NCBI GenBank assembly: GCA_902592445.1
Contig: CACJEN010000002.1
Location: 62,001 to 126,000 of the forward strand
DNA from: an uncultured Pelagibacteraceae bacterium
GTDB taxonomy: Bacteria; Pseudomonadota; Alphaproteobacteria; Pelagibacterales; Pelagibacteraceae
DNA length: 64,000 nt
Reading direction: 5' to 3'
Below the pieces are notes generated by a model that did no database searches, was not told the DNA's origin, and saw nothing but the letters and a program-made list of their open reading frames with translations. The position numbers and the translations under genes were made by a program. Positions 1 through 64,000 of this stretch are shown one piece after another (position 1 is the stretch's first letter; every line of letters starts with the position of its first letter).

Positions 1-193
1 GGAGTCTTTAGTGAGAATTTTAAAACCTAAAGGAGTTATTACAGCGCAGGTTGGAAGCCAAGATAAAAAACCAAAACAGGTTGATAGTTGGTTAAATGTT
101 TTTAATGAAAATTTTGGAAATACACAACTTTCAAGAGTTTATATCCCAAGTTTTGATTGTGCTTGGAACTTTTCTTCATCAATAAATCATTAA
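1..193 (+). CDS. C-terminal end of a spermidine/spermine synthase-like aminopropyltransferase (partial)
   Basis: The open frame runs in from the window edge, so only about the last 63 residues are visible and the listed GTG start at 11 is just an internal codon. The segment 'ILKPKGVITAQVGS' looks like the strand-helix after the dcSAM-binding core of spermidine synthase-fold enzymes, and 'VYIPSFDCAWNFSSS' fits the family's C-terminal strands (usually IP-S/T-x-x-x-x-W). The fold transfers an aminopropyl group from decarboxylated SAM to a polyamine. The call is by pattern only and could equally be a spermidine-synthase-fold methyltransferase. The ABC transporter downstream is separated by about 60 bases with its own ribosome binding site. 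Confidence 0.5.
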   Translation, partial: ESLVRILKPKGVITAQVGSQDKKPKQVDSWLNVFNENFGNTQLSRVYIPSFDCAWNFSSSINH

Positions 194-252
194 TTTTTCT
201 TTTTAAATATCAATATTTGTGAAATAATAAATTTTATTATTTTGGAGGAAAA

Positions 253-1104
253 ATGAATAAATTTAAAACATTAGGATTAGGAATTTTAATTTCCTTTTTC
301 TTAACTATCTCTTCAAATGCAGACTCTATTAAAATTGGAACAGAAGGTGCTTACCCTCCTTGGAATTCTAAAGATGCTTCCGGAAACCTAATTGGTTTTG
401 AAGTTGAGCTTGCAAATGAACTATGCAAAATCATGAAAGCTGAGTGTACAATCGTCGAACAGGATTGGGATGGAATGATACCAGCTCTATTAATGAGAAA
501 ATTTGATGCGATCATGGCCGGTATGTCAATTACTGCAGAAAGACAAAAAACAATTACTTTTTCTCAAGGTTACGCTGATGAAGTTGCTTCTTTAGCAGTA
601 ATGAAAGGATCTGATCTTGAAGGAATGGATACGCCAGAAGGTATAAATTTATCTTTAGGTGGATCTGATGTTAAAAAAGCTCTTAAAACACTTACAGGTG
701 CATTAGCTGGTAAAACAGTTTGTGTACAAACAGCTACAATTCACCAAAACTTTTTAGATTCAGGTGATGTAGGAAGTGTAAATGTAAGAACTTACAAAAC
801 ACAAGACGAAGTTAATCTAGATCTAGCATCAGGAAGATGTGATGCTGCATTAGCAGCTGCTGTTGCTTTTACTGATTACGCTGATAAATCTGGTAAACCG
901 GTTGTTCTAGTTGGACCTACTTTTTCAGGTGGTGCATTTGGAAATGGAGTAGGTGTTGGAATTAGACAAGGCGGAGATGATGCTATCGGAAAAAGAGATG
1001 CTAAACTTCTAAAAGATTTCAACAAAGCAATTGATAAAGCAAGAAAACAAGGAATTATTAGCAAACTTGCTATTAAACACTTTGGTTTCGACGCTTCTAT
1101 GTAA
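253..1104 (+). CDS. Polar/basic amino acid ABC transporter, periplasmic substrate-binding protein (HisJ/ArgT/OccT type)
   Basis: This is a 283-residue family 3 solute-binding protein. Residues 1-23 form a Sec signal peptide (hydrophobic ILISFFLTISS, cleavage near SNA-DS). The mature start 'IKIGTEGAYPPWN' is the typical first strand and ligand loop. 'MAGMSITAERQK' carries the conserved Ser-Ile-Thr-x-x-Arg that binds the alpha-amino acid carboxylate. The length is slightly above the usual 250-260. It probably captures Lys/Arg/His/ornithine or opine-like ligands, but the exact ligand is not readable. A strong GGAGG lies 7 bases ahead of the ATG. Two permeases follow after a stable intercistronic hairpin; no ATPase gene is beside them. 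Confidence 0.9.
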   Translation: MNKFKTLGLGILISFFLTISSNADSIKIGTEGAYPPWNSKDASGNLIGFEVELANELCKIMKAECTIVEQDWDGMIPALLMRKFDAIMAGMSITAERQKTITFSQGYADEVASLAVMKGSDLEGMDTPEGINLSLGGSDVKKALKTLTGALAGKTVCVQTATIHQNFLDSGDVGSVNVRTYKTQDEVNLDLASGRCDAALAAAVAFTDYADKSGKPVVLVGPTFSGGAFGNGVGVGIRQGGDDAIGKRDAKLLKDFNKAIDKARKQGIISKLAIKHFGFDASM

Positions 1105-1112
1105 ATATTTCA

Positions 1113-1145
1113 GATTTGGCGACTATATATTATAGTCGCCAAAAT
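1113..1145 (+). terminator. Strong intercistronic hairpin between binding protein and permease genes
   Basis: TTTGGCGACTATA (1115-1127) pairs perfectly with TATAGTCGCCAAA (1131-1143) across a 3-base loop, and flanking GAT/ATC extends it with one bulge. It begins 9 bases after the binding-protein stop and ends 2 bases before the permease ATG, with no T-run. I read it as an mRNA 3'-end stabiliser or partial terminator that lets the binding protein be made in excess over the permeases. That role is inference; the inverted repeat is directly visible. Confidence 0.75.
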
Positions 1146-1147
1146 CT

Positions 1148-1840
1148 ATGGAACTTCTAGCATTTGGTAAAACTGGTTGGGGTGATGAGTTATTTTATGC
1201 AACCCTAATGACTTTAGCTGTTTCAATAACAGCTATGTTAATCGGATTTTTCTTCGCACTTATTTTTACTCCTTTAAAATTATCAAAACACAAATCACTA
1301 AATTTAATTGGTAATTTTTACACTACAGTTATTAGAGGTGTTCCAGAATTATTGGTAATTTATCTTTTCTTTTTTGGTGGAAGTGGAGCAATAATGTTTG
1401 TTGCTTCTATGTTTGGTTATTATGAATATATTGAAATTAACGCATTTATTACTGGTTCGTTTGCAATAGGTATTATTTCAGGTGCTTATTCAACTGAAGT
1501 TTTTAGAGGAGCCATACAATCAATAGACAAAGGTCAGTTTGAGGCTTCAAAAGTTTTGGGGATAAAAAAACATATTCAATTTTATAAAATTATCCTTCCT
1601 CAAATGTTAAGACTTGCAATCCCAAATCTAAGCAATGTTTGGCAAATTACATTAAAAGATACCTCTTTAATTTCAGTAACTGGGTTAGTTGAAATTATGA
1701 GACAATCATACATTGCAGCTGGATCAACAAGAGATCCTTTGTTTTTTTACTCATTTGCAGCAGTTCTGTATTTATTATTAACGTACTTGAGTATGAAACT
1801 AATAAATAAATTGGAAATTAAATACAGTAGAGGATTTTAA
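1148..1840 (+). CDS. Amino acid ABC transporter permease, HisQ/OccQ type
   Basis: A 230-residue inner-membrane permease of the polar amino acid (His/Glu/Arg/opine) family with about five hydrophobic segments. The early motif 'YTTVIRGVPELLVIYLFFFG' is the family signature (T-x-x-R-G-x-P-x-L-x-x-x), and the cytoplasmic EAA loop 'EASKVLGIKKHIQFYKIILP' contacts the ATPase. It forms a heterodimer with the next gene. The ATG directly abuts the right arm of the hairpin, leaving no obvious ribosome binding site. Its stop is followed immediately by the next ATG (TAAATG), implying translational coupling. Confidence 0.9.
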   Translation: MELLAFGKTGWGDELFYATLMTLAVSITAMLIGFFFALIFTPLKLSKHKSLNLIGNFYTTVIRGVPELLVIYLFFFGGSGAIMFVASMFGYYEYIEINAFITGSFAIGIISGAYSTEVFRGAIQSIDKGQFEASKVLGIKKHIQFYKIILPQMLRLAIPNLSNVWQITLKDTSLISVTGLVEIMRQSYIAAGSTRDPLFFYSFAAVLYLLLTYLSMKLINKLEIKYSRGF

Positions 1841-2518
1841 ATGGATTTTGAATTGATGATTGGTAGCTTTCCTAAGTTATTAAGTGCAACTGTAATTACT
1901 CTGAAGCTTTTGTCATTATCCTTATTTTTTGGATTATTTATTGGTTTATTTTTTGCAATTTTAAGGATGAATAAAAATCCAATTGTAAATAAATTTGCAT
2001 ACGGATACTCCTACATTTTTAGAGGTACACCATTATTGGTTCAAATATTTATTATTTATTTTGGACTTGGACAAATCGAATACTTAAGATCTACTTTTTT
2101 ATGGGTGATACTTAAAGAACCATATTGGTGTGCAATAATTGCCTTTGCATTAAATACAGGTGCATACACATCAGAAATATTAAGATCAGCTTTTCAAACT
2201 ATTAAACCAGGATTAATAGAAGCTGGAAAAAGTCTTGGTATTCCTAACAAAGTAATTTTTTATAAAATCCAAATACCTATAGCGATTAAACAATCATTAC
2301 CTGCTTATGGAAATGAAATTATATTAATGCTTAAAGGAACATCACTTGCAAGTACAGTAACATTGATGGATCTAACAGGTGTTGCAAAATATATTATTTC
2401 AACAACTTTTAAACCAATAGAGGTATTCATAGTTGCCGGAGGTATATATTTATTTATGACCTTTTGCGTCCATAATTTAATAAAGTTTCTTGAAAAAAAA
2501 TACGGTTTTCAAACTTAG
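1841..2518 (+). CDS. Amino acid ABC transporter permease, HisM/OccM type
   Basis: A 225-residue partner permease. 'YIFRGTPLLVQIFIIYFGLG' matches the HisM/GlnP signature and 'EAGKSLGIPNKVIFYKIQIP' is the EAA loop. It should assemble with the preceding permease in the inner membrane and with an HisP-type ATPase that is not encoded in this window. Its TAG stop overlaps the TAA stop of the convergent MATE gene within the four bases TTAG, so there is no room for an ATPase gene downstream. Confidence 0.9.
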   Translation: MDFELMIGSFPKLLSATVITLKLLSLSLFFGLFIGLFFAILRMNKNPIVNKFAYGYSYIFRGTPLLVQIFIIYFGLGQIEYLRSTFLWVILKEPYWCAIIAFALNTGAYTSEILRSAFQTIKPGLIEAGKSLGIPNKVIFYKIQIPIAIKQSLPAYGNEIILMLKGTSLASTVTLMDLTGVAKYIISTTFKPIEVFIVAGGIYLFMTFCVHNLIKFLEKKYGFQT

Positions 2519-3825
2519 AATTTTAAATATATACGTTTGAAATAAAATCCTAAAGTAAGAGCTCTTAAAAATAAAAATATTGTAAAAGAAATCCATAAAC
2601 CAAGATTTCCAAAATTTTGGACTAAAAAATAAGAAGATAATAAATACAATATCACTGAAATTAACATTGCATCTCTGAGCTCTCTAGTTTGTGAGGCACC
2701 GATAAAGATCCCATCAAATTGATAACAAAATGAGGATATGAAAGGTAATAAAATCAGCCAAATTGAAAACTGATAACTAATATTTTTAACACTTTCTATA
2801 TCAGTCATAAAATTAATGAATGTGTCATTTACAAAAAAATAAATTAAAGAAATCACTGCTCCAGTAAATGAGCTCAATATAAATGAATTTTTGACCGTAT
2901 TTGAAAATAATTTTTTATTTTTTTTACCAATTGAAAATCCAATTATACCTTCAGTTGAAAAAGCATATGAGTCTAAAATAAATGCGGAGAGAAATATTAG
3001 GTTAATTAAAATTGTGTTAGCAGCTATATACTCTTCACCAATTTTACTACTTAGGTATGTAAACCAAAAGAAAGAAAAAGTTAATAAAATTGTTCTTAGA
3101 AATATATTTAAGTTTATTTCAATTAAACTTTTAATTTTAGAAATATTTAAAATTTCTTTAATACTTAAATTAATTTTTGTGTATTTTTTTAAGAAATGAA
3201 AACTATAAGTTAAAAATATAAGGGAGGTTGCAAAGGTAGCTAATAAAGTTCCATACGCAACACCTTTAATATTTAGATTATATTCTAATACCAATATTGT
3301 ACTTATTAAAATATTTAAAATTGATAAACTTCCAATAGCTAAACTTGATATTTTTGTTTTTTGTAATCCTATAAATAAACCAATTATAATATAAATAGTT
3401 AATTCAAATATTGATGAATAAATTCTAATATTAAAATAAACCTCGAAGTTTCTTTCAGTTTCTTTAGATAAATCAAAAAAAAATAAACATAAACTAAAAA
3501 TCTGTTTTTTAAAAATTATTAAAAATAATGATATTAAAATTACAAAGAATAAATTTCTAAAAATTAAATTTAAAATACTTTTATAATCTTCTTTTCCATG
3601 TGATTGACTTACAATCCCAACTGTTCCCATTCTTAAAAAACCAAAACTCCAAAAAATTAATGAAAAAAAACTTGTAGCTACACTTGTTGCAGCTAAAAAA
3701 CTTTTATTACCTGAATTTCCCATCAATGCTGTATCAACGATACCAACAAGTGGAATTGCAAGATTTGCAAAAAAAATAGGAATAGATAAACTTATTATAT
3801 ATTTAATTGACGACCTATCACTCAC
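2515..3825 (-). CDS. MATE family efflux transporter (DinF branch)
   Basis: A 436-residue integral membrane protein with about 12 hydrophobic helices. The N-terminal 'SIPIFFANLAIPLVGIVDTALMG' is the classic MATE first helix (P-x-x-x-x-x-x-x-x-x-x-x-D-x-x-x-x-G), and a similar half-repeat begins near residue 230. The family exports cationic drugs or metabolites by Na+ or H+ antiport; the length and 'DTALMG' favour the DinF-like subgroup. The substrate is unknown. It lies 7 bases downstream of a DUF6165-like gene on the same strand, so the two are probably co-transcribed. Confidence 0.85.
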   Translation of the reverse strand: MSDRSSIKYIISLSIPIFFANLAIPLVGIVDTALMGNSGNKSFLAATSVATSFFSLIFWSFGFLRMGTVGIVSQSHGKEDYKSILNLIFRNLFFVILISLFLIIFKKQIFSLCLFFFDLSKETERNFEVYFNIRIYSSIFELTIYIIIGLFIGLQKTKISSLAIGSLSILNILISTILVLEYNLNIKGVAYGTLLATFATSLIFLTYSFHFLKKYTKINLSIKEILNISKIKSLIEINLNIFLRTILLTFSFFWFTYLSSKIGEEYIAANTILINLIFLSAFILDSYAFSTEGIIGFSIGKKNKKLFSNTVKNSFILSSFTGAVISLIYFFVNDTFINFMTDIESVKNISYQFSIWLILLPFISSFCYQFDGIFIGASQTRELRDAMLISVILYLLSSYFLVQNFGNLGLWISFTIFLFLRALTLGFYFKRIYLKF

Positions 3826-3832
3826 TTAAATA

Positions 3833-4222
3833 TCAGTAACTTGTATATTCTTTAATTTCTTTTATTTTCGAGCCTGTGTGATTATTTATTTCCAATTTTA
3901 TTTTTGCCCTATCATCATTTAGAAAATGAATATCTCTAGATAATTTTATAAATTTTTGTCCAAAATCTGAATTTTTTTCACATAATCTTTTATCATCCTC
4001 TATCACCCAAAGCTTGCTATTTATTTCTTTAAGAGATTTAAACAAACTATCAAGTTTTTCATCAGATTTTACATTTTTATTAAATTGATCTTTAAGAACA
4101 TCATATTCATCATTTATAAATCTGAGTTTTTCTGGATCTTTAATTTTTTCTTTTTTAATTTCTAAAATTGAAATTTTGTCTAAAAGTTCGCCAACTGAGA
4201 CTTCAACTAGTATTTTATTCAT
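3833..4222 (-). CDS. DUF6165-like small coiled-coil protein
   Basis: A 129-residue soluble, highly charged protein. 'VEVSVGELLDKISILEIKKEKIKDPEK' at the N-terminus matches what I remember of the DUF6165 family (unknown function, often beside glycosyltransferases). Most of the rest looks helical with heptad-like spacing of Leu/Ile. It is divergent from a family 9 glycosyltransferase by 32 bases, which supports an envelope or LPS connection. No catalytic motif is visible, and I assign no function. Confidence 0.6.
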   Translation of the reverse strand: MNKILVEVSVGELLDKISILEIKKEKIKDPEKLRFINDEYDVLKDQFNKNVKSDEKLDSLFKSLKEINSKLWVIEDDKRLCEKNSDFGQKFIKLSRDIHFLNDDRAKIKLEINNHTGSKIKEIKEYTSY

Positions 4223-4229
4223 AATTTTT

Positions 4230-4235
4230 TATACT
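4230..4235 (+). promoter_or_regulatory. Candidate -10 element for the GT9 gene
   Basis: TATACT lies 19 bases ahead of the ATG at 4255 inside the 32-base divergent gap. No convincing -35 is visible. Confidence 0.35.
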
Positions 4236-4254
4236 GTGTTAAGTTGTTACAAAT

Positions 4255-5196
4255 ATGTCCAATATATTAATTATTAAACATGGCTCATTAGGCGATATAG
4301 CTCAAGCTAGTGGTGTAATTCAAGATATTTCTGAAAATCACAAAAAAGATGATGTATTTATTTTAACAACAAAACCTTATTTAGACTTACTTAAAAAAAA
4401 TCCATATATTAAAGAGCCTATTTTAGATAAGCGATTATCAAGATTTAATCTCTTTTACCTATATTCATTAATGAGAAGTTTAAAAAAGTATAATTTTTTA
4501 AAAATATATGATTTACAAAATTCAAATAGAACATCCTTCTATAAAAATATCCTTTTTAAAAATTCTAATAAAGATATTTGGTCATCGTCTTTAACAACTT
4601 TGCCAGAGGGTAAAACAAAAGAAGAATTTGATAAGCTTTCGGTTTTAGATCGTTTTGATCATCAAATTAGAACCTCTAATTTAATTTCAAAACATACTCT
4701 TTACCCTGATTTTTCATGGGCCTGTTCTGATATTACAAATCTTAAAAATAAATACAATTTGAATAAATATATTTTGCTTTTCCCATTTTGTTCACCACAC
4801 TTAACCATTAAAAGATGGCCATACTACAATGAACTTTCAAATAAAATTAAGAATGAATTTAAAGATAAATACAAGATAATAGTTGCACCTGGACCAGAAG
4901 AAATAAAAGAAGCTTCGAATATAAACGCTGAATGTATCTTGGATAATGGAAAATCTCTAAATATTTCTCAATTAGCATCACTAATAAAAGATAGTATATT
5001 TGTAATTGCAAATGATACTGGCCCTGCTCATATAACTGCCCACTTAGGTGTTAGAGGACTTGCATTATTTGGTCCACATAAACCTGCAAAACTTGTAAGT
5101 ATAGAAAGAGAAAAATTTAGAGCAATTCAAGTTGAAGATTTAAATAAATTATCCGCAGATAAGGTATTTGAGAGAATGTTGGGTTTATTAAATTAG
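4255..5196 (+). CDS. Glycosyltransferase family 9 (heptosyltransferase-like)
   Basis: A 313-residue GT-B-fold protein. The N-terminal 'ILIIKHGSLGDIAQASGVI' is the family 9 acceptor-domain start (K/R-x-x-x-L-G-D), and the C-terminal 'ANDTGPAHITAHLGVRGLAL' is the nucleotide-sugar signature D-T/S-G-x-x-H. Relatives such as WaaC/WaaF add heptose to LPS inner core from ADP-heptose on the cytoplasmic face. The donor and acceptor here cannot be told. Its neighbours (DUF6165-like, GT4) support a lipopolysaccharide or surface glycan role. Confidence 0.8.
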   Translation: MSNILIIKHGSLGDIAQASGVIQDISENHKKDDVFILTTKPYLDLLKKNPYIKEPILDKRLSRFNLFYLYSLMRSLKKYNFLKIYDLQNSNRTSFYKNILFKNSNKDIWSSSLTTLPEGKTKEEFDKLSVLDRFDHQIRTSNLISKHTLYPDFSWACSDITNLKNKYNLNKYILLFPFCSPHLTIKRWPYYNELSNKIKNEFKDKYKIIVAPGPEEIKEASNINAECILDNGKSLNISQLASLIKDSIFVIANDTGPAHITAHLGVRGLALFGPHKPAKLVSIEREKFRAIQVEDLNKLSADKVFERMLGLLN

Positions 5197-5205
5197 CCTA
5201 AAAAA

Positions 5206-5622
5206 TTAAGTGTAGATTTTATCTGCTAAACCATAACAAAGAATAGCACTTAAAATAGTTAATACTCCAGGTGCAATTACACCTTCAATTGATGTTTTAT
5301 CTGTATGACCTAATTTACTGATCTTAATTGCATAAATACCAATTAAGAATGCCATTAAATTTTGTACAAATATCAAATTAAAAAATCCCCAGGTATTTTC
5401 AACACCACCAGATCTTATAAACATAATATAAATAGCCATTAAAAATGATCCAAGAAAGAATGATCCAAAAAATCTTGTCATGATAGCCCCGGTTTTATCC
5501 ATTGCGTATTGATCTAAAAAAGATTGAGTAGCAAAAATACATCTATATGCGTAGAAAGCGTAACCTAGAAAATGAATAATGAATACAACGAGGTAAAATA
5601 TCCCGTTAAATTTATCTATCAT
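5206..5622 (-). CDS. Small four-helix membrane protein of unknown function
   Basis: A 138-residue protein with four clear hydrophobic segments (about residues 7-28, 48-68, 78-98 and 112-132). Layout and size recall DUF4345-like small membrane proteins, but I do not recognise it firmly and no catalytic residues stand out. It sits 9 bases downstream of the GT4 gene on the same strand, so it is probably the last gene of the transcript thioredoxin-like, GT4, this gene. It converges on the GT9 gene with a 9-base gap and no visible terminator. Confidence 0.6.
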   Translation of the reverse strand: MIDKFNGIFYLVVFIIHFLGYAFYAYRCIFATQSFLDQYAMDKTGAIMTRFFGSFFLGSFLMAIYIMFIRSGGVENTWGFFNLIFVQNLMAFLIGIYAIKISKLGHTDKTSIEGVIAPGVLTILSAILCYGLADKIYT

Positions 5623-5631
5623 ATTTTAAAC

Positions 5632-6714
5632 TTATAAGATTCGTTTATAGCTTTCAATAATCTTATCCCAATGAAAATTTTTAGAATTTTCATTAGCTGC
5701 TTTTCCATATTCAAAATATTTATTTTCTTTAAATATTTGATTTATACTTGAATAAATATCATCCAAATTATTACCATCACATATTAAACCAGTTTTTTCA
5801 TGTATAATTGCATCTGAAGCACCACCATCTTTTCCTCCAATTGAAGGAATTCCATATTGAGCTGCTTCTACATAGGCTATGCCAAATCCTTCGACTGATT
5901 TTTTGTAAATAATAGATGGCATTATAAATACATTAGATTTTGAAATTAATGCATTTTTAAAGTTACTAGGAATATCTTTTAAAAATTTTACTTGATCCTC
6001 TAATTTTAGCTCAATTACAAGTTTTTTTAAATTTTCTTCTTCATCACCATAACCTATACATATGTAGACAATATCTGGATAAACTTCTTTTAGATTTCTG
6101 ATAGCCATTATTACTTTTTCGTGATTTTTTCGTTTATCATATCTTGAAACAGTAATAAGTCTTTGTTTTTTACCCTTAAATATTTCATCAGCTTTTTTTA
6201 AATCTTTGATTGGTATTTCCTTTACAGGATCAACACCTGGATTAATCACTAAAATTCTGTGTTCTTCAACGCCAAGATTGATAGCGAGATCTTTTGTAAA
6301 ATTAGAATTTGCTATTACATGATCTACATTATTTAATACATTTAATACTTTTGTATTTAATCTTGAGCCTTTTGGATGATTAATTTCTTTAGAATGTATT
6401 AAACATATCTTTTTTTTATTGGTTTGAATTAGTTCCAAACTCTTCCAATGATCTGCAATTAGACATTGAACATTATTATTTTGTCTTAAATATTCATTTA
6501 TTAAATATGATTTCCGATATTTTCTAAATAACTTAACACCACTCACTCTTTCAATTGAAAAAGAAACTGAATTGTCAAACTTTTCAAAACCATCTGTATG
6601 ATCTGCAAAAACTTTTATCAGAAAAAATTTAGATAAAGATCTAGCTAAACCCCACATTAAATTTTGCATTCCACCAACATCAGGTGGAAAAGTTCTCGTT
6701 ATTATTAAATGCAT
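5632..6714 (-). CDS. Glycosyltransferase family 4
   Basis: A 360-residue GT-B glycosyltransferase. The N-terminal 'ITRTFPPDVGGMQNLMWGLA' is the usual GT4 acceptor loop (P-P-x-x-G-G). 'LITVSRYDKRKNHEKVI' marks the start of the donor domain. 'EGFGIAYVEAAQYGIPSIGG' contains the E-x(7)-E donor-binding motif. It would transfer a sugar from a nucleotide donor to a lipid or surface glycan on the cytoplasmic face of the membrane; the sugar is not determinable. It overlaps the upstream thioredoxin-like gene by one base, so translation is probably coupled. Confidence 0.82.
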   Translation of the reverse strand: MHLIITRTFPPDVGGMQNLMWGLARSLSKFFLIKVFADHTDGFEKFDNSVSFSIERVSGVKLFRKYRKSYLINEYLRQNNNVQCLIADHWKSLELIQTNKKKICLIHSKEINHPKGSRLNTKVLNVLNNVDHVIANSNFTKDLAINLGVEEHRILVINPGVDPVKEIPIKDLKKADEIFKGKKQRLITVSRYDKRKNHEKVIMAIRNLKEVYPDIVYICIGYGDEEENLKKLVIELKLEDQVKFLKDIPSNFKNALISKSNVFIMPSIIYKKSVEGFGIAYVEAAQYGIPSIGGKDGGASDAIIHEKTGLICDGNNLDDIYSSINQIFKENKYFEYGKAANENSKNFHWDKIIESYKRIL

Positions 6715-7271
6715 TAATTATTCAACCACTTAATATTACAACCCATGCTAGGTATTTGATCTTTGGGACCATTTCCTGTTTCAGATATTTGTTTCATTGC
6801 TATATACAAATCACTCTCTCCAGATCTTACAGGTTTGAGTTCTTTTAACTCTCTTATTCTTCCTCTGTATTGAAGTTCTAAATTTTTGTTATAACCAAAA
6901 AAATCAGGAGTACACACAGCTTCATATTTTTTTGCAACATTTTGCGTATCATCGATTAAATATGGAAAACTAAACTTGTATTTTTTTGCAAATATAATCA
7001 TATTTTCAAATGAGTCATCAGGATAATTGATTTGATCATTGGAGCATATTGCAACCGATTTAATTCCAAAATTTTCAAGTTTTTTGCAATCCTCAGCAAT
7101 ATCTTTGATTACTGCCTTTACATACGGGCAATGATTACAAATAAACATAATGAGAGTTCCTTTCTCACCTTTTATTTCATTTAAAGAAACAATTTTGTTT
7201 TCCGTTGATTTTAGACGAAAGTCGTCAGCTTTTTTTCCAAAATCACATATTGGAGTTTTTGTAAGAGACAT
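6714..7271 (-). CDS. Thioredoxin-fold (AhpC/TSA-like redoxin) protein with CNHCPYV motif
   Basis: A 185-residue cytoplasmic protein. The start 'PICDFGKKADDFRLKSTENK' followed by 'LIMFICNHCPYVKAVI' is characteristic of a family of redoxins often labelled thioredoxin family or peroxiredoxin-like. The CNHC pair at about residues 45-48 is a thioredoxin-like CxxC. It is likely a thiol-disulfide or peroxide-handling enzyme; its physiological partner is unknown. Its start codon is only 17 bases from the divergent gamma-carbonic anhydrase start, with a palindrome in between. Confidence 0.75.
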   Translation of the reverse strand: MSLTKTPICDFGKKADDFRLKSTENKIVSLNEIKGEKGTLIMFICNHCPYVKAVIKDIAEDCKKLENFGIKSVAICSNDQINYPDDSFENMIIFAKKYKFSFPYLIDDTQNVAKKYEAVCTPDFFGYNKNLELQYRGRIRELKELKPVRSGESDLYIAMKQISETGNGPKDQIPSMGCNIKWLNN

Positions 7272-7282
7272 ATAATATTATA
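7271..7282. promoter_or_regulatory. Palindromic TATAATATTATA: candidate back-to-back -10 elements
   Basis: The 12-base perfect palindrome TATAATATTATA lies between the two divergent start codons (7269-7271 on minus, 7289-7291 on plus). It gives a consensus TATAAT on each strand. If both are used, transcripts would begin within a few bases of each start codon, so both mRNAs would be nearly leaderless. A weak TTGGAG (7250-7255) could serve as plus-strand -35 with a short 15-base spacer. AT-rich chance occurrence cannot be excluded. Confidence 0.4.
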
Positions 7283-7288
7283 TAAATT

Positions 7289-7801
7289 ATGTTTTACGAT
7301 TTGGAAGATAAAAAACCAAAAAACTCTGGCGAAAATTGGGTTGCGCCTAATGCAGTGGTTATTGGAGATGTTACTTTAGAAAAAAATAGCAGTGTGTGGT
7401 TCAATGCTACTTTAAGAGGAGATATAGAAAATATCTTGATAGGAGAGGGATCTAATGTTCAAGATGGAAGTGTTTTGCATACTGATCCAGGTTATCCACT
7501 TAAAATTGGAAAAAATGTAACTATTGGACATTTGGTTATGCTTCATGGATGTACGATAGGTGACAATAGCTTAATTGGAATTGGTGCTGTTATTCTTAAT
7601 AATGCGAAAATTGGAAAAAATTGCATCATAGGATCCAAAGCTTTAATAACTGAAAACAAAGAAATTCCAGACAACTCTTTAGTAATGGGATCACCTGGAA
7701 AAGTCGTAAGACAAGTTTCACCAGAAGAAGCAAAATTAATTACAAAAAACGCAGAAAGATATCAGGATAATTGGAGGAGATATTCTAAATCGATTTTTTA
7801 A
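7289..7801 (+). CDS. Gamma-class carbonic anhydrase family protein (YrdA/CaiE-like)
   Basis: A 170-residue left-handed beta-helix protein built of hexapeptide repeats (for example [36 protein letters not shown]). The three zinc-ligand histidines of the gamma-CA family are present: one in 'VLHTDPGYP' and two in '[10 protein letters not shown]'. The family forms trimers in the cytoplasm; some members hydrate CO2 and many have no demonstrated activity. The start is well supported by the typical opening '[10 protein letters not shown]'. Its stop shares TTAA with the convergent PNPOx-like gene. Confidence 0.85.
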
Positions 7802-8397
7802 GGAACTAACCAAGAATTTTTATTTGTTTTGAAATCAAATTTAGCTCGTCTATGACCTTTTGCAGCAAGATATAGCCATTCTATTGATTTAATATTACAT
7901 TTGACAACAGTAAAATTTTTATAACCTTCCTCACTTTGTTCCATTGTATAATCAAAATCTTCTAACTTAGAAATCATACCTGAAGTAGGGTTTTCGGATA
8001 CAGTTCCAGGAGGACTATCAGTTAAATAACATCTTCTACTAATGTGTTGAGTTTTCTTCCACGATGCTTCTGTCACAGAATTTTGATTATTTATTTCACA
8101 TTCAACTTTTACTCTTAATTGTATTTTTTCTTCTTTATCATAGAAAAGTAACGAGGCTTTATTATTGTTTTTAAGTATATCTACTTTTGGTGACCTTAGA
8201 TCAGTATGAAATTGCAATAAATTGTTTTCTCTGTCAGACTTCCTTAAAACAACTATTCTTCCCTCAATATCGTCTTTGTGTGCACACATAAAAACTGGAA
8301 TTCTAAAAGGTGAACTTCTATTGGTTACTGCATCTTCAAGCATAGACCAGTACTTATTTTGTATTTCTGCTAAGTCTTCATAGTATGCTGGTTGCAT
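7798..8397 (-). CDS. Pyridoxamine 5'-phosphate oxidase-family flavin-binding protein
   Basis: A 199-residue split-barrel FMN-binding protein. '[20 protein letters not shown]' with '[20 protein letters not shown]' matches the FMN phosphate and ring-binding strands of the PNPOx-like family. It is shorter than true PdxH and lacks an obvious PdxH C-terminal substrate signature, so it may be a general flavin or heme-related oxidoreductase rather than the vitamin B6 enzyme. It follows the beta-hydroxyacid dehydrogenase gene by 3 bases and is surely in its transcript. Confidence 0.7.
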
Positions 8398-8400
8398 ACT

Positions 8401-9270
8401 TTATTTTCTAAATCTTTTTATTAAACTAGAAGTGTCCCAACGATTTCCGCCCATTTCCTGAACATCTCCATAATATTTATCTACTAACTCTGTTACAGGT
8501 AATAAGGAACCATTATTTTTAGCTTCTTCCATTGCAATTTTTAGATCTTTTCTCATCCAGTCGACAGCAAAACCAAAGTCAAATTTATCATCAATCATAG
8601 TTTTATATCTATTCTCCATTTGCCACGATTGAGCTGCACCTTTTGAAATAACTTCAATTACATCTTCCATATTTAAACCAGCTTTCATCCCGAAATTTAT
8701 ACCTTCAGATAATCCTTGCACTAAACCTGCTATACAAATTTGATTAACCATTTTAGCAAGTTGACCAGATCCAGCTTTACCAAGTAGCTTCATTTTTTTA
8801 CTGTAGCAATCAATTTTGTCTTCAGCTTTTTCAAAATCAGATTGATCACCACCGATCATAACAGTGAGCGCACCATTCTCTGCGCCAGCCTGACCTCCTG
8901 AAACAGGTGCATCTAAAGCACCGAAATTATTTTTTTTTGCATAATTATAAATTTCTCTTGCAATTGTCGCGGAGGCAGTAGTGTTATCAATATAAACAGA
9001 TCCTTCTTTTATTGTTTGAAATATACCGTTATCACCAAAGGTCACTTCTCTTAAATCATTGTCATTCCCAACACAGGTAAAAATAAATTCTGCATCCTTT
9101 GCAGCTTCAGCTGGAGTTTCAGCCATTTTACCTTTGTAATCTTTAATCCATTTTTCTGCTTTTGATTTAGTTCTATTAAAAACAGTTACATTATGACCAC
9201 CTTTTGATATATAACCTGCCATCGGATAACCCATGACACCCAGACCAATAAAAGCAACATTACACGTCAT
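8401..9270 (-). CDS. NAD(P)-dependent 3-hydroxyisobutyrate dehydrogenase / tartronate semialdehyde reductase family
   Basis: A 289-residue beta-hydroxyacid dehydrogenase. The Rossmann motif 'FIGLGVMGYPMAG' lies at residues 7-19, the substrate motif 'DAPVSGGQAGAENG' near residue 120, and the catalytic Lys in 'GQLAKMVNQ'. The family reversibly oxidises 3-hydroxyisobutyrate, reduces tartronate semialdehyde (GarR/GlxR) or acts on succinic semialdehyde; the sequence alone does not decide. It leads a two-gene transcript with the PNPOx-like protein and is divergent from an MFS carrier by only 8 bases. Confidence 0.85.
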   Translation of the reverse strand: MTCNVAFIGLGVMGYPMAGYISKGGHNVTVFNRTKSKAEKWIKDYKGKMAETPAEAAKDAEFIFTCVGNDNDLREVTFGDNGIFQTIKEGSVYIDNTTASATIAREIYNYAKKNNFGALDAPVSGGQAGAENGALTVMIGGDQSDFEKAEDKIDCYSKKMKLLGKAGSGQLAKMVNQICIAGLVQGLSEGINFGMKAGLNMEDVIEVISKGAAQSWQMENRYKTMIDDKFDFGFAVDWMRKDLKIAMEEAKNNGSLLPVTELVDKYYGDVQEMGGNRWDTSSLIKRFRK

Positions 9271-9278
9271 AATTTTCT

Positions 9279-10487
9279 ATGTTTAAAAGCTTAAGTTTAA
9301 AAGTAATTATTTTTGGATTTATTTTTACATTTTTTTCAAGCTTTGGACAGAGTTTTTTTATTGGTTTGTTTAATCCAAGTGTGAGAGATACTTTAAATAT
9401 CTCCCACGGACAATTTGGATCAATTTATGCAACCGCAACATTATTAAGTAGTTTTTTATTCATTTGGGTAGGAAAAAAAATTGACGATATTAATGTATTA
9501 AGATTTGCACTTTATGTAACAGTTCTTCTATCGTTTTCATGTTTTTTCTTTTCAAAAATTTCATCAATTGTATTTTTATTCATTGCTATATTTTTAATGC
9601 GATTTTCAGGTCAAGGGATGATGTCACATACGGCATCAACAACAATCTCAAGATATTTTACTAAATCTAGAGGTAAAGCTTTAAGCATAGGATGGTTTGG
9701 TTTATCAGTTGCTGAATTTATTTTACCTGTAACAATAATCTATCTTTTAACCATATATAACTGGCAAAATATTTGGATATTTATTTCATTGTTGGTTTTA
9801 GTTTTTCTTCCAATTGCATCTTATTTTTTAATTAAAGAACTAAATTTAGATTCAAGAGAAAACGCTGAAAATAAAGAAGTTAAGAATAAAGACATTAAAC
9901 AATGGGCAAGAATTGAAGTTATTAAGGATTATAGATTTTATATTATAAGTGCAAATTTGCTTGCTATGCCATGGATTGCCACTGGTGTTTTTGTTTATCA
10001 ATCATTTATTACATCTTCCAAGGAATGGGGAGAATACGTTATTGCTCAATCTTTTATGGTTTATTCATTACTGTCAGTAATTACATTATTAATATCAGGC
10101 ATCCTAATTGATAAGTTTACTAGCAGAAAATTATTAATTTTTATGAATATACCTTTGCTTCTTTCAACATTTGTTATTATTTTTTTTGATGCTCCACTTA
10201 CTGCATTTGTATTTTTAGGTTTGATTGGCGTATCGAATGGATTAGCAAATGTTTTAGGCTCTTCCACTTGGGCTGAGTTATATGGTGTAAAGCACATTGG
10301 TTCTATAAAGGCTTTAACCACAGCATTGATGGTTTTTTCAACAGCATTTGGAACAGCATTATTTGGTGTATTAATTGATTTTGGTTTTACGATTGAGAAA
10401 ATTGCAATTGTTTCCTCAATCTATATATTTTCAACAATAGTTTTGCTTTTTTTTGTAAGAAAAAAGCTCAATCCTGAATATATCTAA
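9279..10487 (+). CDS. Major facilitator superfamily transporter
   Basis: A 402-residue carrier with about 12 transmembrane helices. Helix 1 starts almost at the N-terminus (VIIFGFIFTFFSSFGQSFF), which supports the chosen ATG. The loop 2-3 motif region 'WVGKKIDDINVLR' matches the MFS signature G-x-x-x-D-x-x-x-R loosely. The family moves small organic solutes or exports them; its style resembles organic acid (OFA-type) carriers, but the substrate is unknown. It shares an 8-base divergent gap with the hydroxyacid dehydrogenase, suggesting a functional link. Confidence 0.82.
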   Translation: MFKSLSLKVIIFGFIFTFFSSFGQSFFIGLFNPSVRDTLNISHGQFGSIYATATLLSSFLFIWVGKKIDDINVLRFALYVTVLLSFSCFFFSKISSIVFLFIAIFLMRFSGQGMMSHTASTTISRYFTKSRGKALSIGWFGLSVAEFILPVTIIYLLTIYNWQNIWIFISLLVLVFLPIASYFLIKELNLDSRENAENKEVKNKDIKQWARIEVIKDYRFYIISANLLAMPWIATGVFVYQSFITSSKEWGEYVIAQSFMVYSLLSVITLLISGILIDKFTSRKLLIFMNIPLLLSTFVIIFFDAPLTAFVFLGLIGVSNGLANVLGSSTWAELYGVKHIGSIKALTTALMVFSTAFGTALFGVLIDFGFTIEKIAIVSSIYIFSTIVLLFFVRKKLNPEYI

Positions 10488-10494
10488 AAATAGC

Positions 10495-10522
10495 TTGATT
10501 TTTTATAGACCCAGGTATAAAT
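10495..10522 (+). promoter_or_regulatory. Candidate promoter for rpoZ
   Basis: TTGATT (10495-10500) and TATAAA (10516-10521) are separated by 15 bases, a little short. The expected start site lies about 2-3 bases before the ATG at 10531, and there is no Shine-Dalgarno sequence. This is therefore a candidate leaderless mRNA. Confidence 0.35.
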
Positions 10523-10530
10523 AACCGGCC

Positions 10531-11049
10531 ATGGCTAGAGTAACAGTAGAAGATTGTATTGATAAAGTAGAAAGTCCGTATGAGTTAGTTTTAGTAGCAA
10601 AAGAGAGAGCTACTCAGCTAAATTCTGGGATAGAACCTACTTTAGAAAGAGACAATGATAAGAATACAGTTATTGCCCTAAGAGAGATCGCCGAAGAAAC
10701 CATTAAAGTTCCAGATTTAACCGAAGCTGCAGTATATAAATTAAGAAAACATGTAGAACAAGTTGATGATTCTGGAGAAGAAGATGAGGATATAGGCGAT
10801 GATTTTGAAAATTTATATAAAGGCGAAATATCTAAAAGTGGTGTTCCAATATTGCCTTCTAAAAGAGCTAGAAAAATTCCAGAAAAAATTCAAGTATCTA
10901 AGGACGATTTAGAAGAATTACAAAATTCGAATGAGACACCAATGTCTGATACTATCGATACAAATGAAGAGAGTGGTGATGCTTCTTTAGAGGAAATGCA
11001 GGAAGAAGAAAACCTCTCAAACGAACAAGACCCAAATAATCAAGAATAA
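10531..11049 (+). CDS. rpoZ: DNA-directed RNA polymerase omega subunit with long acidic tail
   Basis: The first 90 residues are omega: '[20 protein letters not shown]', then '[13 protein letters not shown]' and '[14 protein letters not shown]', matching RpoZ of alphaproteobacteria. Omega helps assemble and stabilise beta-prime and mediates part of the ppGpp response. Residues about 90-172 form a low-complexity, strongly acidic extension ([10 protein letters not shown] and [19 protein letters not shown]), making the protein longer than usual (about 90-130). The tail's role is not known to me. The gene stands alone with a terminator hairpin just after its stop. Confidence 0.88.
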
Positions 11050-11052
11050 AAA

Positions 11053-11082
11053 AAAGGGCCTTGAAATTAATCAAAGCCCTTT
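11053..11082. terminator. Bidirectional terminator between rpoZ and the betaine/TMAO-type binding protein
   Basis: AAAGGGC-C-TTGA (11053-11064) pairs with TCAA-A-GCCCTTT (11071-11082) with one mismatch and an AATTAA loop. On the minus strand the stem is followed by eight T residues, a textbook intrinsic terminator for the binding-protein transcript. On the plus strand the stem is followed by a weaker TTAATTT and should still end rpoZ. Confidence 0.85.
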
Positions 11083-11104
11083 AATTTAAATAATTAATAA
11101 TTAA

Positions 11105-12118
11105 CTATTTTGGCAACCAACTTTTCCATTTATCAGGATTGTTGTCTAACCACTCGTTAACAACTTCTTTAACATCTCTTTTTTTGATATCAACTTCAAC
11201 TAACATTTTAGCTTGGTCAATATTTTCTAATCTCATTCTTTCAAAAAAAGCTTTTGCATCAGCATGTTCTGCTTTAGCAAAAGTAGCAGGATTTCCATAG
11301 TTCATGGTATAGTCTTTATCCCATCCAGTTGCAGGCCATCCTTTTGTACCACAAGTCTTCCAGTTGTTTGCTTCGGTAAATGTATCACCTTCACAAGTTG
11401 CGTACTCAGGAAGTTGAACACCTACCATGTCAAACTCTCCAAAAAACCAATGTGGTGACCAAAGGTATAATAAGAAAGGTTCTTTTCTCATGTAAGCAGC
11501 TTTTGCCTCCGCAATTGCAGCAGCCTCTGTACCTAGCTCATCTGCTTGGAAATCAATTCCTAAAAGATCTAGTCTTTTTTGATCATGACAGTTCCAACCA
11601 GCTACTGGACAACCAATTAGTCTTCCTTTACCACCTGTCTCAATAGTTGCAAATTTAGCTTTATGTTTGTTTAGGTCTCTCCAAGTTTTGATACCTAATT
11701 CATCCGCAGCATATTTTGGTATCCAGTAATCTGACATACCTATAATTCCAGTAGTTCCTAAAAGGTCAACTGTTCCATCGCCTTTGTAAGATTTTACTAC
11801 TTTGCCATCATAAATTAAATCTTCATTAAACATTACATCATCTGCTTCAGCATAACTTGGCCAGCTCTCACAAGCAAAATCTAGCTCACCAGCTGCAATA
11901 GCTTCCCATAGACCAGTTCCTGAAGGAAATACTGTTTGTTTAATTTTATAACCCATTTCTCTTTCGAGAATTGCTACAGCCACTTCACAAGTAATTATTC
12001 CACCTGTCCAGTCAGCAATAGCAGCATGTAGTCTTTTAGCAGCATTTGCTGTTCCAAAACTACCTACCATAAGCACTAAAGATAAAAATAGTGCTGATAT
12101 TGTTTTTGATAACTTCAT
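11105..12118 (-). CDS. Glycine betaine/TMAO-type ABC transporter, periplasmic substrate-binding protein (OpuAC/ProX/TmoX family)
   Basis: A 337-residue type II binding protein of the OpuAC family. The signal peptide is residues 1-26 (cleavage at ANA-AK). Tryptophan-containing segments likely to build the aromatic cation box include 'IADWTGGIITCEVA', 'ACESWPSYAE', 'SDYWIPKY' and 'YLWSPHWFFGEFD'. The family binds quaternary amines (glycine betaine, choline, proline betaine) or TMAO; I cannot decide which. It is last on a strand whose upstream genes encode its permease, a molybdoenzyme and a GcvT-like protein. It has its own good ribosome site (AGAGGA) and candidate promoter, so it is probably expressed above the rest. 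Confidence 0.9.
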   Translation of the reverse strand: MKLSKTISALFLSLVLMVGSFGTANAAKRLHAAIADWTGGIITCEVAVAILEREMGYKIKQTVFPSGTGLWEAIAAGELDFACESWPSYAEADDVMFNEDLIYDGKVVKSYKGDGTVDLLGTTGIIGMSDYWIPKYAADELGIKTWRDLNKHKAKFATIETGGKGRLIGCPVAGWNCHDQKRLDLLGIDFQADELGTEAAAIAEAKAAYMRKEPFLLYLWSPHWFFGEFDMVGVQLPEYATCEGDTFTEANNWKTCGTKGWPATGWDKDYTMNYGNPATFAKAEHADAKAFFERMRLENIDQAKMLVEVDIKKRDVKEVVNEWLDNNPDKWKSWLPK

Positions 12119-12151
12119 ATGTTTTATCCTCTTTTTTAAATTTAAAAGTTT

Positions 12152-12181
12152 ATTCTAGCTCAAAATTTAAGTGAATGTAAA
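12152..12181 (-). promoter_or_regulatory. Candidate sigma-70 promoter for the binding-protein gene
   Basis: Read on the minus strand: TTTACA (12181-12176), an 18-base spacer, TAGAAT (12157-12152). The predicted start near 12145 gives a leader of about 27 bases containing AGAGGA ahead of the ATG at 12118. It lies within the 123-base gap after the GcvT-like gene. Confidence 0.5.
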
Positions 12182-12226
12182 CTGTATATAAATTCAATAC
12201 CCAATACATTTATAGATTAAAAATGC

Positions 12227-12272
12227 GGTCTATTGACCATTTTATGGTCTATTTGGGATTGTACGGTCTATT
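12227..12272. repeat. Three GGTCTATT repeats spaced exactly 19 bases apart
   Basis: GGTCTATT occurs at 12227-12234, 12246-12253 and 12265-12272, a period of 19 bases. The array covers the end of the GcvT-like gene and the start of the intergenic region. The period is not a multiple of three, so the repetition is not driven by protein sequence. The first copy can also fold with GACC (GGTCTATTGACC), and GACCAT-TTT-ATGGTC forms a small palindrome at 12235-12249. It lies about 46-91 bases upstream of the predicted -35 of the binding-protein promoter. Confidence 0.7.
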
Positions 12273-13417
12273 CCTTTAACAATTTTTTTTTCATGATCAA
12301 AAAATGGTAATTTAACAATATTACATTCATGGATTGTGCCATTAGGTAATTCTAACTTTAACTTTTTTCCAGGCCATTCTTTCGGTTCATAAAATCTCAC
12401 ATATCCGATTCCAAGTTTTAATGTAGGTGAGGGTACACCCGCAGTTATATGTCCAACAATATTATCACCTTCTATAACTTTACTTCCAGAAGTTGGTGTA
12501 TCAGTTTCACAAGTAACACCAAACAAACATGTTCCTTTATTTTTTTTTGATAACGCTTCCCTTCCAATAAAATCACCTTTATCCATATTTACAAAAAATT
12601 CTAAACCAGCCTCAAAGGGTGTCATAGTTGTATCAATATCAGTTAAATTCCCAAATATTCCTCCTTCAATTCTTCTTATAGTCATTGCACGAGAGGATGA
12701 TAATTCCATCCCAAAAGGCTTTCCACATTCCATAAGGTGATCCCAAAGAGCTAAGTGGTCTGTCTTATACCCATCAGAATAAATTTCAAAACCAAGCTCG
12801 TTTGTGAAACCAGTTCTTGAAACATATAAATCTTGTCCACCAAGTTTAAAAAAACCTGATCTAAAATATGGCATGCTTTCATCTATATTTCCTTTTGATG
12901 CAGCTTTCATAATATCAATTGAAGCAGGACCTTGTATTTGTAGAACCCTTGACTTCGGATCTGATATTTTTACATCAAAATTTTCACTATGGGCTAATAA
13001 CCAATCTTCAAACGGACCGTCAGCTTGTACATACCAAAATTTATTATCATTAAATTTAAAAATTACTCCATCCATAAAAATCCCACCTTGAGGAGTACAT
13101 GCTAACGAATAATAACCCCTACCTTCTTTTATTGATGAAATTTTTCTTGTTAATATTTTTTCTAAAAAGGGAATTGCATCCTTACCTGAAATTTCCACTG
13201 GCTTTTCTGGAACATCAAAAATTAATGCTTTCTGTCTTAGTAGCCAATATTTTTCGATTGGATCTTCACCTATTGATATTGGAAAATATCGACCAGCATA
13301 AACGCCACGGACCATTTTAGGACTATTGGTTCTTTCAATGTAAGGAGACTCTTCAAATCTTCTTGCACTAATTTTAATGGTTTTGTTAAGATCAGATTCT
13401 TCTTGTAGATTTCCCAA
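12242..13417 (-). CDS. GcvT-family (aminomethyltransferase-like) folate-dependent enzyme
   Basis: A 391-residue protein with the GcvT fold: an N-terminal domain beginning 'ARRFEESPYIERTN', the folate-binding domain containing 'EKYWLLRQKALIFDVPEKPV', 'QIQGPASIDIMKA' and 'RTGFTNELGFEIY', and the C-terminal barrel 'GITAGVPSPTLKLGIGYVRF'. GcvT relatives transfer C1 units from methylated N or S compounds to tetrahydrofolate (glycine cleavage T protein, dimethylglycine and sarcosine enzymes, DMSP demethylase DmdA). The substrate here is unknown; no other glycine cleavage gene is nearby. Its place between the molybdoenzyme and the betaine/TMAO-type binding protein suggests demethylation of an imported methylated compound. 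Confidence 0.78.
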   Translation of the reverse strand: MGNLQEESDLNKTIKISARRFEESPYIERTNSPKMVRGVYAGRYFPISIGEDPIEKYWLLRQKALIFDVPEKPVEISGKDAIPFLEKILTRKISSIKEGRGYYSLACTPQGGIFMDGVIFKFNDNKFWYVQADGPFEDWLLAHSENFDVKISDPKSRVLQIQGPASIDIMKAASKGNIDESMPYFRSGFFKLGGQDLYVSRTGFTNELGFEIYSDGYKTDHLALWDHLMECGKPFGMELSSSRAMTIRRIEGGIFGNLTDIDTTMTPFEAGLEFFVNMDKGDFIGREALSKKNKGTCLFGVTCETDTPTSGSKVIEGDNIVGHITAGVPSPTLKLGIGYVRFYEPKEWPGKKLKLELPNGTIHECNIVKLPFFDHEKKIVKGIDRTIPNRP

Positions 13418-13427
13418 TTTAATCTCT

Positions 13428-15758
13428 CTAATTTGTTTTTGCGTTAGATCTTAAAATTGTTGGTGGATCAAATGCAGTTAATTCTGGAAGCGTATCATTA
13501 TATTTTTCGATCTCAATAAGACAAGAATGTGCAATTGGACCTTGTCCAAGTTTAGATGTACCTTTGTCGGGTGTTAATACATTTGGATTACCATGTTTAC
13601 ACATACTTCCATCTTGAGTAGGATTTTCTGGATCATACCAAGCACCAGTACTCATTTGTACTACTCCCTGCATTACATCATCTGTGATTTTTATACCAGC
13701 CAAACAAGATCCTCTATCATTAAACATTTTAACTACATCTCCATTTTTTAAATTACGTTTTTTTGCATCTATAGGATTAATTTCAAGCGGCTCTCTCTCA
13801 TTTATTTTAAATGACTTACTATACTTTCCATGATCCATTTGGCTGTGTAGTTTATTTTTCGGTTGATTTGATATTAAGTGAAGCGGATATTTTTTATTTA
13901 CTTTGCCCAACCATTCACAAGGTTCGAACCATACTGGGTGTCCTGGACAATCATCATAATTAAAGTCAGCCACTGTTTTCGAGAAAATTTCTATTTTACC
14001 ACTTGGTGTATTAAGTGGATTTTTTTTAGGATCTTCTCTAAAATCTTTCAACATTATTGTTGGTTCTGTTGGATCGCTAATTTTAAACCATTTTTGCTCT
14101 CTGAACTTTTCATATTTAGGTATCTCAATATTTGCAGCCGCTGCTCTATCAAATGTTTGTTTATAAATCCATTCTTGCCACTCATCTTGACTTTTTCCCT
14201 CAGTAAATTTTTCCTCAATACCTATTTTTTTTGCAATATTTGCAAAAATTTCAAAATCATTTTTAGATTGTCCATAAGGTTCTATTATTTTATCCATAGA
14301 TACTACAAATGGATCCCTGGGCGTCATCATTATGTCTGTTCTCTCAAGAGGAGTAGTGCAAGGCAAAACGATATCAGATCTTTTTGCAAGCGTATTCCAG
14401 CACCATTCATTTGAAATTATTGTATCTGGTTTTTCCCAAGCTTTTATTAGTCTATTCAAGTCCTGGTGATGATGAAAAGGATTTCCACCAGCCCAATAAA
14501 CTATTTTAGTATCTGGATAGACATATGAATTTCCATTAAAGTCAAATTTTTTTCCTGGGTTCAGTAAAAGATCACTAATTCGTGCAACAGGTATAAAATT
14601 CTCTATTTTATTTTCAGTTTGTGGAAATGCTGCTCCAGGTAAAACTTTAAATTGACCACCTATAAAATTAGTAGCACTATAACCAAAACCAAACCCACCT
14701 CCTGGTAATCCAATTTGACCAATCATAGAAGCAAGCATAATTGCCATCCAAAACGGTTGTTCACCATGATCTTGTCTTGTTAAGGACCAACTAATAGATA
14801 TCATGCTTCTTTTTTTTACAATTTTTATAGCTAGTTCTTTAATTTTAGATGCTGAAATTTCACAAATATTTGAAGCCCATTCAGCATTCTTTACTACGCC
14901 ATCATTTTTTCCCAAAAGGTAAGGTAAAAATTTATCAAAGCCCTCTGTATATTTATTTAAGAAATTAGTATCACTATGTCCTTCAGAATAAATTGTATGA
15001 GCCATCCCTAACATTAAGGCAGTGTCTGTGTTAGGTCTTGCTGCAATCCATTCACCACTAACCTCATTAATTAAATCAGATTTAAGTGGACTAACATTTA
15101 TAAACTCTATTCCTGAATTTGCAGATTCAATTAAATTTTCCTTTTGATAATGATGACCCGTCCCACCTTGAGAAATTTGACCATTTTTAATTGGAATTCC
15201 ACCAAAACAGAGAAAAACTTCAGTATTTTTTTTTATAGACTCCCAACTAGTGCATGTATCAAGATAAGCACGATAACTCCCAAGAATATGAGGGACCATA
15301 GCCTCTGCAGCAGCAAAACTGTATGTAAATTTTGATCTAGTATATCCACCAACACAATTTAAAAATCTGTGTAATTGGCTTTGGGCATGATGAAATCTTC
15401 CTGCACTGGCCCATCCATACGAACCGCCAAATATAGAGGAGTTCCCATGTTTCTCTTTTACTCTATTAATTTCGTTTGCGACAAGTTCCTCTGCTTTATC
15501 CCAACTAACTGCAATAAATGGTTCAACGCCTCTTAAATTATTGTTTGCCCCTGGACCTTTTTCTAGCCAACTTTTTCTAACCATTGGCTTATCGATACGT
15601 GTTGGTCCGTCTAGAACATCAACAATTCCTTGTGCAATAGGTGATGGGTCTTTATCATGTTCCCATCCAACAAGTTCCTCAACCTTACCATTTTTAACTT
15701 TAGCTCTATAAGTACCCCAATGGTTACTTGTTAAAGGCAGACCTTTATTTTTGGTCAT
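13428..15758 (-). CDS. Molybdopterin-dependent oxidoreductase of the DMSO/TMAO/biotin sulfoxide reductase family (BisC/TorA/DorA-like)
   Basis: A 776-residue single-subunit Mo-bisPGD enzyme. It opens 'LTSNHWGTYRAKVKNGKVEE' as in BisC/TorA. 'IFGGSYGWASAGRFHHAQ' contains the serine that ligates Mo in DorA/TorA (GGSYGW). There is no N-terminal CxxCxxxC iron-sulfur motif and no twin-arginine signal, so it should be cytoplasmic like BisC, receiving electrons from a soluble donor. Family enzymes reduce S- or N-oxides. It abuts the permease upstream (TAAATG) and precedes the GcvT-like gene by 10 bases, so all belong to one transcript. The substrate is not determinable. Confidence 0.88.
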   Translation of the reverse strand: MTKNKGLPLTSNHWGTYRAKVKNGKVEELVGWEHDKDPSPIAQGIVDVLDGPTRIDKPMVRKSWLEKGPGANNNLRGVEPFIAVSWDKAEELVANEINRVKEKHGNSSIFGGSYGWASAGRFHHAQSQLHRFLNCVGGYTRSKFTYSFAAAEAMVPHILGSYRAYLDTCTSWESIKKNTEVFLCFGGIPIKNGQISQGGTGHHYQKENLIESANSGIEFINVSPLKSDLINEVSGEWIAARPNTDTALMLGMAHTIYSEGHSDTNFLNKYTEGFDKFLPYLLGKNDGVVKNAEWASNICEISASKIKELAIKIVKKRSMISISWSLTRQDHGEQPFWMAIMLASMIGQIGLPGGGFGFGYSATNFIGGQFKVLPGAAFPQTENKIENFIPVARISDLLLNPGKKFDFNGNSYVYPDTKIVYWAGGNPFHHHQDLNRLIKAWEKPDTIISNEWCWNTLAKRSDIVLPCTTPLERTDIMMTPRDPFVVSMDKIIEPYGQSKNDFEIFANIAKKIGIEEKFTEGKSQDEWQEWIYKQTFDRAAAANIEIPKYEKFREQKWFKISDPTEPTIMLKDFREDPKKNPLNTPSGKIEIFSKTVADFNYDDCPGHPVWFEPCEWLGKVNKKYPLHLISNQPKNKLHSQMDHGKYSKSFKINEREPLEINPIDAKKRNLKNGDVVKMFNDRGSCLAGIKITDDVMQGVVQMSTGAWYDPENPTQDGSMCKHGNPNVLTPDKGTSKLGQGPIAHSCLIEIEKYNDTLPELTAFDPPTILRSNAKTN

Positions 15759-17882
15759 TTATTTTTTGGCTAAACCTAATGCTATTCTTTGTTTCTTTGT
15801 CCAAGCAAGGCTTATTCTATCGATTATAATTGCTAGAAGGACTATCCCAACACCTGCTGCCAATCCTCTTCCAGTATCAGATCTAGCTAATCCATTAAAA
15901 ACCTCTAGACCTAGTCCTTTTCCACCTATAAGTGGAGTAACAATTTGCATTGCAAACGCCATAATTACAGTTTGATTAAAACCTATTACTAAACTTGGTA
16001 TAGCTAAAGGAAATTTTACCTTATTAAGAGTTTGCAATAGGGATCCACCAAAAGATCTAGAAACTTCTGAATAGGTACCAGATACTTGAGTTAATCCTAG
16101 CGCGGTTAATCTTATTATTGGAGGTATAGAATATATTACTGTAGCCAGAACTGCAGAAACTATTCCACCTCCAAAAAACATTAAAACTGGAATTAAATAA
16201 CAAAAATATGGAAGAGTTTGCATAGCATCTAGTACAACATCTTGAATATTTTTAAATCTTTCGCTGTAAGAGGCTATTATACCAAGAGGTACTCCTATTA
16301 TAAAACATAACAATACTGAGACTAAAACCGAGGATAACGTAATCATTGATTGGGGCCATATTCCACAAGCTCCAATAAACAATAAAAGTATTATTGTAAT
16401 AATTGCAAATCTTAATCCAACTGTAAAATATCCGATACTTGCAAAAACTGCTAATGTATACCACCAAGGCGTATGAGTTAAAAAAATATCTAAAGGCCTT
16501 AACAAATTTAGATAAACAAATCCTCTTAATCCTTTAGAAAATGCAATAAAGCCTGGATCAACTGTCAAAGACTCTACAGCATTAGAAATCGGTTGTCTTA
16601 TTGATAACTTCCACTCTTTAGGAAAAGTTCCTATTTCATATAAATTCGAGTCTATGAATGAAATAATAAATAAAGCTATCAATGATGGAATCAAATAAAA
16701 TCTTCCACTTATAAATTCGCCGATATCATTTGCAGTATTTTTATTGAAAATAGAAATTAAAATACTTGTGAAAGATGCAATAAAATTTGTAATTTTAATA
16801 CATATAAAGTCTAAAATTTTGCTCGTAATATCTAAAGGCATTTCCAAAATTCTTGCAATTTTATATTTTTCTAAATTTTGAGGAAGTAAATGAAATTTTT
16901 TTACATTTGATGGAAGTTTATCTTCTTTATTACTGCAAGCTTTACTAAATCTATCAAACATTATTGCCATGAATAAAATACAAAGACCACCTTCCATTGC
17001 CCATCCGACATCAAGTCTTCTTATTGCTTGCCATACTTGTCCACCAATCCCTTCTGCACCAATAAAACATGCTAATACAACAAGAGCTAACGCCATCATA
17101 ATAACTTGATTGATGCCCATCATAATACTTGGCAGTGACATAGGAATTTTAATTTTTAATAATAATTGCAATTTACTTGAACCAAACGAAGTTGCAGACT
17201 CTACGGTTTCTTTTGAAACTTGTCTAATACCAGTGTTGGTTAATCGAATTATTGGTGGCATTGAATAAATCATTGTAGCCAATATTGCAGGTGCCCCCCC
17301 AATACCGAAAAAAAATAATGCAGGAAATAAATAAACAAAGGCGGGCATAACCTGCATTGTGTCCAAAACAGGTTTCATAAAATTTTCAAATCTATCACTC
17401 TGAGAGCACGCTATTCCAAGTAATACTCCAAAAAATACACATAAGAAAACTGATAATCCCATCAAAGCAAGTGTTTGTAGAGATGCTTCCCACATTCCAA
17501 CAGCTCCCCAAAAATAAATTACAAAGCATGAAAACAAGCCTAATCTTAGCCCACCAGCTATAAAACAAGGAAGAGTTAAAATTGCGGCGACTAAAACCCA
17601 AGGTGACTCAAGCAAAAAATCTTCTAAAAAATAATAACCAGCTTTAATGTAATTTGCTAAAATTTTTGTAATCCATCTGTAATTTTTCTTTAGATAATCT
17701 TCTCCTTCATTTACCCATGCTGTAAAAGTAAATTCATCAGTTACAACTTTAGGAAATTTTGATGGTCCGTCATTTTGACTTGAAAGAAATAAGGCTCCAA
17801 TAAAAACTAATAAAACCAATGAATATTTTATAATACTTTTTGTATTATTTTTATTTTCTATTGTTTTTTGGACTACATCCAT
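15759..17882 (-). CDS. Fused double ABC permease of the glycine betaine/TMAO type (ProW-ProW)
   Basis: A 707-residue protein containing two complete ProW-like permease domains. EAA-type loops are visible in each: 'ESATSFGSSKLQLLLKIKIP' (first half) and 'EVSRSFGGSLLQTLNKVKFP' (second half). Each is followed by a matching 'PSxxxGxNQxxxMA' segment. Normally two copies of a 300-350 residue ProW form the channel; here one chain supplies both, an arrangement known in alphaproteobacterial betaine/TMAO transporters. A 45-residue N-terminal leader with one helix precedes a large loop. The ATPase gene is divergent, 77 bases away. Confidence 0.88.
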   Translation of the reverse strand: MDVVQKTIENKNNTKSIIKYSLVLLVFIGALFLSSQNDGPSKFPKVVTDEFTFTAWVNEGEDYLKKNYRWITKILANYIKAGYYFLEDFLLESPWVLVAAILTLPCFIAGGLRLGLFSCFVIYFWGAVGMWEASLQTLALMGLSVFLCVFFGVLLGIACSQSDRFENFMKPVLDTMQVMPAFVYLFPALFFFGIGGAPAILATMIYSMPPIIRLTNTGIRQVSKETVESATSFGSSKLQLLLKIKIPMSLPSIMMGINQVIMMALALVVLACFIGAEGIGGQVWQAIRRLDVGWAMEGGLCILFMAIMFDRFSKACSNKEDKLPSNVKKFHLLPQNLEKYKIARILEMPLDITSKILDFICIKITNFIASFTSILISIFNKNTANDIGEFISGRFYLIPSLIALFIISFIDSNLYEIGTFPKEWKLSIRQPISNAVESLTVDPGFIAFSKGLRGFVYLNLLRPLDIFLTHTPWWYTLAVFASIGYFTVGLRFAIITIILLLFIGACGIWPQSMITLSSVLVSVLLCFIIGVPLGIIASYSERFKNIQDVVLDAMQTLPYFCYLIPVLMFFGGGIVSAVLATVIYSIPPIIRLTALGLTQVSGTYSEVSRSFGGSLLQTLNKVKFPLAIPSLVIGFNQTVIMAFAMQIVTPLIGGKGLGLEVFNGLARSDTGRGLAAGVGIVLLAIIIDRISLAWTKKQRIALGLAKK

Positions 17883-17959
17883 TGTATTTATAAGTTAAAA
17901 TATATTATTTTACATTTAAAGGAAAATATTGTCTATTTTGATCTTAATATAAAGAAATT
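17883..17959. promoter_or_regulatory. Divergent promoter region between permease and ATPase genes
   Basis: Seventy-seven AT-rich bases separate the two start codons, so both promoters of the transporter must lie here or just inside the genes. A TGTCTATT (17930-17937) differs by one base from the GGTCTATT repeat ahead of the binding-protein gene of the same system. That shared motif may be chance. No clear -35/-10 pair stands out. Confidence 0.35.
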
Positions 17960-19006
17960 ATGAGTGGTTCTTCAAAAATAACTTGTTCAAATATTTGGAA
18001 ACTTTTTGGGCCTGATGAAAAAAGAGTAATGAAGGAACTGGATCCGAAATTATCAATTAAAGAAGTACAAGAGAAAACTGGACATGTAGTTGCCGTTAAA
18101 GATGTAAGTTTTTCAATTCAAAAAGGTGAAACTTTTGTTGTAATGGGTTTGTCAGGAAGCGGAAAATCAACATTAGTAAGATGCATTTCAAGATTAATAG
18201 AGCCAACTTCAGGAACAGTCAAAATGGATGACATAGATGTTACGAAGATGAGTAATAGAGAGCTTCTAGATTTGAGAAGAAATAAAATGAGTATGGTTTT
18301 TCAACATTTTGGACTTTTTCCACATAGGACAGTTGTAGAAAATATTGGTTACGGCCTTGAAGTAAGGGGAAGCAAAAAAATTGAGAGAAACGAAAAATCA
18401 ATGGAAGTTTTAAAAATGGTGGGCTTAGATGGATGGCAAAACAATTATCCTCGAGAATTATCAGGCGGGATGCAACAACGGGTCGGTTTAGCAAGAGCAT
18501 TGGCTGTAGATCCTGAAATTTTAATATTTGACGAGCCTTTCTCTGCACTTGACCCACTCATAAGAAGAGAAATGCAAGACGAACTATTAAGTATTCAAGA
18601 AAAAGTAAAAAAAACTATGGTGTTTATTACTCACGACTTTTTAGAGGCAATCAAAATGGCAGATCATATTGCAATAATGAAAGATGGAGAAGTATCACAA
18701 ATAGGAACACCCGAGGAAATTGTTGCAAATCCTAAGGATCAATATGTAAAAGATTTTTGTGAGGATGTACCAAAGTATAAAGTTTTAAGTGCAGGAAAAG
18801 TAATGAGAAAAGATTGTTGTGATGATACTAAAAAACTTTATTCATCTAAATCAGATTGCATTCCTGACAATTCTAAAATTGAAACTTTAATAGAAAAACT
18901 TGTTGATACAGATAAAAAATTTCCCGTTATTTGTTCAGAAACTGGAGACTTGCTAGGTGAAATTGACCGTTCTATTGTGTTGAAATCAATGAGATCTGCT
19001 AGTTAA
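17960..19006 (+). CDS. Glycine betaine/TMAO-type ABC transporter ATPase (ProV-like)
   Basis: A 348-residue ABC ATPase. Walker A is 'GLSGSGKST' (near residue 68), the Q-loop is 'MVFQHFGLFPHRTV', the signature is 'LSGGMQQR', and Walker B is 'ILIFDEPFSAL', followed by switch His in 'FITHDFLEA'. The N-terminal 'LDPKLSIKEVQEKTGHVVAV' is typical of ProV/OpuAA. The C-terminal 70 residues form only a degenerate CBS-like segment with an unusual Cys pair (KDCCDDTKK). It should drive the fused permease encoded divergently. Its 3' end overlaps the convergent DMT gene by 8 bases. Confidence 0.9.
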   Translation: MSGSSKITCSNIWKLFGPDEKRVMKELDPKLSIKEVQEKTGHVVAVKDVSFSIQKGETFVVMGLSGSGKSTLVRCISRLIEPTSGTVKMDDIDVTKMSNRELLDLRRNKMSMVFQHFGLFPHRTVVENIGYGLEVRGSKKIERNEKSMEVLKMVGLDGWQNNYPRELSGGMQQRVGLARALAVDPEILIFDEPFSALDPLIRREMQDELLSIQEKVKKTMVFITHDFLEAIKMADHIAIMKDGEVSQIGTPEEIVANPKDQYVKDFCEDVPKYKVLSAGKVMRKDCCDDTKKLYSSKSDCIPDNSKIETLIEKLVDTDKKFPVICSETGDLLGEIDRSIVLKSMRSAS

Positions 19007-19931
19007 TTTGTTTATTACCTTTTATACTTTTCTCATTAACTTTATCTCTCCAAATAATTATCATACCAGCTAATATTATTAAAATAACGCCAGGAAAAAG
19101 TTGAGCCCAAGGTGCCTCATTAAAAAATATCCACCCCAATACAAATGATGATGGTATTCCTAAATATTCAAATGATGCCATTTTACTTGCGGAGATTAAT
19201 CTATAAGAATAAATAAATAAAATAGCAGCTGTACCACCAAGAATACCAGTTAGTGTCATTAAAAAAAAGTCTTGAACATTTTTGATTTCAACATGGCCGC
19301 TGGTTATAAAAAATAATACTATTCCACCCAGTACGTTAAAAATTAATGAGTATAATTGTATTTTTGCAGTTGAATGACCTTCGGGAATAAATTTAAGTAT
19401 TATAACACTGATCGCCCATGCAAATGCAGTCATAATTGGAAATATTGAATAAAAACTAAATATCTCACTGGTTGGTTTCATAATTAGAACAACACCAAAG
19501 AAACCTAAAAAAATTGCAGACCATCTATATTTACCAACTTTATCTTTCAAAAAAAATATAGATAAAATTACAATGAAAAATGGTGATGAAAATGTCAAAG
19601 TCATTGCCGTTGCAAACTCTAAATTTATTACAGAAATAAATACAAATATATTCATTGATAAAAATGCCAAACCTCTAAAAAAACTTAAAATTAAAAATTT
19701 TTTGTCAATTTTTCGAAAAATTGAAAAATATTCTTTCGTGAATATTATTAGAAGAATTAAAGGAATAATTCCCGCTGCATTTCTAAAAACAGCTAGTTGA
19801 ATAACAGAATATTCATCACCAAGAAATTTTATCACAACCATGTATAAATCTATACAAAGTATAGCCATAAGCATCGTAGTCACAGCAAGATAGGTTTTCT
19901 TCACATCTACTTTTTCAGATGATAATTTCAT
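18999..19931 (-). CDS. EamA/DMT superfamily transporter
   Basis: A 310-residue membrane protein with ten predicted helices in two EamA repeats. The first repeat ends 'MNIFVFISVINLEFATAMTL' and 'SSPFFIVILSIFFLKDKVGK'; the second contains 'SKMASFEYLGIPSSFVLGWI'. Family members export amino acids, metabolites or SAM-like compounds. The substrate is unknown. It is a monocistronic gene, convergent with the ATPase and divergent from the iron alcohol dehydrogenase by 42 bases. Confidence 0.82.
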   Translation of the reverse strand: MKLSSEKVDVKKTYLAVTTMLMAILCIDLYMVVIKFLGDEYSVIQLAVFRNAAGIIPLILLIIFTKEYFSIFRKIDKKFLILSFFRGLAFLSMNIFVFISVINLEFATAMTLTFSSPFFIVILSIFFLKDKVGKYRWSAIFLGFFGVVLIMKPTSEIFSFYSIFPIMTAFAWAISVIILKFIPEGHSTAKIQLYSLIFNVLGGIVLFFITSGHVEIKNVQDFFLMTLTGILGGTAAILFIYSYRLISASKMASFEYLGIPSSFVLGWIFFNEAPWAQLFPGVILIILAGMIIIWRDKVNEKSIKGNKQIN

Positions 19932-19973
19932 TGTAAAAATCTTTTAAAAAATTGTATAAACCTTACAAATAAA

Positions 19974-21164
19974 ATGAGTAACTTTAAACTAAATGAATCT
20001 GATATCTTATCAAATCAAGATTGGACTTTTCCAACCAATATTGCATACGGACCCGGACGTTTAAAAGAAATTGGAACAATTTGTAATAACTTAAATATAA
20101 AAAATCCCTTGATAGTAACTGACAAGGGAAGTCCAAAGTTGCCATTTATTTCGAATTTACAAAGTTATTTATCAAATTCTAATGTAAAATCAGATTTATT
20201 TTTCGATATATCCCCTAATCCAAGAGAGGATGAAATTTCAGTTGGTTGCAAAAAATTTAAAGATGGAAATCATGATGCAATTATAGCTATAGGTGGTGGA
20301 AGTGCTATGGATGGAGGTAAATTAATTTGTTTAACAGCAAATAATGATGTTCCACTCAGAGATTTTGAGTTTGAGTTAACTCCCCCAATAATAAGTAAAG
20401 ATAACCCATTTCCAAAAATTATAACTATTCCTACAACAGCAGGAACAGGAGCAGAAACAGAAATTACAGCTATGGTAACTTATTTAAAAGAGGGAATGAA
20501 ATTTTGCATGTGGCACCCAGATGTTAGACCTTCATTAGCATTAATTGATCCAGAATTAACAATAGGACTACCCGCTAATCTAACAGCATGGACAGGTGTA
20601 GATGCATTAATTCATGGAATTGAAGGATACTGCGTTCCAGGATTTAATCCTATGTGTGATGGAGCAGCATTAGAAGGTCTATCATTGATATCCAAATCAC
20701 TTGTAACTGCCGTAGAACAACCAGATAGTATTTTAGCAAGAGGTGGAATGCATGTTGGATCTTGTTTAGCAGGAATATCATTTCTAAAAGGATTAGGTAA
20801 TGTACATTCTATATCTCACGTGGTTGGTGCTGAGTACAATACGCATCATGGTTTAACTAATGCAATAGTTTTACCCGTAGTTTTACGTTTCAATTTACCT
20901 GGTATGGAGGAAAAAGTTCAAAGAATGTCTGAAGCAATGCAATATAAAGATCATTCAGTTGATGCATTCATTAAAAATATGGAAGATTTGTTAGATAGAG
21001 TAAAAATCCCTAAAAGCTTAAGTGAATTAAATGTTCCTGAGGACAGTGCAGCAAGAATTGCAGAGAAAGCAATGAAAGATCAAGCGTATGGCCAAAACCC
21101 AAAGAAAGTCTCTTTTGAAGAAATGAAAGAAATGGTTTTACAAAGTATAAAAAAAGCTCGTTAA
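19974..21164 (+). CDS. Iron-containing (group III) alcohol dehydrogenase
   Basis: A 396-residue Fe-ADH. The nucleotide-binding segment 'IIAIGGGSAMDGGKLI' and 'PTTAGTGAETEITAM' are family signatures. The metal ligands are all present: Asp and His in 'GVDALIHGIEGY', and two His in 'HSISHVVGAEYNTHHG' with the normal spacing of 14. The family interconverts alcohols and aldehydes with NAD(P)+, including lactaldehyde, 1,3-propanediol and 4-hydroxybutyrate enzymes; substrate cannot be assigned. It starts a tight operon with an amidase, a DMT exporter and a homocysteine methyltransferase. Confidence 0.88.
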   Translation: MSNFKLNESDILSNQDWTFPTNIAYGPGRLKEIGTICNNLNIKNPLIVTDKGSPKLPFISNLQSYLSNSNVKSDLFFDISPNPREDEISVGCKKFKDGNHDAIIAIGGGSAMDGGKLICLTANNDVPLRDFEFELTPPIISKDNPFPKIITIPTTAGTGAETEITAMVTYLKEGMKFCMWHPDVRPSLALIDPELTIGLPANLTAWTGVDALIHGIEGYCVPGFNPMCDGAALEGLSLISKSLVTAVEQPDSILARGGMHVGSCLAGISFLKGLGNVHSISHVVGAEYNTHHGLTNAIVLPVVLRFNLPGMEEKVQRMSEAMQYKDHSVDAFIKNMEDLLDRVKIPKSLSELNVPEDSAARIAEKAMKDQAYGQNPKKVSFEEMKEMVLQSIKKAR

Positions 21165-21170
21165 GCTTTA

Positions 21171-22586
21171 ATGCTTGATAATCTATCAGTTGAAGAAATT
21201 CAAAAAAATATAAATAACCGACAAATCTCAATTAAAGAAGTCTTAGTTTACTACTTAGAAAGAATAGAAAAATTTAATAAAGATATTAATGCTATAGTTT
21301 TACAAAAAGATAGAGAATTATTAATTAAGGAAGCAGAACAGAAAGATAATTTACAAAATAGCAAAAAAATTTTAAATGGTTTGCCTATAGCGATCAAAGA
21401 TCTTTCTGATGTTGTTGGTTTAAAAACTACATATGGTTATGCAGGATCAAAAAATAATAGCCCTAAGAAAAATTCACTATTTGTAGACAAACTAATAGAT
21501 AATGGAGCAATCATAATTGGTAAAACAAATACCGCAGAATTAGGTGTTGGCGGACATACTACTAACCGTCTTTTTGGACCTACATCTAATGTTTATAACT
21601 TTGAAAAGTCTGCAGCAGGATCGAGTGGTGGTGCAAGTTCAGCGGTTGCAGCTGGATTACTTCCATTTGCGGACGGTACTGATCAAATGGGATCTTGTAG
21701 AGGTCCAGCTGCATATGCAAATATTTATGGATATAGACCAACTCCTGGTTTGATTGCTGCTGATCGAACATATCAAAATTTTGATATACCTATTTTGACT
21801 ACTCCAGGATGTTTTGCAAAAACACCAAATGATATGACATTTTTAATTGATGCTATTACCGGAAGGCATCCATTAGATAAAATTTCGTTTGATTTAGATA
21901 GTTCATTTAGAAATGCAAAGTTTTCAGAGAAAGAATTTTCGAATTTAAAGATTGTTTGGCTATCTAATATGAATGGTAAATATAATATTGAAAAATCTAT
22001 TCTAGATATATGTGAAAAAAAATTAAAAGATTTAGAAAAAAATAATCTTGAAATTGAATATTTAAAGCCAAGCTTAGATACTGATGCTTTATGGAACAGC
22101 TGGACCACCTTTAGATCTAAAAGTATTTATCAAGATACATTAAGTATGGGTATTAAAGATATAAATTCCATGACATTTCAAGCAATTTGGGAATACAACA
22201 AAGGTAAAGATATTCAATCTGATAACTTAAAATTAGCTTTTGAACAAAAAAAAAGATGTAATGAGCAAGTTAATGAAATTTTCGATAAATTTGATTTTTT
22301 AGCTTTACCTTCTGCTCAATTGTTTCCCTTTGATAAAAGTATTCAATTTCCAAGTAAAATTAACGAGACCAGTCTCGATACATATCATAGATGGCTAGAA
22401 GTTTTTATTATATCAAGCCTATTGGAGTTACCAACTATAACTATTCCTGTTGGTTTTAATGAAAATGGTTTACCAATGGGAATGCAGATTATTGGTAAAA
22501 ATAAAGACGACTTAAAACTATTTGCTTTTGCAAAAATCTTTGAGGAAATTTATAATAATTCAAATTACAAACCAAAATTAAACTAA
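21171..22586 (+). CDS. Amidase signature family protein
   Basis: A 471-residue amidase. The Ser-cisSer-Lys triad is visible: Lys in 'GLPIAIKDLSDVVG', cis-Ser in 'AAGSSGGASSAV', and the nucleophile in 'DQMGSCRGPA'. The last motif is unusual, since the common form is D-x-G-G-S-x-R-x-P-A and here a Met replaces the first of the two Gly. It hydrolyses a carboxamide to ammonia and acid; the substrate is unknown. There is no signal peptide, so it is cytoplasmic. There are no gatB/gatC neighbours, so it is not likely to be the tRNA amidotransferase subunit. It begins 6 bases after the Fe-ADH stop and overlaps the next ATG by one base. Confidence 0.87.
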   Translation: MLDNLSVEEIQKNINNRQISIKEVLVYYLERIEKFNKDINAIVLQKDRELLIKEAEQKDNLQNSKKILNGLPIAIKDLSDVVGLKTTYGYAGSKNNSPKKNSLFVDKLIDNGAIIIGKTNTAELGVGGHTTNRLFGPTSNVYNFEKSAAGSSGGASSAVAAGLLPFADGTDQMGSCRGPAAYANIYGYRPTPGLIAADRTYQNFDIPILTTPGCFAKTPNDMTFLIDAITGRHPLDKISFDLDSSFRNAKFSEKEFSNLKIVWLSNMNGKYNIEKSILDICEKKLKDLEKNNLEIEYLKPSLDTDALWNSWTTFRSKSIYQDTLSMGIKDINSMTFQAIWEYNKGKDIQSDNLKLAFEQKKRCNEQVNEIFDKFDFLALPSAQLFPFDKSIQFPSKINETSLDTYHRWLEVFIISSLLELPTITIPVGFNENGLPMGMQIIGKNKDDLKLFAFAKIFEEIYNNSNYKPKLN

Positions 22587-23476
22587 TGGTAAGACATCGA
22601 CATCATTTTAAAATAGCTTTTATGTTAGCAATAGCAGCTGGATCATGGGGAGTTTATTGGCTTCCTCAAAGATATTTAGAAAATGGTGGCTTAACTGGGG
22701 GGTGGGGAACTATTTCTCAAATGATGATAGGTATATTATTACTAACTCCAATTTCTTTGTGGAGAAAATTTAAAGGTCGTTCATCAGGATTAGAAATACC
22801 ATTTGTTGGTCTTTTAACAGGAAGTGGTTTTATATGTTATGCCTTAAGTTTTTTATTAACAGATGTTGTGCGTGCATTAATTATGTTTTACATGATACCA
22901 GTTTGGACAACAATTTTTGAAATAATTTTTTTAAAGAAAAGACCTGGCTTAGAAAGAGTTTTAACATTGGGTCTTGCTCTTGGTGGTTTATGGATTGTTT
23001 TTAGTAAATCAAATATTGTACCACTACCCCAAAATGCTGGAGACTGGTTGGCCTTAGTAGGAGGTGTTCTTTTTGGTGGTGGGCTTATACGTTTGGAAAT
23101 TACTAAAACAGATGGAGTATTTCCTGTAATATTTTCTTTTTTCTTTTATGGAACAATATTTAATATTTTTGCTGGTTATATTTTAAAAGATTACTTAGGA
23201 CCTGTACCACCTGCAGAGGCTTTTCTCTCTATGTTTACTTTTTTGGTTCTTATTTCAGTATTTTATTTTATTCCTACAGGCGTAATAATAATGTGGTCAC
23301 CATCAGTTCTAGGTGCTGGACTTTGTGCAATACTATATTTGAGTGAAATTGTTGTTGGGGTTGTTTCTGCTGGTATTTTAACAGATGAACCGTTTGGATG
23401 GCGAGAAATTGTTGGTAGCTCCATGATTGTGTTGGGGGGTGTGCTTGCTGTAGTATTGGCCCCAAAAGAATCATAG
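22586..23476 (+). CDS. EamA/DMT superfamily transporter
   Basis: A 296-residue carrier with about ten helices. The first helix 'IAFMLAIAAGSWGVYWLPQRY' and the late 'GVIIMWSPSVLGAGLCAILYLSE' followed by 'TDEPFGWREIVGSSMIVLGG' are typical of EamA repeats. Its ATG overlaps the amidase stop (TAATG), and the homocysteine methyltransferase starts 3 bases after its end. Co-translation suggests it moves a substrate or product of these enzymes, but nothing in the sequence identifies the solute. Confidence 0.83.
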   Translation: MVRHRHHFKIAFMLAIAAGSWGVYWLPQRYLENGGLTGGWGTISQMMIGILLLTPISLWRKFKGRSSGLEIPFVGLLTGSGFICYALSFLLTDVVRALIMFYMIPVWTTIFEIIFLKKRPGLERVLTLGLALGGLWIVFSKSNIVPLPQNAGDWLALVGGVLFGGGLIRLEITKTDGVFPVIFSFFFYGTIFNIFAGYILKDYLGPVPPAEAFLSMFTFLVLISVFYFIPTGVIIMWSPSVLGAGLCAILYLSEIVVGVVSAGILTDEPFGWREIVGSSMIVLGGVLAVVLAPKES

Positions 23477-23479
23477 TAA

Positions 23480-24481
23480 ATGCTTTTCAAAGAAAAGCTA
23501 AAATCAAAAAATAAAATATTTTTAGATGGAGGGAACGGTTCTGAAATAGCAAAACTTGGCGGTGACATGAGTCCTGCATTTTCTGCATTAGCAACTTTAA
23601 CATCACCAGATATTGTAATTAAAGTTCATGAAAATTTTATTAATGCTGGTTGTGATATTATTACCGCAAATACATTTGCAACTAACAGACATAATTTGGA
23701 AAGTTTAAACAAAGGTGATCAAGTACATAAATTTATCGCAGACTCTGTAGAGCTTTCGAGAAAAGCGATATCAAACACTGGAAAAGAAAATATAATTGCA
23801 GTAGCGGGTAGCTTATCAAATTTTTTTCCCCTAAAGGAAAATGAGTTTGTTCCAAATCCAAAATTTGTACCAACCTTTAAAAAGGAGGAAGAAAATTACA
23901 AAGAAGCTGCAAAAATTCTGAAAGAATCTGGGGCAGATTTATTGGTCCTAGAAATGCTTTTGGATATAAATCACTCTAAAATTTTATTAAATGCAGCTTT
24001 AGAGACTGGTTTACCGGTATGGGTTGGATTGAGCTGTTGTGATAGTAAATTTGATAATTCTGTTATTGGAAGAAATTTTAGAGCAGAGAAAGAAAAATCA
24101 CTGATTTATGATGAGAATAAGTATAAAGACCAACCTAAATACTTACCTGAAGATAATATAATTTTACTGGAGGATATAATAAAATCACTTACGAGTTTAG
24201 GAGGTGATGTTTATGGAATAATGCATACTTGGTTTCAAGATAGCATTGGTGGTTTAAGAATATTGAAGAATAATTGGAAAGGACCAATCATGTTTTATCC
24301 AGAAATACATAAATTTGATACTAATACACATAAAGCAATAATAACTATGACAGAGGAAGAGTTTTCAAACTCAATTTTAGAATTAATAGATGATCAAATT
24401 CAAATTGTTGGAGGTTGTTGTGGAGTTAATGATAACCATTTAAAAAAACTTATACAAACATTATCTCAGCAGACAAATTAA
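23480..24481 (+). CDS. Homocysteine S-methyltransferase family protein (MmuM/BHMT-like)
   Basis: A 333-residue TIM-barrel methyltransferase. 'FLDGGNGSEIAKLGG' is the barrel start, 'NAGCDIITANTFATNRHNL' the second signature, and 'VGGCCGVND' (about residues 311-319) supplies the paired Cys zinc ligands. The third Cys, usually in G-x-N-C, is replaced: the equivalent segment reads 'VYGIMHTWF', with His249 in its place. The family makes methionine from homocysteine with S-methylmethionine, betaine or another methyl donor. The donor is unknown here. It is the last gene of the Fe-ADH operon. Confidence 0.83.
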   Translation: MLFKEKLKSKNKIFLDGGNGSEIAKLGGDMSPAFSALATLTSPDIVIKVHENFINAGCDIITANTFATNRHNLESLNKGDQVHKFIADSVELSRKAISNTGKENIIAVAGSLSNFFPLKENEFVPNPKFVPTFKKEEENYKEAAKILKESGADLLVLEMLLDINHSKILLNAALETGLPVWVGLSCCDSKFDNSVIGRNFRAEKEKSLIYDENKYKDQPKYLPEDNIILLEDIIKSLTSLGGDVYGIMHTWFQDSIGGLRILKNNWKGPIMFYPEIHKFDTNTHKAIITMTEEEFSNSILELIDDQIQIVGGCCGVNDNHLKKLIQTLSQQTN

Positions 24482-24582
24482 AATTTGAAAAATTTAAAAT
24501 TAAATATTTTTATTGAAGTCAATTTGATAACTATGGTAGCCTTACAAATTAACAAAATAAAATTAAAGCATTATACAATTAA

Positions 24583-25443
24583 ATGAATTCAAACAAACTT
24601 AGAGTACGAAGAAGCTTTATATTTACACCAGGTTTGAACCCTGAGATGTTTCCAAAAGCGATAGATTCTGGCGCAGATATGGTTTGTATAGAATTAGAAG
24701 ATGGAATAGCACTTAAGGATAAGAATGATGCCAGAAAGAATACTCTTAATGCATTAAAAACTCTGAATGTAAAAGAAGATGTAGAATTAGTAATACGAGT
24801 CAATTGCCAGAGGACAAAACATGGCTTGTTGGACTTAGAAGCATTTGTTTCAAGTAAGCTTAAAATCGGTGCAATAATGCTTCCTAAAGTTAAAACACCT
24901 GATGAAATTAAGTTTATCGATGATTTGCTTACAGATTGTAATTTAGATACAGACCTACATGTAATAATGGAAACTAATGAGGCTTTAGAATGTATTTATG
25001 ACATTGCTCATGCTAGCAAAAGAACAGTTGCTTTATATTTTGGAGGTGTTGATATGGCTGCTGAACTTAGATGTGAACATAAATGGGAAAATTTAGTATA
25101 CGCAAGATCAAAACTGGTTCATGCAGGTGCAAGTATTGGAGTTGATGTCATAGATGTTCCATACTTAGATTTAGAAAATATGGATGGAATGAAAAAAGAA
25201 GCAGAACTTGCAAAAAATCTTGGTTTTACTGGCAAAGGCTCTATCCACCCAAAACAAATAGCTACTTTAAATGAGGTTTTTACACCCTCTAAAGAAGAAA
25301 TTAGTCATGCAAAAAGAGTTGTAGATCAATTTAATGAGTCAAACACAGGGCTAGTTGTAATTGATGGCAAACTTATAGAAAAACCTGTTTTAAGAGAAAT
25401 GCAACGAAAAATATTAATAGCAGAAAAAATAAACAAAAATTAA
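24583..25443 (+). CDS. HpcH/HpaI aldolase-family CoA ester lyase (CitE / malyl-CoA lyase-like)
   Basis: A 286-residue TIM-barrel lyase. 'RSFIFTPGLNPEMFPKAIDS' with 'DMVCIELEDGIALKDKNDAR' is the CitE/Mcl start with the metal-binding Glu-Asp region. 'IMLPKVKTPDEIKF' and the second metal-binding region 'LYFGGVDMAAELR' follow, and 'GFTGKGSIHPKQIATLNEVF' closes the barrel. Relatives cleave malyl-, methylmalyl- or citramalyl-CoA. No citrate lyase alpha or gamma genes are near, so it is a stand-alone CoA-ester lyase rather than citrate lyase. It overlaps enolase by one base (TAATG). Confidence 0.83.
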   Translation: MNSNKLRVRRSFIFTPGLNPEMFPKAIDSGADMVCIELEDGIALKDKNDARKNTLNALKTLNVKEDVELVIRVNCQRTKHGLLDLEAFVSSKLKIGAIMLPKVKTPDEIKFIDDLLTDCNLDTDLHVIMETNEALECIYDIAHASKRTVALYFGGVDMAAELRCEHKWENLVYARSKLVHAGASIGVDVIDVPYLDLENMDGMKKEAELAKNLGFTGKGSIHPKQIATLNEVFTPSKEEISHAKRVVDQFNESNTGLVVIDGKLIEKPVLREMQRKILIAEKINKN

Positions 25444-26696
25444 TGACCAAAATTACAAAAGTTGTTGCAAGACAAGTTTTTGATAGCAGAGGCAACCCAA
25501 CTGTTGAAGCCGAGGTATTTGTAAAAAATTTAAGCTCAAGTTCTATTTGCCCTTCTGGAGCGTCTACAGGTACCTATGAAGCTTTTGAAAAGAGAGATAA
25601 ATCTAACAAGAAATATCTTGGTAAAAGTGTTTTAATTCCAATTAAATATATAAATACTGTAATTTCAAAAAAATTAAAAAATCAAAATATTCACAATCAG
25701 GAAAAAATTGATCATATTTTAATAAAATTAGATGGAACTAAGCAGAAAAAAAAAATTGGTGCTAATGCTATATTGGCTGTATCTATGGCTGCAAAAAAAC
25801 TATCAGCAAAAATAAAAAAAATACCTTTATATAAAAATTTTTTAGTTAAAAGCAATTATAAGCTTCCATATCCATTAATGAATATCATAAATGGAGGTGC
25901 TCATGCTAATAACAGTCTTAGAATACAAGAATTTATGATCAGACCAGACAAAGCTAAATCTTTTTCAGAGGCTGTGAGAATGTGTTTCATTGTAATAAAT
26001 AATTTAAGAAATTTAATAAAAAAAATGGGTCATTCAACCTCTGTAGGTGATGAAGGTGGCTTCGCGCCAATGATTAGTGATAATGAAAGTGCACTTAAAC
26101 TCATTGTAAAAGCTATCAATTTGTCAGGATTTAAAAATGGGATTGATATATCAATTTGTTTAGATGTTGCTGCAAACGAGTTAATAAATAAAAAGCAATA
26201 CTCAATTCATTCTAAAAAATTTATTTCTGTAGATAAATCGATTAACAAATATTTAAATTTAGTAAAAAAATATAAGATCAAATCAATTGAAGATCCTTTT
26301 GGTGAAAACGATTGGAGCGCGTGGTCTAAATTCTTAAGCAAAACACAAAATTTACAAATAGTAGGTGATGATTTATTTGTTACAAATTTAGAAAGATTAA
26401 AAATTGGATTTTTAAATGTATCAGCAAATTCGATTTTAATTAAATTAAACCAAATTGGCACTGTAACTGAAACACTCGAAGTAATAAAATTTGCTCAATT
26501 AATAGGCTATAAAACTATTATCTCACATAGATCTGGCGATAGTGAGGATACCTTTATTGCAGATCTTGCAGTTGGAACAAATTCAAATCAAATAAAAACA
26601 GGTTCGCTTGCAAGATCTGAAAGAGTTGCAAAATATAACCAACTTATTCGTATTGAAGAGGAACTAGGAAAAAATTCAAATATGAGTAAGATTTAA
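25443..26696 (+). CDS. eno: Enolase
   Basis: A 417-residue phosphopyruvate hydratase, near normal length (about 425). Family landmarks are complete: 'ARQVFDSRGNPTVEAEV', 'PSGASTGTYEAFEKRD', 'TSVGDEGGFAP' (catalytic Glu), 'SIEDPFGENDW', 'ILIKLNQIGTVTET' (catalytic Lys) and 'SHRSGDSEDTFIADLAVG'. It interconverts 2-phosphoglycerate and PEP in the cytosol. The sequence is notably Lys/Ile-rich and somewhat divergent ('ANNSLRIQEFMIRP', 'SGDSED'). Its translational coupling to a CitE-like lyase is not the usual alphaproteobacterial place for eno, so it may be a second copy. Confidence 0.93.
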   Translation: MTKITKVVARQVFDSRGNPTVEAEVFVKNLSSSSICPSGASTGTYEAFEKRDKSNKKYLGKSVLIPIKYINTVISKKLKNQNIHNQEKIDHILIKLDGTKQKKKIGANAILAVSMAAKKLSAKIKKIPLYKNFLVKSNYKLPYPLMNIINGGAHANNSLRIQEFMIRPDKAKSFSEAVRMCFIVINNLRNLIKKMGHSTSVGDEGGFAPMISDNESALKLIVKAINLSGFKNGIDISICLDVAANELINKKQYSIHSKKFISVDKSINKYLNLVKKYKIKSIEDPFGENDWSAWSKFLSKTQNLQIVGDDLFVTNLERLKIGFLNVSANSILIKLNQIGTVTETLEVIKFAQLIGYKTIISHRSGDSEDTFIADLAVGTNSNQIKTGSLARSERVAKYNQLIRIEEELGKNSNMSKI

Positions 26697-26893
26697 TCTA
26701 ATCCCCACTTCACTTTGTTCCAAATCCTTTCGTGAAAATAGTAAAAAAGCAGAGGAATAATAGAACCAACACCTAAAATACCAGCACCACTAAAAGTACC
26801 AGTATAAATATATCCAAAAATCACCCAATAAATAAATATAATTAATCTCCATGAAAATGTCTTAGCAACTGATCTCAATTTCTTATCTGCCAT
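26693..26893 (-). CDS. DUF2061 small membrane protein
   Basis: A 66-residue protein with two helices. 'RSVAKTFSWRLIIFIYWVIF' and the ending 'PLLFYYFHERIWNKVKWG' match the DUF2061 pattern (S-x-x-K-x-x-x-W-R and Y-x-H-E-x-x-W). Its function is unknown. A strong AAGGAGG sits 6 bases ahead of the ATG. Its stop shares TTAA with the enolase stop, and it is divergent from the TRAP operon by 95 bases. Confidence 0.8.
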   Translation of the reverse strand: MADKKLRSVAKTFSWRLIIFIYWVIFGYIYTGTFSGAGILGVGSIIPLLFYYFHERIWNKVKWGLD

Positions 26894-26988
26894 AAACCTC
26901 CTTTTTAAATATTGTATAATTTAAACACTAGATCTCTTTCTTTATTTTATATACCTTCTTTTTATAAAAAACTAACTAAGGACATAAT

Positions 26989-27963
26989 ATGAATAAATTT
27001 TTTAAGACAATCGTCGTGGTACTCTCGTCATTATTCTTGAGTTTCGCGGCAAATTCAGTTGAGGTAAAATTTGGACACGTAGGTAAACCTGGTTCACTTT
27101 TTTCTGCATCAGTAGATCATTTTGCAAAACTTGCTAATGAAAGATTAGGAAGCAAAGGTAAAGTTTCTGTATTTGGTTCTTCGCAGCTTGGTAAAGATAA
27201 ACAAGGAATGCAAAAACTAAAATTAGGTACAGTTAATATGTGGTTACCTTCATCAGTCATGGCGTCTATACATGATGAGTTTGGTGTGTTTGATATGCCT
27301 TTTATTATCAAAGACAGAAAACACATGGCTAAAGTTGAAAAAAATGTTTTGCCTGGAATGTTTAAAAATCTTGAGGATAAAACAGGATATAAAGTAATTG
27401 CTGTTTGGGAAAATGGATTTAGACATATTACAAATAATACTAGACCAATTAATACTCCAAATGATTTAAAAGGAATTAAATTAAGAACTCCTAAATCAAA
27501 ATGGAGAGTTAAAATGTTCCAATCATATGGTGCTAATCCAACTCCAATGTCTTTTTCTGAGGTATTTACTGCTTTGAAAACAGGAACAATGGATGGACAA
27601 GAAAACCCATATGCTCAAATAGCTAGTGCAAAATTTCAGGAAGTTCAAAAATACTTATCAATAACAGGTCACGTTTATACTCCTGCTTATGTAACTGTTC
27701 ATAAAGATCACTGGAGTAAACTTCCTGCAGATGTTCAAGATATTTTAGAAAAGGCAGCTAAAGACACACAAAAATTTGTTTACAGTGAAGCTGCTAAACT
27801 TGAAAAATCTTTGTTAAAAGTGATTAAAGATGCTGGTGTGCAAGTAAATGAAGCGGACAAAGGTGCTTTTATTGCAGCTAGTAAAGGAATTTATGATCAA
27901 TTTGGATCAGAAGTTCCTACTGGCGGTGCTTTAGTTGATAAAGTATCATCTTTAGCAAACTAA
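26989..27963 (+). CDS. TRAP transporter periplasmic substrate-binding protein (DctP family)
   Basis: A 324-residue DctP-type binding protein. The signal peptide is residues 1-23 (cleavage near ANS-VE). 'VKFGHVGKPGSLFSASVDHF' is the first strand; 'LKGIKLRTPKSK' carries the conserved Arg that holds the ligand carboxylate, and 'GTMDGQENPYAQI' is the second family motif. It therefore should bind an organic acid, but which one is not readable. AAGGA lies just upstream. A GC-rich hairpin separates it from dctQ. Downstream genes (crotonase and CoA-transferase) suggest the ligand is converted to a CoA thioester. Confidence 0.92.
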   Translation: MNKFFKTIVVVLSSLFLSFAANSVEVKFGHVGKPGSLFSASVDHFAKLANERLGSKGKVSVFGSSQLGKDKQGMQKLKLGTVNMWLPSSVMASIHDEFGVFDMPFIIKDRKHMAKVEKNVLPGMFKNLEDKTGYKVIAVWENGFRHITNNTRPINTPNDLKGIKLRTPKSKWRVKMFQSYGANPTPMSFSEVFTALKTGTMDGQENPYAQIASAKFQEVQKYLSITGHVYTPAYVTVHKDHWSKLPADVQDILEKAAKDTQKFVYSEAAKLEKSLLKVIKDAGVQVNEADKGAFIAASKGIYDQFGSEVPTGGALVDKVSSLAN

Positions 27964-27982
27964 TTTAATTTAGTTAATCTTA

Positions 27983-28007
27983 TCAGGCCCTCCTTCAGGG
28001 GGCCTGA
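27983..28007 (+). terminator. GC-rich intercistronic hairpin between dctP and dctQ
   Basis: TCAGGCCC-T-CC (27983-27993) pairs with GG-GGGCCTGA (27998-28007) around TTCA, an exceptionally stable structure for this AT-rich DNA. It ends 7 bases before the dctQ ATG and lacks a T-run, so it is probably an mRNA stabiliser or attenuator that raises binding-protein output rather than a full terminator. Confidence 0.75.
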
Positions 28008-28014
28008 GCTTTAT

Positions 28015-28524
28015 ATGAAATTGCAAAAATTTATAAATACGTACGAACAAATACTAAAACTTATACTGTTCATAATGATGGTCGCATTGGCAGTTACGGT
28101 TTTACTTGGAGTTACATTTCGTTTTGCAGGTAGTGCTTTAGTTTGGTACGATGAAGTCGCTGCAGTACAACTCGCATGGATTACATATTATGGTTCAGCT
28201 TATGCTGCATTAAAAGGCTCTCATATAAGTGTTCCAAGTATTTTTAAAGCTTTCCCTTTAGTATTACGAAAAATTTTTTTCGTTGTATCTAAATTAGTCG
28301 TTTATGGTTTCTTGCTGTTATTAGCTTACTATGGATATTTAGTTTTAACTCTTATTACAGGCGAAACATTGGTAACACTAGAATGGGTTCCCCAACCCTT
28401 TGTTCAATCTGTAATTCCAATTGCTTCTTGTTTATTTATTTTATCTGAAACTTTAAGAATTCCAGAAGACTATAAAAATTTAGTTCTCCAAACTACAGGT
28501 GAGGAGCAAACAGGAGATATTTAA
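28015..28524 (+). CDS. TRAP transporter small permease (DctQ family)
   Basis: A 169-residue membrane protein with four hydrophobic segments. 'VTVLLGVTFRFAGSALVWYDEVAAVQLAWITYYGSAYAAL' is the DctQ signature with the conserved F-R and W-x-x-E. It forms the membrane complex with DctM. There is no clear ribosome site ahead of it because the hairpin ends just upstream. Its TAA overlaps the dctM ATG by one base. Confidence 0.9.
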   Translation: MKLQKFINTYEQILKLILFIMMVALAVTVLLGVTFRFAGSALVWYDEVAAVQLAWITYYGSAYAALKGSHISVPSIFKAFPLVLRKIFFVVSKLVVYGFLLLLAYYGYLVLTLITGETLVTLEWVPQPFVQSVIPIASCLFILSETLRIPEDYKNLVLQTTGEEQTGDI

Positions 28525-29807
28525 TGATAATTCTAACAATGTTTGCAGTTCTTCTACTTTTACTCTCTATAAATGTACCCATTGCAATAGGGCTTGCAGT
28601 AACGACAATTATTGCAATGGTATTAAAGACAGGGACAAGTTTTTTAATAGATACAGCAATCGTAATGTTTGATGGGTCAATGAAATTTCCATTAATCGCA
28701 ATTCCCTTATTTATTCTCGCTGGATCCATAATGAATAGTGCTGGGATATCTAGAAGGTTAATAGCGTTTGCTTCAGCTCTTGTTGGATTTATCAAAGGTG
28801 GTCTAAGTATGATTAACATTGCAACCTCAATGTTTTTTGCTGAAATTTCAGGATCAGCGGTTGCAGATGTTGCTGCGCTTGGATCCATTTTAATTCCTGC
28901 TATGAAGAAAAAAGGTTATCCAGGTCCTTTTGCTGCTGCAGTCACTTCTTCTTCAGCATCTCTAGCAATTATTATTCCACCATCAATACCAATGATCGTT
29001 TATGCTGTAATGGCCCAGAGTTCAGTAGTTCAATTATTTGTTGCTGGAATAGTTCCTGGTGTAATAGGTGGTTTTTTTCTAATGCTAGCTGCATATATCA
29101 CTGCAAGACGAAAAAATTTTCCTGTTGAGGAAACATTTAATATTCCAAATGTGAAGAAAACTGCAAAAGATGCAGCTTTAGCATTTTTATTGCCTATAAT
29201 CATATTAGGTGGAATTTTTGGTGGAGTTGTAACCGCAACTGAAGGTGCAGGTTTAGCAGTTGTGGCTTCATTAGTGATTGGTTTTATCTATAAAGAAATT
29301 GATTTTAAAAGATTATACGAGTCGGCTTGTGAGGGTGCAATACAAACCGCATCTGTTATGCTATTGGTAGCAGCATCTGTCTTGCTTGGTGAATTTTTAA
29401 CAATTGAGCAAATTCCTCAAAAAGTTGCTGAATCCATCATAGATTTTACAAATAATAAATATGCTGTATTAGGAATATTAAATGTATTTCTTTTAATAAT
29501 TGGTTTCTTTTTGCATTCTGTTGCAGCAATAATTTTAACTGTGCCAATAGTTATGCCTTTAGTAAATGCAGTAGGAATTGATCCAGTTCATTTTGGAATA
29601 ATAGTAACTTTAAATTTAGCAATTGGTCAACAAACACCACCAGTTGCGAGTGTTTTAGTTACGGCATGTTCTGTTGCAAAAGCAGACATATGGGATGTAA
29701 CAAGATCAAATATATCTTTCATCTGTGTATTGTTAGTATTGTTAATGTTAGTAACTTATGTACCAGCTATACCAATGACATTAGTTGAATTTTTTTATAG
29801 GAGCTAA
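28524..29807 (+). CDS. TRAP transporter large permease (DctM family)
   Basis: A 427-residue permease with about 12 helices. Family motifs include 'FPLIAIPLFILAGSIMNSAG', 'AEISGSAVADVAALGSILIP' with 'SSASLAIIIPPSIPMIVYA', and 'LNLAIGQQTPPVASVLVTAC'. It drives Na+-coupled uptake of the ligand delivered by DctP. An AGGAG within its last codons serves as ribosome site for the next gene, which starts directly after its stop (TAAATG). Confidence 0.93.
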   Translation: MIILTMFAVLLLLLSINVPIAIGLAVTTIIAMVLKTGTSFLIDTAIVMFDGSMKFPLIAIPLFILAGSIMNSAGISRRLIAFASALVGFIKGGLSMINIATSMFFAEISGSAVADVAALGSILIPAMKKKGYPGPFAAAVTSSSASLAIIIPPSIPMIVYAVMAQSSVVQLFVAGIVPGVIGGFFLMLAAYITARRKNFPVEETFNIPNVKKTAKDAALAFLLPIIILGGIFGGVVTATEGAGLAVVASLVIGFIYKEIDFKRLYESACEGAIQTASVMLLVAASVLLGEFLTIEQIPQKVAESIIDFTNNKYAVLGILNVFLLIIGFFLHSVAAIILTVPIVMPLVNAVGIDPVHFGIIVTLNLAIGQQTPPVASVLVTACSVAKADIWDVTRSNISFICVLLVLLMLVTYVPAIPMTLVEFFYRS

Positions 29808-30590
29808 ATGAGTAAATCAATTAAATTAAATAAAAAAAATAATCATTTAGTTGAAGTTATTATCAATAGACCAGAAAAGTTAAATGCAATGACAAAGCCA
29901 ATGTGGATTGAGCTTGGTAAGGTTTTTAAAAAAATATCTAAAAATAAAAATTTAAGATGTATTATAATTAGAGGAGAGGGTGGTAAATCTTTTTCACCAG
30001 GAAATGATATTGGAGAATTTAAAAAACAAAGATCTTCATCAAAATTAGCAAAATCTTATGGTAAATTTTTACACGGCACACTTGGAGCAATTTTTGATTG
30101 CCCAATACCAACAATTGCTTTGATTGAAGGAATATGTGTTGGTGGTGGATTGGAAATAGCAGGATGTTGTGACATTAGAATTTGTGGCAAAAGTTCTAGA
30201 TTTGGAATTCCGATTAAAAGATTAGGCTTAACAATGGCTGCAAAAGAACTTGAGGTACTTTTAAAAGTAACTGATTATACCACAGCAATGGAAATCTTAT
30301 TTGAAGGGAGGGTCTTTGGTGCTGAGGAAGCATTACAGAAAAGTCTAGTTAATAGAGTAGTTAATGATAAAGATGTTGAAAAAGAAGCTTATAAATCAGC
30401 TGAATTAATATGTGAGGGAGCTCCAAAAGTTGCAAGGTGGCATAAGCAATTTGCAAGAAATATATTAAAAAATGGAAAAGTTACAGAAAAAATAAATAAT
30501 CTTGGATACAAATGTTACGATACGCAAGATTTCAAAATTGGATATCAATCTTTCTTAAATAAAACAAAACCAAAATTTAAAAATAAGTAA
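29808..30590 (+). CDS. Crotonase-fold enoyl-CoA hydratase/isomerase family protein
   Basis: A 260-residue crotonase. The oxyanion-hole segments 'SFSPGNDIGEF' and 'EGICVGGGLEIAGCCDIRIC' are present, and Glu116 matches the first catalytic Glu of enoyl-CoA hydratase (GGGxE). The second Glu, 20 residues later in F-G-x-P-E, is replaced by Ile136 ('FGIPIKRLG'). A plain hydratase mechanism using two Glu is therefore unlikely; isomerase, lyase or other crotonase chemistry is possible. It sits between the TRAP permease and a class III CoA-transferase, pointing to catabolism of the imported acid as a CoA ester. Confidence 0.87.
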   Translation: MSKSIKLNKKNNHLVEVIINRPEKLNAMTKPMWIELGKVFKKISKNKNLRCIIIRGEGGKSFSPGNDIGEFKKQRSSSKLAKSYGKFLHGTLGAIFDCPIPTIALIEGICVGGGLEIAGCCDIRICGKSSRFGIPIKRLGLTMAAKELEVLLKVTDYTTAMEILFEGRVFGAEEALQKSLVNRVVNDKDVEKEAYKSAELICEGAPKVARWHKQFARNILKNGKVTEKINNLGYKCYDTQDFKIGYQSFLNKTKPKFKNK

Positions 30591-30593
30591 TAA

Positions 30594-31787
30594 ATGACTG
30601 CATCATTAAAAGGCATTCGTGTACTTGAGATGGCTCAGATAATGGCTGGCCCAACTTGTGGACTATTATTAGCTGATCTTGGTGCAGAGGTAATAAAAAT
30701 TGAAAAAACACCTGGAGGAGATGATTCAAGAAATTTCTTGCCGCCAGCAATTAATGGTGAGTCCGCTGCTTTTATGATGATGAATAGAAATAAAAAAGGT
30801 ATCGCAATAAATTTAAAAGATAAAGACGGAATAGAGATATTTAAAAATATGGTGAAGAATTCTGATGTTGTTTTAGAAAATTTTAGAAAAGGTACTTTAG
30901 AAAAATTAGGAGTTGGATATGAAGTTATATCAAAAATTAATCCTAAAATTATTTTATGTGAAATTTCTGGATATGGCAGGACAGGCCCTTATGCAGATAA
31001 AGGAGGATTTGATTTAGTCGCTCAAGGAATGAGTGGATTAATGAGTATAACTGGTGAAAGCAAAGATAAACCACCAATGAAAGTAGGTGCACCTATAACA
31101 GATATTACAGCAGGTTTACTTGCAGCTAGTGGAATATTAGCAGCTTTAGTTCATAGAGAAAAAACAGGAGAAGGTCAAAAAGTTGATACATCTTTATATG
31201 AAGCAGGAATCGTTCATACATATTGGCAATCTGCAATAGCTGATGCTACCAGTAAGTCTCCCGGCCCTATGGGCTCAGCACATCCTTTAACAGCCCCTTA
31301 TCAAGCATTTAAAACAAAAGATAAATGGATAACAGTAGGTGCTTCAAATCAAAATACTTGGTTGATGTTAATAAAAGCAATTGGTCGCGAAGATTTACAA
31401 GAAAATGAAAAATTTTCATCTAATTTAAATAGAAAACAAAATTTAATAGAATTAGTTGGTATTCTTAACGAAGAACTAATTAAAAAAACTTCTAGTGAAT
31501 GGTTAAAAATCTTTGATGATAATGGCTTACCATGTGGTCCTATAAATTCAATAACAGACATGTTTAAAGACCCTCAAACAATTGAAAGAGAAATGGTTAT
31601 TGAAGTAGACAATAAAAAGGCAGGTAAGAGTAAGGCTATTGGTATGCCAATTAAATTTTCAAAAAGTAAAACTGAAAAATCAAAAGGTGCTCCAATCTTA
31701 GGAGAACATACAAAAGAAGTTATGCAAATTTTTGGTTACAAAGATGACCAGATTGAAGATTTTTATAATAGAAAAGTAATTCTTTAA
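30594..31787 (+). CDS. Class III CoA-transferase (CaiB/BaiF/formyl-CoA transferase family)
   Basis: A 397-residue family III CoA-transferase. 'LKGIRVLEMAQIMAGPTCGLLLADLGAEVIKIEK' is the N-terminal signature, 'NRNKKGIAINLKDKDG' the second, and the catalytic Asp is in 'VGAPITDITAGLLAA'. The enzyme moves CoA between acids such as formate/oxalate, carnitine or succinate/malate via a mixed anhydride on Asp. The substrate is not identifiable. As the last gene of the TRAP operon it probably activates the imported carboxylate. It shares a TTAA stop tetramer with the convergent YdiJ-like gene. Confidence 0.9.
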   Translation: MTASLKGIRVLEMAQIMAGPTCGLLLADLGAEVIKIEKTPGGDDSRNFLPPAINGESAAFMMMNRNKKGIAINLKDKDGIEIFKNMVKNSDVVLENFRKGTLEKLGVGYEVISKINPKIILCEISGYGRTGPYADKGGFDLVAQGMSGLMSITGESKDKPPMKVGAPITDITAGLLAASGILAALVHREKTGEGQKVDTSLYEAGIVHTYWQSAIADATSKSPGPMGSAHPLTAPYQAFKTKDKWITVGASNQNTWLMLIKAIGREDLQENEKFSSNLNRKQNLIELVGILNEELIKKTSSEWLKIFDDNGLPCGPINSITDMFKDPQTIEREMVIEVDNKKAGKSKAIGMPIKFSKSKTEKSKGAPILGEHTKEVMQIFGYKDDQIEDFYNRKVIL

Positions 31788-34687
31788 TTAACAGTTTCAA
31801 AAATTTTAAATAATAATTCTGAGACATGCTTACCTTTTTTCCCAGATAAATCAGATATTTGATGTCTACAACTCGTACCATTTGCAACTATAAAATCTTT
31901 TTCATCACTATTATTGATTGCAGGTATTAAAGAAAGATTAGCCATTTTTTTGGATACTTCATAATTTTTACTTTCATAACCAAATGAACCAGCCATTCCA
32001 CAACAACTAGACTCTATCGTTTTATTATTAATATTTAATTCTGATAAAAGATTAGTTAGACCTTTCATTCTATCTTGTGATTTTTGATGACAGTGCCCAT
32101 GGATTAATACATTCTGATCAAACCTATTAGCTTTAATTTTATTATTATTTCTTATTTGTTCTAAAATAAATTCCTCAAGTAGATAAAATTTATTTTTAAT
32201 TTGTTCTCTATTATTTACATTTTTCAAAGTCTGATACTCATCGTTAAATGTTAATAAACAGGATGGTTCAATACCTACAACTGGTAAATCAATATAATTA
32301 TTTTGTATAACGTAATCATTAAATCTATTTAGCTCTTCAGAGGCTTTGTCTAATTGACCGTAAGATATATAAGTTCTGCCACAGCAAAGTGGTCTTTTTA
32401 GTTTATCTTTGCCAAAGCTTGGTATAATTGCCTGATAACCAAATTTATTTAGTACTTTAATTGTATAAACTAAATTTTCATTTTCAAAATTAATATTAAA
32501 TGTGTCTGCAAACAAAATTACTTTATTTTCTGATACTGTTTGACTTTCGTAAATCTCTCGTAACGCGCTCTGGTTTTGAACTTCAGGCATAGTCCTTGCA
32601 GTTGCAAAACCAAACTTTTCAACAATTTTTGAGATTAGTGGTATGTTTTTGATCTTATTGAATATAGGAGCAACAAACTTTAATAACCAAATAAGTCTTG
32701 GCATATCTGAGATAACTCTATCTTTAATTCGCATACTAAATTTTTTATAGTAATGAGAAAGAAATTCAGATTTCATCTTAGCCATATCAACCGACATTGG
32801 ACATTCTCTTTGACAAGCTTTACAGCTCACACATAACTCCATGGTTTCAAACATATCTTTTGATACAAATGAACCTTCTGGAAGTTGATTAGATAAAGCT
32901 AATCTTAAAGTATTTGCTCTACCTCTAACTAAATCTTTCTCTTCTTTAGTTACTCTGTATGATGGACACATCACTCCAGAATCTAACTTTCTACAAGCAC
33001 CATTGTTGTTACACATCTCAACAGCATCAGAAAATTGACCCCAATTAGACCAATCATAATGTGTATCTATTTTTTCTGCTTGATAACCTGACTTGTATCT
33101 CATTAATGATCTATCGTTTGATTTAAACGGTCTAACAATTTTACCTGGATTTAGAAGGTTTTTACTATCAAAAGTATCTTTTATTTCTTCAAAAGCATTT
33201 GTAATTTTTTTTCCAAACATCATCTCATGAAATTCTGATCTTACAATTCCATCACCATGCTCACCAGAATGAGAACCTCTATAATCTTTGACCATTTCAA
33301 AAGCTTCCTCAGATATAGATCTCATATTTTGTATATCTTTGTCAGATTTCATATTTAAAACTGGTCTTACGTGAAGTGTTCCAACAGATGCATGCGCATA
33401 AAACATTCCACTTGTTCCATATTTTTTAAATATTTCTTTTAATCTTGCAGTGTAGTCAGCTAAGTGTTCTAAAGAAACTGCGCAATCTTCAATGAAGGCA
33501 ACCGGTTTTTTATCACCCTTCATTGACATCAAAATATTTAATCCAGCTTTTCTTATTTCAAAAACCTCTTTTTGCTCTGACAAATCTGAATAAAAAGAAA
33601 ACTCGTTTTTTTTGTTTTGGTTTAAAACCAAATATTCTAAATCTTTTATTTTCTTTTCATATACACTTTTCTCAGCATCAATAAATTCTACCATCAAAAC
33701 AGCTTCAGGATTTCCTTTGATGTATTTTTTTATGCCGCCAGCATACATTGGGATTTCTTTCGCTAAATTTAATAAATTTTGGTCCATCAATTCAACACAA
33801 GTTGGTTTTAATTTTACAATCTCTTTTGATAATTCCATTGCTTGATGGAAATCATCAAAGTAGCAGACACCTAAAATTTTATTCTTTGGTATTTCTGATA
33901 ATTTTAATTTTATTTTGTTAAATAAAGATAACGTTCCTTCAGATCCAACAAGAAGATTTGATGTGTTGAAGCCTTCAGGATCAATTAAATCAATGTTATA
34001 TCCTCCAACCCTTCTTTGTGTTGTTGGCCAATTAGCATCAATTTCGTTTCCAACTTTTTGTCTTACATCGATAAATTTATCTATGATTTTATATAGTCTA
34101 TCTTGATTGTTCTTTGTGGCTAAATAATTCTTATTTATTTGATCAAAATTAAATATAGAACCATCATCTAATATTGCTTCAATAGCTAATACGTTATGAA
34201 CCATGTTGCCATAATATAGTGATCTTGATCCACAAGAATTATTAGCTGACATTCCTCCAATAGTTGCTCTACTACTTGTTGAAACGTCTACAGGAAACCA
34301 AAGACCATAAGGTTTTAAATAATCATTAAGATGATCTAATACGACACCTGGTTGAACCCACACATATTTTTCGTCAACATTAAGTTCTAAAATTTTATTT
34401 TGATGTTTAGAGTAATCTAGTACAACACTTTCCCCAACTGTTTGACCACATTGAGAACTTCCTCCACCTCTAGCTAATAAAGGTACAGAATTCTTTTGAG
34501 AATATTCCATTAAACTTAAAACATCATTGGTATCTTTTGGAAGAACTACACCAAGTGGTTTAATTTGATATACAGAAGCATCGGTACTGTATCTTCCACG
34601 TGAGAATTCATCGAATAAAGTTTTTCCATCAACTTTACCTCTAATTTCTTTACCAATTTTTTGTATCTGAGCTGAATTAAACCGCAT
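31784..34687 (-). CDS. FAD-binding and Fe-S-binding 2-hydroxyacid dehydrogenase (YdiJ-like)
   Basis: A 967-residue fused flavo-iron-sulfur dehydrogenase. Order: FAD-binding PCMH domain (about 45-270; 'ARGGGSSQCGQTVGESVVLD', 'GMSANNSCGSRS'), FAD-oxidase C-terminal domain (about 280-540; 'FYAHASVGTLHVRPVLN', 'GEHGDGIVRSEF'), a ferredoxin-like cluster 'CVSCKACQRECPM' near residue 630, and a CCG-type C-terminal domain ('CCGRTYISYGQ', 'IHGHCHQKSQD', 'SCCGMAGSFGYES'). It matches E. coli YdiJ in layout (about 1018 residues), whose relatives oxidise D-2-hydroxyglutarate or D-lactate and pass electrons to quinone. Probably membrane-associated in the cytoplasm. Confidence 0.87.
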   Translation of the reverse strand: MRFNSAQIQKIGKEIRGKVDGKTLFDEFSRGRYSTDASVYQIKPLGVVLPKDTNDVLSLMEYSQKNSVPLLARGGGSSQCGQTVGESVVLDYSKHQNKILELNVDEKYVWVQPGVVLDHLNDYLKPYGLWFPVDVSTSSRATIGGMSANNSCGSRSLYYGNMVHNVLAIEAILDDGSIFNFDQINKNYLATKNNQDRLYKIIDKFIDVRQKVGNEIDANWPTTQRRVGGYNIDLIDPEGFNTSNLLVGSEGTLSLFNKIKLKLSEIPKNKILGVCYFDDFHQAMELSKEIVKLKPTCVELMDQNLLNLAKEIPMYAGGIKKYIKGNPEAVLMVEFIDAEKSVYEKKIKDLEYLVLNQNKKNEFSFYSDLSEQKEVFEIRKAGLNILMSMKGDKKPVAFIEDCAVSLEHLADYTARLKEIFKKYGTSGMFYAHASVGTLHVRPVLNMKSDKDIQNMRSISEEAFEMVKDYRGSHSGEHGDGIVRSEFHEMMFGKKITNAFEEIKDTFDSKNLLNPGKIVRPFKSNDRSLMRYKSGYQAEKIDTHYDWSNWGQFSDAVEMCNNNGACRKLDSGVMCPSYRVTKEEKDLVRGRANTLRLALSNQLPEGSFVSKDMFETMELCVSCKACQRECPMSVDMAKMKSEFLSHYYKKFSMRIKDRVISDMPRLIWLLKFVAPIFNKIKNIPLISKIVEKFGFATARTMPEVQNQSALREIYESQTVSENKVILFADTFNINFENENLVYTIKVLNKFGYQAIIPSFGKDKLKRPLCCGRTYISYGQLDKASEELNRFNDYVIQNNYIDLPVVGIEPSCLLTFNDEYQTLKNVNNREQIKNKFYLLEEFILEQIRNNNKIKANRFDQNVLIHGHCHQKSQDRMKGLTNLLSELNINNKTIESSCCGMAGSFGYESKNYEVSKKMANLSLIPAINNSDEKDFIVANGTSCRHQISDLSGKKGKHVSELLFKIFETVN

Positions 34688-34704
34688 AAAACTTAATTAA
34701 AGGT

Positions 34705-35859
34705 TTATTTATTTTTGTAAACCAGTTTACCGAACTTTTTTAACGCGGCCTCTGAAATCTCTAAACCTAAACCAGGTTTTTCATTTAAATGTATCCATCC
34801 TTTACTCATTTTATGTGGATTTTCAAATAATTGAGCTTGCAAAGGATCTCTCTCATCATCAAATGATTCAACTATTCTCCCAGCTGGAGTTGATGCAACT
34901 AATGGCGCATGGATATAACAATCATGATGTGGAGCTACATCTATATGATTTAATTCACACAATGCAGAAAGTTTTTTTCCATTAGTAAAACCACCAAACA
35001 TTGTGCAATCAAATTGTAAAATTTGAATTGCCTCTTCCTCTATCATGGACCTGCATCCATAAATAGTTACTTCACTTTCACCACCTGATAATGGAATTTT
35101 AGTTTGTTTTGATAAAAGTTTTAAAGTTCTTCTATCATCTTCCCATCTAACAGGCTCTTCAATCCATGTAGGTTTAAATTTTTCAAACTCTTTTACACCT
35201 TCAATTGCAGTTTTTAGATCCCATGCTCTATTGACATCAATCATTAAACCTTTTTGATCTCCAATTTCATCTCTAATAATTTCTAATCTCTTGACATCTT
35301 CTTTGATAGAAAGTCCTCCAACTTTAACTTTAAAACTTTGATGACCAATATTTACTAATTTTTTAATTTCATCTCTTAGTTCTTTTTCATCTTTACCATC
35401 TCTATAGTAAGCACATGTAACATAAACAGGAATTTTATTTCTGTATCCTCCAAACAATTTATACAATGGGATATTTGAAGCTTTTCCTATCAAATCCCAA
35501 CAGGCAATATCTAAAGCTGCTGAAATTCTAATTATTGCTTCTCTGCTCCAACCTTTTTCGCTACTAAGTCGTGTATCAGTTAATTTAAAAATTTTTTCAT
35601 AAATTTTTTCAGGGCAAAATGGATCTTCTCCAATTATTAAATCTTGTAAGCCATTTGAAAATGGTTTGATGATAGGAGCAATATCAGTATAACTTGTTGC
35701 TAAACCAAATCCTGAATGACCATCTTTTGTTTGAATTTTAATTAAGAGTTCATTAGCTGTTGGTACTATAAAGTGACTAACCCAATGTGGTTTTACTTCA
35801 TTTGGATTATTAAGAACATAAACTTCTAGGCTTTCAATTAGATTATTACTATTTGTCAT
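34705..35859 (-). CDS. Mandelate racemase/muconate lactonizing enzyme family protein (enolase superfamily)
   Basis: A 384-residue enolase-superfamily enzyme. A Lys-x-Lys motif in 'SFKVKVGG', metal ligands in 'MIDVNRAW', 'WIEEPVRW' and 'LSGGESEV', and a His/Asp dyad ('QFDCTMFGG', 'VAPHHDCYIH') place it in the mandelate racemase subgroup. Members racemise mandelate or dehydrate acid sugars (galactonate, fuconate, tartrate and others). The substrate is unknown. It lies 17 bases upstream of the YdiJ-like dehydrogenase on the same strand, so the two probably act in one pathway, for example sugar-acid dehydration and hydroxyacid oxidation. Confidence 0.87.
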   Translation of the reverse strand: MTNSNNLIESLEVYVLNNPNEVKPHWVSHFIVPTANELLIKIQTKDGHSGFGLATSYTDIAPIIKPFSNGLQDLIIGEDPFCPEKIYEKIFKLTDTRLSSEKGWSREAIIRISAALDIACWDLIGKASNIPLYKLFGGYRNKIPVYVTCAYYRDGKDEKELRDEIKKLVNIGHQSFKVKVGGLSIKEDVKRLEIIRDEIGDQKGLMIDVNRAWDLKTAIEGVKEFEKFKPTWIEEPVRWEDDRRTLKLLSKQTKIPLSGGESEVTIYGCRSMIEEEAIQILQFDCTMFGGFTNGKKLSALCELNHIDVAPHHDCYIHAPLVASTPAGRIVESFDDERDPLQAQLFENPHKMSKGWIHLNEKPGLGLEISEAALKKFGKLVYKNK

Positions 35860-35877
35860 ACATTATAAAATTGATTA

Positions 35878-35883
35878 TATAAT
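35878..35883 (+). promoter_or_regulatory. Candidate -10 element for the serine-glyoxylate aminotransferase gene
   Basis: A consensus TATAAT ends 21 bases ahead of the ATG at 35905 in a 45-base divergent gap. A weak TTGTCA (35853-35858) could be its -35 but the spacer is 19 bases. Confidence 0.4.
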
Positions 35884-35904
35884 TCCTTTAGCATATACAG
35901 CGAT

Positions 35905-37077
35905 ATGGCAATTTCAAATAATATAAGACCTGGTCGACATTTTTTACAAATTCCTGGACCAACAAACGTTCCAGATAGAGTTCTAAGAGCTATGGATTAT
36001 CCAACTATAGATCACAGAGGTCCAGACTTTGCTGAATTAGGATTAAGAGTTTTAGATCGAATAAAATTAATATTTAAAACTTCAGAGCCAGTAATAATTT
36101 TCCCAGCTTCAGGAACGGGCGCTTGGGAGGCTGCACTTGTTAACACTTTAAGTGCTGGTGATAAAATCTTAATGTTTGAAACAGGACACTTCTCAACCCT
36201 TTGGTGGGATATTGCTCAAAAATTCAAAATTGAAGTAGACTTTGTTGAAGGTGATTGGAGAACAGGCGTTGATCCAAACATTGTTGAACAAAAACTAAAA
36301 GAAGACAAAGATAAAAAAATTAAAGCAGTTTGTGCTGTGCATAATGAAACTTCTACTGGAGTTACAAGTAGAATTGGAGAAATAAGAAAAGCTATGGATA
36401 ATGCGGAACATCCAGCTTTATTATTTGTTGATACAATATCATCTCTTGGGTCTATTGATTATAGACACGAAGAATGGAAAGTTGATGTAACTGTAGGAGG
36501 ATCTCAAAAAGGATTATTATTACCCCCAGGACTTTCTTTTAATGCAATAAGTTCGAAAGCATTAGAGGCATATAAAACATCTGAATTACCAAAATCATAT
36601 TGGGATTGGGGACCCATGTTAGAAAATAATAAGAAAGGTTACTTTCCTTATACACCAGCTACAAATTTATTTTATGGTTTGGATGAAGCAATCAATATGC
36701 TTACAGAAGAAGGTTTAGAAAATGTTTTCAAAAGGCACAAAAGATTTGCAGAAGCCACTAGAGTTGCAGTTAACTCGTGGGGATTAGAAATACTTTGTAA
36801 AAATCCAGATGAATACTCAGATTCATTAACAGCAGTAATGGTTCCAGATGGTCATGATGCTGATTTTTTAAGAAAAACTATTTTAGATCACTATAACATG
36901 TCATTAGGAACGGGACTTGCAAAGGTTGCAGGTAAAATTTTTAGAATTGGTCATTTAGGTGATTTTAATGAATTAATGTTAGCAGGAACTTTAGCTGGGG
37001 TAGAGATGGGATTAATGAAATCAAATATACCATATAAAAAAGGAGGAATACTTAAAGCTCTGGAATACTTGTGTTGA
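35905..37077 (+). CDS. Serine-glyoxylate (alanine-glyoxylate) aminotransferase
   Basis: A 390-residue class V PLP aminotransferase. 'GRHFLQIPGPTNVPDRVLRAMDYPTIDHRGPDF' is the SgaA/AGT signature, 'LFVDTISSLGSIDYR' the PLP-Asp region, and the PLP Lys lies in 'VTVGGSQKGLLLPPGLSF'. It transfers the amino group of serine (or alanine) to glyoxylate, giving hydroxypyruvate and glycine, a central step in C1 and glycolate/glycine metabolism. It appears monocistronic and is divergent from the mandelate-racemase-like gene. Confidence 0.92.
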   Translation: MAISNNIRPGRHFLQIPGPTNVPDRVLRAMDYPTIDHRGPDFAELGLRVLDRIKLIFKTSEPVIIFPASGTGAWEAALVNTLSAGDKILMFETGHFSTLWWDIAQKFKIEVDFVEGDWRTGVDPNIVEQKLKEDKDKKIKAVCAVHNETSTGVTSRIGEIRKAMDNAEHPALLFVDTISSLGSIDYRHEEWKVDVTVGGSQKGLLLPPGLSFNAISSKALEAYKTSELPKSYWDWGPMLENNKKGYFPYTPATNLFYGLDEAINMLTEEGLENVFKRHKRFAEATRVAVNSWGLEILCKNPDEYSDSLTAVMVPDGHDADFLRKTILDHYNMSLGTGLAKVAGKIFRIGHLGDFNELMLAGTLAGVEMGLMKSNIPYKKGGILKALEYLC

Positions 37078-37115
37078 AAAAAAAGGAGGTGACTTCAGTC
37101 TCCCTCCATCACCTC
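37077..37115 (-). terminator. Intrinsic terminator downstream of manB (minus strand)
   Basis: Read on the minus strand, GAGGTGA (37115-37109), a 16-base loop, TCACCTC (37092-37086), then C followed by eight T (37085-37077). This is a standard hairpin plus U-tract ending the manB transcript about 70 bases after its stop. On the plus strand the same bases read AAAAGGAGGTGA right after the aminotransferase stop, with no start codon at a useful distance. Confidence 0.7.
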
Positions 37116-37183
37116 ACTATTAGTTATAAATGATTCTCTAGAATACTGTGATCACTTATTAGTTGAAAAAATTTTTTTTAAAA

Positions 37184-38638
37184 TCAAATTTTTTGATCGT
37201 ATTCACCAATTTTGCCAGTTTTTTGAAGTAAATTATCAATAAAATCAAATATTCTTTTTTTTCTGTCATCAGATGTAGGACTTTCGGTTACGATAACTAA
37301 AGAGGGTTTGTTTGAAGACGCTCTAATTAATCCCCAAGAACCATCATCAAATGAAAATCTTACACCATTTACTGTTAAAATATCCTTAATTTCTTGACCA
37401 TCAATCATGGTCTTATTATTTTTTAAATGTTTAATCTCTTTAACTAAATCATCAACAATATTATATTTTTCTTCATCTTTACAAAATGGAGCCATTGTAG
37501 GAGTTTGAAATGTGTTAGGTAACTCATTTGTAATTTCGCTCATTTTTTTATTTTGATTATCTAACAAATGACAGACTTGAATAGCAGAATTAATACCATC
37601 ATCGTATCCATATCCCAAAGGTTCATTAAAAAAAAAGTGCCCACTTTTTTCAAAACCTGCTAATGCATTTTCGACATTTACTTTCCTTTTGATATGAGAA
37701 TGTCCAGTTTTCCAATATAATGTGTTGCAATTATTTTTTGCTAAAATTTTATCTGTAGAATAAAGTCCTGTTGATTTTACATCTACAATAAATTTTGCAC
37801 CATTATGGTTTTCTGATAAATTTCTTGCAATCAATAATCCAATTTTATCAGAAAATATTTCATTTCCTTGTTCATCTATTACACCAACTCTATCTCCATC
37901 TCCATCAAAGCCAAATCCAATATCTGCCTCATTTTCTTTAACAACTTTTGTAATTTCATGTAACATTTCAAGATCTTCAGGATTTGGATTGTATTTTGGA
38001 AAAGTCCAGTCTAAATTACAATCAAGCTCAATGACCTCACAGCCTATTCCTCTCAATATATCTGGTGCAAATATTCCTGCTGTACCATTCCCACATGCTA
38101 CAACTGCTTTGATTTTTTTTTTAATTTTATTTTTATTGATTAAGTCATTTTTATATATTTGTTGAAAATCATCTATTTGTCTTTCATTACCATTCCCTTT
38201 AGTAAATTTTTGATTTAGAGTAATTTCCTTTAATTCTTTCATTTCTTCAGGTGCATGAGTTAAACCTTTTTTGATACCCATTTTAACTCCTGTCCAACCA
38301 TTTTCATTATGACTAGCTGTTACCATTGCGACTGCATCTCCATTTAAATTAAACTGTGCAAAATAAACCATAGGTGATAACGACAGTCCTATGTCTTCGA
38401 CATAACATCCTGTAAAAATTAAACCTTTTATTAAAGATGATTTTATTTCCTCACTATAAGATCTGTAGTCATGACCAACTATTACTCTTGGATTTTCCTT
38501 TTTTGTGTGTATTTTAATTTGAGTTCCTAATCCTTTTCCAAGCTCTTCGATTCCCTCAATGCTGATATCTTTTTCGTAAATCCATCTTGCGTCATATTCT
38601 CTAAATCCATAAGGGTCTATTTTTGTGGAATTTTTCAT
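37184..38638 (-). CDS. Phosphomannomutase/phosphoglucomutase (AlgC/ManB type)
   Basis: A 484-residue alpha-D-phosphohexomutase. The phosphoserine loop 'VTASHNENGWTGVKMGI' is the active site, the Mg loop is 'GFGFDGDGDRVGV', the sugar-binding loop is in 'AGFEKSGHFFF' (E-x-S-G-H), and 'RASSNKPSLVIVTES' is the phosphate-binding loop in domain 4. It interconverts hexose 1- and 6-phosphates for polysaccharide and LPS precursors. It is slightly longer than AlgC (463). It ends at a clear intrinsic terminator, and its start is divergent from nrdA by 158 bases. Confidence 0.88.
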   Translation of the reverse strand: MKNSTKIDPYGFREYDARWIYEKDISIEGIEELGKGLGTQIKIHTKKENPRVIVGHDYRSYSEEIKSSLIKGLIFTGCYVEDIGLSLSPMVYFAQFNLNGDAVAMVTASHNENGWTGVKMGIKKGLTHAPEEMKELKEITLNQKFTKGNGNERQIDDFQQIYKNDLINKNKIKKKIKAVVACGNGTAGIFAPDILRGIGCEVIELDCNLDWTFPKYNPNPEDLEMLHEITKVVKENEADIGFGFDGDGDRVGVIDEQGNEIFSDKIGLLIARNLSENHNGAKFIVDVKSTGLYSTDKILAKNNCNTLYWKTGHSHIKRKVNVENALAGFEKSGHFFFNEPLGYGYDDGINSAIQVCHLLDNQNKKMSEITNELPNTFQTPTMAPFCKDEEKYNIVDDLVKEIKHLKNNKTMIDGQEIKDILTVNGVRFSFDDGSWGLIRASSNKPSLVIVTESPTSDDRKKRIFDFIDNLLQKTGKIGEYDQKI

Positions 38639-38712
38639 GTGGATATATCTATATTTTTTAAAATTAATTATTGATAATTATTTTTTAAGTTCTATAAATG
38701 TTCTCTTGAATT

Positions 38713-38760
38713 CCTATTTATATAGTATATTTAGTCATTCAACACACAACATCTAGTTGT
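38713..38760 (+). promoter_or_regulatory. Candidate tandem NrdR boxes upstream of nrdAB
   Basis: Two 16-base sites resembling the NrdR consensus acaCwAtATaTwGtgt lie 31 bases apart (three helical turns, the usual NrdR arrangement): CCTATTTATATAGTAT (38713-38728) and ACACAACATCTAGTTG (38744-38759). I count about 11 and 12 matches of 16. They lie 40-85 bases ahead of the nrdA ATG, in the 158-base divergent gap with manB, the longest gene-free stretch of the window. An AGAGG ribosome site precedes nrdA. Confidence 0.5.
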
Positions 38761-38796
38761 TTTTACATAAAAGAGTAACATTAATAAGAGGTTTAT

Positions 38797-40734
38797 ATGA
38801 ACAAAATATTGTCACAAGCCATCAGAAAAGCTGTCTCTGATTACAAACCTCCAGTTAACTCAGAAAACATCGAAAAAAGACCAGATTTATTCTCATTAAA
38901 TAATGACACTGAATTATTTCAAAACTCAAAAGGTATTACTATCAAAATAGATAGGTCTAGAGATAATAATTTGACTGAATTCGGTAAAGCAACTTTAAGT
39001 GATAGATATTTAGGTTTAAACGAGTCTTATCAAGATCTATTTGCAAGAGTGGCAAGCCATTATGCAGATGACAACTTACACGCTCAAAGACTTTATAATT
39101 ATATCAGTAACTTATGGTTCATGCCTGCAACACCTGTTTTATCAAATGGTGGTACAAAAAGAGGATTACCTATTTCTTGTTTCTTAAATGAAGCAGGAGA
39201 CAGTTTAACAGGAATACTTGATTTATGGAGTGAGAATGTTTGGCTTGCAGCTAAAGGTGGCGGTATTGGAAGTTATTGGGGAAATTTAAGATCTATAGGT
39301 GAAAAGATTGGAAGAGTTGGAAAGACATCTGGAATAATCCCATTCATTAAAGTTATGGACTCTTTAACTATGGCCATCAGTCAAGGTTCTTTAAGAAGAG
39401 GTTCTGCAGCCTGCTATTTACCAATTGATCATCCTGAGATCGAGGAATTTATTGAAATGAGAAGACCAACTGGAGGTGATCCAAATAGAAGATCACTCAA
39501 TCTTCATCATGGTGTTTTAGTTTCCGATGCGTTTATGAGAGCAGTTGAATTAGATGAACAATGGGCGCTCAAAAGTCCAAAAGATCAGTCAGTTCAAGCA
39601 ACAGTCTCTGCAAGAAATTTATGGATCAGATTATTAACTGCAAGAATTGAAACTGGTGAACCTTACATTGTTTTCATTGATACTGTTAATAGAATGATAC
39701 CACAACATCATAAGTTAGCTGGATTGACCGTAAAAACATCTAATCTATGTAGTGAGATAACTTTACCAACTGGTATAGATAAAGATGGAAGAGATAGAAC
39801 TGCAGTATGTTGTTTGTCATCCTTGAATTTAGAAAAATATGATGAATGGAAAGATGATAATAATTTTATACCAGACGTAATGAGAATGTTAGACAATGTA
39901 TTAACAGATTTCATAGAAAAAGCTCCAGAGTCTTTTAGTGATGCTACTTACTCTGCTTTAAAAGAAAGAAGCGTTGGATTAGGTGTTATGGGACTTCATT
40001 CATATTTCCAACAAAAGAAAATACCATTTGAATCTGTTATGAGTAAAGTCTGGAATAAGAAAATTTTTGCAAATATACAAAAACAGGTAGACCAAGCATC
40101 AAAAGATTTAGCTGATGAAAGAGGTCCATGTCCTGATGCTGCTGATTATGGAATTAATGAGAGATTTTCAAATAAAACAGCAATTGCTCCAACAGCATCA
40201 ATTTCTATTATTTGTGGAGGAACATCTCCAGGGGTAGAACCAATTGCAGCGAATAGCTATACTCATAAAACACTTTCTGGATCTTTTAATGTTAGAAATA
40301 AATATTTAACTGAAGTTTTAGAAAAATACGGTAAAAATGATGAAGAGACATGGTCAAGTATTACTACTAACCAAGGTTCAGTTTCTCATTTAGATTTTCT
40401 TTCTCAAAATGAAAAAGATGTTTTTAAAACAGCATTTGAACTAGATCAAAGATGGATTGTTGATTTGGGAGCTGATAGAACACCTCATATTTCACAGGCC
40501 CAATCAATTAACATTTTTATTCCAGCAGATATCCATAAAAAAGATCTGCACCAAATTCATTTTCAAGCATGGAAAAAGGGTCTAAAAAGTCTTTATTATT
40601 GCAGATCGAAATCAATCCAAAGAGCTGAAAATGTTAATGATGCAAGTTCAACTGATGTTACAGCAAATGTATATAAATCAAAAAATAAAAAACAAAATCA
40701 ACCAGAATACGAGGAGTGTTTATCATGTCAGTAG
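38797..40734 (+). CDS. nrdA: Class I ribonucleoside-diphosphate reductase, alpha (large) subunit
   Basis: A 645-residue catalytic subunit. The active-site pieces are all visible: 'LPISCFLNEAGDS' (redox Cys), 'SNLCSEITLPT' (Asn-x-Cys-x-Glu thiyl centre), 'TAVCCLSSLNLEKY' (partner Cys), the Tyr pair of the radical path in 'LKSLYYCRSKS', and the C-terminal 'CLSCQ' tail that reduces the active site. It converts NDPs to dNDPs together with NrdB. It is shorter than E. coli NrdA (761), and I see no N-terminal ATP-cone, so dATP feedback through that domain should be absent. It overlaps nrdB by 10 bases. Confidence 0.93.
   Translation: MNKILSQAIRKAVSDYKPPVNSENIEKRPDLFSLNNDTELFQNSKGITIKIDRSRDNNLTEFGKATLSDRYLGLNESYQDLFARVASHYADDNLHAQRLYNYISNLWFMPATPVLSNGGTKRGLPISCFLNEAGDSLTGILDLWSENVWLAAKGGGIGSYWGNLRSIGEKIGRVGKTSGIIPFIKVMDSLTMAISQGSLRRGSAACYLPIDHPEIEEFIEMRRPTGGDPNRRSLNLHHGVLVSDAFMRAVELDEQWALKSPKDQSVQATVSARNLWIRLLTARIETGEPYIVFIDTVNRMIPQHHKLAGLTVKTSNLCSEITLPTGIDKDGRDRTAVCCLSSLNLEKYDEWKDDNNFIPDVMRMLDNVLTDFIEKAPESFSDATYSALKERSVGLGVMGLHSYFQQKKIPFESVMSKVWNKKIFANIQKQVDQASKDLADERGPCPDAADYGINERFSNKTAIAPTASISIICGGTSPGVEPIAANSYTHKTLSGSFNVRNKYLTEVLEKYGKNDEETWSSITTNQGSVSHLDFLSQNEKDVFKTAFELDQRWIVDLGADRTPHISQAQSINIFIPADIHKKDLHQIHFQAWKKGLKSLYYCRSKSIQRAENVNDASSTDVTANVYKSKNKKQNQPEYEECLSCQ
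40711..40716 (+). promoter_or_regulatory. Ribosome binding site deciding the nrdB start
   Basis: GAGGAG inside the last nrdA codons lies 8 bases ahead of ATG 40725. The longer ORF-track start (GTG 40716) overlaps this site itself, so the ATG is the real start. Confidence 0.75.
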
Positions 40735-41738
40735 AAAGTATGAAAAATTTAAAATCACCAATAATTAAACCAAAGGACATGGGTTTGTTAGTTGAAAATC
40801 CAGTTTATAAACCATTTAGATATCCATGGTGTTATGATGCTTGGTTAACACAACAAAGAATTCATTGGCTGCCAGAGGAAGTGCCATTAGGAGATGATGT
40901 AAGAGATTGGCAAAAAAACCTTACTCAATCTGAAAAAAATCTTTTAACTCAGATTTTTAGATTTTTTACTCAAGCCGATGTTGAGGTGAACAATTGTTAC
41001 TTAAGACATTACACAACAGTTTTTAAACCAACAGAGGTTTTAATGATGATGACTGCTTTTGCCTCTATGGAGACAGTTCATATTGCTGCCTACTCACATT
41101 TACTTGACACAATCGGAATGCCAGAATCTGAGTATTCAGCTTTCATGAAATATAAAGAGATGAAAGATAAGTATGATTACATGCAGAATTTTAACATGGA
41201 GTCAAAAGAAGATATTGCAAAAACAGTTGCAGTTTTCAGTGCATTCACCGAAGGACTTCAGTTGTTTGCAAGTTTTGCTATTTTATTAAATTTCCCAAGA
41301 TTTAATAAAATGAAAGGTATGGGTCAAATTGTAACTTGGTCTGTAAGAGACGAAACCTTGCACTGCAATTCAATGATAAGATTATTTAAGGAGTTCATTA
41401 ATGAAAATCCACACATATGGACACCACAACTTAAAAAAGAATTATATGAAGCTTGCAGAACTATTGTGCATCATGAAGATGCATTTATTGATCTTGCTTT
41501 TGAAATGGGGCCGATGAATGGATTAACTGCTCAAGAGGTAAAAGACTACATACGTTTTATTGGAAATAGAAGATTATCCCAATTAGGACTAGAGCCTATT
41601 TATGATGTTCAGAAAAATCCGTTAACTTGGCTTGATACTATGTTGAACGCTGTTGAGCATATGAACTTTTTCGAGGGAAGAGCTACAGAATACTCAAAAG
41701 CATCAACTCAAGGTTCTTGGACTGAAGCTTTTGCTTAA
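40725..41738 (+). CDS. nrdB: Class I ribonucleoside-diphosphate reductase, beta (small) subunit
   Basis: About 337 residues from the ATG at 40725 (MSVESMKN), chosen over the GTG at 40716 because GAGGAG is correctly placed for it. It carries the di-iron and radical residues: the first Asp in 'FTQADVEVNN', 'ASMETVHIAAYSHLL' (Glu, His and the radical Tyr at normal spacing), 'AFTEGLQLF' and 'VRDETLHCNS'. It makes the tyrosyl radical for NrdA. The presence of Tyr argues for a conventional class Ia-type enzyme. It converges on prpC with a one-base gap. Confidence 0.93.
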   Translation: MSVESMKNLKSPIIKPKDMGLLVENPVYKPFRYPWCYDAWLTQQRIHWLPEEVPLGDDVRDWQKNLTQSEKNLLTQIFRFFTQADVEVNNCYLRHYTTVFKPTEVLMMMTAFASMETVHIAAYSHLLDTIGMPESEYSAFMKYKEMKDKYDYMQNFNMESKEDIAKTVAVFSAFTEGLQLFASFAILLNFPRFNKMKGMGQIVTWSVRDETLHCNSMIRLFKEFINENPHIWTPQLKKELYEACRTIVHHEDAFIDLAFEMGPMNGLTAQEVKDYIRFIGNRRLSQLGLEPIYDVQKNPLTWLDTMLNAVEHMNFFEGRATEYSKASTQGSWTEAFA

Positions 41739-41739
41739 T

Positions 41740-42864
41740 TTATCTTTGGTTTAACTGAACAACTTTTCGATACTTGCTGCCTTTGTAACTTGCAAGTGGT
41801 CTAATCAATTTATTTGCAGCATGTTGTTCCATTATGTGTGCAGACCAACCTGTAATTCTTGAAATCACAAAAATTGGGGTAAAGAAATCGGTATCAAATC
41901 CCATTAAATGATATGTAGGTCCAGTCGGATAATCTACATTAGGATGGATGTTTTTTCTATCGATCATTACTTTTTCAACAATGTCGTAAATTCTTTCAAA
42001 CTTTTTATCTTTTTTAATCTTTGCGACTTTGCCGAAATATTCTCTCATTGTTGGAACTCTTGAATCACCACTTTTATAAACTCTATGACCAAAACCCATA
42101 ATTACATCTTTATTATCTAATGCTTTATTGATCCATTTATGAGCTTTCTCAGGTTTTTTGATTTTATTCATCATGTGCATTACCTCTTCATTAGCACCCC
42201 CATGTAAAGGTCCCTTTAAACTAGCTATAGCACCTGTAATAGCTCCATGTATATCTGATAAACTACTGGTGATAGTTCTTGCTGTAAATGTTGAAACATT
42301 GAAGCTGTGTTCTGCATATAAAATTAAAGATACATCGAAAGCTTTAACAATATCCTTGTTTGGAACTTTGCCAAAACACATGTGAAAAAAGTTTTCAGAG
42401 AAAGAGAGATTTTTTTTTGGAGGAATTATTTTTTTTCCTTTTCTTACTCGATAAAAAGCCGCTAAAGCTACCGGAGTTTTTGAGAAAATTCTCATTGCTT
42501 TTCTCATATTTGCTTTTGGTGAATTATCTCTGGTTTCTTTATCTTCTAAACCCATTATGCTAACAGCAGTTCTGGCAACATCCATAGGGTGAGCTTTTTT
42601 TGGTATTTTTTTTAAATCATCTAATAAAGTTTTAGATAATTTCCTGTTTTTTCTCTCTATCTTTTCAAAAGCTTTTAGCTGTTTTTTGCTAGGCAACTCA
42701 CCATTTAATATTAAATATGCAACTTCTTCAAACTTACATTTGGCACATAAATCTTGAGCGGCATAACCTCTGTATGTAAGTGAGTTAATTTCAGGCATCA
42801 CTTTTGAAACTTCAGTTTCATCAACTACAATACCTAGCAAACCTTTTTTTATCTCATCGCTCAT
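41740..42864 (-). CDS. prpC: 2-Methylcitrate synthase / citrate synthase family
   Basis: A 374-residue citrate synthase-fold enzyme. Active-site pieces are 'GPLHGGANEEVMHMM' (His), 'VIMGFGHRVYKSGDSR' (His) and 'NVDYPTGPTYHLMGF' (Asp). It is shorter than Gram-negative hexameric citrate synthase (about 430) and closer to PrpC. Its position after PrpB and PrpD homologues makes 2-methylcitrate synthase (propionyl-CoA plus oxaloacetate) the best reading. It is last in the minus-strand transcript HAD phosphatase, prpD, prpB, prpC and overlaps prpB by one base. Confidence 0.87.
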   Translation of the reverse strand: MSDEIKKGLLGIVVDETEVSKVMPEINSLTYRGYAAQDLCAKCKFEEVAYLILNGELPSKKQLKAFEKIERKNRKLSKTLLDDLKKIPKKAHPMDVARTAVSIMGLEDKETRDNSPKANMRKAMRIFSKTPVALAAFYRVRKGKKIIPPKKNLSFSENFFHMCFGKVPNKDIVKAFDVSLILYAEHSFNVSTFTARTITSSLSDIHGAITGAIASLKGPLHGGANEEVMHMMNKIKKPEKAHKWINKALDNKDVIMGFGHRVYKSGDSRVPTMREYFGKVAKIKKDKKFERIYDIVEKVMIDRKNIHPNVDYPTGPTYHLMGFDTDFFTPIFVISRITGWSAHIMEQHAANKLIRPLASYKGSKYRKVVQLNQR

Positions 42865-43760
42865 TACTCGTGTCCCTCTGTATTAAAATTATATATTTTT
42901 TCATCAAGCGAGTTATATTTTTCATAATCAACTAGCTCATATAATCTTTTTCTAGTTTGCATTCTATCAATTATGTTGTTTTGGTGTCCATCGTCAAAAA
43001 TAGCACGTAAACCATCTTCAACATTTTTCATTGCCAATCTTTGAGTAGTAACAGGATAGATCACAATATTATATCCTAAATTTTCTAATTCTTTGAAGTT
43101 AAGAAGTTTTGACTTACCAAATTCAGTCATATTTGCTAGTAAATAACAATCCAAAGATTTTCGCACTTTCTCAAATTCACTTTCATCTTTAAGCGCCTCA
43201 GGGAAAACAATTTCTGCACCAGCATCAATATAAGATTTACATCTATCAATCATTTTATCTAATCCTTCAACATTTTTCGCATCGGATCTTGCAATAATTT
43301 TAAAATTTTTATCTTTCTTTGAGGAAACACATTCTTTTATTTTTTTTACCATTTGATCATTTGAAATGATTTCTTTATTATCAAGATGACCACATCTTTT
43401 TCTCTCAATTTGATCTTCTATGTGAACACTAGTTATTCCACATCTTTCAAAAGTCTCAATTGTTTCTTTACAAGATTTAAAACCTGTATCTATATCAACA
43501 ACTGTGGGTAAATTTGTTACCCTTGCTATTTGTTCTGATCGTCTACTTACATCAGTTAAAGTTGTAAGACCAATATCAGGATAGCCTAAATCATTAGACA
43601 TTACTCCACCAGAGACATAAACTCCGTCATATCCTATCTCTTCAATTAATTTTGCAGTAAGGGGATTATAAGCACCTGGTATTCTTAATATTTTTTTTGA
43701 TTTTAGTTTGTTGTCAAAATCAATTCTTTTTTGCCCAGCTTTTTTTTCAATAAAATGCAT
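42864..43760 (-). CDS. prpB: Methylisocitrate lyase (isocitrate lyase/PEP mutase family)
   Basis: A 298-residue TIM barrel. The opening 'KILRIPGAYNPLTAKLIEEIGYDGVYVSGG' and the catalytic loop 'EDQIERKRCGHLDNKE' (KRCGH with the active Cys) identify PrpB. 'VVDIDTGF' carries metal-binding Asp residues, although the pattern (DIDTGF rather than D-x-D-x-G-Y/F-G) is slightly shortened. It cleaves 2-methylisocitrate to pyruvate and succinate in the methylcitrate cycle. One-base overlaps on both sides show tight translational coupling with prpD and prpC. Confidence 0.88.
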   Translation of the reverse strand: MHFIEKKAGQKRIDFDNKLKSKKILRIPGAYNPLTAKLIEEIGYDGVYVSGGVMSNDLGYPDIGLTTLTDVSRRSEQIARVTNLPTVVDIDTGFKSCKETIETFERCGITSVHIEDQIERKRCGHLDNKEIISNDQMVKKIKECVSSKKDKNFKIIARSDAKNVEGLDKMIDRCKSYIDAGAEIVFPEALKDESEFEKVRKSLDCYLLANMTEFGKSKLLNFKELENLGYNIVIYPVTTQRLAMKNVEDGLRAIFDDGHQNNIIDRMQTRKRLYELVDYEKYNSLDEKIYNFNTEGHE

Positions 43761-45262
43761 TAAAAAATTCCTATTTTTTTATTTCTTTTTAAATTTTTCT
43801 TATTTATTTCAATATTTAGTTTACCCAATTGACCATTTTTTAAATTTCTGCAGTTTTGCACATCTTTTAAAAATCTTTTAGATTCTTTAGTTGAAATTAT
43901 TTTGTCAGTTAAAACATTAAATTTATTTATGTAATCTTCTCTGTTAAAAGGTCTAGCCCCATATGGATGCGCGTCAGCTCTATCTAATTCCTCTATATAT
44001 TTTTTTCCACTATTAGTAGTTATTATTACTTTAGCTCCGAACGATTTTTTCTTAGGGTCTGGATCATGATATTTTTTGGTCCATTTTTTATCTTCATGAG
44101 TTTTGATCGATTTCCATATTTTTATTGTGCTTTTCTTGTTAGCTCTTGCTTTTGTATATGATTTTACATGGTGCCAATTTCCATCTTCTAACGCCACAGC
44201 AAAAATATACATGATTGAATGATCTAAGGTTTCTCTACTAGCATTTGGATCCATTTTTTGTGGATCATTTGCGCCTGTACCAATAACATAATGTGTATGA
44301 TGGCTTGTGTATATGTCGATTTTTTTTATATTTCCTAAATTAGGGATCCTCTTATTTAATTTTTTTGCAATATCAATTAAGGCTTGAGCCTGATATTCAG
44401 CTGAGTATTCTTTAGTATAAGTTTCAAGTATAGCTTTTTTTTGCTGATTTTTTTTTGGAAGAGGAACTATGTATCTAGCGTTTTTTCCATCTAAAATTCT
44501 TGCAATAACGCTATCCTCTCCCTCATAAATTGGACTTGGAGCACCTTCGCCTCTCATAGTTCTATCTACTGCTTCTATCCCAAGTTTTCCTGCATGCGCT
44601 GGTGCGTAAGCTTTCCAACTTGATATTTCTCCTTTTCTTGATTGCCTTGTTGAAATAGTCACATGTAGAGCTTGTTGTACAGCTTGATAAATTGTTTCAG
44701 TTTTTAATTTGAGCATTGAACCAATCCCTGCTGCTATACTTGGTCCAAGATGCGCTATATGATCTACTTTATGCTTATGTAAACAAATTCCTTTTACTAA
44801 ATTTACTTGAACCTCATAAGCAGTAATTATTCCTCTTAATAAATCTTTTCCGTTTCTTTTCGATTGTTGTGCCACTGCTATTAAAGGCGGAATATTGTCC
44901 CCTGGATGACTGTAATCAGCGGCTAAAAAGGTATCATGAAAATCTAATTCTCTAACAGCAGTTCCATTTGCCCACGCAGCCCATTCACAATCAAATTTTA
45001 ATTTTGAGTTTACCCCAAATATAGTTGCACCATTTTTTCTTTGATGAGCAATTGCCATTTCTCTGGCGGAAATTACTGGCGGTCTATTTAATGAAGCTAT
45101 TGCAACTGATGCGTTATCTATAATTCTGTTAATAACCATATCTATTGAATTTTTATCTAATCTTGCGTTATCACTTGCTATTTCTGCAATTTTCCAAGCA
45201 AGTTGTTTTCTTTTATTTATTTTAATTTTTGATGGATAAACTTTTACAAAGTGTCTAATCAT
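43760..45262 (-). CDS. prpD: 2-Methylcitrate dehydratase (MmgE/PrpD family)
   Basis: About 500 residues of the PrpD fold: 'QLAWKIAEIASDNARL', 'WANGTAVRELDFHDTFLAAD' followed by 'SHPGDNIPPLIAVAQ', 'HLGPSIAAGIGSML' and 'WKAYAPAHAGKLGIEAVDRT'. It dehydrates 2-methylcitrate in the methylcitrate cycle. I take the ATG at 45262 (MIRHFVKVYPS) because family members begin with a similar H-x-V-x-P-S segment. The ORF-track start at 45289 is a TTG that would add nine residues. The HAD phosphatase gene ends 42 bases upstream. Confidence 0.87.
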   Translation of the reverse strand: MIRHFVKVYPSKIKINKRKQLAWKIAEIASDNARLDKNSIDMVINRIIDNASVAIASLNRPPVISAREMAIAHQRKNGATIFGVNSKLKFDCEWAAWANGTAVRELDFHDTFLAADYSHPGDNIPPLIAVAQQSKRNGKDLLRGIITAYEVQVNLVKGICLHKHKVDHIAHLGPSIAAGIGSMLKLKTETIYQAVQQALHVTISTRQSRKGEISSWKAYAPAHAGKLGIEAVDRTMRGEGAPSPIYEGEDSVIARILDGKNARYIVPLPKKNQQKKAILETYTKEYSAEYQAQALIDIAKKLNKRIPNLGNIKKIDIYTSHHTHYVIGTGANDPQKMDPNASRETLDHSIMYIFAVALEDGNWHHVKSYTKARANKKSTIKIWKSIKTHEDKKWTKKYHDPDPKKKSFGAKVIITTNSGKKYIEELDRADAHPYGARPFNREDYINKFNVLTDKIISTKESKRFLKDVQNCRNLKNGQLGKLNIEINKKNLKRNKKIGIF

Positions 45263-45304
45263 ATAGGGAAAATTAAATACCCTTAACAACAGTTTTAATC
45301 AATA

Positions 45305-45991
45305 TTAAACTATGAGATATTTATTGATGATTTCCTCGATTCCGTCGAAATTTTGAATTAAATAATCATGATGAATATCAGAAACTTTCTTATCAGTGTA
45401 GCCGTCTTCTAAAAGTATAAAAGGTATACGAGCAGCTTTAGCAGACTCAGCATCAGTTTCACTATCTCCAATCATGATACTTTTTTTTATATCACCCTGC
45501 ATAATTTCTATCACATTTGTAAGATGTCTTGGATCAGGTTTACAATAATCAAAGGTATTACTACCAGCAACATAATCAAAATAATCATAGATTTTTATTT
45601 CTTTTAATAAGTTAACAGCTAAATGTTCCTGCTTGTTAGTACATATGCCCATTTGAATATTATTTTTTTTGGACCACTCTAAAAATTCTTTTACACCTTT
45701 TATTAACTTACTTTCGATGGCTATGTTCTTTCCATAATAATCAATGAACTCTTTAACCATTTGTTTTTTAATTTTTTCGTCAATAACTTTACTAAACTCT
45801 TTTTTAGCTTGTCCCCATATAGATCTACCAATCATTACAGATGCACCCTTACCTGCAAGATTTCGAATGTCCTCTGTTGTCTTTGTTTCATAACCGAATT
45901 TTTTCATCACAAAATTGTGCGCATTCATTAAATCTGGTGCAGAATCTACAAGAGTACCGTCTAAATCAAAAAGAATTGTAAGTTTTTGCAT
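45305..45991 (-). CDS. HAD-family phosphatase (phosphoglycolate phosphatase Gph-like)
   Basis: A 228-residue HAD hydrolase. Motif I is 'LFDLDGTLVDSAPDLMNAHN', motif II 'MGICTNKQ', motif III the Lys in 'YCKPDPRHL', and motif IV 'MIGDSETDAESAKAA'. The helical cap is of the Gph/PGMB kind. It would hydrolyse a small phosphate ester such as 2-phosphoglycolate, but HAD specificity is not readable from sequence. It leads the prpDBC transcript, with no recognisable prpR regulator near, and is divergent from the GlmU-like gene by 68 bases. Confidence 0.83.
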   Translation of the reverse strand: MQKLTILFDLDGTLVDSAPDLMNAHNFVMKKFGYETKTTEDIRNLAGKGASVMIGRSIWGQAKKEFSKVIDEKIKKQMVKEFIDYYGKNIAIESKLIKGVKEFLEWSKKNNIQMGICTNKQEHLAVNLLKEIKIYDYFDYVAGSNTFDYCKPDPRHLTNVIEIMQGDIKKSIMIGDSETDAESAKAARIPFILLEDGYTDKKVSDIHHDYLIQNFDGIEEIINKYLIV

Positions 45992-46059
45992 ATTTTAGTT
46001 TTTTTAAGAAATAAATTGTGAATTAATTAAAACAAAACCTGATTATATACAATGATTAT

Positions 46060-46680
46060 ATGTCTCAGAATAATTTACAAATCGAGCAAATCAAATTAAG
46101 AAAAAAATTTTTAAAAAAAGGTATTAAAATGTTAGCCCCTGAAACAATTTTTTTTTCTAAAGAAACAACAATTGGCAAAAATGTTACAATTGAGCCTTAT
46201 GTTGTATTTTCCAAAAAGGTTAAAATTGGAAATAACGTTACAGTAAAATCTTTTTCTCATTTAGAGGGTGTGACAGTTGAGGATAATGTAAACATTGGTC
46301 CATATGCAAGGATTAGGCCAGAAGTTAGAATTCAAAAAGGTTCAAAAATTGGAAACTTTGTTGAAATTAAAAAAAGCAACATTGGTAAAAATTCTAAAGT
46401 AAATCATCTGTCTTATATTGGTGACGCAACCATTGGTAAAAATGTTAATATTGGTGCTGGCACTATTACATGCAATTATGATGGAGTAAAAAAAAGCAAA
46501 ACAAAAATTAAAGATGGAGTATTTATTGGCTCAAATTCCTCTTTGGTAGCTCCTGTCACAATTAATAAGAAAAGTATTGTCGGCGCTAGTTCAGTTATAA
46601 CTAAAAATGTCTTATCAAATAGTCTTGCTTTAACAAGGTCAAATCAAATAACAATCAAAAATTATAAAAGAAAAAAATAA
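46060..46680 (+). CDS. Free-standing GlmU acetyltransferase (left-handed beta-helix) domain, no uridylyltransferase domain
   Basis: This 206-residue protein aligns with only the C-terminal half of GlmU (about 450). It starts at the linker ('[21 protein letters not shown]') and continues through hexapeptide coils. Catalytic residues are kept: Arg in 'YARIRPEV', Lys in 'VEIKKSNIG', His in 'NHLSYIGDA', and the acetyl-CoA region '[20 protein letters not shown]'. It should acetylate GlcN-1-P to GlcNAc-1-P. The pyrophosphorylase half is missing and cannot be recovered in another frame, since the upstream gene is divergent. It abuts glmS (TAAATG). Confidence 0.88.
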
Positions 46681-48501
46681 ATGTGTGGGATAGTAGGCAT
46701 AACAAGTTCTAAGGAAGTCACTTCTAGAATAATAGGATCTTTAAAAAAACTTGAATATAGAGGCTATGATTCAGCAGGTATAGCGACAATATCTGAAAAT
46801 AATATAAATGAAGTGAAGTGCGAAGGTAGGGTAAATGAATTGGAAAAAAATATTAGTCAAATCAATTTATCAGGCACAATAGGAATTGGTCATGTAAGAT
46901 GGGCTACACATGGGAAGCCAAGTGCAGTCAATGCTCATCCTCATTCGACAGATAATGTTTCAGTTGTACATAATGGTATTATTGAAAATTCTACCATTCT
47001 TAAGAAAATGTTAGAAAATAAAGGATATAAATTTAAGTCACAAACAGATACAGAGGTAATAGTTCATTTAGTGACAGATTATTTAAAAAAAAATAATCTT
47101 AAAGACACAATTATAAAAGTACTTAAAAAATTACATGGGAGTTTTGCATTAGGAATAATTTTTAAAGATCAACCAGATTTAATAATTGGTGCTAGGAGAG
47201 GATCCCCATTAGCTGTAGGTTACGGTCCAGATGAACATTATTTAGGATCAGACTCTTACGCTCTTAAATCAATGACAAATAAAATATCATACCTTAACGA
47301 CGGTGAGTTTTGTATTTTAAAAAAAGATGAAGTTGAATTTTTTGATACAGATGGAGTTAAAATAAATAAAGAAATTTTAAATTTATCTAAGGACGAGCAA
47401 AATTACGAAAAAGGACAATATAAATATTTTATGGCAAAAGAAATAGATGAACAACCTGTAACATTAAAAAATTGTATTAATGAATATATCGATAAACATA
47501 ATAACGATATAAATATTTATAATTTTCCATGGAAAATAAACGATATTTCCTCAGTTGTGCTAATAGGGTGTGGCACAGCTTACCACTCTTGTTTAGTTTC
47601 AAAATATTGGTTTGAACAGAATACAAATTTGGATGTCTCGGTGGATGTTGCATCTGAGTTCAGATATAGAAAAATTAAATTTAAACAAAACACACTTTAT
47701 ATATTTGTTTCACAATCTGGAGAGACAGCTGATACATTTGCAGCACTCGATTTATGTAAGAAAAACAACGTAAAAACATGCGCAATAGTAAATGTTGTAG
47801 AAAGTTCGATTGCAAGGGATGCAGATTTAGTTTTGCCAATTCACTGTGGACCAGAAATTGGAGTTGCTTCTACAAAAGCCTTTTTGGGTCAAATGCTTGT
47901 TCTATATTTGCTGTGTACAAAAATTTCTTACGAGCAAAGATCAATTTTGAAAAAAGTTTATAAAAAGAAAATTAAAGATTTACTGTCATTATCTAAATCT
48001 ACAAAAGAAACTTTAAATGTAGATAACAAAATTTATAATTTAGGAAAAGATTTTGCTAATTCCAAAGGATCTATGTTTTTAGGAAGAGGCTACTCTTATC
48101 CAATTGCTCTTGAGGGTGCTTTAAAACTTAAGGAACTTGCTTATGTACACGCTGAGGGATATCCAGCTGGTGAAATGAAACATGGTCCACTTGCTCTAAT
48201 AGAAGATGGTATGCCAGTTGTTGTAATTGCACCAAGAGACGAACATTACAAAAAGACAATTTCTAATATGCAAGAAGTAATATCGAGAGGCGCAAAAGTA
48301 TTACTTATTACAAGTAAGAGCACAGATGAAATTTTTTCTGAAAATATTTGGGAGAAAATTGAAGTTGAAAATATATCTGACGAGTTATTACCTTTTTTAA
48401 CTACAATCCCTTTACAAAAATTGGCATATTACTCAGCTTTAGATAAAGGCTTTGACATTGATAAACCTAGAAATCTTGCAAAATCGGTTACTGTTGAATA
48501 A
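46681..48501 (+). CDS. glmS: Glutamine-fructose-6-phosphate aminotransferase (isomerizing)
   Basis: A 606-residue enzyme of normal length. The N-terminal nucleophile Cys2 follows Met directly ('MCGIVGITSS'), with glutaminase motifs 'KLEYRGYDSAGIA', 'IGHVRWATHGKPS' and 'VHNGIIENS'. Two SIS sugar isomerase domains follow ('LIGCGTAYHSC', 'VSQSGETADT', 'FLGRGYSYPIALEGALKLKE', 'GEMKHGPLAL'). It makes glucosamine-6-phosphate, the entry to UDP-GlcNAc for peptidoglycan and LPS. It is translationally coupled to the GlmU acetyltransferase domain. Confidence 0.96.
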   Translation: MCGIVGITSSKEVTSRIIGSLKKLEYRGYDSAGIATISENNINEVKCEGRVNELEKNISQINLSGTIGIGHVRWATHGKPSAVNAHPHSTDNVSVVHNGIIENSTILKKMLENKGYKFKSQTDTEVIVHLVTDYLKKNNLKDTIIKVLKKLHGSFALGIIFKDQPDLIIGARRGSPLAVGYGPDEHYLGSDSYALKSMTNKISYLNDGEFCILKKDEVEFFDTDGVKINKEILNLSKDEQNYEKGQYKYFMAKEIDEQPVTLKNCINEYIDKHNNDINIYNFPWKINDISSVVLIGCGTAYHSCLVSKYWFEQNTNLDVSVDVASEFRYRKIKFKQNTLYIFVSQSGETADTFAALDLCKKNNVKTCAIVNVVESSIARDADLVLPIHCGPEIGVASTKAFLGQMLVLYLLCTKISYEQRSILKKVYKKKIKDLLSLSKSTKETLNVDNKIYNLGKDFANSKGSMFLGRGYSYPIALEGALKLKELAYVHAEGYPAGEMKHGPLALIEDGMPVVVIAPRDEHYKKTISNMQEVISRGAKVLLITSKSTDEIFSENIWEKIEVENISDELLPFLTTIPLQKLAYYSALDKGFDIDKPRNLAKSVTVE

Positions 48502-48535
48502 TTAGTAAAGTCTGTTAAAACAATTTCAAGTTGAA

Positions 48536-49915
48536 ATGAAAAATTGGAAAACAAATAGCTGGAGAAAATATCCTGTAAAACATCAGCCTACATATGATGA
48601 TGAAAAGGAATTAGATATTGTTTTAAATAAGTTAAAAACTTTTCCACCTTTAGTTTTTGCGGGTGAAACAAGACATTTAAAAAAACAATTATCAGAGGTT
48701 GTTGATGGCAAGGCTTTTCTTTTACAAGGGGGAGATTGTGCAGAGAGTTTTGCGGAATTTCATCCAGACAATATAAGAGATACTTTTAAAGTTATACTTC
48801 AGATGTCTTTAGTTTTAACTTATTCTGCATCATTACCTGTAGTAAAACTTGGAAGAATTGCTGGACAATTTTCAAAACCTAGAAGTGCTCCAACTGAAAA
48901 ACAGGGTGACAAAGAACTACCTAGCTATTTAGGTGATAACATTAATGCAATAGATTTTAATGAGAAAGCTAGACGACCTGATCCTAAAAGATTGTTTAAA
49001 GCATACTCTCAATCGGCATCAACACTAAATCTTTTACGAGCCTTCTCCAAAGGAGGTTTTGCAGATTTAAATAAAGTTCATTTGTGGAATTTAGACTATA
49101 TAAAAAAGAGCCCTCAATCTAAAAAATTTAAAGAGTTAGAAGATAAAATTGCTGATGCATTAGCTTTTATGGAAGCATGTGGAATAACTTCAGATTTCAA
49201 TAATAGATTGTACACTGTAAACTTTTGGACATCTCATGAGGCTTTGCATTTGCCTTTTGAAGAAAGTATGACAAGAGTAGACTCTACAACTGGTGAGTAT
49301 CACGATACTTCTGCTCATTTTGTGTGGATTGGAGATAGAACAAGACAATTGGATGGTGGACATGTTGAGTTCTGTAGAGGAATTGAAAATCCAATTGGTA
49401 TAAAATGTGGACCAACATCTAAACCAGATGAAATCGCTAAAATTTGTGAAGCTATTAATCCTAAAAATGAAAAAGGAAAAATAACCTTAATTTCAAGATT
49501 TGGTCACCAAAACGTAGAAAAATTTTTGCCAAAATTAATAAGAGGAATAAAAAAAGAGGGCTTAAATGTTCTTTGGTCATGTGATCCTTGTCACGGTAAC
49601 ACCATTAAAGCGTCAACTGGATTCAAAACAAGACCATTTAACGACGTAGTTAAAGAAGTTAAAAATGTTTTTTCAGTTCATCAAGCAGAAGGCTCATACG
49701 CCGGAGGGTTGCATGTTGAAATGACTGGCCAAGATGTGACAGAGTGTACTGGTGGAGCAAAAAAAATATCTGATGCCGATTTATCAAGCAGATATCATAC
49801 TCACTGTGATCCAAGATTAAACTCGGATCAAGCTATTGAATTAGCTTTTTTAATTTCAGATGAGATAAAAAAGAATAGTTTGTATTCCAAATCTGCAATC
49901 AAAGCGGCATCTTAA
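48536..49915 (+). CDS. Class II 3-deoxy-7-phosphoheptulonate (DAHP) synthase
   Basis: A 459-residue class II (plant/mycobacterial type) DAHP synthase. The opening 'WKTNSWRKYPVKHQPTYDD', 'FLLQGGDCAESFAEF', 'LPVVKLGRIAGQFSKPRS' and the metal/PEP segment 'LWSCDPCHGNTIKASTGFKTR' are diagnostic. It condenses PEP with erythrose-4-phosphate, the first step of aromatic amino acid synthesis. Class II is common in alphaproteobacteria. It follows glmS by 34 bases with no terminator visible. Confidence 0.94.
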   Translation: MKNWKTNSWRKYPVKHQPTYDDEKELDIVLNKLKTFPPLVFAGETRHLKKQLSEVVDGKAFLLQGGDCAESFAEFHPDNIRDTFKVILQMSLVLTYSASLPVVKLGRIAGQFSKPRSAPTEKQGDKELPSYLGDNINAIDFNEKARRPDPKRLFKAYSQSASTLNLLRAFSKGGFADLNKVHLWNLDYIKKSPQSKKFKELEDKIADALAFMEACGITSDFNNRLYTVNFWTSHEALHLPFEESMTRVDSTTGEYHDTSAHFVWIGDRTRQLDGGHVEFCRGIENPIGIKCGPTSKPDEIAKICEAINPKNEKGKITLISRFGHQNVEKFLPKLIRGIKKEGLNVLWSCDPCHGNTIKASTGFKTRPFNDVVKEVKNVFSVHQAEGSYAGGLHVEMTGQDVTECTGGAKKISDADLSSRYHTHCDPRLNSDQAIELAFLISDEIKKNSLYSKSAIKAAS

Positions 49916-49952
49916 CCATTTAAAAATATAATTTTATTTCTATATTTAATTT

Positions 49953-50690
49953 ATGGACCCTAAAGATAAAGTCGATCATATTAAAAATTGGATTTTAAAT
50001 TACGTTAATTCTATGCCAATGAAGGCCAAGTCATTAGTAATTGGGATTTCTGGAGGTATAGATTCTTCAGTATCTAGCACATTAAGTGCAATGACTGGTT
50101 TAAAAACAATAGTTTTATCTATGCCTATAAAACAAAAATCGGTACAACATGATTTAAGTTTAGCCCATCAAGATTGGTTAAAAAAAAATTTTAGTAATGT
50201 AGAAGGTCATACATTAGAACTTGATAGCTTGTTTAAAACATTTGAAGGAACTTTAAATAACTTTGGTAATGAACATGGAATGGCAAATTCTAGAGCAAGA
50301 TTAAGAATGACCACACTGTACCAAGTTGCAGCAGCAAACAGCGGAATAGTTGTTGGAACTGGAAATAAAGTGGAAGATTTTGGAGTAGGTTTCTATACAA
50401 AATATGGTGATGGAGGTGTTGATATTTCTCCAATAGCTGATTGTAACAAAACAGAAGTTTGGGAACTTGGTAAAGAACTTGGAATATTGAAAGAGATAAT
50501 TGATGCCCCTCCAACAGATGGATTGTGGGATGATGGTCGTACAGATGAAGGCCAACTTGGTTTGAGTTATAGAGAACTTGAAGAAGCAATGGAAAATGAA
50601 AACTCAGTAAATAGAGAAAAATATAATTCAATAAGAAGAACAAATTTGCATAAAATGGAACCTATTCCAGTGTGCAAAATCCCAAATTAA
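49953..50690 (+). CDS. nadE: NH3-dependent NAD+ synthetase
   Basis: A 245-residue PP-loop enzyme. 'IGISGGIDSSVSSTL' is the ATP-pyrophosphatase loop, 'NSRARLRMTTLYQVA' and 'GTGNKVEDFGVGFYTKYGDGGVDISPI' are NadE signatures, and 'PTDGLWDDGRTDEGQLG' binds the deamido-NAD+ adenylate. It amidates nicotinate adenine dinucleotide in the last step of NAD synthesis. It lacks the nitrilase-type glutaminase domain, so it must use free ammonia or a separate glutaminase. Confidence 0.93.
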   Translation: MDPKDKVDHIKNWILNYVNSMPMKAKSLVIGISGGIDSSVSSTLSAMTGLKTIVLSMPIKQKSVQHDLSLAHQDWLKKNFSNVEGHTLELDSLFKTFEGTLNNFGNEHGMANSRARLRMTTLYQVAAANSGIVVGTGNKVEDFGVGFYTKYGDGGVDISPIADCNKTEVWELGKELGILKEIIDAPPTDGLWDDGRTDEGQLGLSYRELEEAMENENSVNREKYNSIRRTNLHKMEPIPVCKIPN

Positions 50691-50735
50691 TCAAATAGAT
50701 TCACAAATCTATAATTTAAGTATATTCCTAGTTGT

Positions 50736-52097
50736 ATGGCTGAAGATATATTTTTAACTAATAGTCTTGATGGCAAAAAAATTAAATTCGTACCAAAAAA
50801 TGAAAAATCTATTGGTATGTATGTATGCGGACCAACAGTGTATGATGATCCACATATAGGTAATGCAAGACCTTTAGTTGTATTTGATATTCTTTTCAAA
50901 ATTTTGAAAAAAAAATACGGGTTCCACTCAGTTAAATATATTAGAAACATAACGGACATTGATGATAAAATCATTCAAGCGTCAAATGACAAAAAAATTT
51001 CAATAAAAGATTTAACTTTAAAAATCACAGAAAGTTTTCATGACGATTGTAAATATTTAAAGTGTGAGGAGCCAACTAATGAACCAAAGGCAACTGAAAA
51101 TATAAATCAAATGGTTGATATGATCACTGATTTAGAAAAAAAAGGTTATGCATATTCAAATAAAAACCACGTGTATTTCGAGCTAAATAAATTTGAAGAT
51201 TATGGCAAACTTTCAAATAAAAAATTAGATGAATTAATTGCTGGCTCAAGAGTTGAAGTATCTGAATTTAAGAAAAATCCAGAAGATTTTGTTTTATGGA
51301 AACCATCTGCAGATGGTGAGCCATCATGGGAGTCTCCTTGGGGAAAAGGTAGGCCAGGTTGGCATTTAGAATGTTCAGCTATGTCAAAAAGATACTTAGG
51401 AGATGAATTTGATATTCATGGCGGAGGTAGAGACTTGATATTTCCACACCATGAAAATGAAATAGCTCAATCTAGATGCGCAAATGGAACCAAATCTTTT
51501 GCAAATTATTGGGTTCATAATGGATTTATTACTTTATCAAATGAAAAAATGGCTAAATCTCAAGGAAATATTTTAAAAATAAAAGACTTTAAAAATAAAT
51601 ACAATGGTCAAGTTTTAAGATTAGCATTAATTACCAGTCATTACAGACAAGGACTTGATTGGAACGACAAGCTAATATTAGAGTGTGAGAAGACTTTGAC
51701 GAAGTGGTATTCTGTATATATTCAAGTTAATGAAAAAATATCCGTATCTCATGATATTTTATCTCCTCTTTATGATGATTTAAATACACCAGGCTATATT
51801 GCAAATTTACATTCTTTGTATTCCAAAGCTTCCTCGGGAACAGATGAGGATAAAATTGTTTTTGTCAAAGCTTGTAATTTTGTTGGACTTTTAACAGATA
51901 CCAAAGAGGAATGGATGAAGTATAAAAAAAGTTCAATAAAAATATCAGAAGATGAAATTAAATCTAAAATTGATGAGAGAAACAAAGCAAGATCTGACAA
52001 AAATTATGAATTAGCTGATAAAATTAGACAGGATCTTTTTGATAAGGGTATTTTAATTGAAGATAAAGATGGTACAACCTCGTGGAAATTAAAATGA
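50736..52097 (+). CDS. cysS: Cysteinyl-tRNA synthetase
   Basis: A 453-residue class I synthetase. The HIGH motif is 'PTVYDDPHIGNARPLVVFD' with the zinc Cys just before it ('YVCGPTV'). Other zinc ligands are in 'GWHLECSAMS' and 'FPHHENEIAQS'. KMSKS appears as 'EKMAKSQGN'. The length is near the usual 460. It charges tRNA-Cys. Its TGA overlaps the cimA ATG (ATGA), so translation is coupled. Confidence 0.96.
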   Translation: MAEDIFLTNSLDGKKIKFVPKNEKSIGMYVCGPTVYDDPHIGNARPLVVFDILFKILKKKYGFHSVKYIRNITDIDDKIIQASNDKKISIKDLTLKITESFHDDCKYLKCEEPTNEPKATENINQMVDMITDLEKKGYAYSNKNHVYFELNKFEDYGKLSNKKLDELIAGSRVEVSEFKKNPEDFVLWKPSADGEPSWESPWGKGRPGWHLECSAMSKRYLGDEFDIHGGGRDLIFPHHENEIAQSRCANGTKSFANYWVHNGFITLSNEKMAKSQGNILKIKDFKNKYNGQVLRLALITSHYRQGLDWNDKLILECEKTLTKWYSVYIQVNEKISVSHDILSPLYDDLNTPGYIANLHSLYSKASSGTDEDKIVFVKACNFVGLLTDTKEEWMKYKKSSIKISEDEIKSKIDERNKARSDKNYELADKIRQDLFDKGILIEDKDGTTSWKLK

Positions 52098-53695
52098 GTA
52101 AAGAAAAAATCTATATATTTGATACCACCTTAAGAGACGGAGCTCAAACACAGGGAGTAGACTTTTCTTTAAATGAAAAAGAAAAGATTGCAAAATCCCT
52201 TGATAATCTAGGTGTTGATTATATTGAAGGTGGATGGCCAGGGGCAAATCCGACAGATACAGAATTTTTTAACAAAGATCAAAATTTTAAAAATGCAAAC
52301 CTTACTGCATTTGGTATGACCAAAAAATCAGAGCACAGCGCAAATAACGACCCAATGTTATCCTCATTGATTAATTCTAAAAGTAAATCGGTTTGTTTGT
52401 TCGGCAAGGCATGGGATTTTCATGTTGATGTAGCTTTAGGCATTTCAAATAACCAAAATCTGGAAAATATTAGCGAAAGTGCAAAACATATTGTGAGCTC
52501 TGGTAAAGAATTTATGTTTGATGCTGAGCACTTTTTCGATGGTTATAAATCTAATGCTGAATATGCAATATCGTGTTTAAAATCTGCATATGATAATGGT
52601 GCAAGATGGATCGTACTGTGTGATACAAATGGCGGAACTTTACCTCACGAGGTTTCAAAAATTGTTGAAGATGTTACAAAACATATCCCTGGAAAAAATC
52701 TAGGAATTCATGCTCACAATGATACTGAAAATGCAGTTGCAAATAGTTTGGTAGCAGTTCAAGCTGGAGTGAGACAAGTTCAAGGAACTATCAATGGGTT
52801 AGGTGAAAGATGTGGAAATGCTAATCTTATGTCCCTAATCCCAAATTTTTTCTTTAAAAAAGATTTCTCAGATAAATATGAAATAAGTATTAAACCTGAA
52901 AATATCAAAAATTTAACACAATGCTCCAGACTATTAGATGAAATATTAAATAGAAAACCAAATAAACATTTGCCTTATGTTGGAGCTTCTGCATTTTCAC
53001 ATAAAGGAGGAATGCATGTATCTGCTGTTCAAAAAGATCCAAAAACCTATGAACATATAAATCCTGAAAATGTGGGTAATGTGAGAAATATTGTTGTTTC
53101 GGATCAATCTGGACAATCTAATATTATGTCTCGATTAAACGCTATTGGTATTAATATTAAAAAAGACGATCCAAAAATTAAAAAACTTTTACACGAGGTA
53201 AAAGATAGAGAGTTTATTGGCTATAGTTACGATGGAGCAGACGCATCTTTTGAATTATTAGCACGTAGACTTATGGGAGATATTCCAAGATATATTTCTA
53301 TTAATGAGTACGATGTATCTGTAAAAAAAGATTCTTCTGGTGAGGTAATGTCATTTGCAAAAGCAAAACTTGAAGTTGATGGTCATGAAATATTATGTGA
53401 AGGCGAGGGAAACGGCCCTGTTAATGCACTTGATAATGCGATTAGAAAAAATGTAAACAAACTAGAAAAATATTCAGAATATTTAAAAGATTTAAAATTA
53501 GTGGATTATAAAGTTAGAATTCTAAATACAGGTACTGGAGCAGTTACTAGAGTTTCAATAGAGAGTGCAGACTCAAAACATGGGAATTGGTTTACAATTG
53601 GAGTTTCTCCAAATATCATTGATGCTTCTTTTAAAGCTTTAGTTGATAGTTTAGATTATAAATTATTCAAAGATAATGCTCCAGCTAGCACTTAA
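52094..53695 (+). CDS. cimA: (R)-citramalate synthase
   Basis: About 533 residues from ATG 52094, which overlaps the cysS stop as ATGA and has GGA 7 bases upstream. The ORF-track GTG at 52082 lies within cysS without support. 'YIFDTTLRDGAQTQGVDFSL' and 'LGVDYIEGGWPGANPTDTEF' are typical of citramalate rather than isopropylmalate synthases. The metal His pair is in 'LGIHAHNDTENAVANSL', and a C-terminal regulatory LeuA dimer domain covers about 400-533. It condenses pyruvate and acetyl-CoA to citramalate for isoleucine synthesis without threonine deaminase. Confidence 0.92.
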   Translation: MSKEKIYIFDTTLRDGAQTQGVDFSLNEKEKIAKSLDNLGVDYIEGGWPGANPTDTEFFNKDQNFKNANLTAFGMTKKSEHSANNDPMLSSLINSKSKSVCLFGKAWDFHVDVALGISNNQNLENISESAKHIVSSGKEFMFDAEHFFDGYKSNAEYAISCLKSAYDNGARWIVLCDTNGGTLPHEVSKIVEDVTKHIPGKNLGIHAHNDTENAVANSLVAVQAGVRQVQGTINGLGERCGNANLMSLIPNFFFKKDFSDKYEISIKPENIKNLTQCSRLLDEILNRKPNKHLPYVGASAFSHKGGMHVSAVQKDPKTYEHINPENVGNVRNIVVSDQSGQSNIMSRLNAIGINIKKDDPKIKKLLHEVKDREFIGYSYDGADASFELLARRLMGDIPRYISINEYDVSVKKDSSGEVMSFAKAKLEVDGHEILCEGEGNGPVNALDNAIRKNVNKLEKYSEYLKDLKLVDYKVRILNTGTGAVTRVSIESADSKHGNWFTIGVSPNIIDASFKALVDSLDYKLFKDNAPAST

Positions 53696-54423
53696 TGTCT
53701 TTTAAAAATATTTCTTTTATTTTACATAAACCACAATTATCTGAAAATATAGGTGCATGTGCTAGAGCAATTAAAAACTTTAATTTTCAAAAATTATTAT
53801 TAGTTGAACCTAAACCAATTTTTCCTAATGATAAAATTATAGCAACTTCAGTTGGTGCAAAAGATATTATAAAGGGAGCAAAAGTATTTAATCATATAGA
53901 AAAATCAATAAATAAAATTGATATACTAGTTGCAACATCTGCAAGATTTAGGAATAAAAATATTAAACATATATCTATTTCAGAATTAAATAAAATTGAT
54001 TACAATAAAAAAGTTGGTTTTATCTTTGGTTCAGAGGCATCAGGCTTATCAAACGAAGAAGTGAGTTATGCAGACTATACTTTGCAAATTCCAAGTAATA
54101 AAAATTTTAGATCGTTAAATCTATCACATAGTCTAATTATAGTTGCACAAATTATTAGCAGTTTAATTTCTAATAAAAAATATAAGATTGAAAAGTCGAA
54201 AAAAATTAAATCAGCATCCAAAAAGGATATTCAAAGCATGCTTTCTTTATGTGTTAATAATTTAGAGCAAAGAAATTTTTTTAATCCCCCTGAAAAAAAA
54301 CCAATCATGTTGGAAAATTTGAGAAGTATTTTTTACAAAATGAACTTATCAGAAAAAGAAACTCGCATTTTATCGAGTGTATTTGCTGGTTTAACTAAAA
54401 AAAGGTTGATTGACAAAACTTAA
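53695..54423 (+). CDS. trmJ: tRNA (cytidine/uridine-2'-O-)-methyltransferase, TrmJ-like SpoU family
   Basis: A 242-residue SPOUT methyltransferase. Motif 1 is 'ILHKPQLSENIGACARAIKNF', motif 2 'KVGFIFGSEASGLSNEEV', and motif 3 'FRSLNLSHSLIIVAQ', all typical of TrmJ (2'-O-methylation of tRNA position 32). A C-terminal helical extension of about 80 residues is as in TrmJ. It overlaps cimA by one base (TAATG) and lies 25 bases upstream of rpsD, so it is likely to be co-transcribed with both. Confidence 0.85.
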   Translation: MSFKNISFILHKPQLSENIGACARAIKNFNFQKLLLVEPKPIFPNDKIIATSVGAKDIIKGAKVFNHIEKSINKIDILVATSARFRNKNIKHISISELNKIDYNKKVGFIFGSEASGLSNEEVSYADYTLQIPSNKNFRSLNLSHSLIIVAQIISSLISNKKYKIEKSKKIKSASKKDIQSMLSLCVNNLEQRNFFNPPEKKPIMLENLRSIFYKMNLSEKETRILSSVFAGLTKKRLIDKT

Positions 54424-54448
54424 CATCTGCTTATAAAGCCGATATTCA

Positions 54449-55066
54449 ATGACAAAAAGATTAAACTCTAAACATAAAGTTGATAGAAGGTTAAAGGTAA
54501 ATCTTTGGGGAAGACCAAAGAGTCCTTTTAATACAAGAGCTTATCCCCCAGGGCAGCATGGACAAACCAAGTCACAGAAACCATCCGATTATGGAATTCA
54601 ACTTCAAGCAAAACAAAAATTAAAATCTTATTACGGTAACATGAACGAAAGACAGTTCAGAAATATGTATAAAAAAGCGATTATGAAAAAAGGTGACACA
54701 GCAGAAAATTTAATTGGGTTACTTGAGAGAAGGTTAGATGCCGTTATTTATAGATCAAAGTTATCAAATACTATTTTTTCATCGAGACAGTTGATTAACC
54801 ATGGTCATGTTAGAGTTAATGGAAAAAAAGTAAATATTGCTAGCTTTCAAGTAAAAGAAGAAGACACTATTGAAATTAGAGATAAATCTAAATCACTAGC
54901 TTTAATAGATATCGCTCTTGCTAACAAAGAAAGAGAAGTGCCAGAATATCTTCAGCTAGATGAGAAAAACAAAAAAGTAAAATTTGTAAGAGTTCCAGCT
55001 TTTGAAGAAGTTCCTTATCCTGTTGTAATGGAACCTAATTTAGTAATTGAATATTATTCAAGGTAA
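54449..55066 (+). CDS. rpsD: 30S ribosomal protein S4
   Basis: A 205-residue S4. '[34 protein letters not shown]' is the alphaproteobacterial S4 start, and the S4 RNA-binding domain is visible in '[42 protein letters not shown]'. S4 nucleates 30S assembly on 16S rRNA and can repress its own operon. There is no zinc Cys cluster, which is normal for this group. No clear Shine-Dalgarno is visible ahead of the ATG. Confidence 0.97.
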
Positions 55067-55174
55067 AAAACCCCCTATATTTACACAAATTAATTATCAG
55101 CTCTGCTATGCATTTATTTAAACTATAAATTTGTCTAAATAATATTAAATTACGAGTATTAAAGAAAATTTAGT
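55067..55174. other. Intergenic region between rpsD and the autotransporter, no gene seen
   Basis: This 108-base AT-rich gap holds no open frame, tRNA-like fold or strong hairpin that I can see. The promoter for the autotransporter gene should lie here, but no consensus pair stands out. Confidence 0.5.
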
Positions 55175-58030
55175 ATGGGCTCTTTTTTAATTAAAATAAT
55201 TTTTTTTATAATTGCTTTAAGTTGGAGCAATATATCTCATTCTGTAACTATTCTTGGAACTGGTGCTGGAGCGTTGCAAGGCGGTGATCTTACTGATCCA
55301 GAAAATGATGGAGTAGATGGTGCGCATACAAATTGGAACTGGTCGTCAATTAGTGCAAGTAGTGAACCTCGGTGGACTGGGGAAGGCTCATATAATGTGT
55401 TTGATAATAAAGTTGGTTCTTCTAATAACAAATGGTGTTGTAATGGACCAACTCAATGGATAGCCGTTGAATTTGCACAAGCATATGTCTTAACTAGTTT
55501 CACAATAACTTCTGGAAATGACGTTCCATCTAGAGATCCTGATGTTTGGAAAATACAAGGTTCAAATGATGGAAATAATTGGACAGACATTTTTACTTAT
55601 AATAATGATGGTTCTTCACCTTGGAGTGACCGTAATCAAGTTCTTTTGTATAGTGGAGGCGGAGATGATTATCCTACACCAAGTGCTTATAAACATTTCC
55701 GTTATCGTGTAACTTCTACTGGAGGTGGTCACCATCAAATCAATGAATTAGAGTTTTTTGGCAACGTTGACAGCACTGATCCAACCCTTACCTCATCTGT
55801 ACCTGCTGATAATGATACAGGAGTTTTAAGTACCACAGACATAGTTTTAAATTTTGATGAAGCTGTAAATACTGGAAGTGGAAATGTAACGATTAAGAAA
55901 ACATCAGACGATTCAGTTATTGAAGCAATTGATGTAACAAGCGGTCAAGTAAGTGGATCCGGTTCAGCACAAATTACAGTAAATCCTTCAGTTACATTGG
56001 ATAGCTCTACCGAGTATTACGTTCTAATTGATGCAACTGCTTTTGATGATCTTTCTGGAAACAGTTATGCTGGGATTAGTTCAACAACCGCACTAAGTTT
56101 TACTGTAGCAGACACCACAGATCCAACTCTTACCTCATCTGTACCTGCTGATAATGCAACAGGTGTTGCTGGTAATGCAAATATAGTTCTAAACTTTAGT
56201 GAAAGTGTAACTACGCAAACTGGAGATATAATAATAAAGAAAACATCTGATAATTCAATTGCTGAAACAATTGATGTAACAACTGGTCAAGTAAGTGGAT
56301 CTGGGACAGCACAAATTACAGTAAATCCTTCAGTTACATTGAGTAGCTCAATAGAATATTACGTTTTAATTGATGCAACTGCTTTTGATGATACAGCTGG
56401 AAATAGTTACGCTGGGATTAGTTCAACAACCGCTTTAAGTTTTACAATAGCAGACACCACAGATCCAACTCTTACTTCATCAGTGCCCGCTGATAATGCA
56501 ACAGGTGTTTCTGTTGATGCAGATATAGTTCTAAATTTTAGTGAAAGTGTTAATGCTGTAAATGGAAATGTAACTATTAAGAAAACATCAGACGATTCAG
56601 TTATTGAGGCAATTGATGTAACTACTGGTCAACTAAGTGGGTCTGGGACAGCACAAATTACATTAAATCCCTCAGTAAGTTTGCAAAGTGGCATAGAGTA
56701 TTATGTTTTAATTGATGCAACAGCATTTGATGATCTTTCTGGAAATAGTTATGCCGGAATTAATTCAACAACTGCATTAAGTTTTACAACGGCATCAAAA
56801 TCAGATCCAACAAATGATAAAGATGTAGTTGGATTAATTGAGGGACAAGCTGATCAAGCAACAAATGTTTTCACTCAATCTTTAGGTTTAATTTCTAGTA
56901 GACTTGAGTATTTAAGGCAAAACAAAGACATCAACAATCTAAGCAAAAATGAGCTAAAGATTGATTTTGCTGATGAAATGCTCACTACATTAGCCAAAGC
57001 TTTAAAAGCCTCGATATCAGAGTCTGATACAAAAAGTGTTGAGACTGATGACTGGACAACTTGGTCAAAAGGTTCAATTAGAGTTTCAAAAATAGGTGAT
57101 ACTAGTAATTCGTCTGAAAAAGAAATTGATAGTCAAGGGATCGCTTTTGGAATTGACAAAAAAATAAATGAAAATGATATTTATGGATTTTCTTTTCAAT
57201 ATGGACAAAGCGATACAGATGTTGGATCTAATGGAAGTGGAATTGATGGAAAGAATTACAGCATAGCATGGTATAGAACCAAGCCTATTGATAACGATAA
57301 TTTTATTGAGGGCACAATAGGTATTGGTAAAATAAAAACCGATATTGAGAGAAAATCTGGCTCAAATACATTAACCGCGTCTAGAAATGGTGAACAAATA
57401 TTTGGTTCAATTAATTTTGGAAAAAATATCAGTAAAGGAAATTTTGACTTTAACCCAGTTTTAAGAGTTGATCTTGGATACACAGAACTCGATGAATATT
57501 CAGAGGTGGGAACAGATGCACTGTCCTATGGGGATCAGGAAATACAAAATGGTTTGCTGTCATTAGGATTTGGATTTAATAACTTAATAAAATTTGAAAA
57601 TAGCAAATTAAAGCCTATAGGTTTAGTTGAACTTGGATTAGACTTCAGCGATTCATCAACTACAAAATTAAATTATATATCTGATACAAGTACTGTCTAT
57701 ACTTACACGCATGATAACACATCAGACTACATGTTAACCTCAGAGATTGGATTTCTATATGAATCAAATGATAATTTAATAATAAATACAAGTTATAAAC
57801 GTATACAAGGAGAAAGAGATCAACATTCAGATACGTTAGTATTTGGTTTAAATTTTGAACCAAATAAAGACATTAATTACGCCTTCCAGCTTTCTGATAC
57901 TGAAAATTTGTCCGCTGGATTAAACATACTTAAAAAAGTAAACGATGTTGATATAAACTTTAATTTTGATCAACAAATAAATAATAATACAGAAAATAAT
58001 GCGGAAATATTAATTAATAGAATATTTTAA
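55175..58030 (+). CDS. Autotransporter-like outer membrane protein with discoidin-like domain and three Ig-like repeats
   Basis: A 951-residue surface protein. Residues 1-23 are a signal peptide (ends SNISHS). About 24-197 form an F5/8 type C (discoidin)-like domain ('WIAVEFAQAYVLTSFTITSG', 'DPDVWKIQGSNDGNNWTDIF', 'FRYRVTST'), often carbohydrate-binding. Residues 199-540 are three 114-residue bacterial Ig-like (Big_5/SbsA type) repeats. A linker with 'ISSRLEYLRQ' follows. From about 625 a beta-barrel of alternating strands ends in Arg-Ile-Phe, the usual BAM signal. It probably displays an adhesive or glycan-binding passenger on the cell surface. No protease or catalytic motif is seen. It is monocistronic. 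Confidence 0.8.
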   Translation: MGSFLIKIIFFIIALSWSNISHSVTILGTGAGALQGGDLTDPENDGVDGAHTNWNWSSISASSEPRWTGEGSYNVFDNKVGSSNNKWCCNGPTQWIAVEFAQAYVLTSFTITSGNDVPSRDPDVWKIQGSNDGNNWTDIFTYNNDGSSPWSDRNQVLLYSGGGDDYPTPSAYKHFRYRVTSTGGGHHQINELEFFGNVDSTDPTLTSSVPADNDTGVLSTTDIVLNFDEAVNTGSGNVTIKKTSDDSVIEAIDVTSGQVSGSGSAQITVNPSVTLDSSTEYYVLIDATAFDDLSGNSYAGISSTTALSFTVADTTDPTLTSSVPADNATGVAGNANIVLNFSESVTTQTGDIIIKKTSDNSIAETIDVTTGQVSGSGTAQITVNPSVTLSSSIEYYVLIDATAFDDTAGNSYAGISSTTALSFTIADTTDPTLTSSVPADNATGVSVDADIVLNFSESVNAVNGNVTIKKTSDDSVIEAIDVTTGQLSGSGTAQITLNPSVSLQSGIEYYVLIDATAFDDLSGNSYAGINSTTALSFTTASKSDPTNDKDVVGLIEGQADQATNVFTQSLGLISSRLEYLRQNKDINNLSKNELKIDFADEMLTTLAKALKASISESDTKSVETDDWTTWSKGSIRVSKIGDTSNSSEKEIDSQGIAFGIDKKINENDIYGFSFQYGQSDTDVGSNGSGIDGKNYSIAWYRTKPIDNDNFIEGTIGIGKIKTDIERKSGSNTLTASRNGEQIFGSINFGKNISKGNFDFNPVLRVDLGYTELDEYSEVGTDALSYGDQEIQNGLLSLGFGFNNLIKFENSKLKPIGLVELGLDFSDSSTTKLNYISDTSTVYTYTHDNTSDYMLTSEIGFLYESNDNLIINTSYKRIQGERDQHSDTLVFGLNFEPNKDINYAFQLSDTENLSAGLNILKKVNDVDINFNFDQQINNNTENNAEILINRIF
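55769..56794 (+). repeat. Three tandem 342-bp in-frame repeats encoding Ig-like domains
   Basis: Units begin at the same codon (Asp in D-x-T-D-P-T-L-T-S-S) at 55769, 56111 and 56453, each exactly 342 bases, ending at 56794. Long stretches are near-identical at DNA level, for example 'GATCCAACTCTTACCTCATC' in unit 2 against one or two differences in the others. This implies recent duplication or gene conversion and makes the unit count likely to vary between strains and to be prone to misassembly. Confidence 0.9.
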
Positions 58031-58031
58031 A

Positions 58032-58370
58032 TCAATTTTTTGATTTAAAATTTATTCCTTTTGTCTCAAAAAGTTTTGCTAGTTCGCCATTCTCGTACAT
58101 TTCTTTAATAATGTCACAACCACCCACAAATTCATTTTTAACATATAGTTGTGGTATAGTAGGCCAATCACTATAAACTTTAATTCCTTCTCTAACACTT
58201 TGATTTGCTAAAACGTCAACACTTTTAAAATTTACTTCTAAAATTTTCAGAATATTAGTTACCGCCATCGAAAAACCACACTGAGGTGCATCAGGAGTAC
58301 CTTTCATAAAAAGACAGACTTCATTACTTTCTATTTCATTTTTGATCATATCATTTGTTTGTTGGTCCAT
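58032..58370 (-). CDS. grxD: Monothiol glutaredoxin, Grx4 family
   Basis: A 112-residue monothiol glutaredoxin. 'VCLFMKGTPDAPQCGFSMAV' contains the CGFS active site, followed by 'WPTIPQLYVKNEFVGGCDII' with the glutathione-binding cis-Pro and GG-C-D. Such proteins hold a glutathione-ligated [2Fe-2S] cluster, alone or with BolA, in iron-sulfur trafficking. The bolA gene lies directly upstream (1-base gap) in the same transcript, supporting the Grx4-BolA pair. Confidence 0.94.
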   Translation of the reverse strand: MDQQTNDMIKNEIESNEVCLFMKGTPDAPQCGFSMAVTNILKILEVNFKSVDVLANQSVREGIKVYSDWPTIPQLYVKNEFVGGCDIIKEMYENGELAKLFETKGINFKSKN

Positions 58371-58371
58371 T

Positions 58372-58602
58372 TTAATTCTCCTTAGTTTTAATTGCTAAAG
58401 CATGAAGTTCATTACCCATTTTGCCTTTAAGTGAGTTATATACCATTTTATGCTGCTCAATTTTACTTTTTCCAGAAAACTCTGATGATGTAACAGTTGC
58501 TGAATAATGATTACCATCACCTGCTAAATCTTGTATTTCAATACTAGCATCTGGCATTGCCTCTTTGATTAAATTTTCTATCTCTTTTAAATCCATTGCC
58601 AT
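58372..58602 (-). CDS. BolA family protein
   Basis: A 76-residue BolA/IbaG-like protein. 'IENLIKEAMPDASIEIQDLAGDGNHYSATV' and 'GKSKIEQHKMVYNSL' contain the conserved His of the helix-turn-helix-like region that helps ligate the cluster shared with Grx4. It lies between purL and grxD with gaps of one base, so it is made with the purine enzymes. It is probably an iron-sulfur or iron-homeostasis partner of the glutaredoxin. Confidence 0.92.
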   Translation of the reverse strand: MAMDLKEIENLIKEAMPDASIEIQDLAGDGNHYSATVTSSEFSGKSKIEQHKMVYNSLKGKMGNELHALAIKTKEN

Positions 58603-58603
58603 A

Positions 58604-60796
58604 TTAGTTTTCCATATAACTCTTTAACCAATATTTATGTGTCTTTGATAATTCTTCAATAGGTAAATTAATCTCTTCATTAAAACTTAAGATTTTATCC
58701 TCAATTAGTCCTAAATTATCATAATGGACTGAATTTTTCTCCAATAAATCGTTAACTTTTTTAATATTTGTTTTTTCAATTTCTATTATATATCTGCCCT
58801 GATCTTCACTAAAGAAATACTCAAATTTATTTATTAAGTCTTTAAATGGGTTAATTTTAATTCCTTTTTGACCTTTGATACACATTTTAGTCACAGCTAC
58901 TAAAATTCCTCCTAAAGAAACATCATGGCAAGATTGAATTAAGTTTTTATTAATTAAATTTAATAATGTTTCACCAATATTTTTTTCATTAAACAGGTTA
59001 ATACTTGGCGGTGGACCTTTTTTTTCCAATAAAATATTTCTTGCAAATATACTTTGATCTAAATGTCCCTCAGTTTTACCAATCACATAAACAACATTTC
59101 CTGACTTTTTAAAATCCATTGTAATCATTTTTTGATAATCTTTAATTAAACCTACTCCTCCTATTGCAGGTGTTGGTTTAATACCTTTATCTTTTGTCTC
59201 GTTGTAAAAAGATACGTTTCCAGAGACGACTGGAAAATCTAAATACTTACTAGCTTCAGTTATTCCTTCTACACATTCAACAAATTCACCCATATTTTTT
59301 TCTTTTTCTGGGTTACCAAAGTTTAAACAATTTGTAATAGCTAATGGTTTTGCACCTACAGAAATAAGATTTCTCCAACTTTCGCATACAATTTGTTTTC
59401 CTCCAGTTAAAGGATGAGAAAAACAGTATGATGCAGAAGAGTCTACTGATGCAGCTACTGCTTTTGAAGTACCATGAACTCTTACTACTCCAGCATCACC
59501 GCCTGGTTTTTGTATTGTATCACCCATAACAGTATGATCGTACTGATCCCAAATCCACCTTTTATCAGCAACATTTGGACTACATAAAATTTTATTTAAA
59601 CAATCTGATAATTTTAAAGATTTAAATTGTTGTTTATCAAATTTTAATTTTTGTGGTAATTTTGTTTTTTTCCATTTTCTGTCGTAGATCGGAGCATCCT
59701 CTGCAAGAAAATCAATAGGTATAGATGCAACATTTTTATCATTAAATAACAAATCTATTTTTTTTGAATTAGTTGTTTTTCCTATGACAGCAAAATCTAA
59801 GTTCCATTTATCAAATATTTTTTTTGCATATTCTTCTTTACCATTTTCTAAAACAATCAACATCCTTTCCTGACTTTCTGAAAGCATAATTTCATAGGGT
59901 GTCATTTTTTCTTCTCTACAAGGAACTTTGTTTAAATTTAATTCAATTCCTAATTTACCTTTTGATGCCATTTCGACACTAGAAGATGTTAAACCTGCCG
60001 CTCCCATATCTTGAATTGCAATTATCGAGTTGTCAGCCATAAGTTCAAGGCATGCTTCTAACAACAGCTTTTCTGTAAATGGATCACCAACTTGAACGGT
60101 TGGTTTTTTTTCCTCTATTTCATCGTCAAAAGTTGCCGAAGCCATACTAGCTCCATGTATTCCATCTCTACCAGTTTTAGATCCAACATAAATTACGGGC
60201 TTATCTATACCCGCAGCTTTTGAATAAAATATTTTATTTTTATTTACCAAGCCTAAAGTCATTGCATTTACTAATATATTTCCATTATAACTCTCATCAA
60301 AAGAAGTTTGTCCTGCAACTGTAGGGACACCAATACAATTTCCGTATCCACCAATACCTTTAACCACTCCTCTTAGTAAGTTTTTAGTTTTTTTATGTTG
60401 TGGAGATCCAAAATGAATTGAATTTAAATTTGCAATAGGTCTCGCGCCCATAGTAAAAACATCGCGCATAATTCCACCAACGCCAGTTGCTGCTCCTTGA
60501 TATGGTTCAATAAAAGATGGGTGATTATGACTTTCTATTTTAAAAACAATTGCATCTTCATCTCCAATATCTATTACACCTGCATTTTCACCTGGTCCTT
60601 GTATGACTTGCTTACCTTTTGTATGAAGCTTTTTAAGATGTTTTCTTGAGGATTTATATGAACAATGCTCATTCCACATTGCAGAAAATATTGCAAGCTC
60701 AGTAATATTTGGCACTCTTTTTAAAAGATCACAAATTTTTTTGTATTCATCTTTTTTTAATCCGTGCTCAACTGCAATTTTTTCATTAACTTCCAT
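58604..60796 (-). CDS. purL: Phosphoribosylformylglycinamidine synthase subunit PurL (small type)
   Basis: A 730-residue small-type PurL, as expected when PurQ and PurS are separate. Two repeated PurM-like halves are visible: '[28 protein letters not shown]' in the first, and '[20 protein letters not shown]' with '[17 protein letters not shown]' in the second. It uses ammonia from PurQ to form FGAM from FGAR and ATP. Its start overlaps the purQ stop by one base. Gene order purB-purC-purS-purQ-purL is a typical alphaproteobacterial purine cluster. Confidence 0.96.
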
Positions 60797-61479
60797 TAAT
60801 TTAAATTACGCAATAAATTTTCAAAAAATAATGATCCATCTTCACCAGATAAATATTTATCTATCATTCTTTCAGGGTGGGGCATCATACCCAAGACATT
60901 CTTGTTACTATTAAATATCCCAGCTATATTTTTTATTGCTCCATTAGGATTATTTTCATCACCTTCCTCACCATGGTCATTGCAATAAGTAACAGCTATT
61001 TGATTATTATCTTCTAAAGATTTAATCTCATCATTAGAGCAAAAATAATTTCCTTCATTATGAGCTATGTGTAGTTCTAGTATATCTTTTTTAATATCTT
61101 TGAAGTATTTATTTTTCTTATCTTTAACTTTTACAAATACATTTTTACAAATAAAATTTAGATATTTATTTTGTTGAAGAATACCAGGTAATAAGCCAGT
61201 TTCTGTTAAAATTTGAAAACCGTTACATATACCCAAAACTAAGCCACCTGAGTTTGCAAAATCTATAACAGATTTAATTATTTTTGATTTTGAAGCTATA
61301 CTTCCACATCTTAAATAATCACCGTATGAAAATCCTCCTGGTAAAACAATTAAATCACTTTTTGGTATTGAATTGTCATTATGCCAGATCATTTGGTTTT
61401 TAAAACCAAACTTTCTAAGTGCTACATCCATATCTCTGTCACAATTTGACCCTGGAAAAATTATGACTGAGGACTTCAT
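60796..61479 (-). CDS. purQ: Phosphoribosylformylglycinamidine synthase glutaminase subunit PurQ
   Basis: A 227-residue class I glutamine amidotransferase. The nucleophile is in '[20 protein letters not shown]', and the His-Glu pair is in '[11 protein letters not shown]'. The N-terminal '[17 protein letters not shown]' and '[15 protein letters not shown]' are PurQ signatures. It hydrolyses glutamine and channels ammonia to PurL, with PurS as bridge. There are 3 bases between purS and purQ. Confidence 0.96.
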
Positions 61480-61482
61480 TTT

Positions 61483-61716
61483 TTAAAGTATTTTATAATC
61501 CTCAATAACTAGATTAGCTAAAAGTTTTTTACACATATCCTCAACCTGCAATTTTGCTTTAGCTTCATCATTTTCATTAACATTTATTTCAAAGAATTTA
61601 CCCTGTCGAACGTCATCGACATTATTAAAATTCATACCATTCAAAGTTTGCTGTATAGCTTTACCTTGGGGATCAAGCACTCCATTTTTAAGAGTAACTA
61701 CAACTTTTATTATCAT
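61483..61716 (-). CDS. purS: Phosphoribosylformylglycinamidine synthase subunit PurS
   Basis: A 77-residue PurS. 'KVVVTLKNGVLDPQGKAIQQTLNGMNF' and 'VDDVRQGKFFEINVN' are the family's two halves. It is the small bridging subunit of the three-part FGAM synthase complex in bacteria with short PurL. It overlaps the purC stop by one base. Confidence 0.95.
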   Translation of the reverse strand: MIIKVVVTLKNGVLDPQGKAIQQTLNGMNFNNVDDVRQGKFFEINVNENDEAKAKLQVEDMCKKLLANLVIEDYKIL

Positions 61717-62501
61717 TATTTCTTTTTAAATTTTACTGCTTTCGGTTTGCTATATTTTAATGGTCTAATGTTAGATTGTTCATGGAGTATATCTAATCTT
61801 CTAGCAACTTCTTGATAACCTTCAACTAAATTTCCTAAGTCTTTTCTAAATCTATCTTTATCTAATTTCTTATCAGTGGTTGCATCCCACAATCTACAAG
61901 TGTCAGGACTAATTTCGTCTGCTAAAATAATATCTTTTTTTCCATTTTTTTCTAATCTTCCAAATTCAACTTTAAAATCAACCAATTTAATACCGACACC
62001 TCTAAACATGCCTTGAAGAAAATCATTTATCCTTGCTAATTCGTTATTCACAAAATCAATTTCAAAATCATCCATCCATTTAAATGTCATGATATGTTCT
62101 TTACTGATAAGTGGGTCACCCAATTCATCATTTTTTAAACAATATTCAACGAGCGGATATTCAAGGACTGTTCCGTCTTCAATACCTAGTCTTTTAGTTA
62201 ATGAACCAGTTGCTATATTTCTTACAATAAATTCTATTGGAATTATCTCAACATGTTGAATTAGCTGCTCTCTCATATTAAGACGTTTTACTAAGTGATT
62301 TTTAATTCCTACTTGATTTAAATTTGTAAGAATATGTTCTGAAATTCTATTATTTAAAATTCCTTTACCATCTATTACATCTTTTTTTTGGTTGTTAAAA
62401 GCCGTAGCATCATCTTTGAAGTGCTGGATGACTAGGTTTTTATCACTCGTTGCAAAAATTATTTTTGCTTTACCTTCGTATAATTTTTTTCCTTTTTTCA
62501 T
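61716..62501 (-). CDS. purC: Phosphoribosylaminoimidazole-succinocarboxamide synthase
   Basis: A 261-residue SAICAR synthetase. 'KLYEGKAKIIFATSDKNLVIQHFKDDATAFN' is the ATP-binding start, 'PIEFIVRNIATGSLTKRLG' the central signature, and 'LADEISPDTCRLWD' the metal-binding segment. It ligates aspartate to CAIR. It is slightly longer at the C-terminus than E. coli PurC (237), as in other alphaproteobacteria. It overlaps purB by one base. Confidence 0.96.
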   Translation of the reverse strand: MKKGKKLYEGKAKIIFATSDKNLVIQHFKDDATAFNNQKKDVIDGKGILNNRISEHILTNLNQVGIKNHLVKRLNMREQLIQHVEIIPIEFIVRNIATGSLTKRLGIEDGTVLEYPLVEYCLKNDELGDPLISKEHIMTFKWMDDFEIDFVNNELARINDFLQGMFRGVGIKLVDFKVEFGRLEKNGKKDIILADEISPDTCRLWDATTDKKLDKDRFRKDLGNLVEGYQEVARRLDILHEQSNIRPLKYSKPKAVKFKKK

Positions 62502-63793
62502 TATTTAAAAACTCTATTAAATATATAACTTATATTTTTAAAATGTTTAGAATATGTAAATATTTTATTAATTTTGTTTTCAGAAATTTTTTCGGTAATT
62601 CTTTTATCTTTTTTAACAAGATCAATTAAATTTATATTTTTTGAGAAACTAGATTTTGCGTGTCCTTGGACTAACCTATAAGCCTTCTCTCTTTGCATTC
62701 CAGATTTAGTTAATTCAAGCATTAGTTCTTGAGAAAACACCAATCCTTTTGTAAAATTTAAATTTTCTAACATTTTCTTTGGATAAACTATCATTTTATC
62801 TAAAATATTAGCCAATCTAACAAGTGCGAAATCTAGAGTTATATTTGCATCGGGGCCTATATTTCTTTCAACACTTGAGTGCGAAATATCTCTTTCATGC
62901 CAAAGAGCAATATTTTCTAGAGCAGGGACTACATAACTTCTAACCATTCTCGCTAAGCCAGTTAAATTTTCACTTAATATTGGATTTTTTTTATGAGGCA
63001 TTGCTGAAGACCCTTTCTGATCTTTAGAAAAAAATTCTTGTAATTCATAAACCTCTGATCTTTGAAGATGACGTATTTCTGTAGCAACTCTCTCAACAGA
63101 GCCTGCAATAATACCTAATATTGCAAAATAATGTGCATGTCGATCTCTTGGAATAATTTGCGTTGATATAGGTTCAGGTTTGAGTTTTAATTTTTTTGCT
63201 ACATACATTTCTATTTTTGGATCTATATTTGCAAAAGTTCCAACTGCTCCTGAAATAGCGCAAGTTGATATTTCCTCGATCGCATCCTTAAGTCTTTTTT
63301 TATTACGTTTAAACTCTTCGTAAAAAGATGCCAATTTCAGTCCAAATGTTATTGGTTCAGCATGAATACCGTGGCTTCTACCAATACAAGGTGTCATCTT
63401 ATATTTTTTTGCTTGTTTTTTTAAAACTGATAAAATTTTATCTATATCGTTTAATAATATATTTCCTGATTGAACTAATTGTATATTAAAACTTGTGTCT
63501 AAAACATCAGACGAGGTCATTCCTTGATGAAGGTATCTTGCTTTAATTCCAGCCTGTTCGGTAATTGATGTTAAAAACGCAATAACATCATGTTTTACTT
63601 TTGCTTCAATATCATGAATTCTTTTGACTTTAATTTTGCCTTTTCTTTTAACAATTGAAGCTACACCTCTTGGAATTATTTTGTATTTTTCCATTGCTTC
63701 TGCTGCTGCAATTTCAACATCAAGCCAAATTTTATATTTGTTTTCCTCTGACCAAATATTGACTAATTCTTTTCTTGAATATCGAGATATCAT
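62501..63793 (-). CDS. purB: Adenylosuccinate lyase
   Basis: A 430-residue fumarase/aspartase-fold lyase. The signature loop 'GSSAMPHKKNPILSENLTGL' carries the catalytic Ser region, with 'GMTSSDVLDTSFNIQL' and 'GRSHGIHAEPITFGLKL' (catalytic His) also present. It releases fumarate from SAICAR and adenylosuccinate. Its ATG overlaps the stop of the upstream methionine aminopeptidase-like gene (TAATG), so that gene may be part of the same transcript. Confidence 0.96.
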   Translation of the reverse strand: MISRYSRKELVNIWSEENKYKIWLDVEIAAAEAMEKYKIIPRGVASIVKRKGKIKVKRIHDIEAKVKHDVIAFLTSITEQAGIKARYLHQGMTSSDVLDTSFNIQLVQSGNILLNDIDKILSVLKKQAKKYKMTPCIGRSHGIHAEPITFGLKLASFYEEFKRNKKRLKDAIEEISTCAISGAVGTFANIDPKIEMYVAKKLKLKPEPISTQIIPRDRHAHYFAILGIIAGSVERVATEIRHLQRSEVYELQEFFSKDQKGSSAMPHKKNPILSENLTGLARMVRSYVVPALENIALWHERDISHSSVERNIGPDANITLDFALVRLANILDKMIVYPKKMLENLNFTKGLVFSQELMLELTKSGMQREKAYRLVQGHAKSSFSKNINLIDLVKKDKRITEKISENKINKIFTYSKHFKNISYIFNRVFK

Positions 63794-64000
63794 TAAATTT
63801 TATATGGAGGCCTTTTATAACCTTTAACAGATTCTGTAAAAATTTCATAAGAATCCTCTGTAATTCCTATTGTATGTTCAAATTGTGCTGATAATGATTT
63901 ATCTTTTGTGACTGCTGTCCACCCATCATTTAAAACTTTTACATCATATTTACCATCATTAATCATTGGTTCAATTGTGAAAGTCATTCCTGGTCTTAAT
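63793..64000 (-). CDS. map: Methionine aminopeptidase type I, C-terminal end (partial)
   Basis: The minus-strand frame continues past the right window edge; about 68 residues are visible. 'LRPGMTFTIEPMINDG' contains the metal-ligand Glu, and 'GWTAVTKDKSLSAQFEHTIGITEDSYEIFT' contains the second Glu (Q-F-E-H-T), both diagnostic of MAP. The internal Met at 63987 is not the start. The enzyme removes the initiator Met from nascent proteins and needs two divalent metals. Confidence 0.88.
   Translation of the reverse strand, partial: LRPGMTFTIEPMINDGKYDVKVLNDGWTAVTKDKSLSAQFEHTIGITEDSYEIFTESVKGYKRPPYKI

Follow-up and report, generated by a model that had tools for sequence, protein, structure and literature searches.

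A molybdoenzyme and a GcvT-like aminomethyltransferase form an optional two-gene module in a betaine-type import operon of SAR11 bacteria

SAR11 bacteria, which dominate the surface ocean, feed on methylated osmolytes. In the window, the 64,000-nucleotide stretch of DNA from an uncultured Pelagibacteraceae bacterium analysed here, genes for a molybdoenzyme and a GcvT-like protein lie between the permease and binding protein genes of an ABC importer. What would a putative oxide reductase and a putative folate-dependent enzyme do inside an import operon, and do they act on what the importer brings in?

A preliminary description had reported five open reading frames, with gaps of 0–10 bases between the permease, molybdoenzyme and GcvT-like genes and a divergent ATPase gene, and the ORF coordinates agree. 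The minus strand carries a TmoX-like periplasmic binding protein of the OpuAC family (SBP; 11105–12118), a stand-alone GcvT-like aminomethyltransferase (12242–13417), a BisC/DorA-type molybdoenzyme (13428–15758) and a fused ProW-ProW permease of a betaine/choline-type ABC importer (15759–17882), while the ProV-type ATPase is encoded on the plus strand (17960–19006). The gaps measure 0 bp from permease to molybdoenzyme, 10 bp from molybdoenzyme to GcvT-like gene and 123 bp from there to the SBP. All five family assignments were confirmed with Pfam and NCBIfam: the SBP matches OpuAC with 147 bits, the permease contains two BPD_transp_1 stretches, the ATPase matches ABC_tran, and the molybdoenzyme combines Molybdopterin_N, Molybdopterin and Molydop_binding. 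In NCBIfam, the permease scores 430 bits against the ChoW model (cut-off 363) and the ATPase 360 bits against TIGR01186 (cut-off 327). The earlier reading as a betaine-type importer is supported. The preliminary description had the five genes right but missed the conserved surroundings. These comprise an EamA transporter recognised with Pfam and conserved at loci with and without the two enzymes (18999–19931, minus strand) and, all on the plus strand, an iron-containing alcohol dehydrogenase assigned with NCBIfam (Fe-ADH; 19974–21164), an amidase (21171–22586), a DMT/EamA transporter (22586–23476), a homocysteine S-methyltransferase-like protein that is a neighbour at some loci (HMT; 23480–24481) and an HpcH/HpaI (CitE/malyl-CoA-lyase-like) protein that is also conserved as a neighbour (24583–25443).

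The molybdoenzyme gene (first) and the GcvT-like gene (second) are an optional two-gene module of about 3.5 kb in this SAR11 import operon. The molybdoenzyme is present in 11 of 397 genomes of the order (77–100% identity), and in all 11, as in SAR11 single-cell genomes from a public scan, the two genes are adjacent between permease and SBP. The permease-SBP gap is 3642–3707 bp in SAR11 loci with the module and 92–171 bp in relatives without it (18 module-free loci fetched, gap measurable in 15). Nearly all 18 module-free loci retain the SBP, fused permease, ATPase, EamA, Fe-ADH, amidase and DMT transporter genes, and often HMT or HpcH as well. The pair sits in a pre-existing transporter operon that usually occurs without the two enzymes; the earlier view of a pair embedded in a transporter locus was right about position, but it did not foresee that the operon usually lacks both. 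The Fe-ADH of the operon was found in 123 of the 397 genomes, and the Fe-ADH operon in 10 of 11 module-bearing versus 113 of 386 module-free genomes (Fisher p = 5e-5, uncorrected for kinship). Module state changes 7–8 times on each of the SBP, permease and Fe-ADH trees; because the trees require this many changes, the module must have been gained, lost or exchanged repeatedly, and the ligand of the importer is not tied to it.

The order of the two genes is kept in 24 distinct loci (L067 and L090, being the same genome, were entered once) from SAR11, a second lineage of small-genome marine Alphaproteobacteria, and Roseovarius, an arrangement far beyond chance. Conservation of gene order, which the preliminary description had proposed as a check on all five genes, holds for the pair; the five are no fixed unit, and the pair itself is optional. 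In single-cell genomes of the second lineage (L090–L093, L097) the order is permease-molybdoenzyme-GcvT at 71–77% identity, and SDR, BKACE and, in one case, carnitine-dehydrogenase-like genes lie between GcvT and SBP. An uncultured Roseovarius carries two copies with the order permease-molybdoenzyme-GcvT-FeADH beside a different betaine-type transporter (permease 31–34%) and a different SBP without Tyr218; it also has a GST gene, and the HpcH protein of its first copy (L094) is 58% identical to that at 24583–25443 of the window. Fe-ADH is a neighbour in SAR11 and L067/L090-type genomes and stands directly downstream of the pair in Roseovarius. The first Roseovarius copy (L094:7894–13269) looks damaged, with a permease ORF short at its start and a GcvT-like ORF that ends early in a divergent tail; the second (L096) is intact, and SelA- and SelB-like selenocysteine machinery genes were seen by eye just downstream of it (L096:19937–22299).

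In a tree of 93 molybdoenzymes, the 25 encoded next to a GcvT-like gene cluster inside a 26-member clade (SH-aLRT 100). Its sole member without that gene, L095, has an Fe-ADH nearby, and none of the 67 sampled proteins outside the clade has a GcvT-like partner. Three candidates for further copies of the module were rejected: on Phaeobacter plasmid NZ_CP010709 a 58% molybdoenzyme match and a 34% aminomethyltransferase match lie 11 kb apart with genes between them, a Sulfitobacter plasmid copy has a dimethylformamidase neighbour and no GcvT, and the molybdoenzyme of G198 (51%) has no GcvT at its locus. The phage records searched yielded distant GcvT-family matches only.

The molybdoenzyme had been assigned to the DorA/TorA/BisC type, a placement supported by its BisC-family score, its active-site residues and its leaderless start. 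It reaches 978 bits against TIGR00509 (bisC_fam, NCBIfam), missing the cut-off of 1017 by about 40, and aligns over its full length with Rhodobacter DMSO reductase (DorA; 706 bits). As this alignment begins at about mature residue 6 of DorA, the enzyme has no Tat leader and is expected in the cytoplasm. DorA residues Tyr114, Trp116 and Ser147 are present at identical numbers and are invariant among its relatives. By homology and a predicted Ser-ligated Mo site, the enzyme belongs to the BisC/Dor/Tor family of S-/N-oxide reductases. It could conceivably work in the other direction, readying a substrate for demethylation by oxidation, hydroxylation or oxygen transfer, given that the DMSO reductase family includes DMS dehydrogenase and pyrogallol transhydroxylase, the latter a weak match to our protein. 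We regard this as very improbable: the enzyme falls within the BisC/Tor/Dor branch with Ser147, Tyr114 and Trp116 conserved, and the characterised members of that branch known to us are all reductases.

The GcvT-like protein (391 aa) contains GCV_T and GCV_T_C domains (Pfam), bearing out its placement in the folate family, and the folate-site Glu and Arg are conserved. GcvT chemistry to methylene-THF requires the Asp of the GGxxDD motif; in our alignment this catalytic Asp is replaced by Met in the GcvT-like protein and by Asn in DmdA. The active site of the GcvT-like protein resembles that of a demethylase. The protein scores below the cut-offs of the DmdA model NF009133 (166 bits; cut-off 410) and the GcvT model TIGR00528 (135 bits; cut-off 236). 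Against the Tdm model NF053776 it matches only positions 389–762, the C-terminal half, with 179 bits (cut-off 1100), which upholds the earlier distinction from the Tmm/Tdm route. Its best PDB sequence match is DmdA (3tfh, 139 bits). The linked GcvT-like proteins form their own clade (support 100/100), and together with other orphan aminomethyltransferases they are the sister group of the DmdA clade; GcvT and the FAD-fused enzymes branch elsewhere. A structure search with the model of the protein (pLDDT 70) matched the fold at a TM of about 0.7 and did not separate GcvT from DmdA, ranking B. subtilis GcvT first and DmdA seventh with similar TM. With both cut-offs missed, the Asp absent and a clade of its own, the protein is neither DmdA nor GcvT; domains, Glu/Arg and predicted fold make it a member of the broad group of GcvT-like folate-dependent enzymes.

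The SBP has five tryptophans, W37, W86, W175, W220 and W224, that are invariant in alignment A3. It scores 129 bits against the TmoX profile versus 47 bits against that of DmpX, and TmoX is its closest PDB relative. DmpX is a DMSP-specific binding protein in which Tyr200 is essential and for which eight pocket residues are given (PMC10030565). Tyr218 of the SBP aligns with this Tyr200, where TmoX has Phe and E. coli ProX also has Tyr; by eye, about six of the eight pocket residues match, Tyr200 included, although overall the SBP is nearer TmoX. This greater proximity to TmoX counts against the reading favoured below. It also favours a different route, in which TMAO or another tertiary-amine N-oxide would be imported and reduced by the molybdoenzyme and the GcvT-like protein would take C1 from the amine, as do the profile scores of that protein, slightly higher for Tdm (179 bits) than for DmdA (166 bits). 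We consider such a route unlikely, since the GcvT-like protein has neither a fused FAD domain nor the Tdm metal domain and the molybdoenzyme carries the DorA-type Tyr114. To our knowledge TorA lacks Tyr114, and a GcvT protein on its own does not take methyl groups from tertiary amines; the known cases need an FAD fusion (DMGDH, SardH) or the metal domain of Tdm. No tdm gene was found beside the SBP within the window, and the three long GCV_T proteins of the genome are all FAD-type.

The lack of Mo-cofactor genes had been named as a result that would count against the functional proposal. The host assembly (1.1 Mb, 84% complete) has moaA, moaC and moaE near fdhF, as well as fdhD and formate dehydrogenase. 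No mobA above cut-off was found in this 84% complete assembly, whose contig C1 stops just past fdhD; four module-bearing relatives have mobA at 127–143 bits, below a strict cut-off of 152 that just 1 of 14 control genomes exceeded. MsrP/MsrQ-like genes (Oxidored_molyb and Ferric_reduct; L077:4779–6734 on contig C1) adjoin moaE, a further host molybdoenzyme system, for periplasmic methionine sulfoxide repair, besides formate dehydrogenase. The real GcvT of the genome is L167; L173 is a true DmdA, and L172 is a further DmdA-like protein.

It is also conceivable that the two enzymes have separate substrates: the molybdoenzyme would repair or scavenge S-oxides (methionine sulfoxide, biotin sulfoxide or DMSO), while the GcvT-like protein would demethylate an osmolyte that needs no reduction, and the genes would have stayed together because a promiscuous importer supplies both. 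BisC/TorZ/MtsZ relatives do reduce methionine sulfoxide and biotin sulfoxide, and many relatives of the molybdoenzyme are solitary. The strict ordered pairing in three lineages with different importers, the separate clades that both proteins form and the MsrP/MsrQ-like genes that already serve periplasmic repair nevertheless make this arrangement doubtful.

We favour, at roughly even odds (a probability of about 0.5), a reading of the sequence data in which an imported methylated S-oxide, or N-oxide, would be reduced in the cytoplasm and then demethylated onto tetrahydrofolate by the module pair. The compound taken up by the ABC importer would be methylated, zwitterionic or cationic, and partly oxidised; the BisC-type enzyme, judging by family and active site, would deoxygenate an S-oxide/sulfoxonium or N-oxide in the cytoplasm; the GcvT-like enzyme would demethylate the reduced product, with tetrahydrofolate as methyl acceptor; and host operon enzymes, Fe-ADH among others, would process the demethylated remainder. 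The imported ligand would thus be processed first by one enzyme and then by the other. Because the GcvT-like protein stands alone, with no FAD or metal domain, and lacks the GcvT Asp, a DmdA-like direct methyl transfer is likeliest; sulfonium and quaternary ammonium groups would be suitable methyl donors for it. Placing an S-oxide reductase ahead of the demethylase makes sense if a sulfoxonium is imported, because the methyl donor would arise from it by reduction. Sulfoxonium compounds, of which DMSOP is an example, would be the candidate substrate class most consistent with the chemistry. Points against the proposal are the closer match of the SBP to TmoX than to DmpX, the 7–8 changes of module state on the transporter trees, the true DmdA already encoded in the genome and the Roseovarius SBP without Tyr218.

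DMSOP is a known marine sulfoxonium. A narrower and tentative version of the proposal, which is probably wrong in this specific form, would have the pair turn a DMSOP-like algal osmolyte into a sulfonium and then into a thioether and 5-methyl-THF; if true, the route would keep sulfur in some SAR11 cells instead of releasing it as DMSO. DMSOP reduction alone would need no second demethylase, since the genome already has its true DmdA. For DMSOP, PMC10686828 demonstrates lysis alone and names demethylation by DmdA as an open priority, and the literature searched yielded no reductive use.

Frequent neighbours of the operon, with and without the module, are gamma-butyrobetaine dioxygenase-like, carnitine-dehydrogenase-like, BKACE and SDR genes (L062, L200–L202, L207, L209, L212, L097), which suggests a carnitine/betaine catabolic neighbourhood. 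Choline-type oxidation by Fe-ADH and ALDH (L203, L096) was rejected as an explanation that leaves the pair unexplained. A few kilobases downstream of the module-free operon, a cupin or an MsrA-type methionine sulfoxide reductase occupies an equivalent place: the cupin in L196 (14842–15444; Pfam DMSP_lyase, 82 bits) and, by eye, in L200 (6031–6708), L201 (12442–13035), L209 and L210; MsrA by HMM match in L205 and, by eye, in L197, L202, L206, L208, L211 and L212. In a sister family (L199:1526–2683, L203:689–1885), a DmdA-clade aminomethyltransferase (346–355 bits; DmdA cut-off 410) accompanies the transporter operon instead of the pair. An SBP56 gene lies downstream of the Roseovarius copy in L094, but its reading as a methanethiol oxidase is not proven; at 159 bits against a cut-off of 650, it is weak evidence for sulfur.

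The module is real and conserved, and joins known families in a new, optional and apparently undescribed combination: the open-access literature searched contained no description of the pair in SAR11. Because it is compact and optional, it can readily be expressed and assayed, and followed through metagenomes. The proposed two-step pathway is open to test with two purified proteins, which makes a missing step in marine sulfur or methylamine cycling directly testable.

Among known systems, the TmoXWV and DmpXWV importers (PDB 4xz6, 7yle; PMC10030565) resemble ours in their OpuAC SBP, cage tryptophans and single permease protein, whereas the window SBP is a distinct lineage. SAR11_1300–1304 of HTCC1062 (PMC3160333; compared by description) likewise sets a betaine-type ABC importer beside an orphan aminomethyltransferase, but there a monomeric sarcosine oxidase stands in the place of the molybdoenzyme. 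DmdA (NF009133; PDB 3tfh) and the GcvT-like protein are both stand-alone GcvT folds without the GcvT Asp; they differ in having Asn and Met, respectively, at that position and in the separate 100/100 clade of the latter. With the TMAO demethylase Tdm (NF053776; PDB 9q59) the protein has the C-terminal GcvT-like domain in common, but not the N-terminal metal domain. The molybdoenzyme, finally, is like DorA/BisC/TorA enzymes (TIGR00509; PDB 1eu1, 1dmr, 7l5i) in full length and in Tyr114, Trp116 and Ser147, yet it lacks a Tat leader, stays below the family cut-off and is genetically linked not to respiratory partners but to an importer and a demethylase of the folate family.
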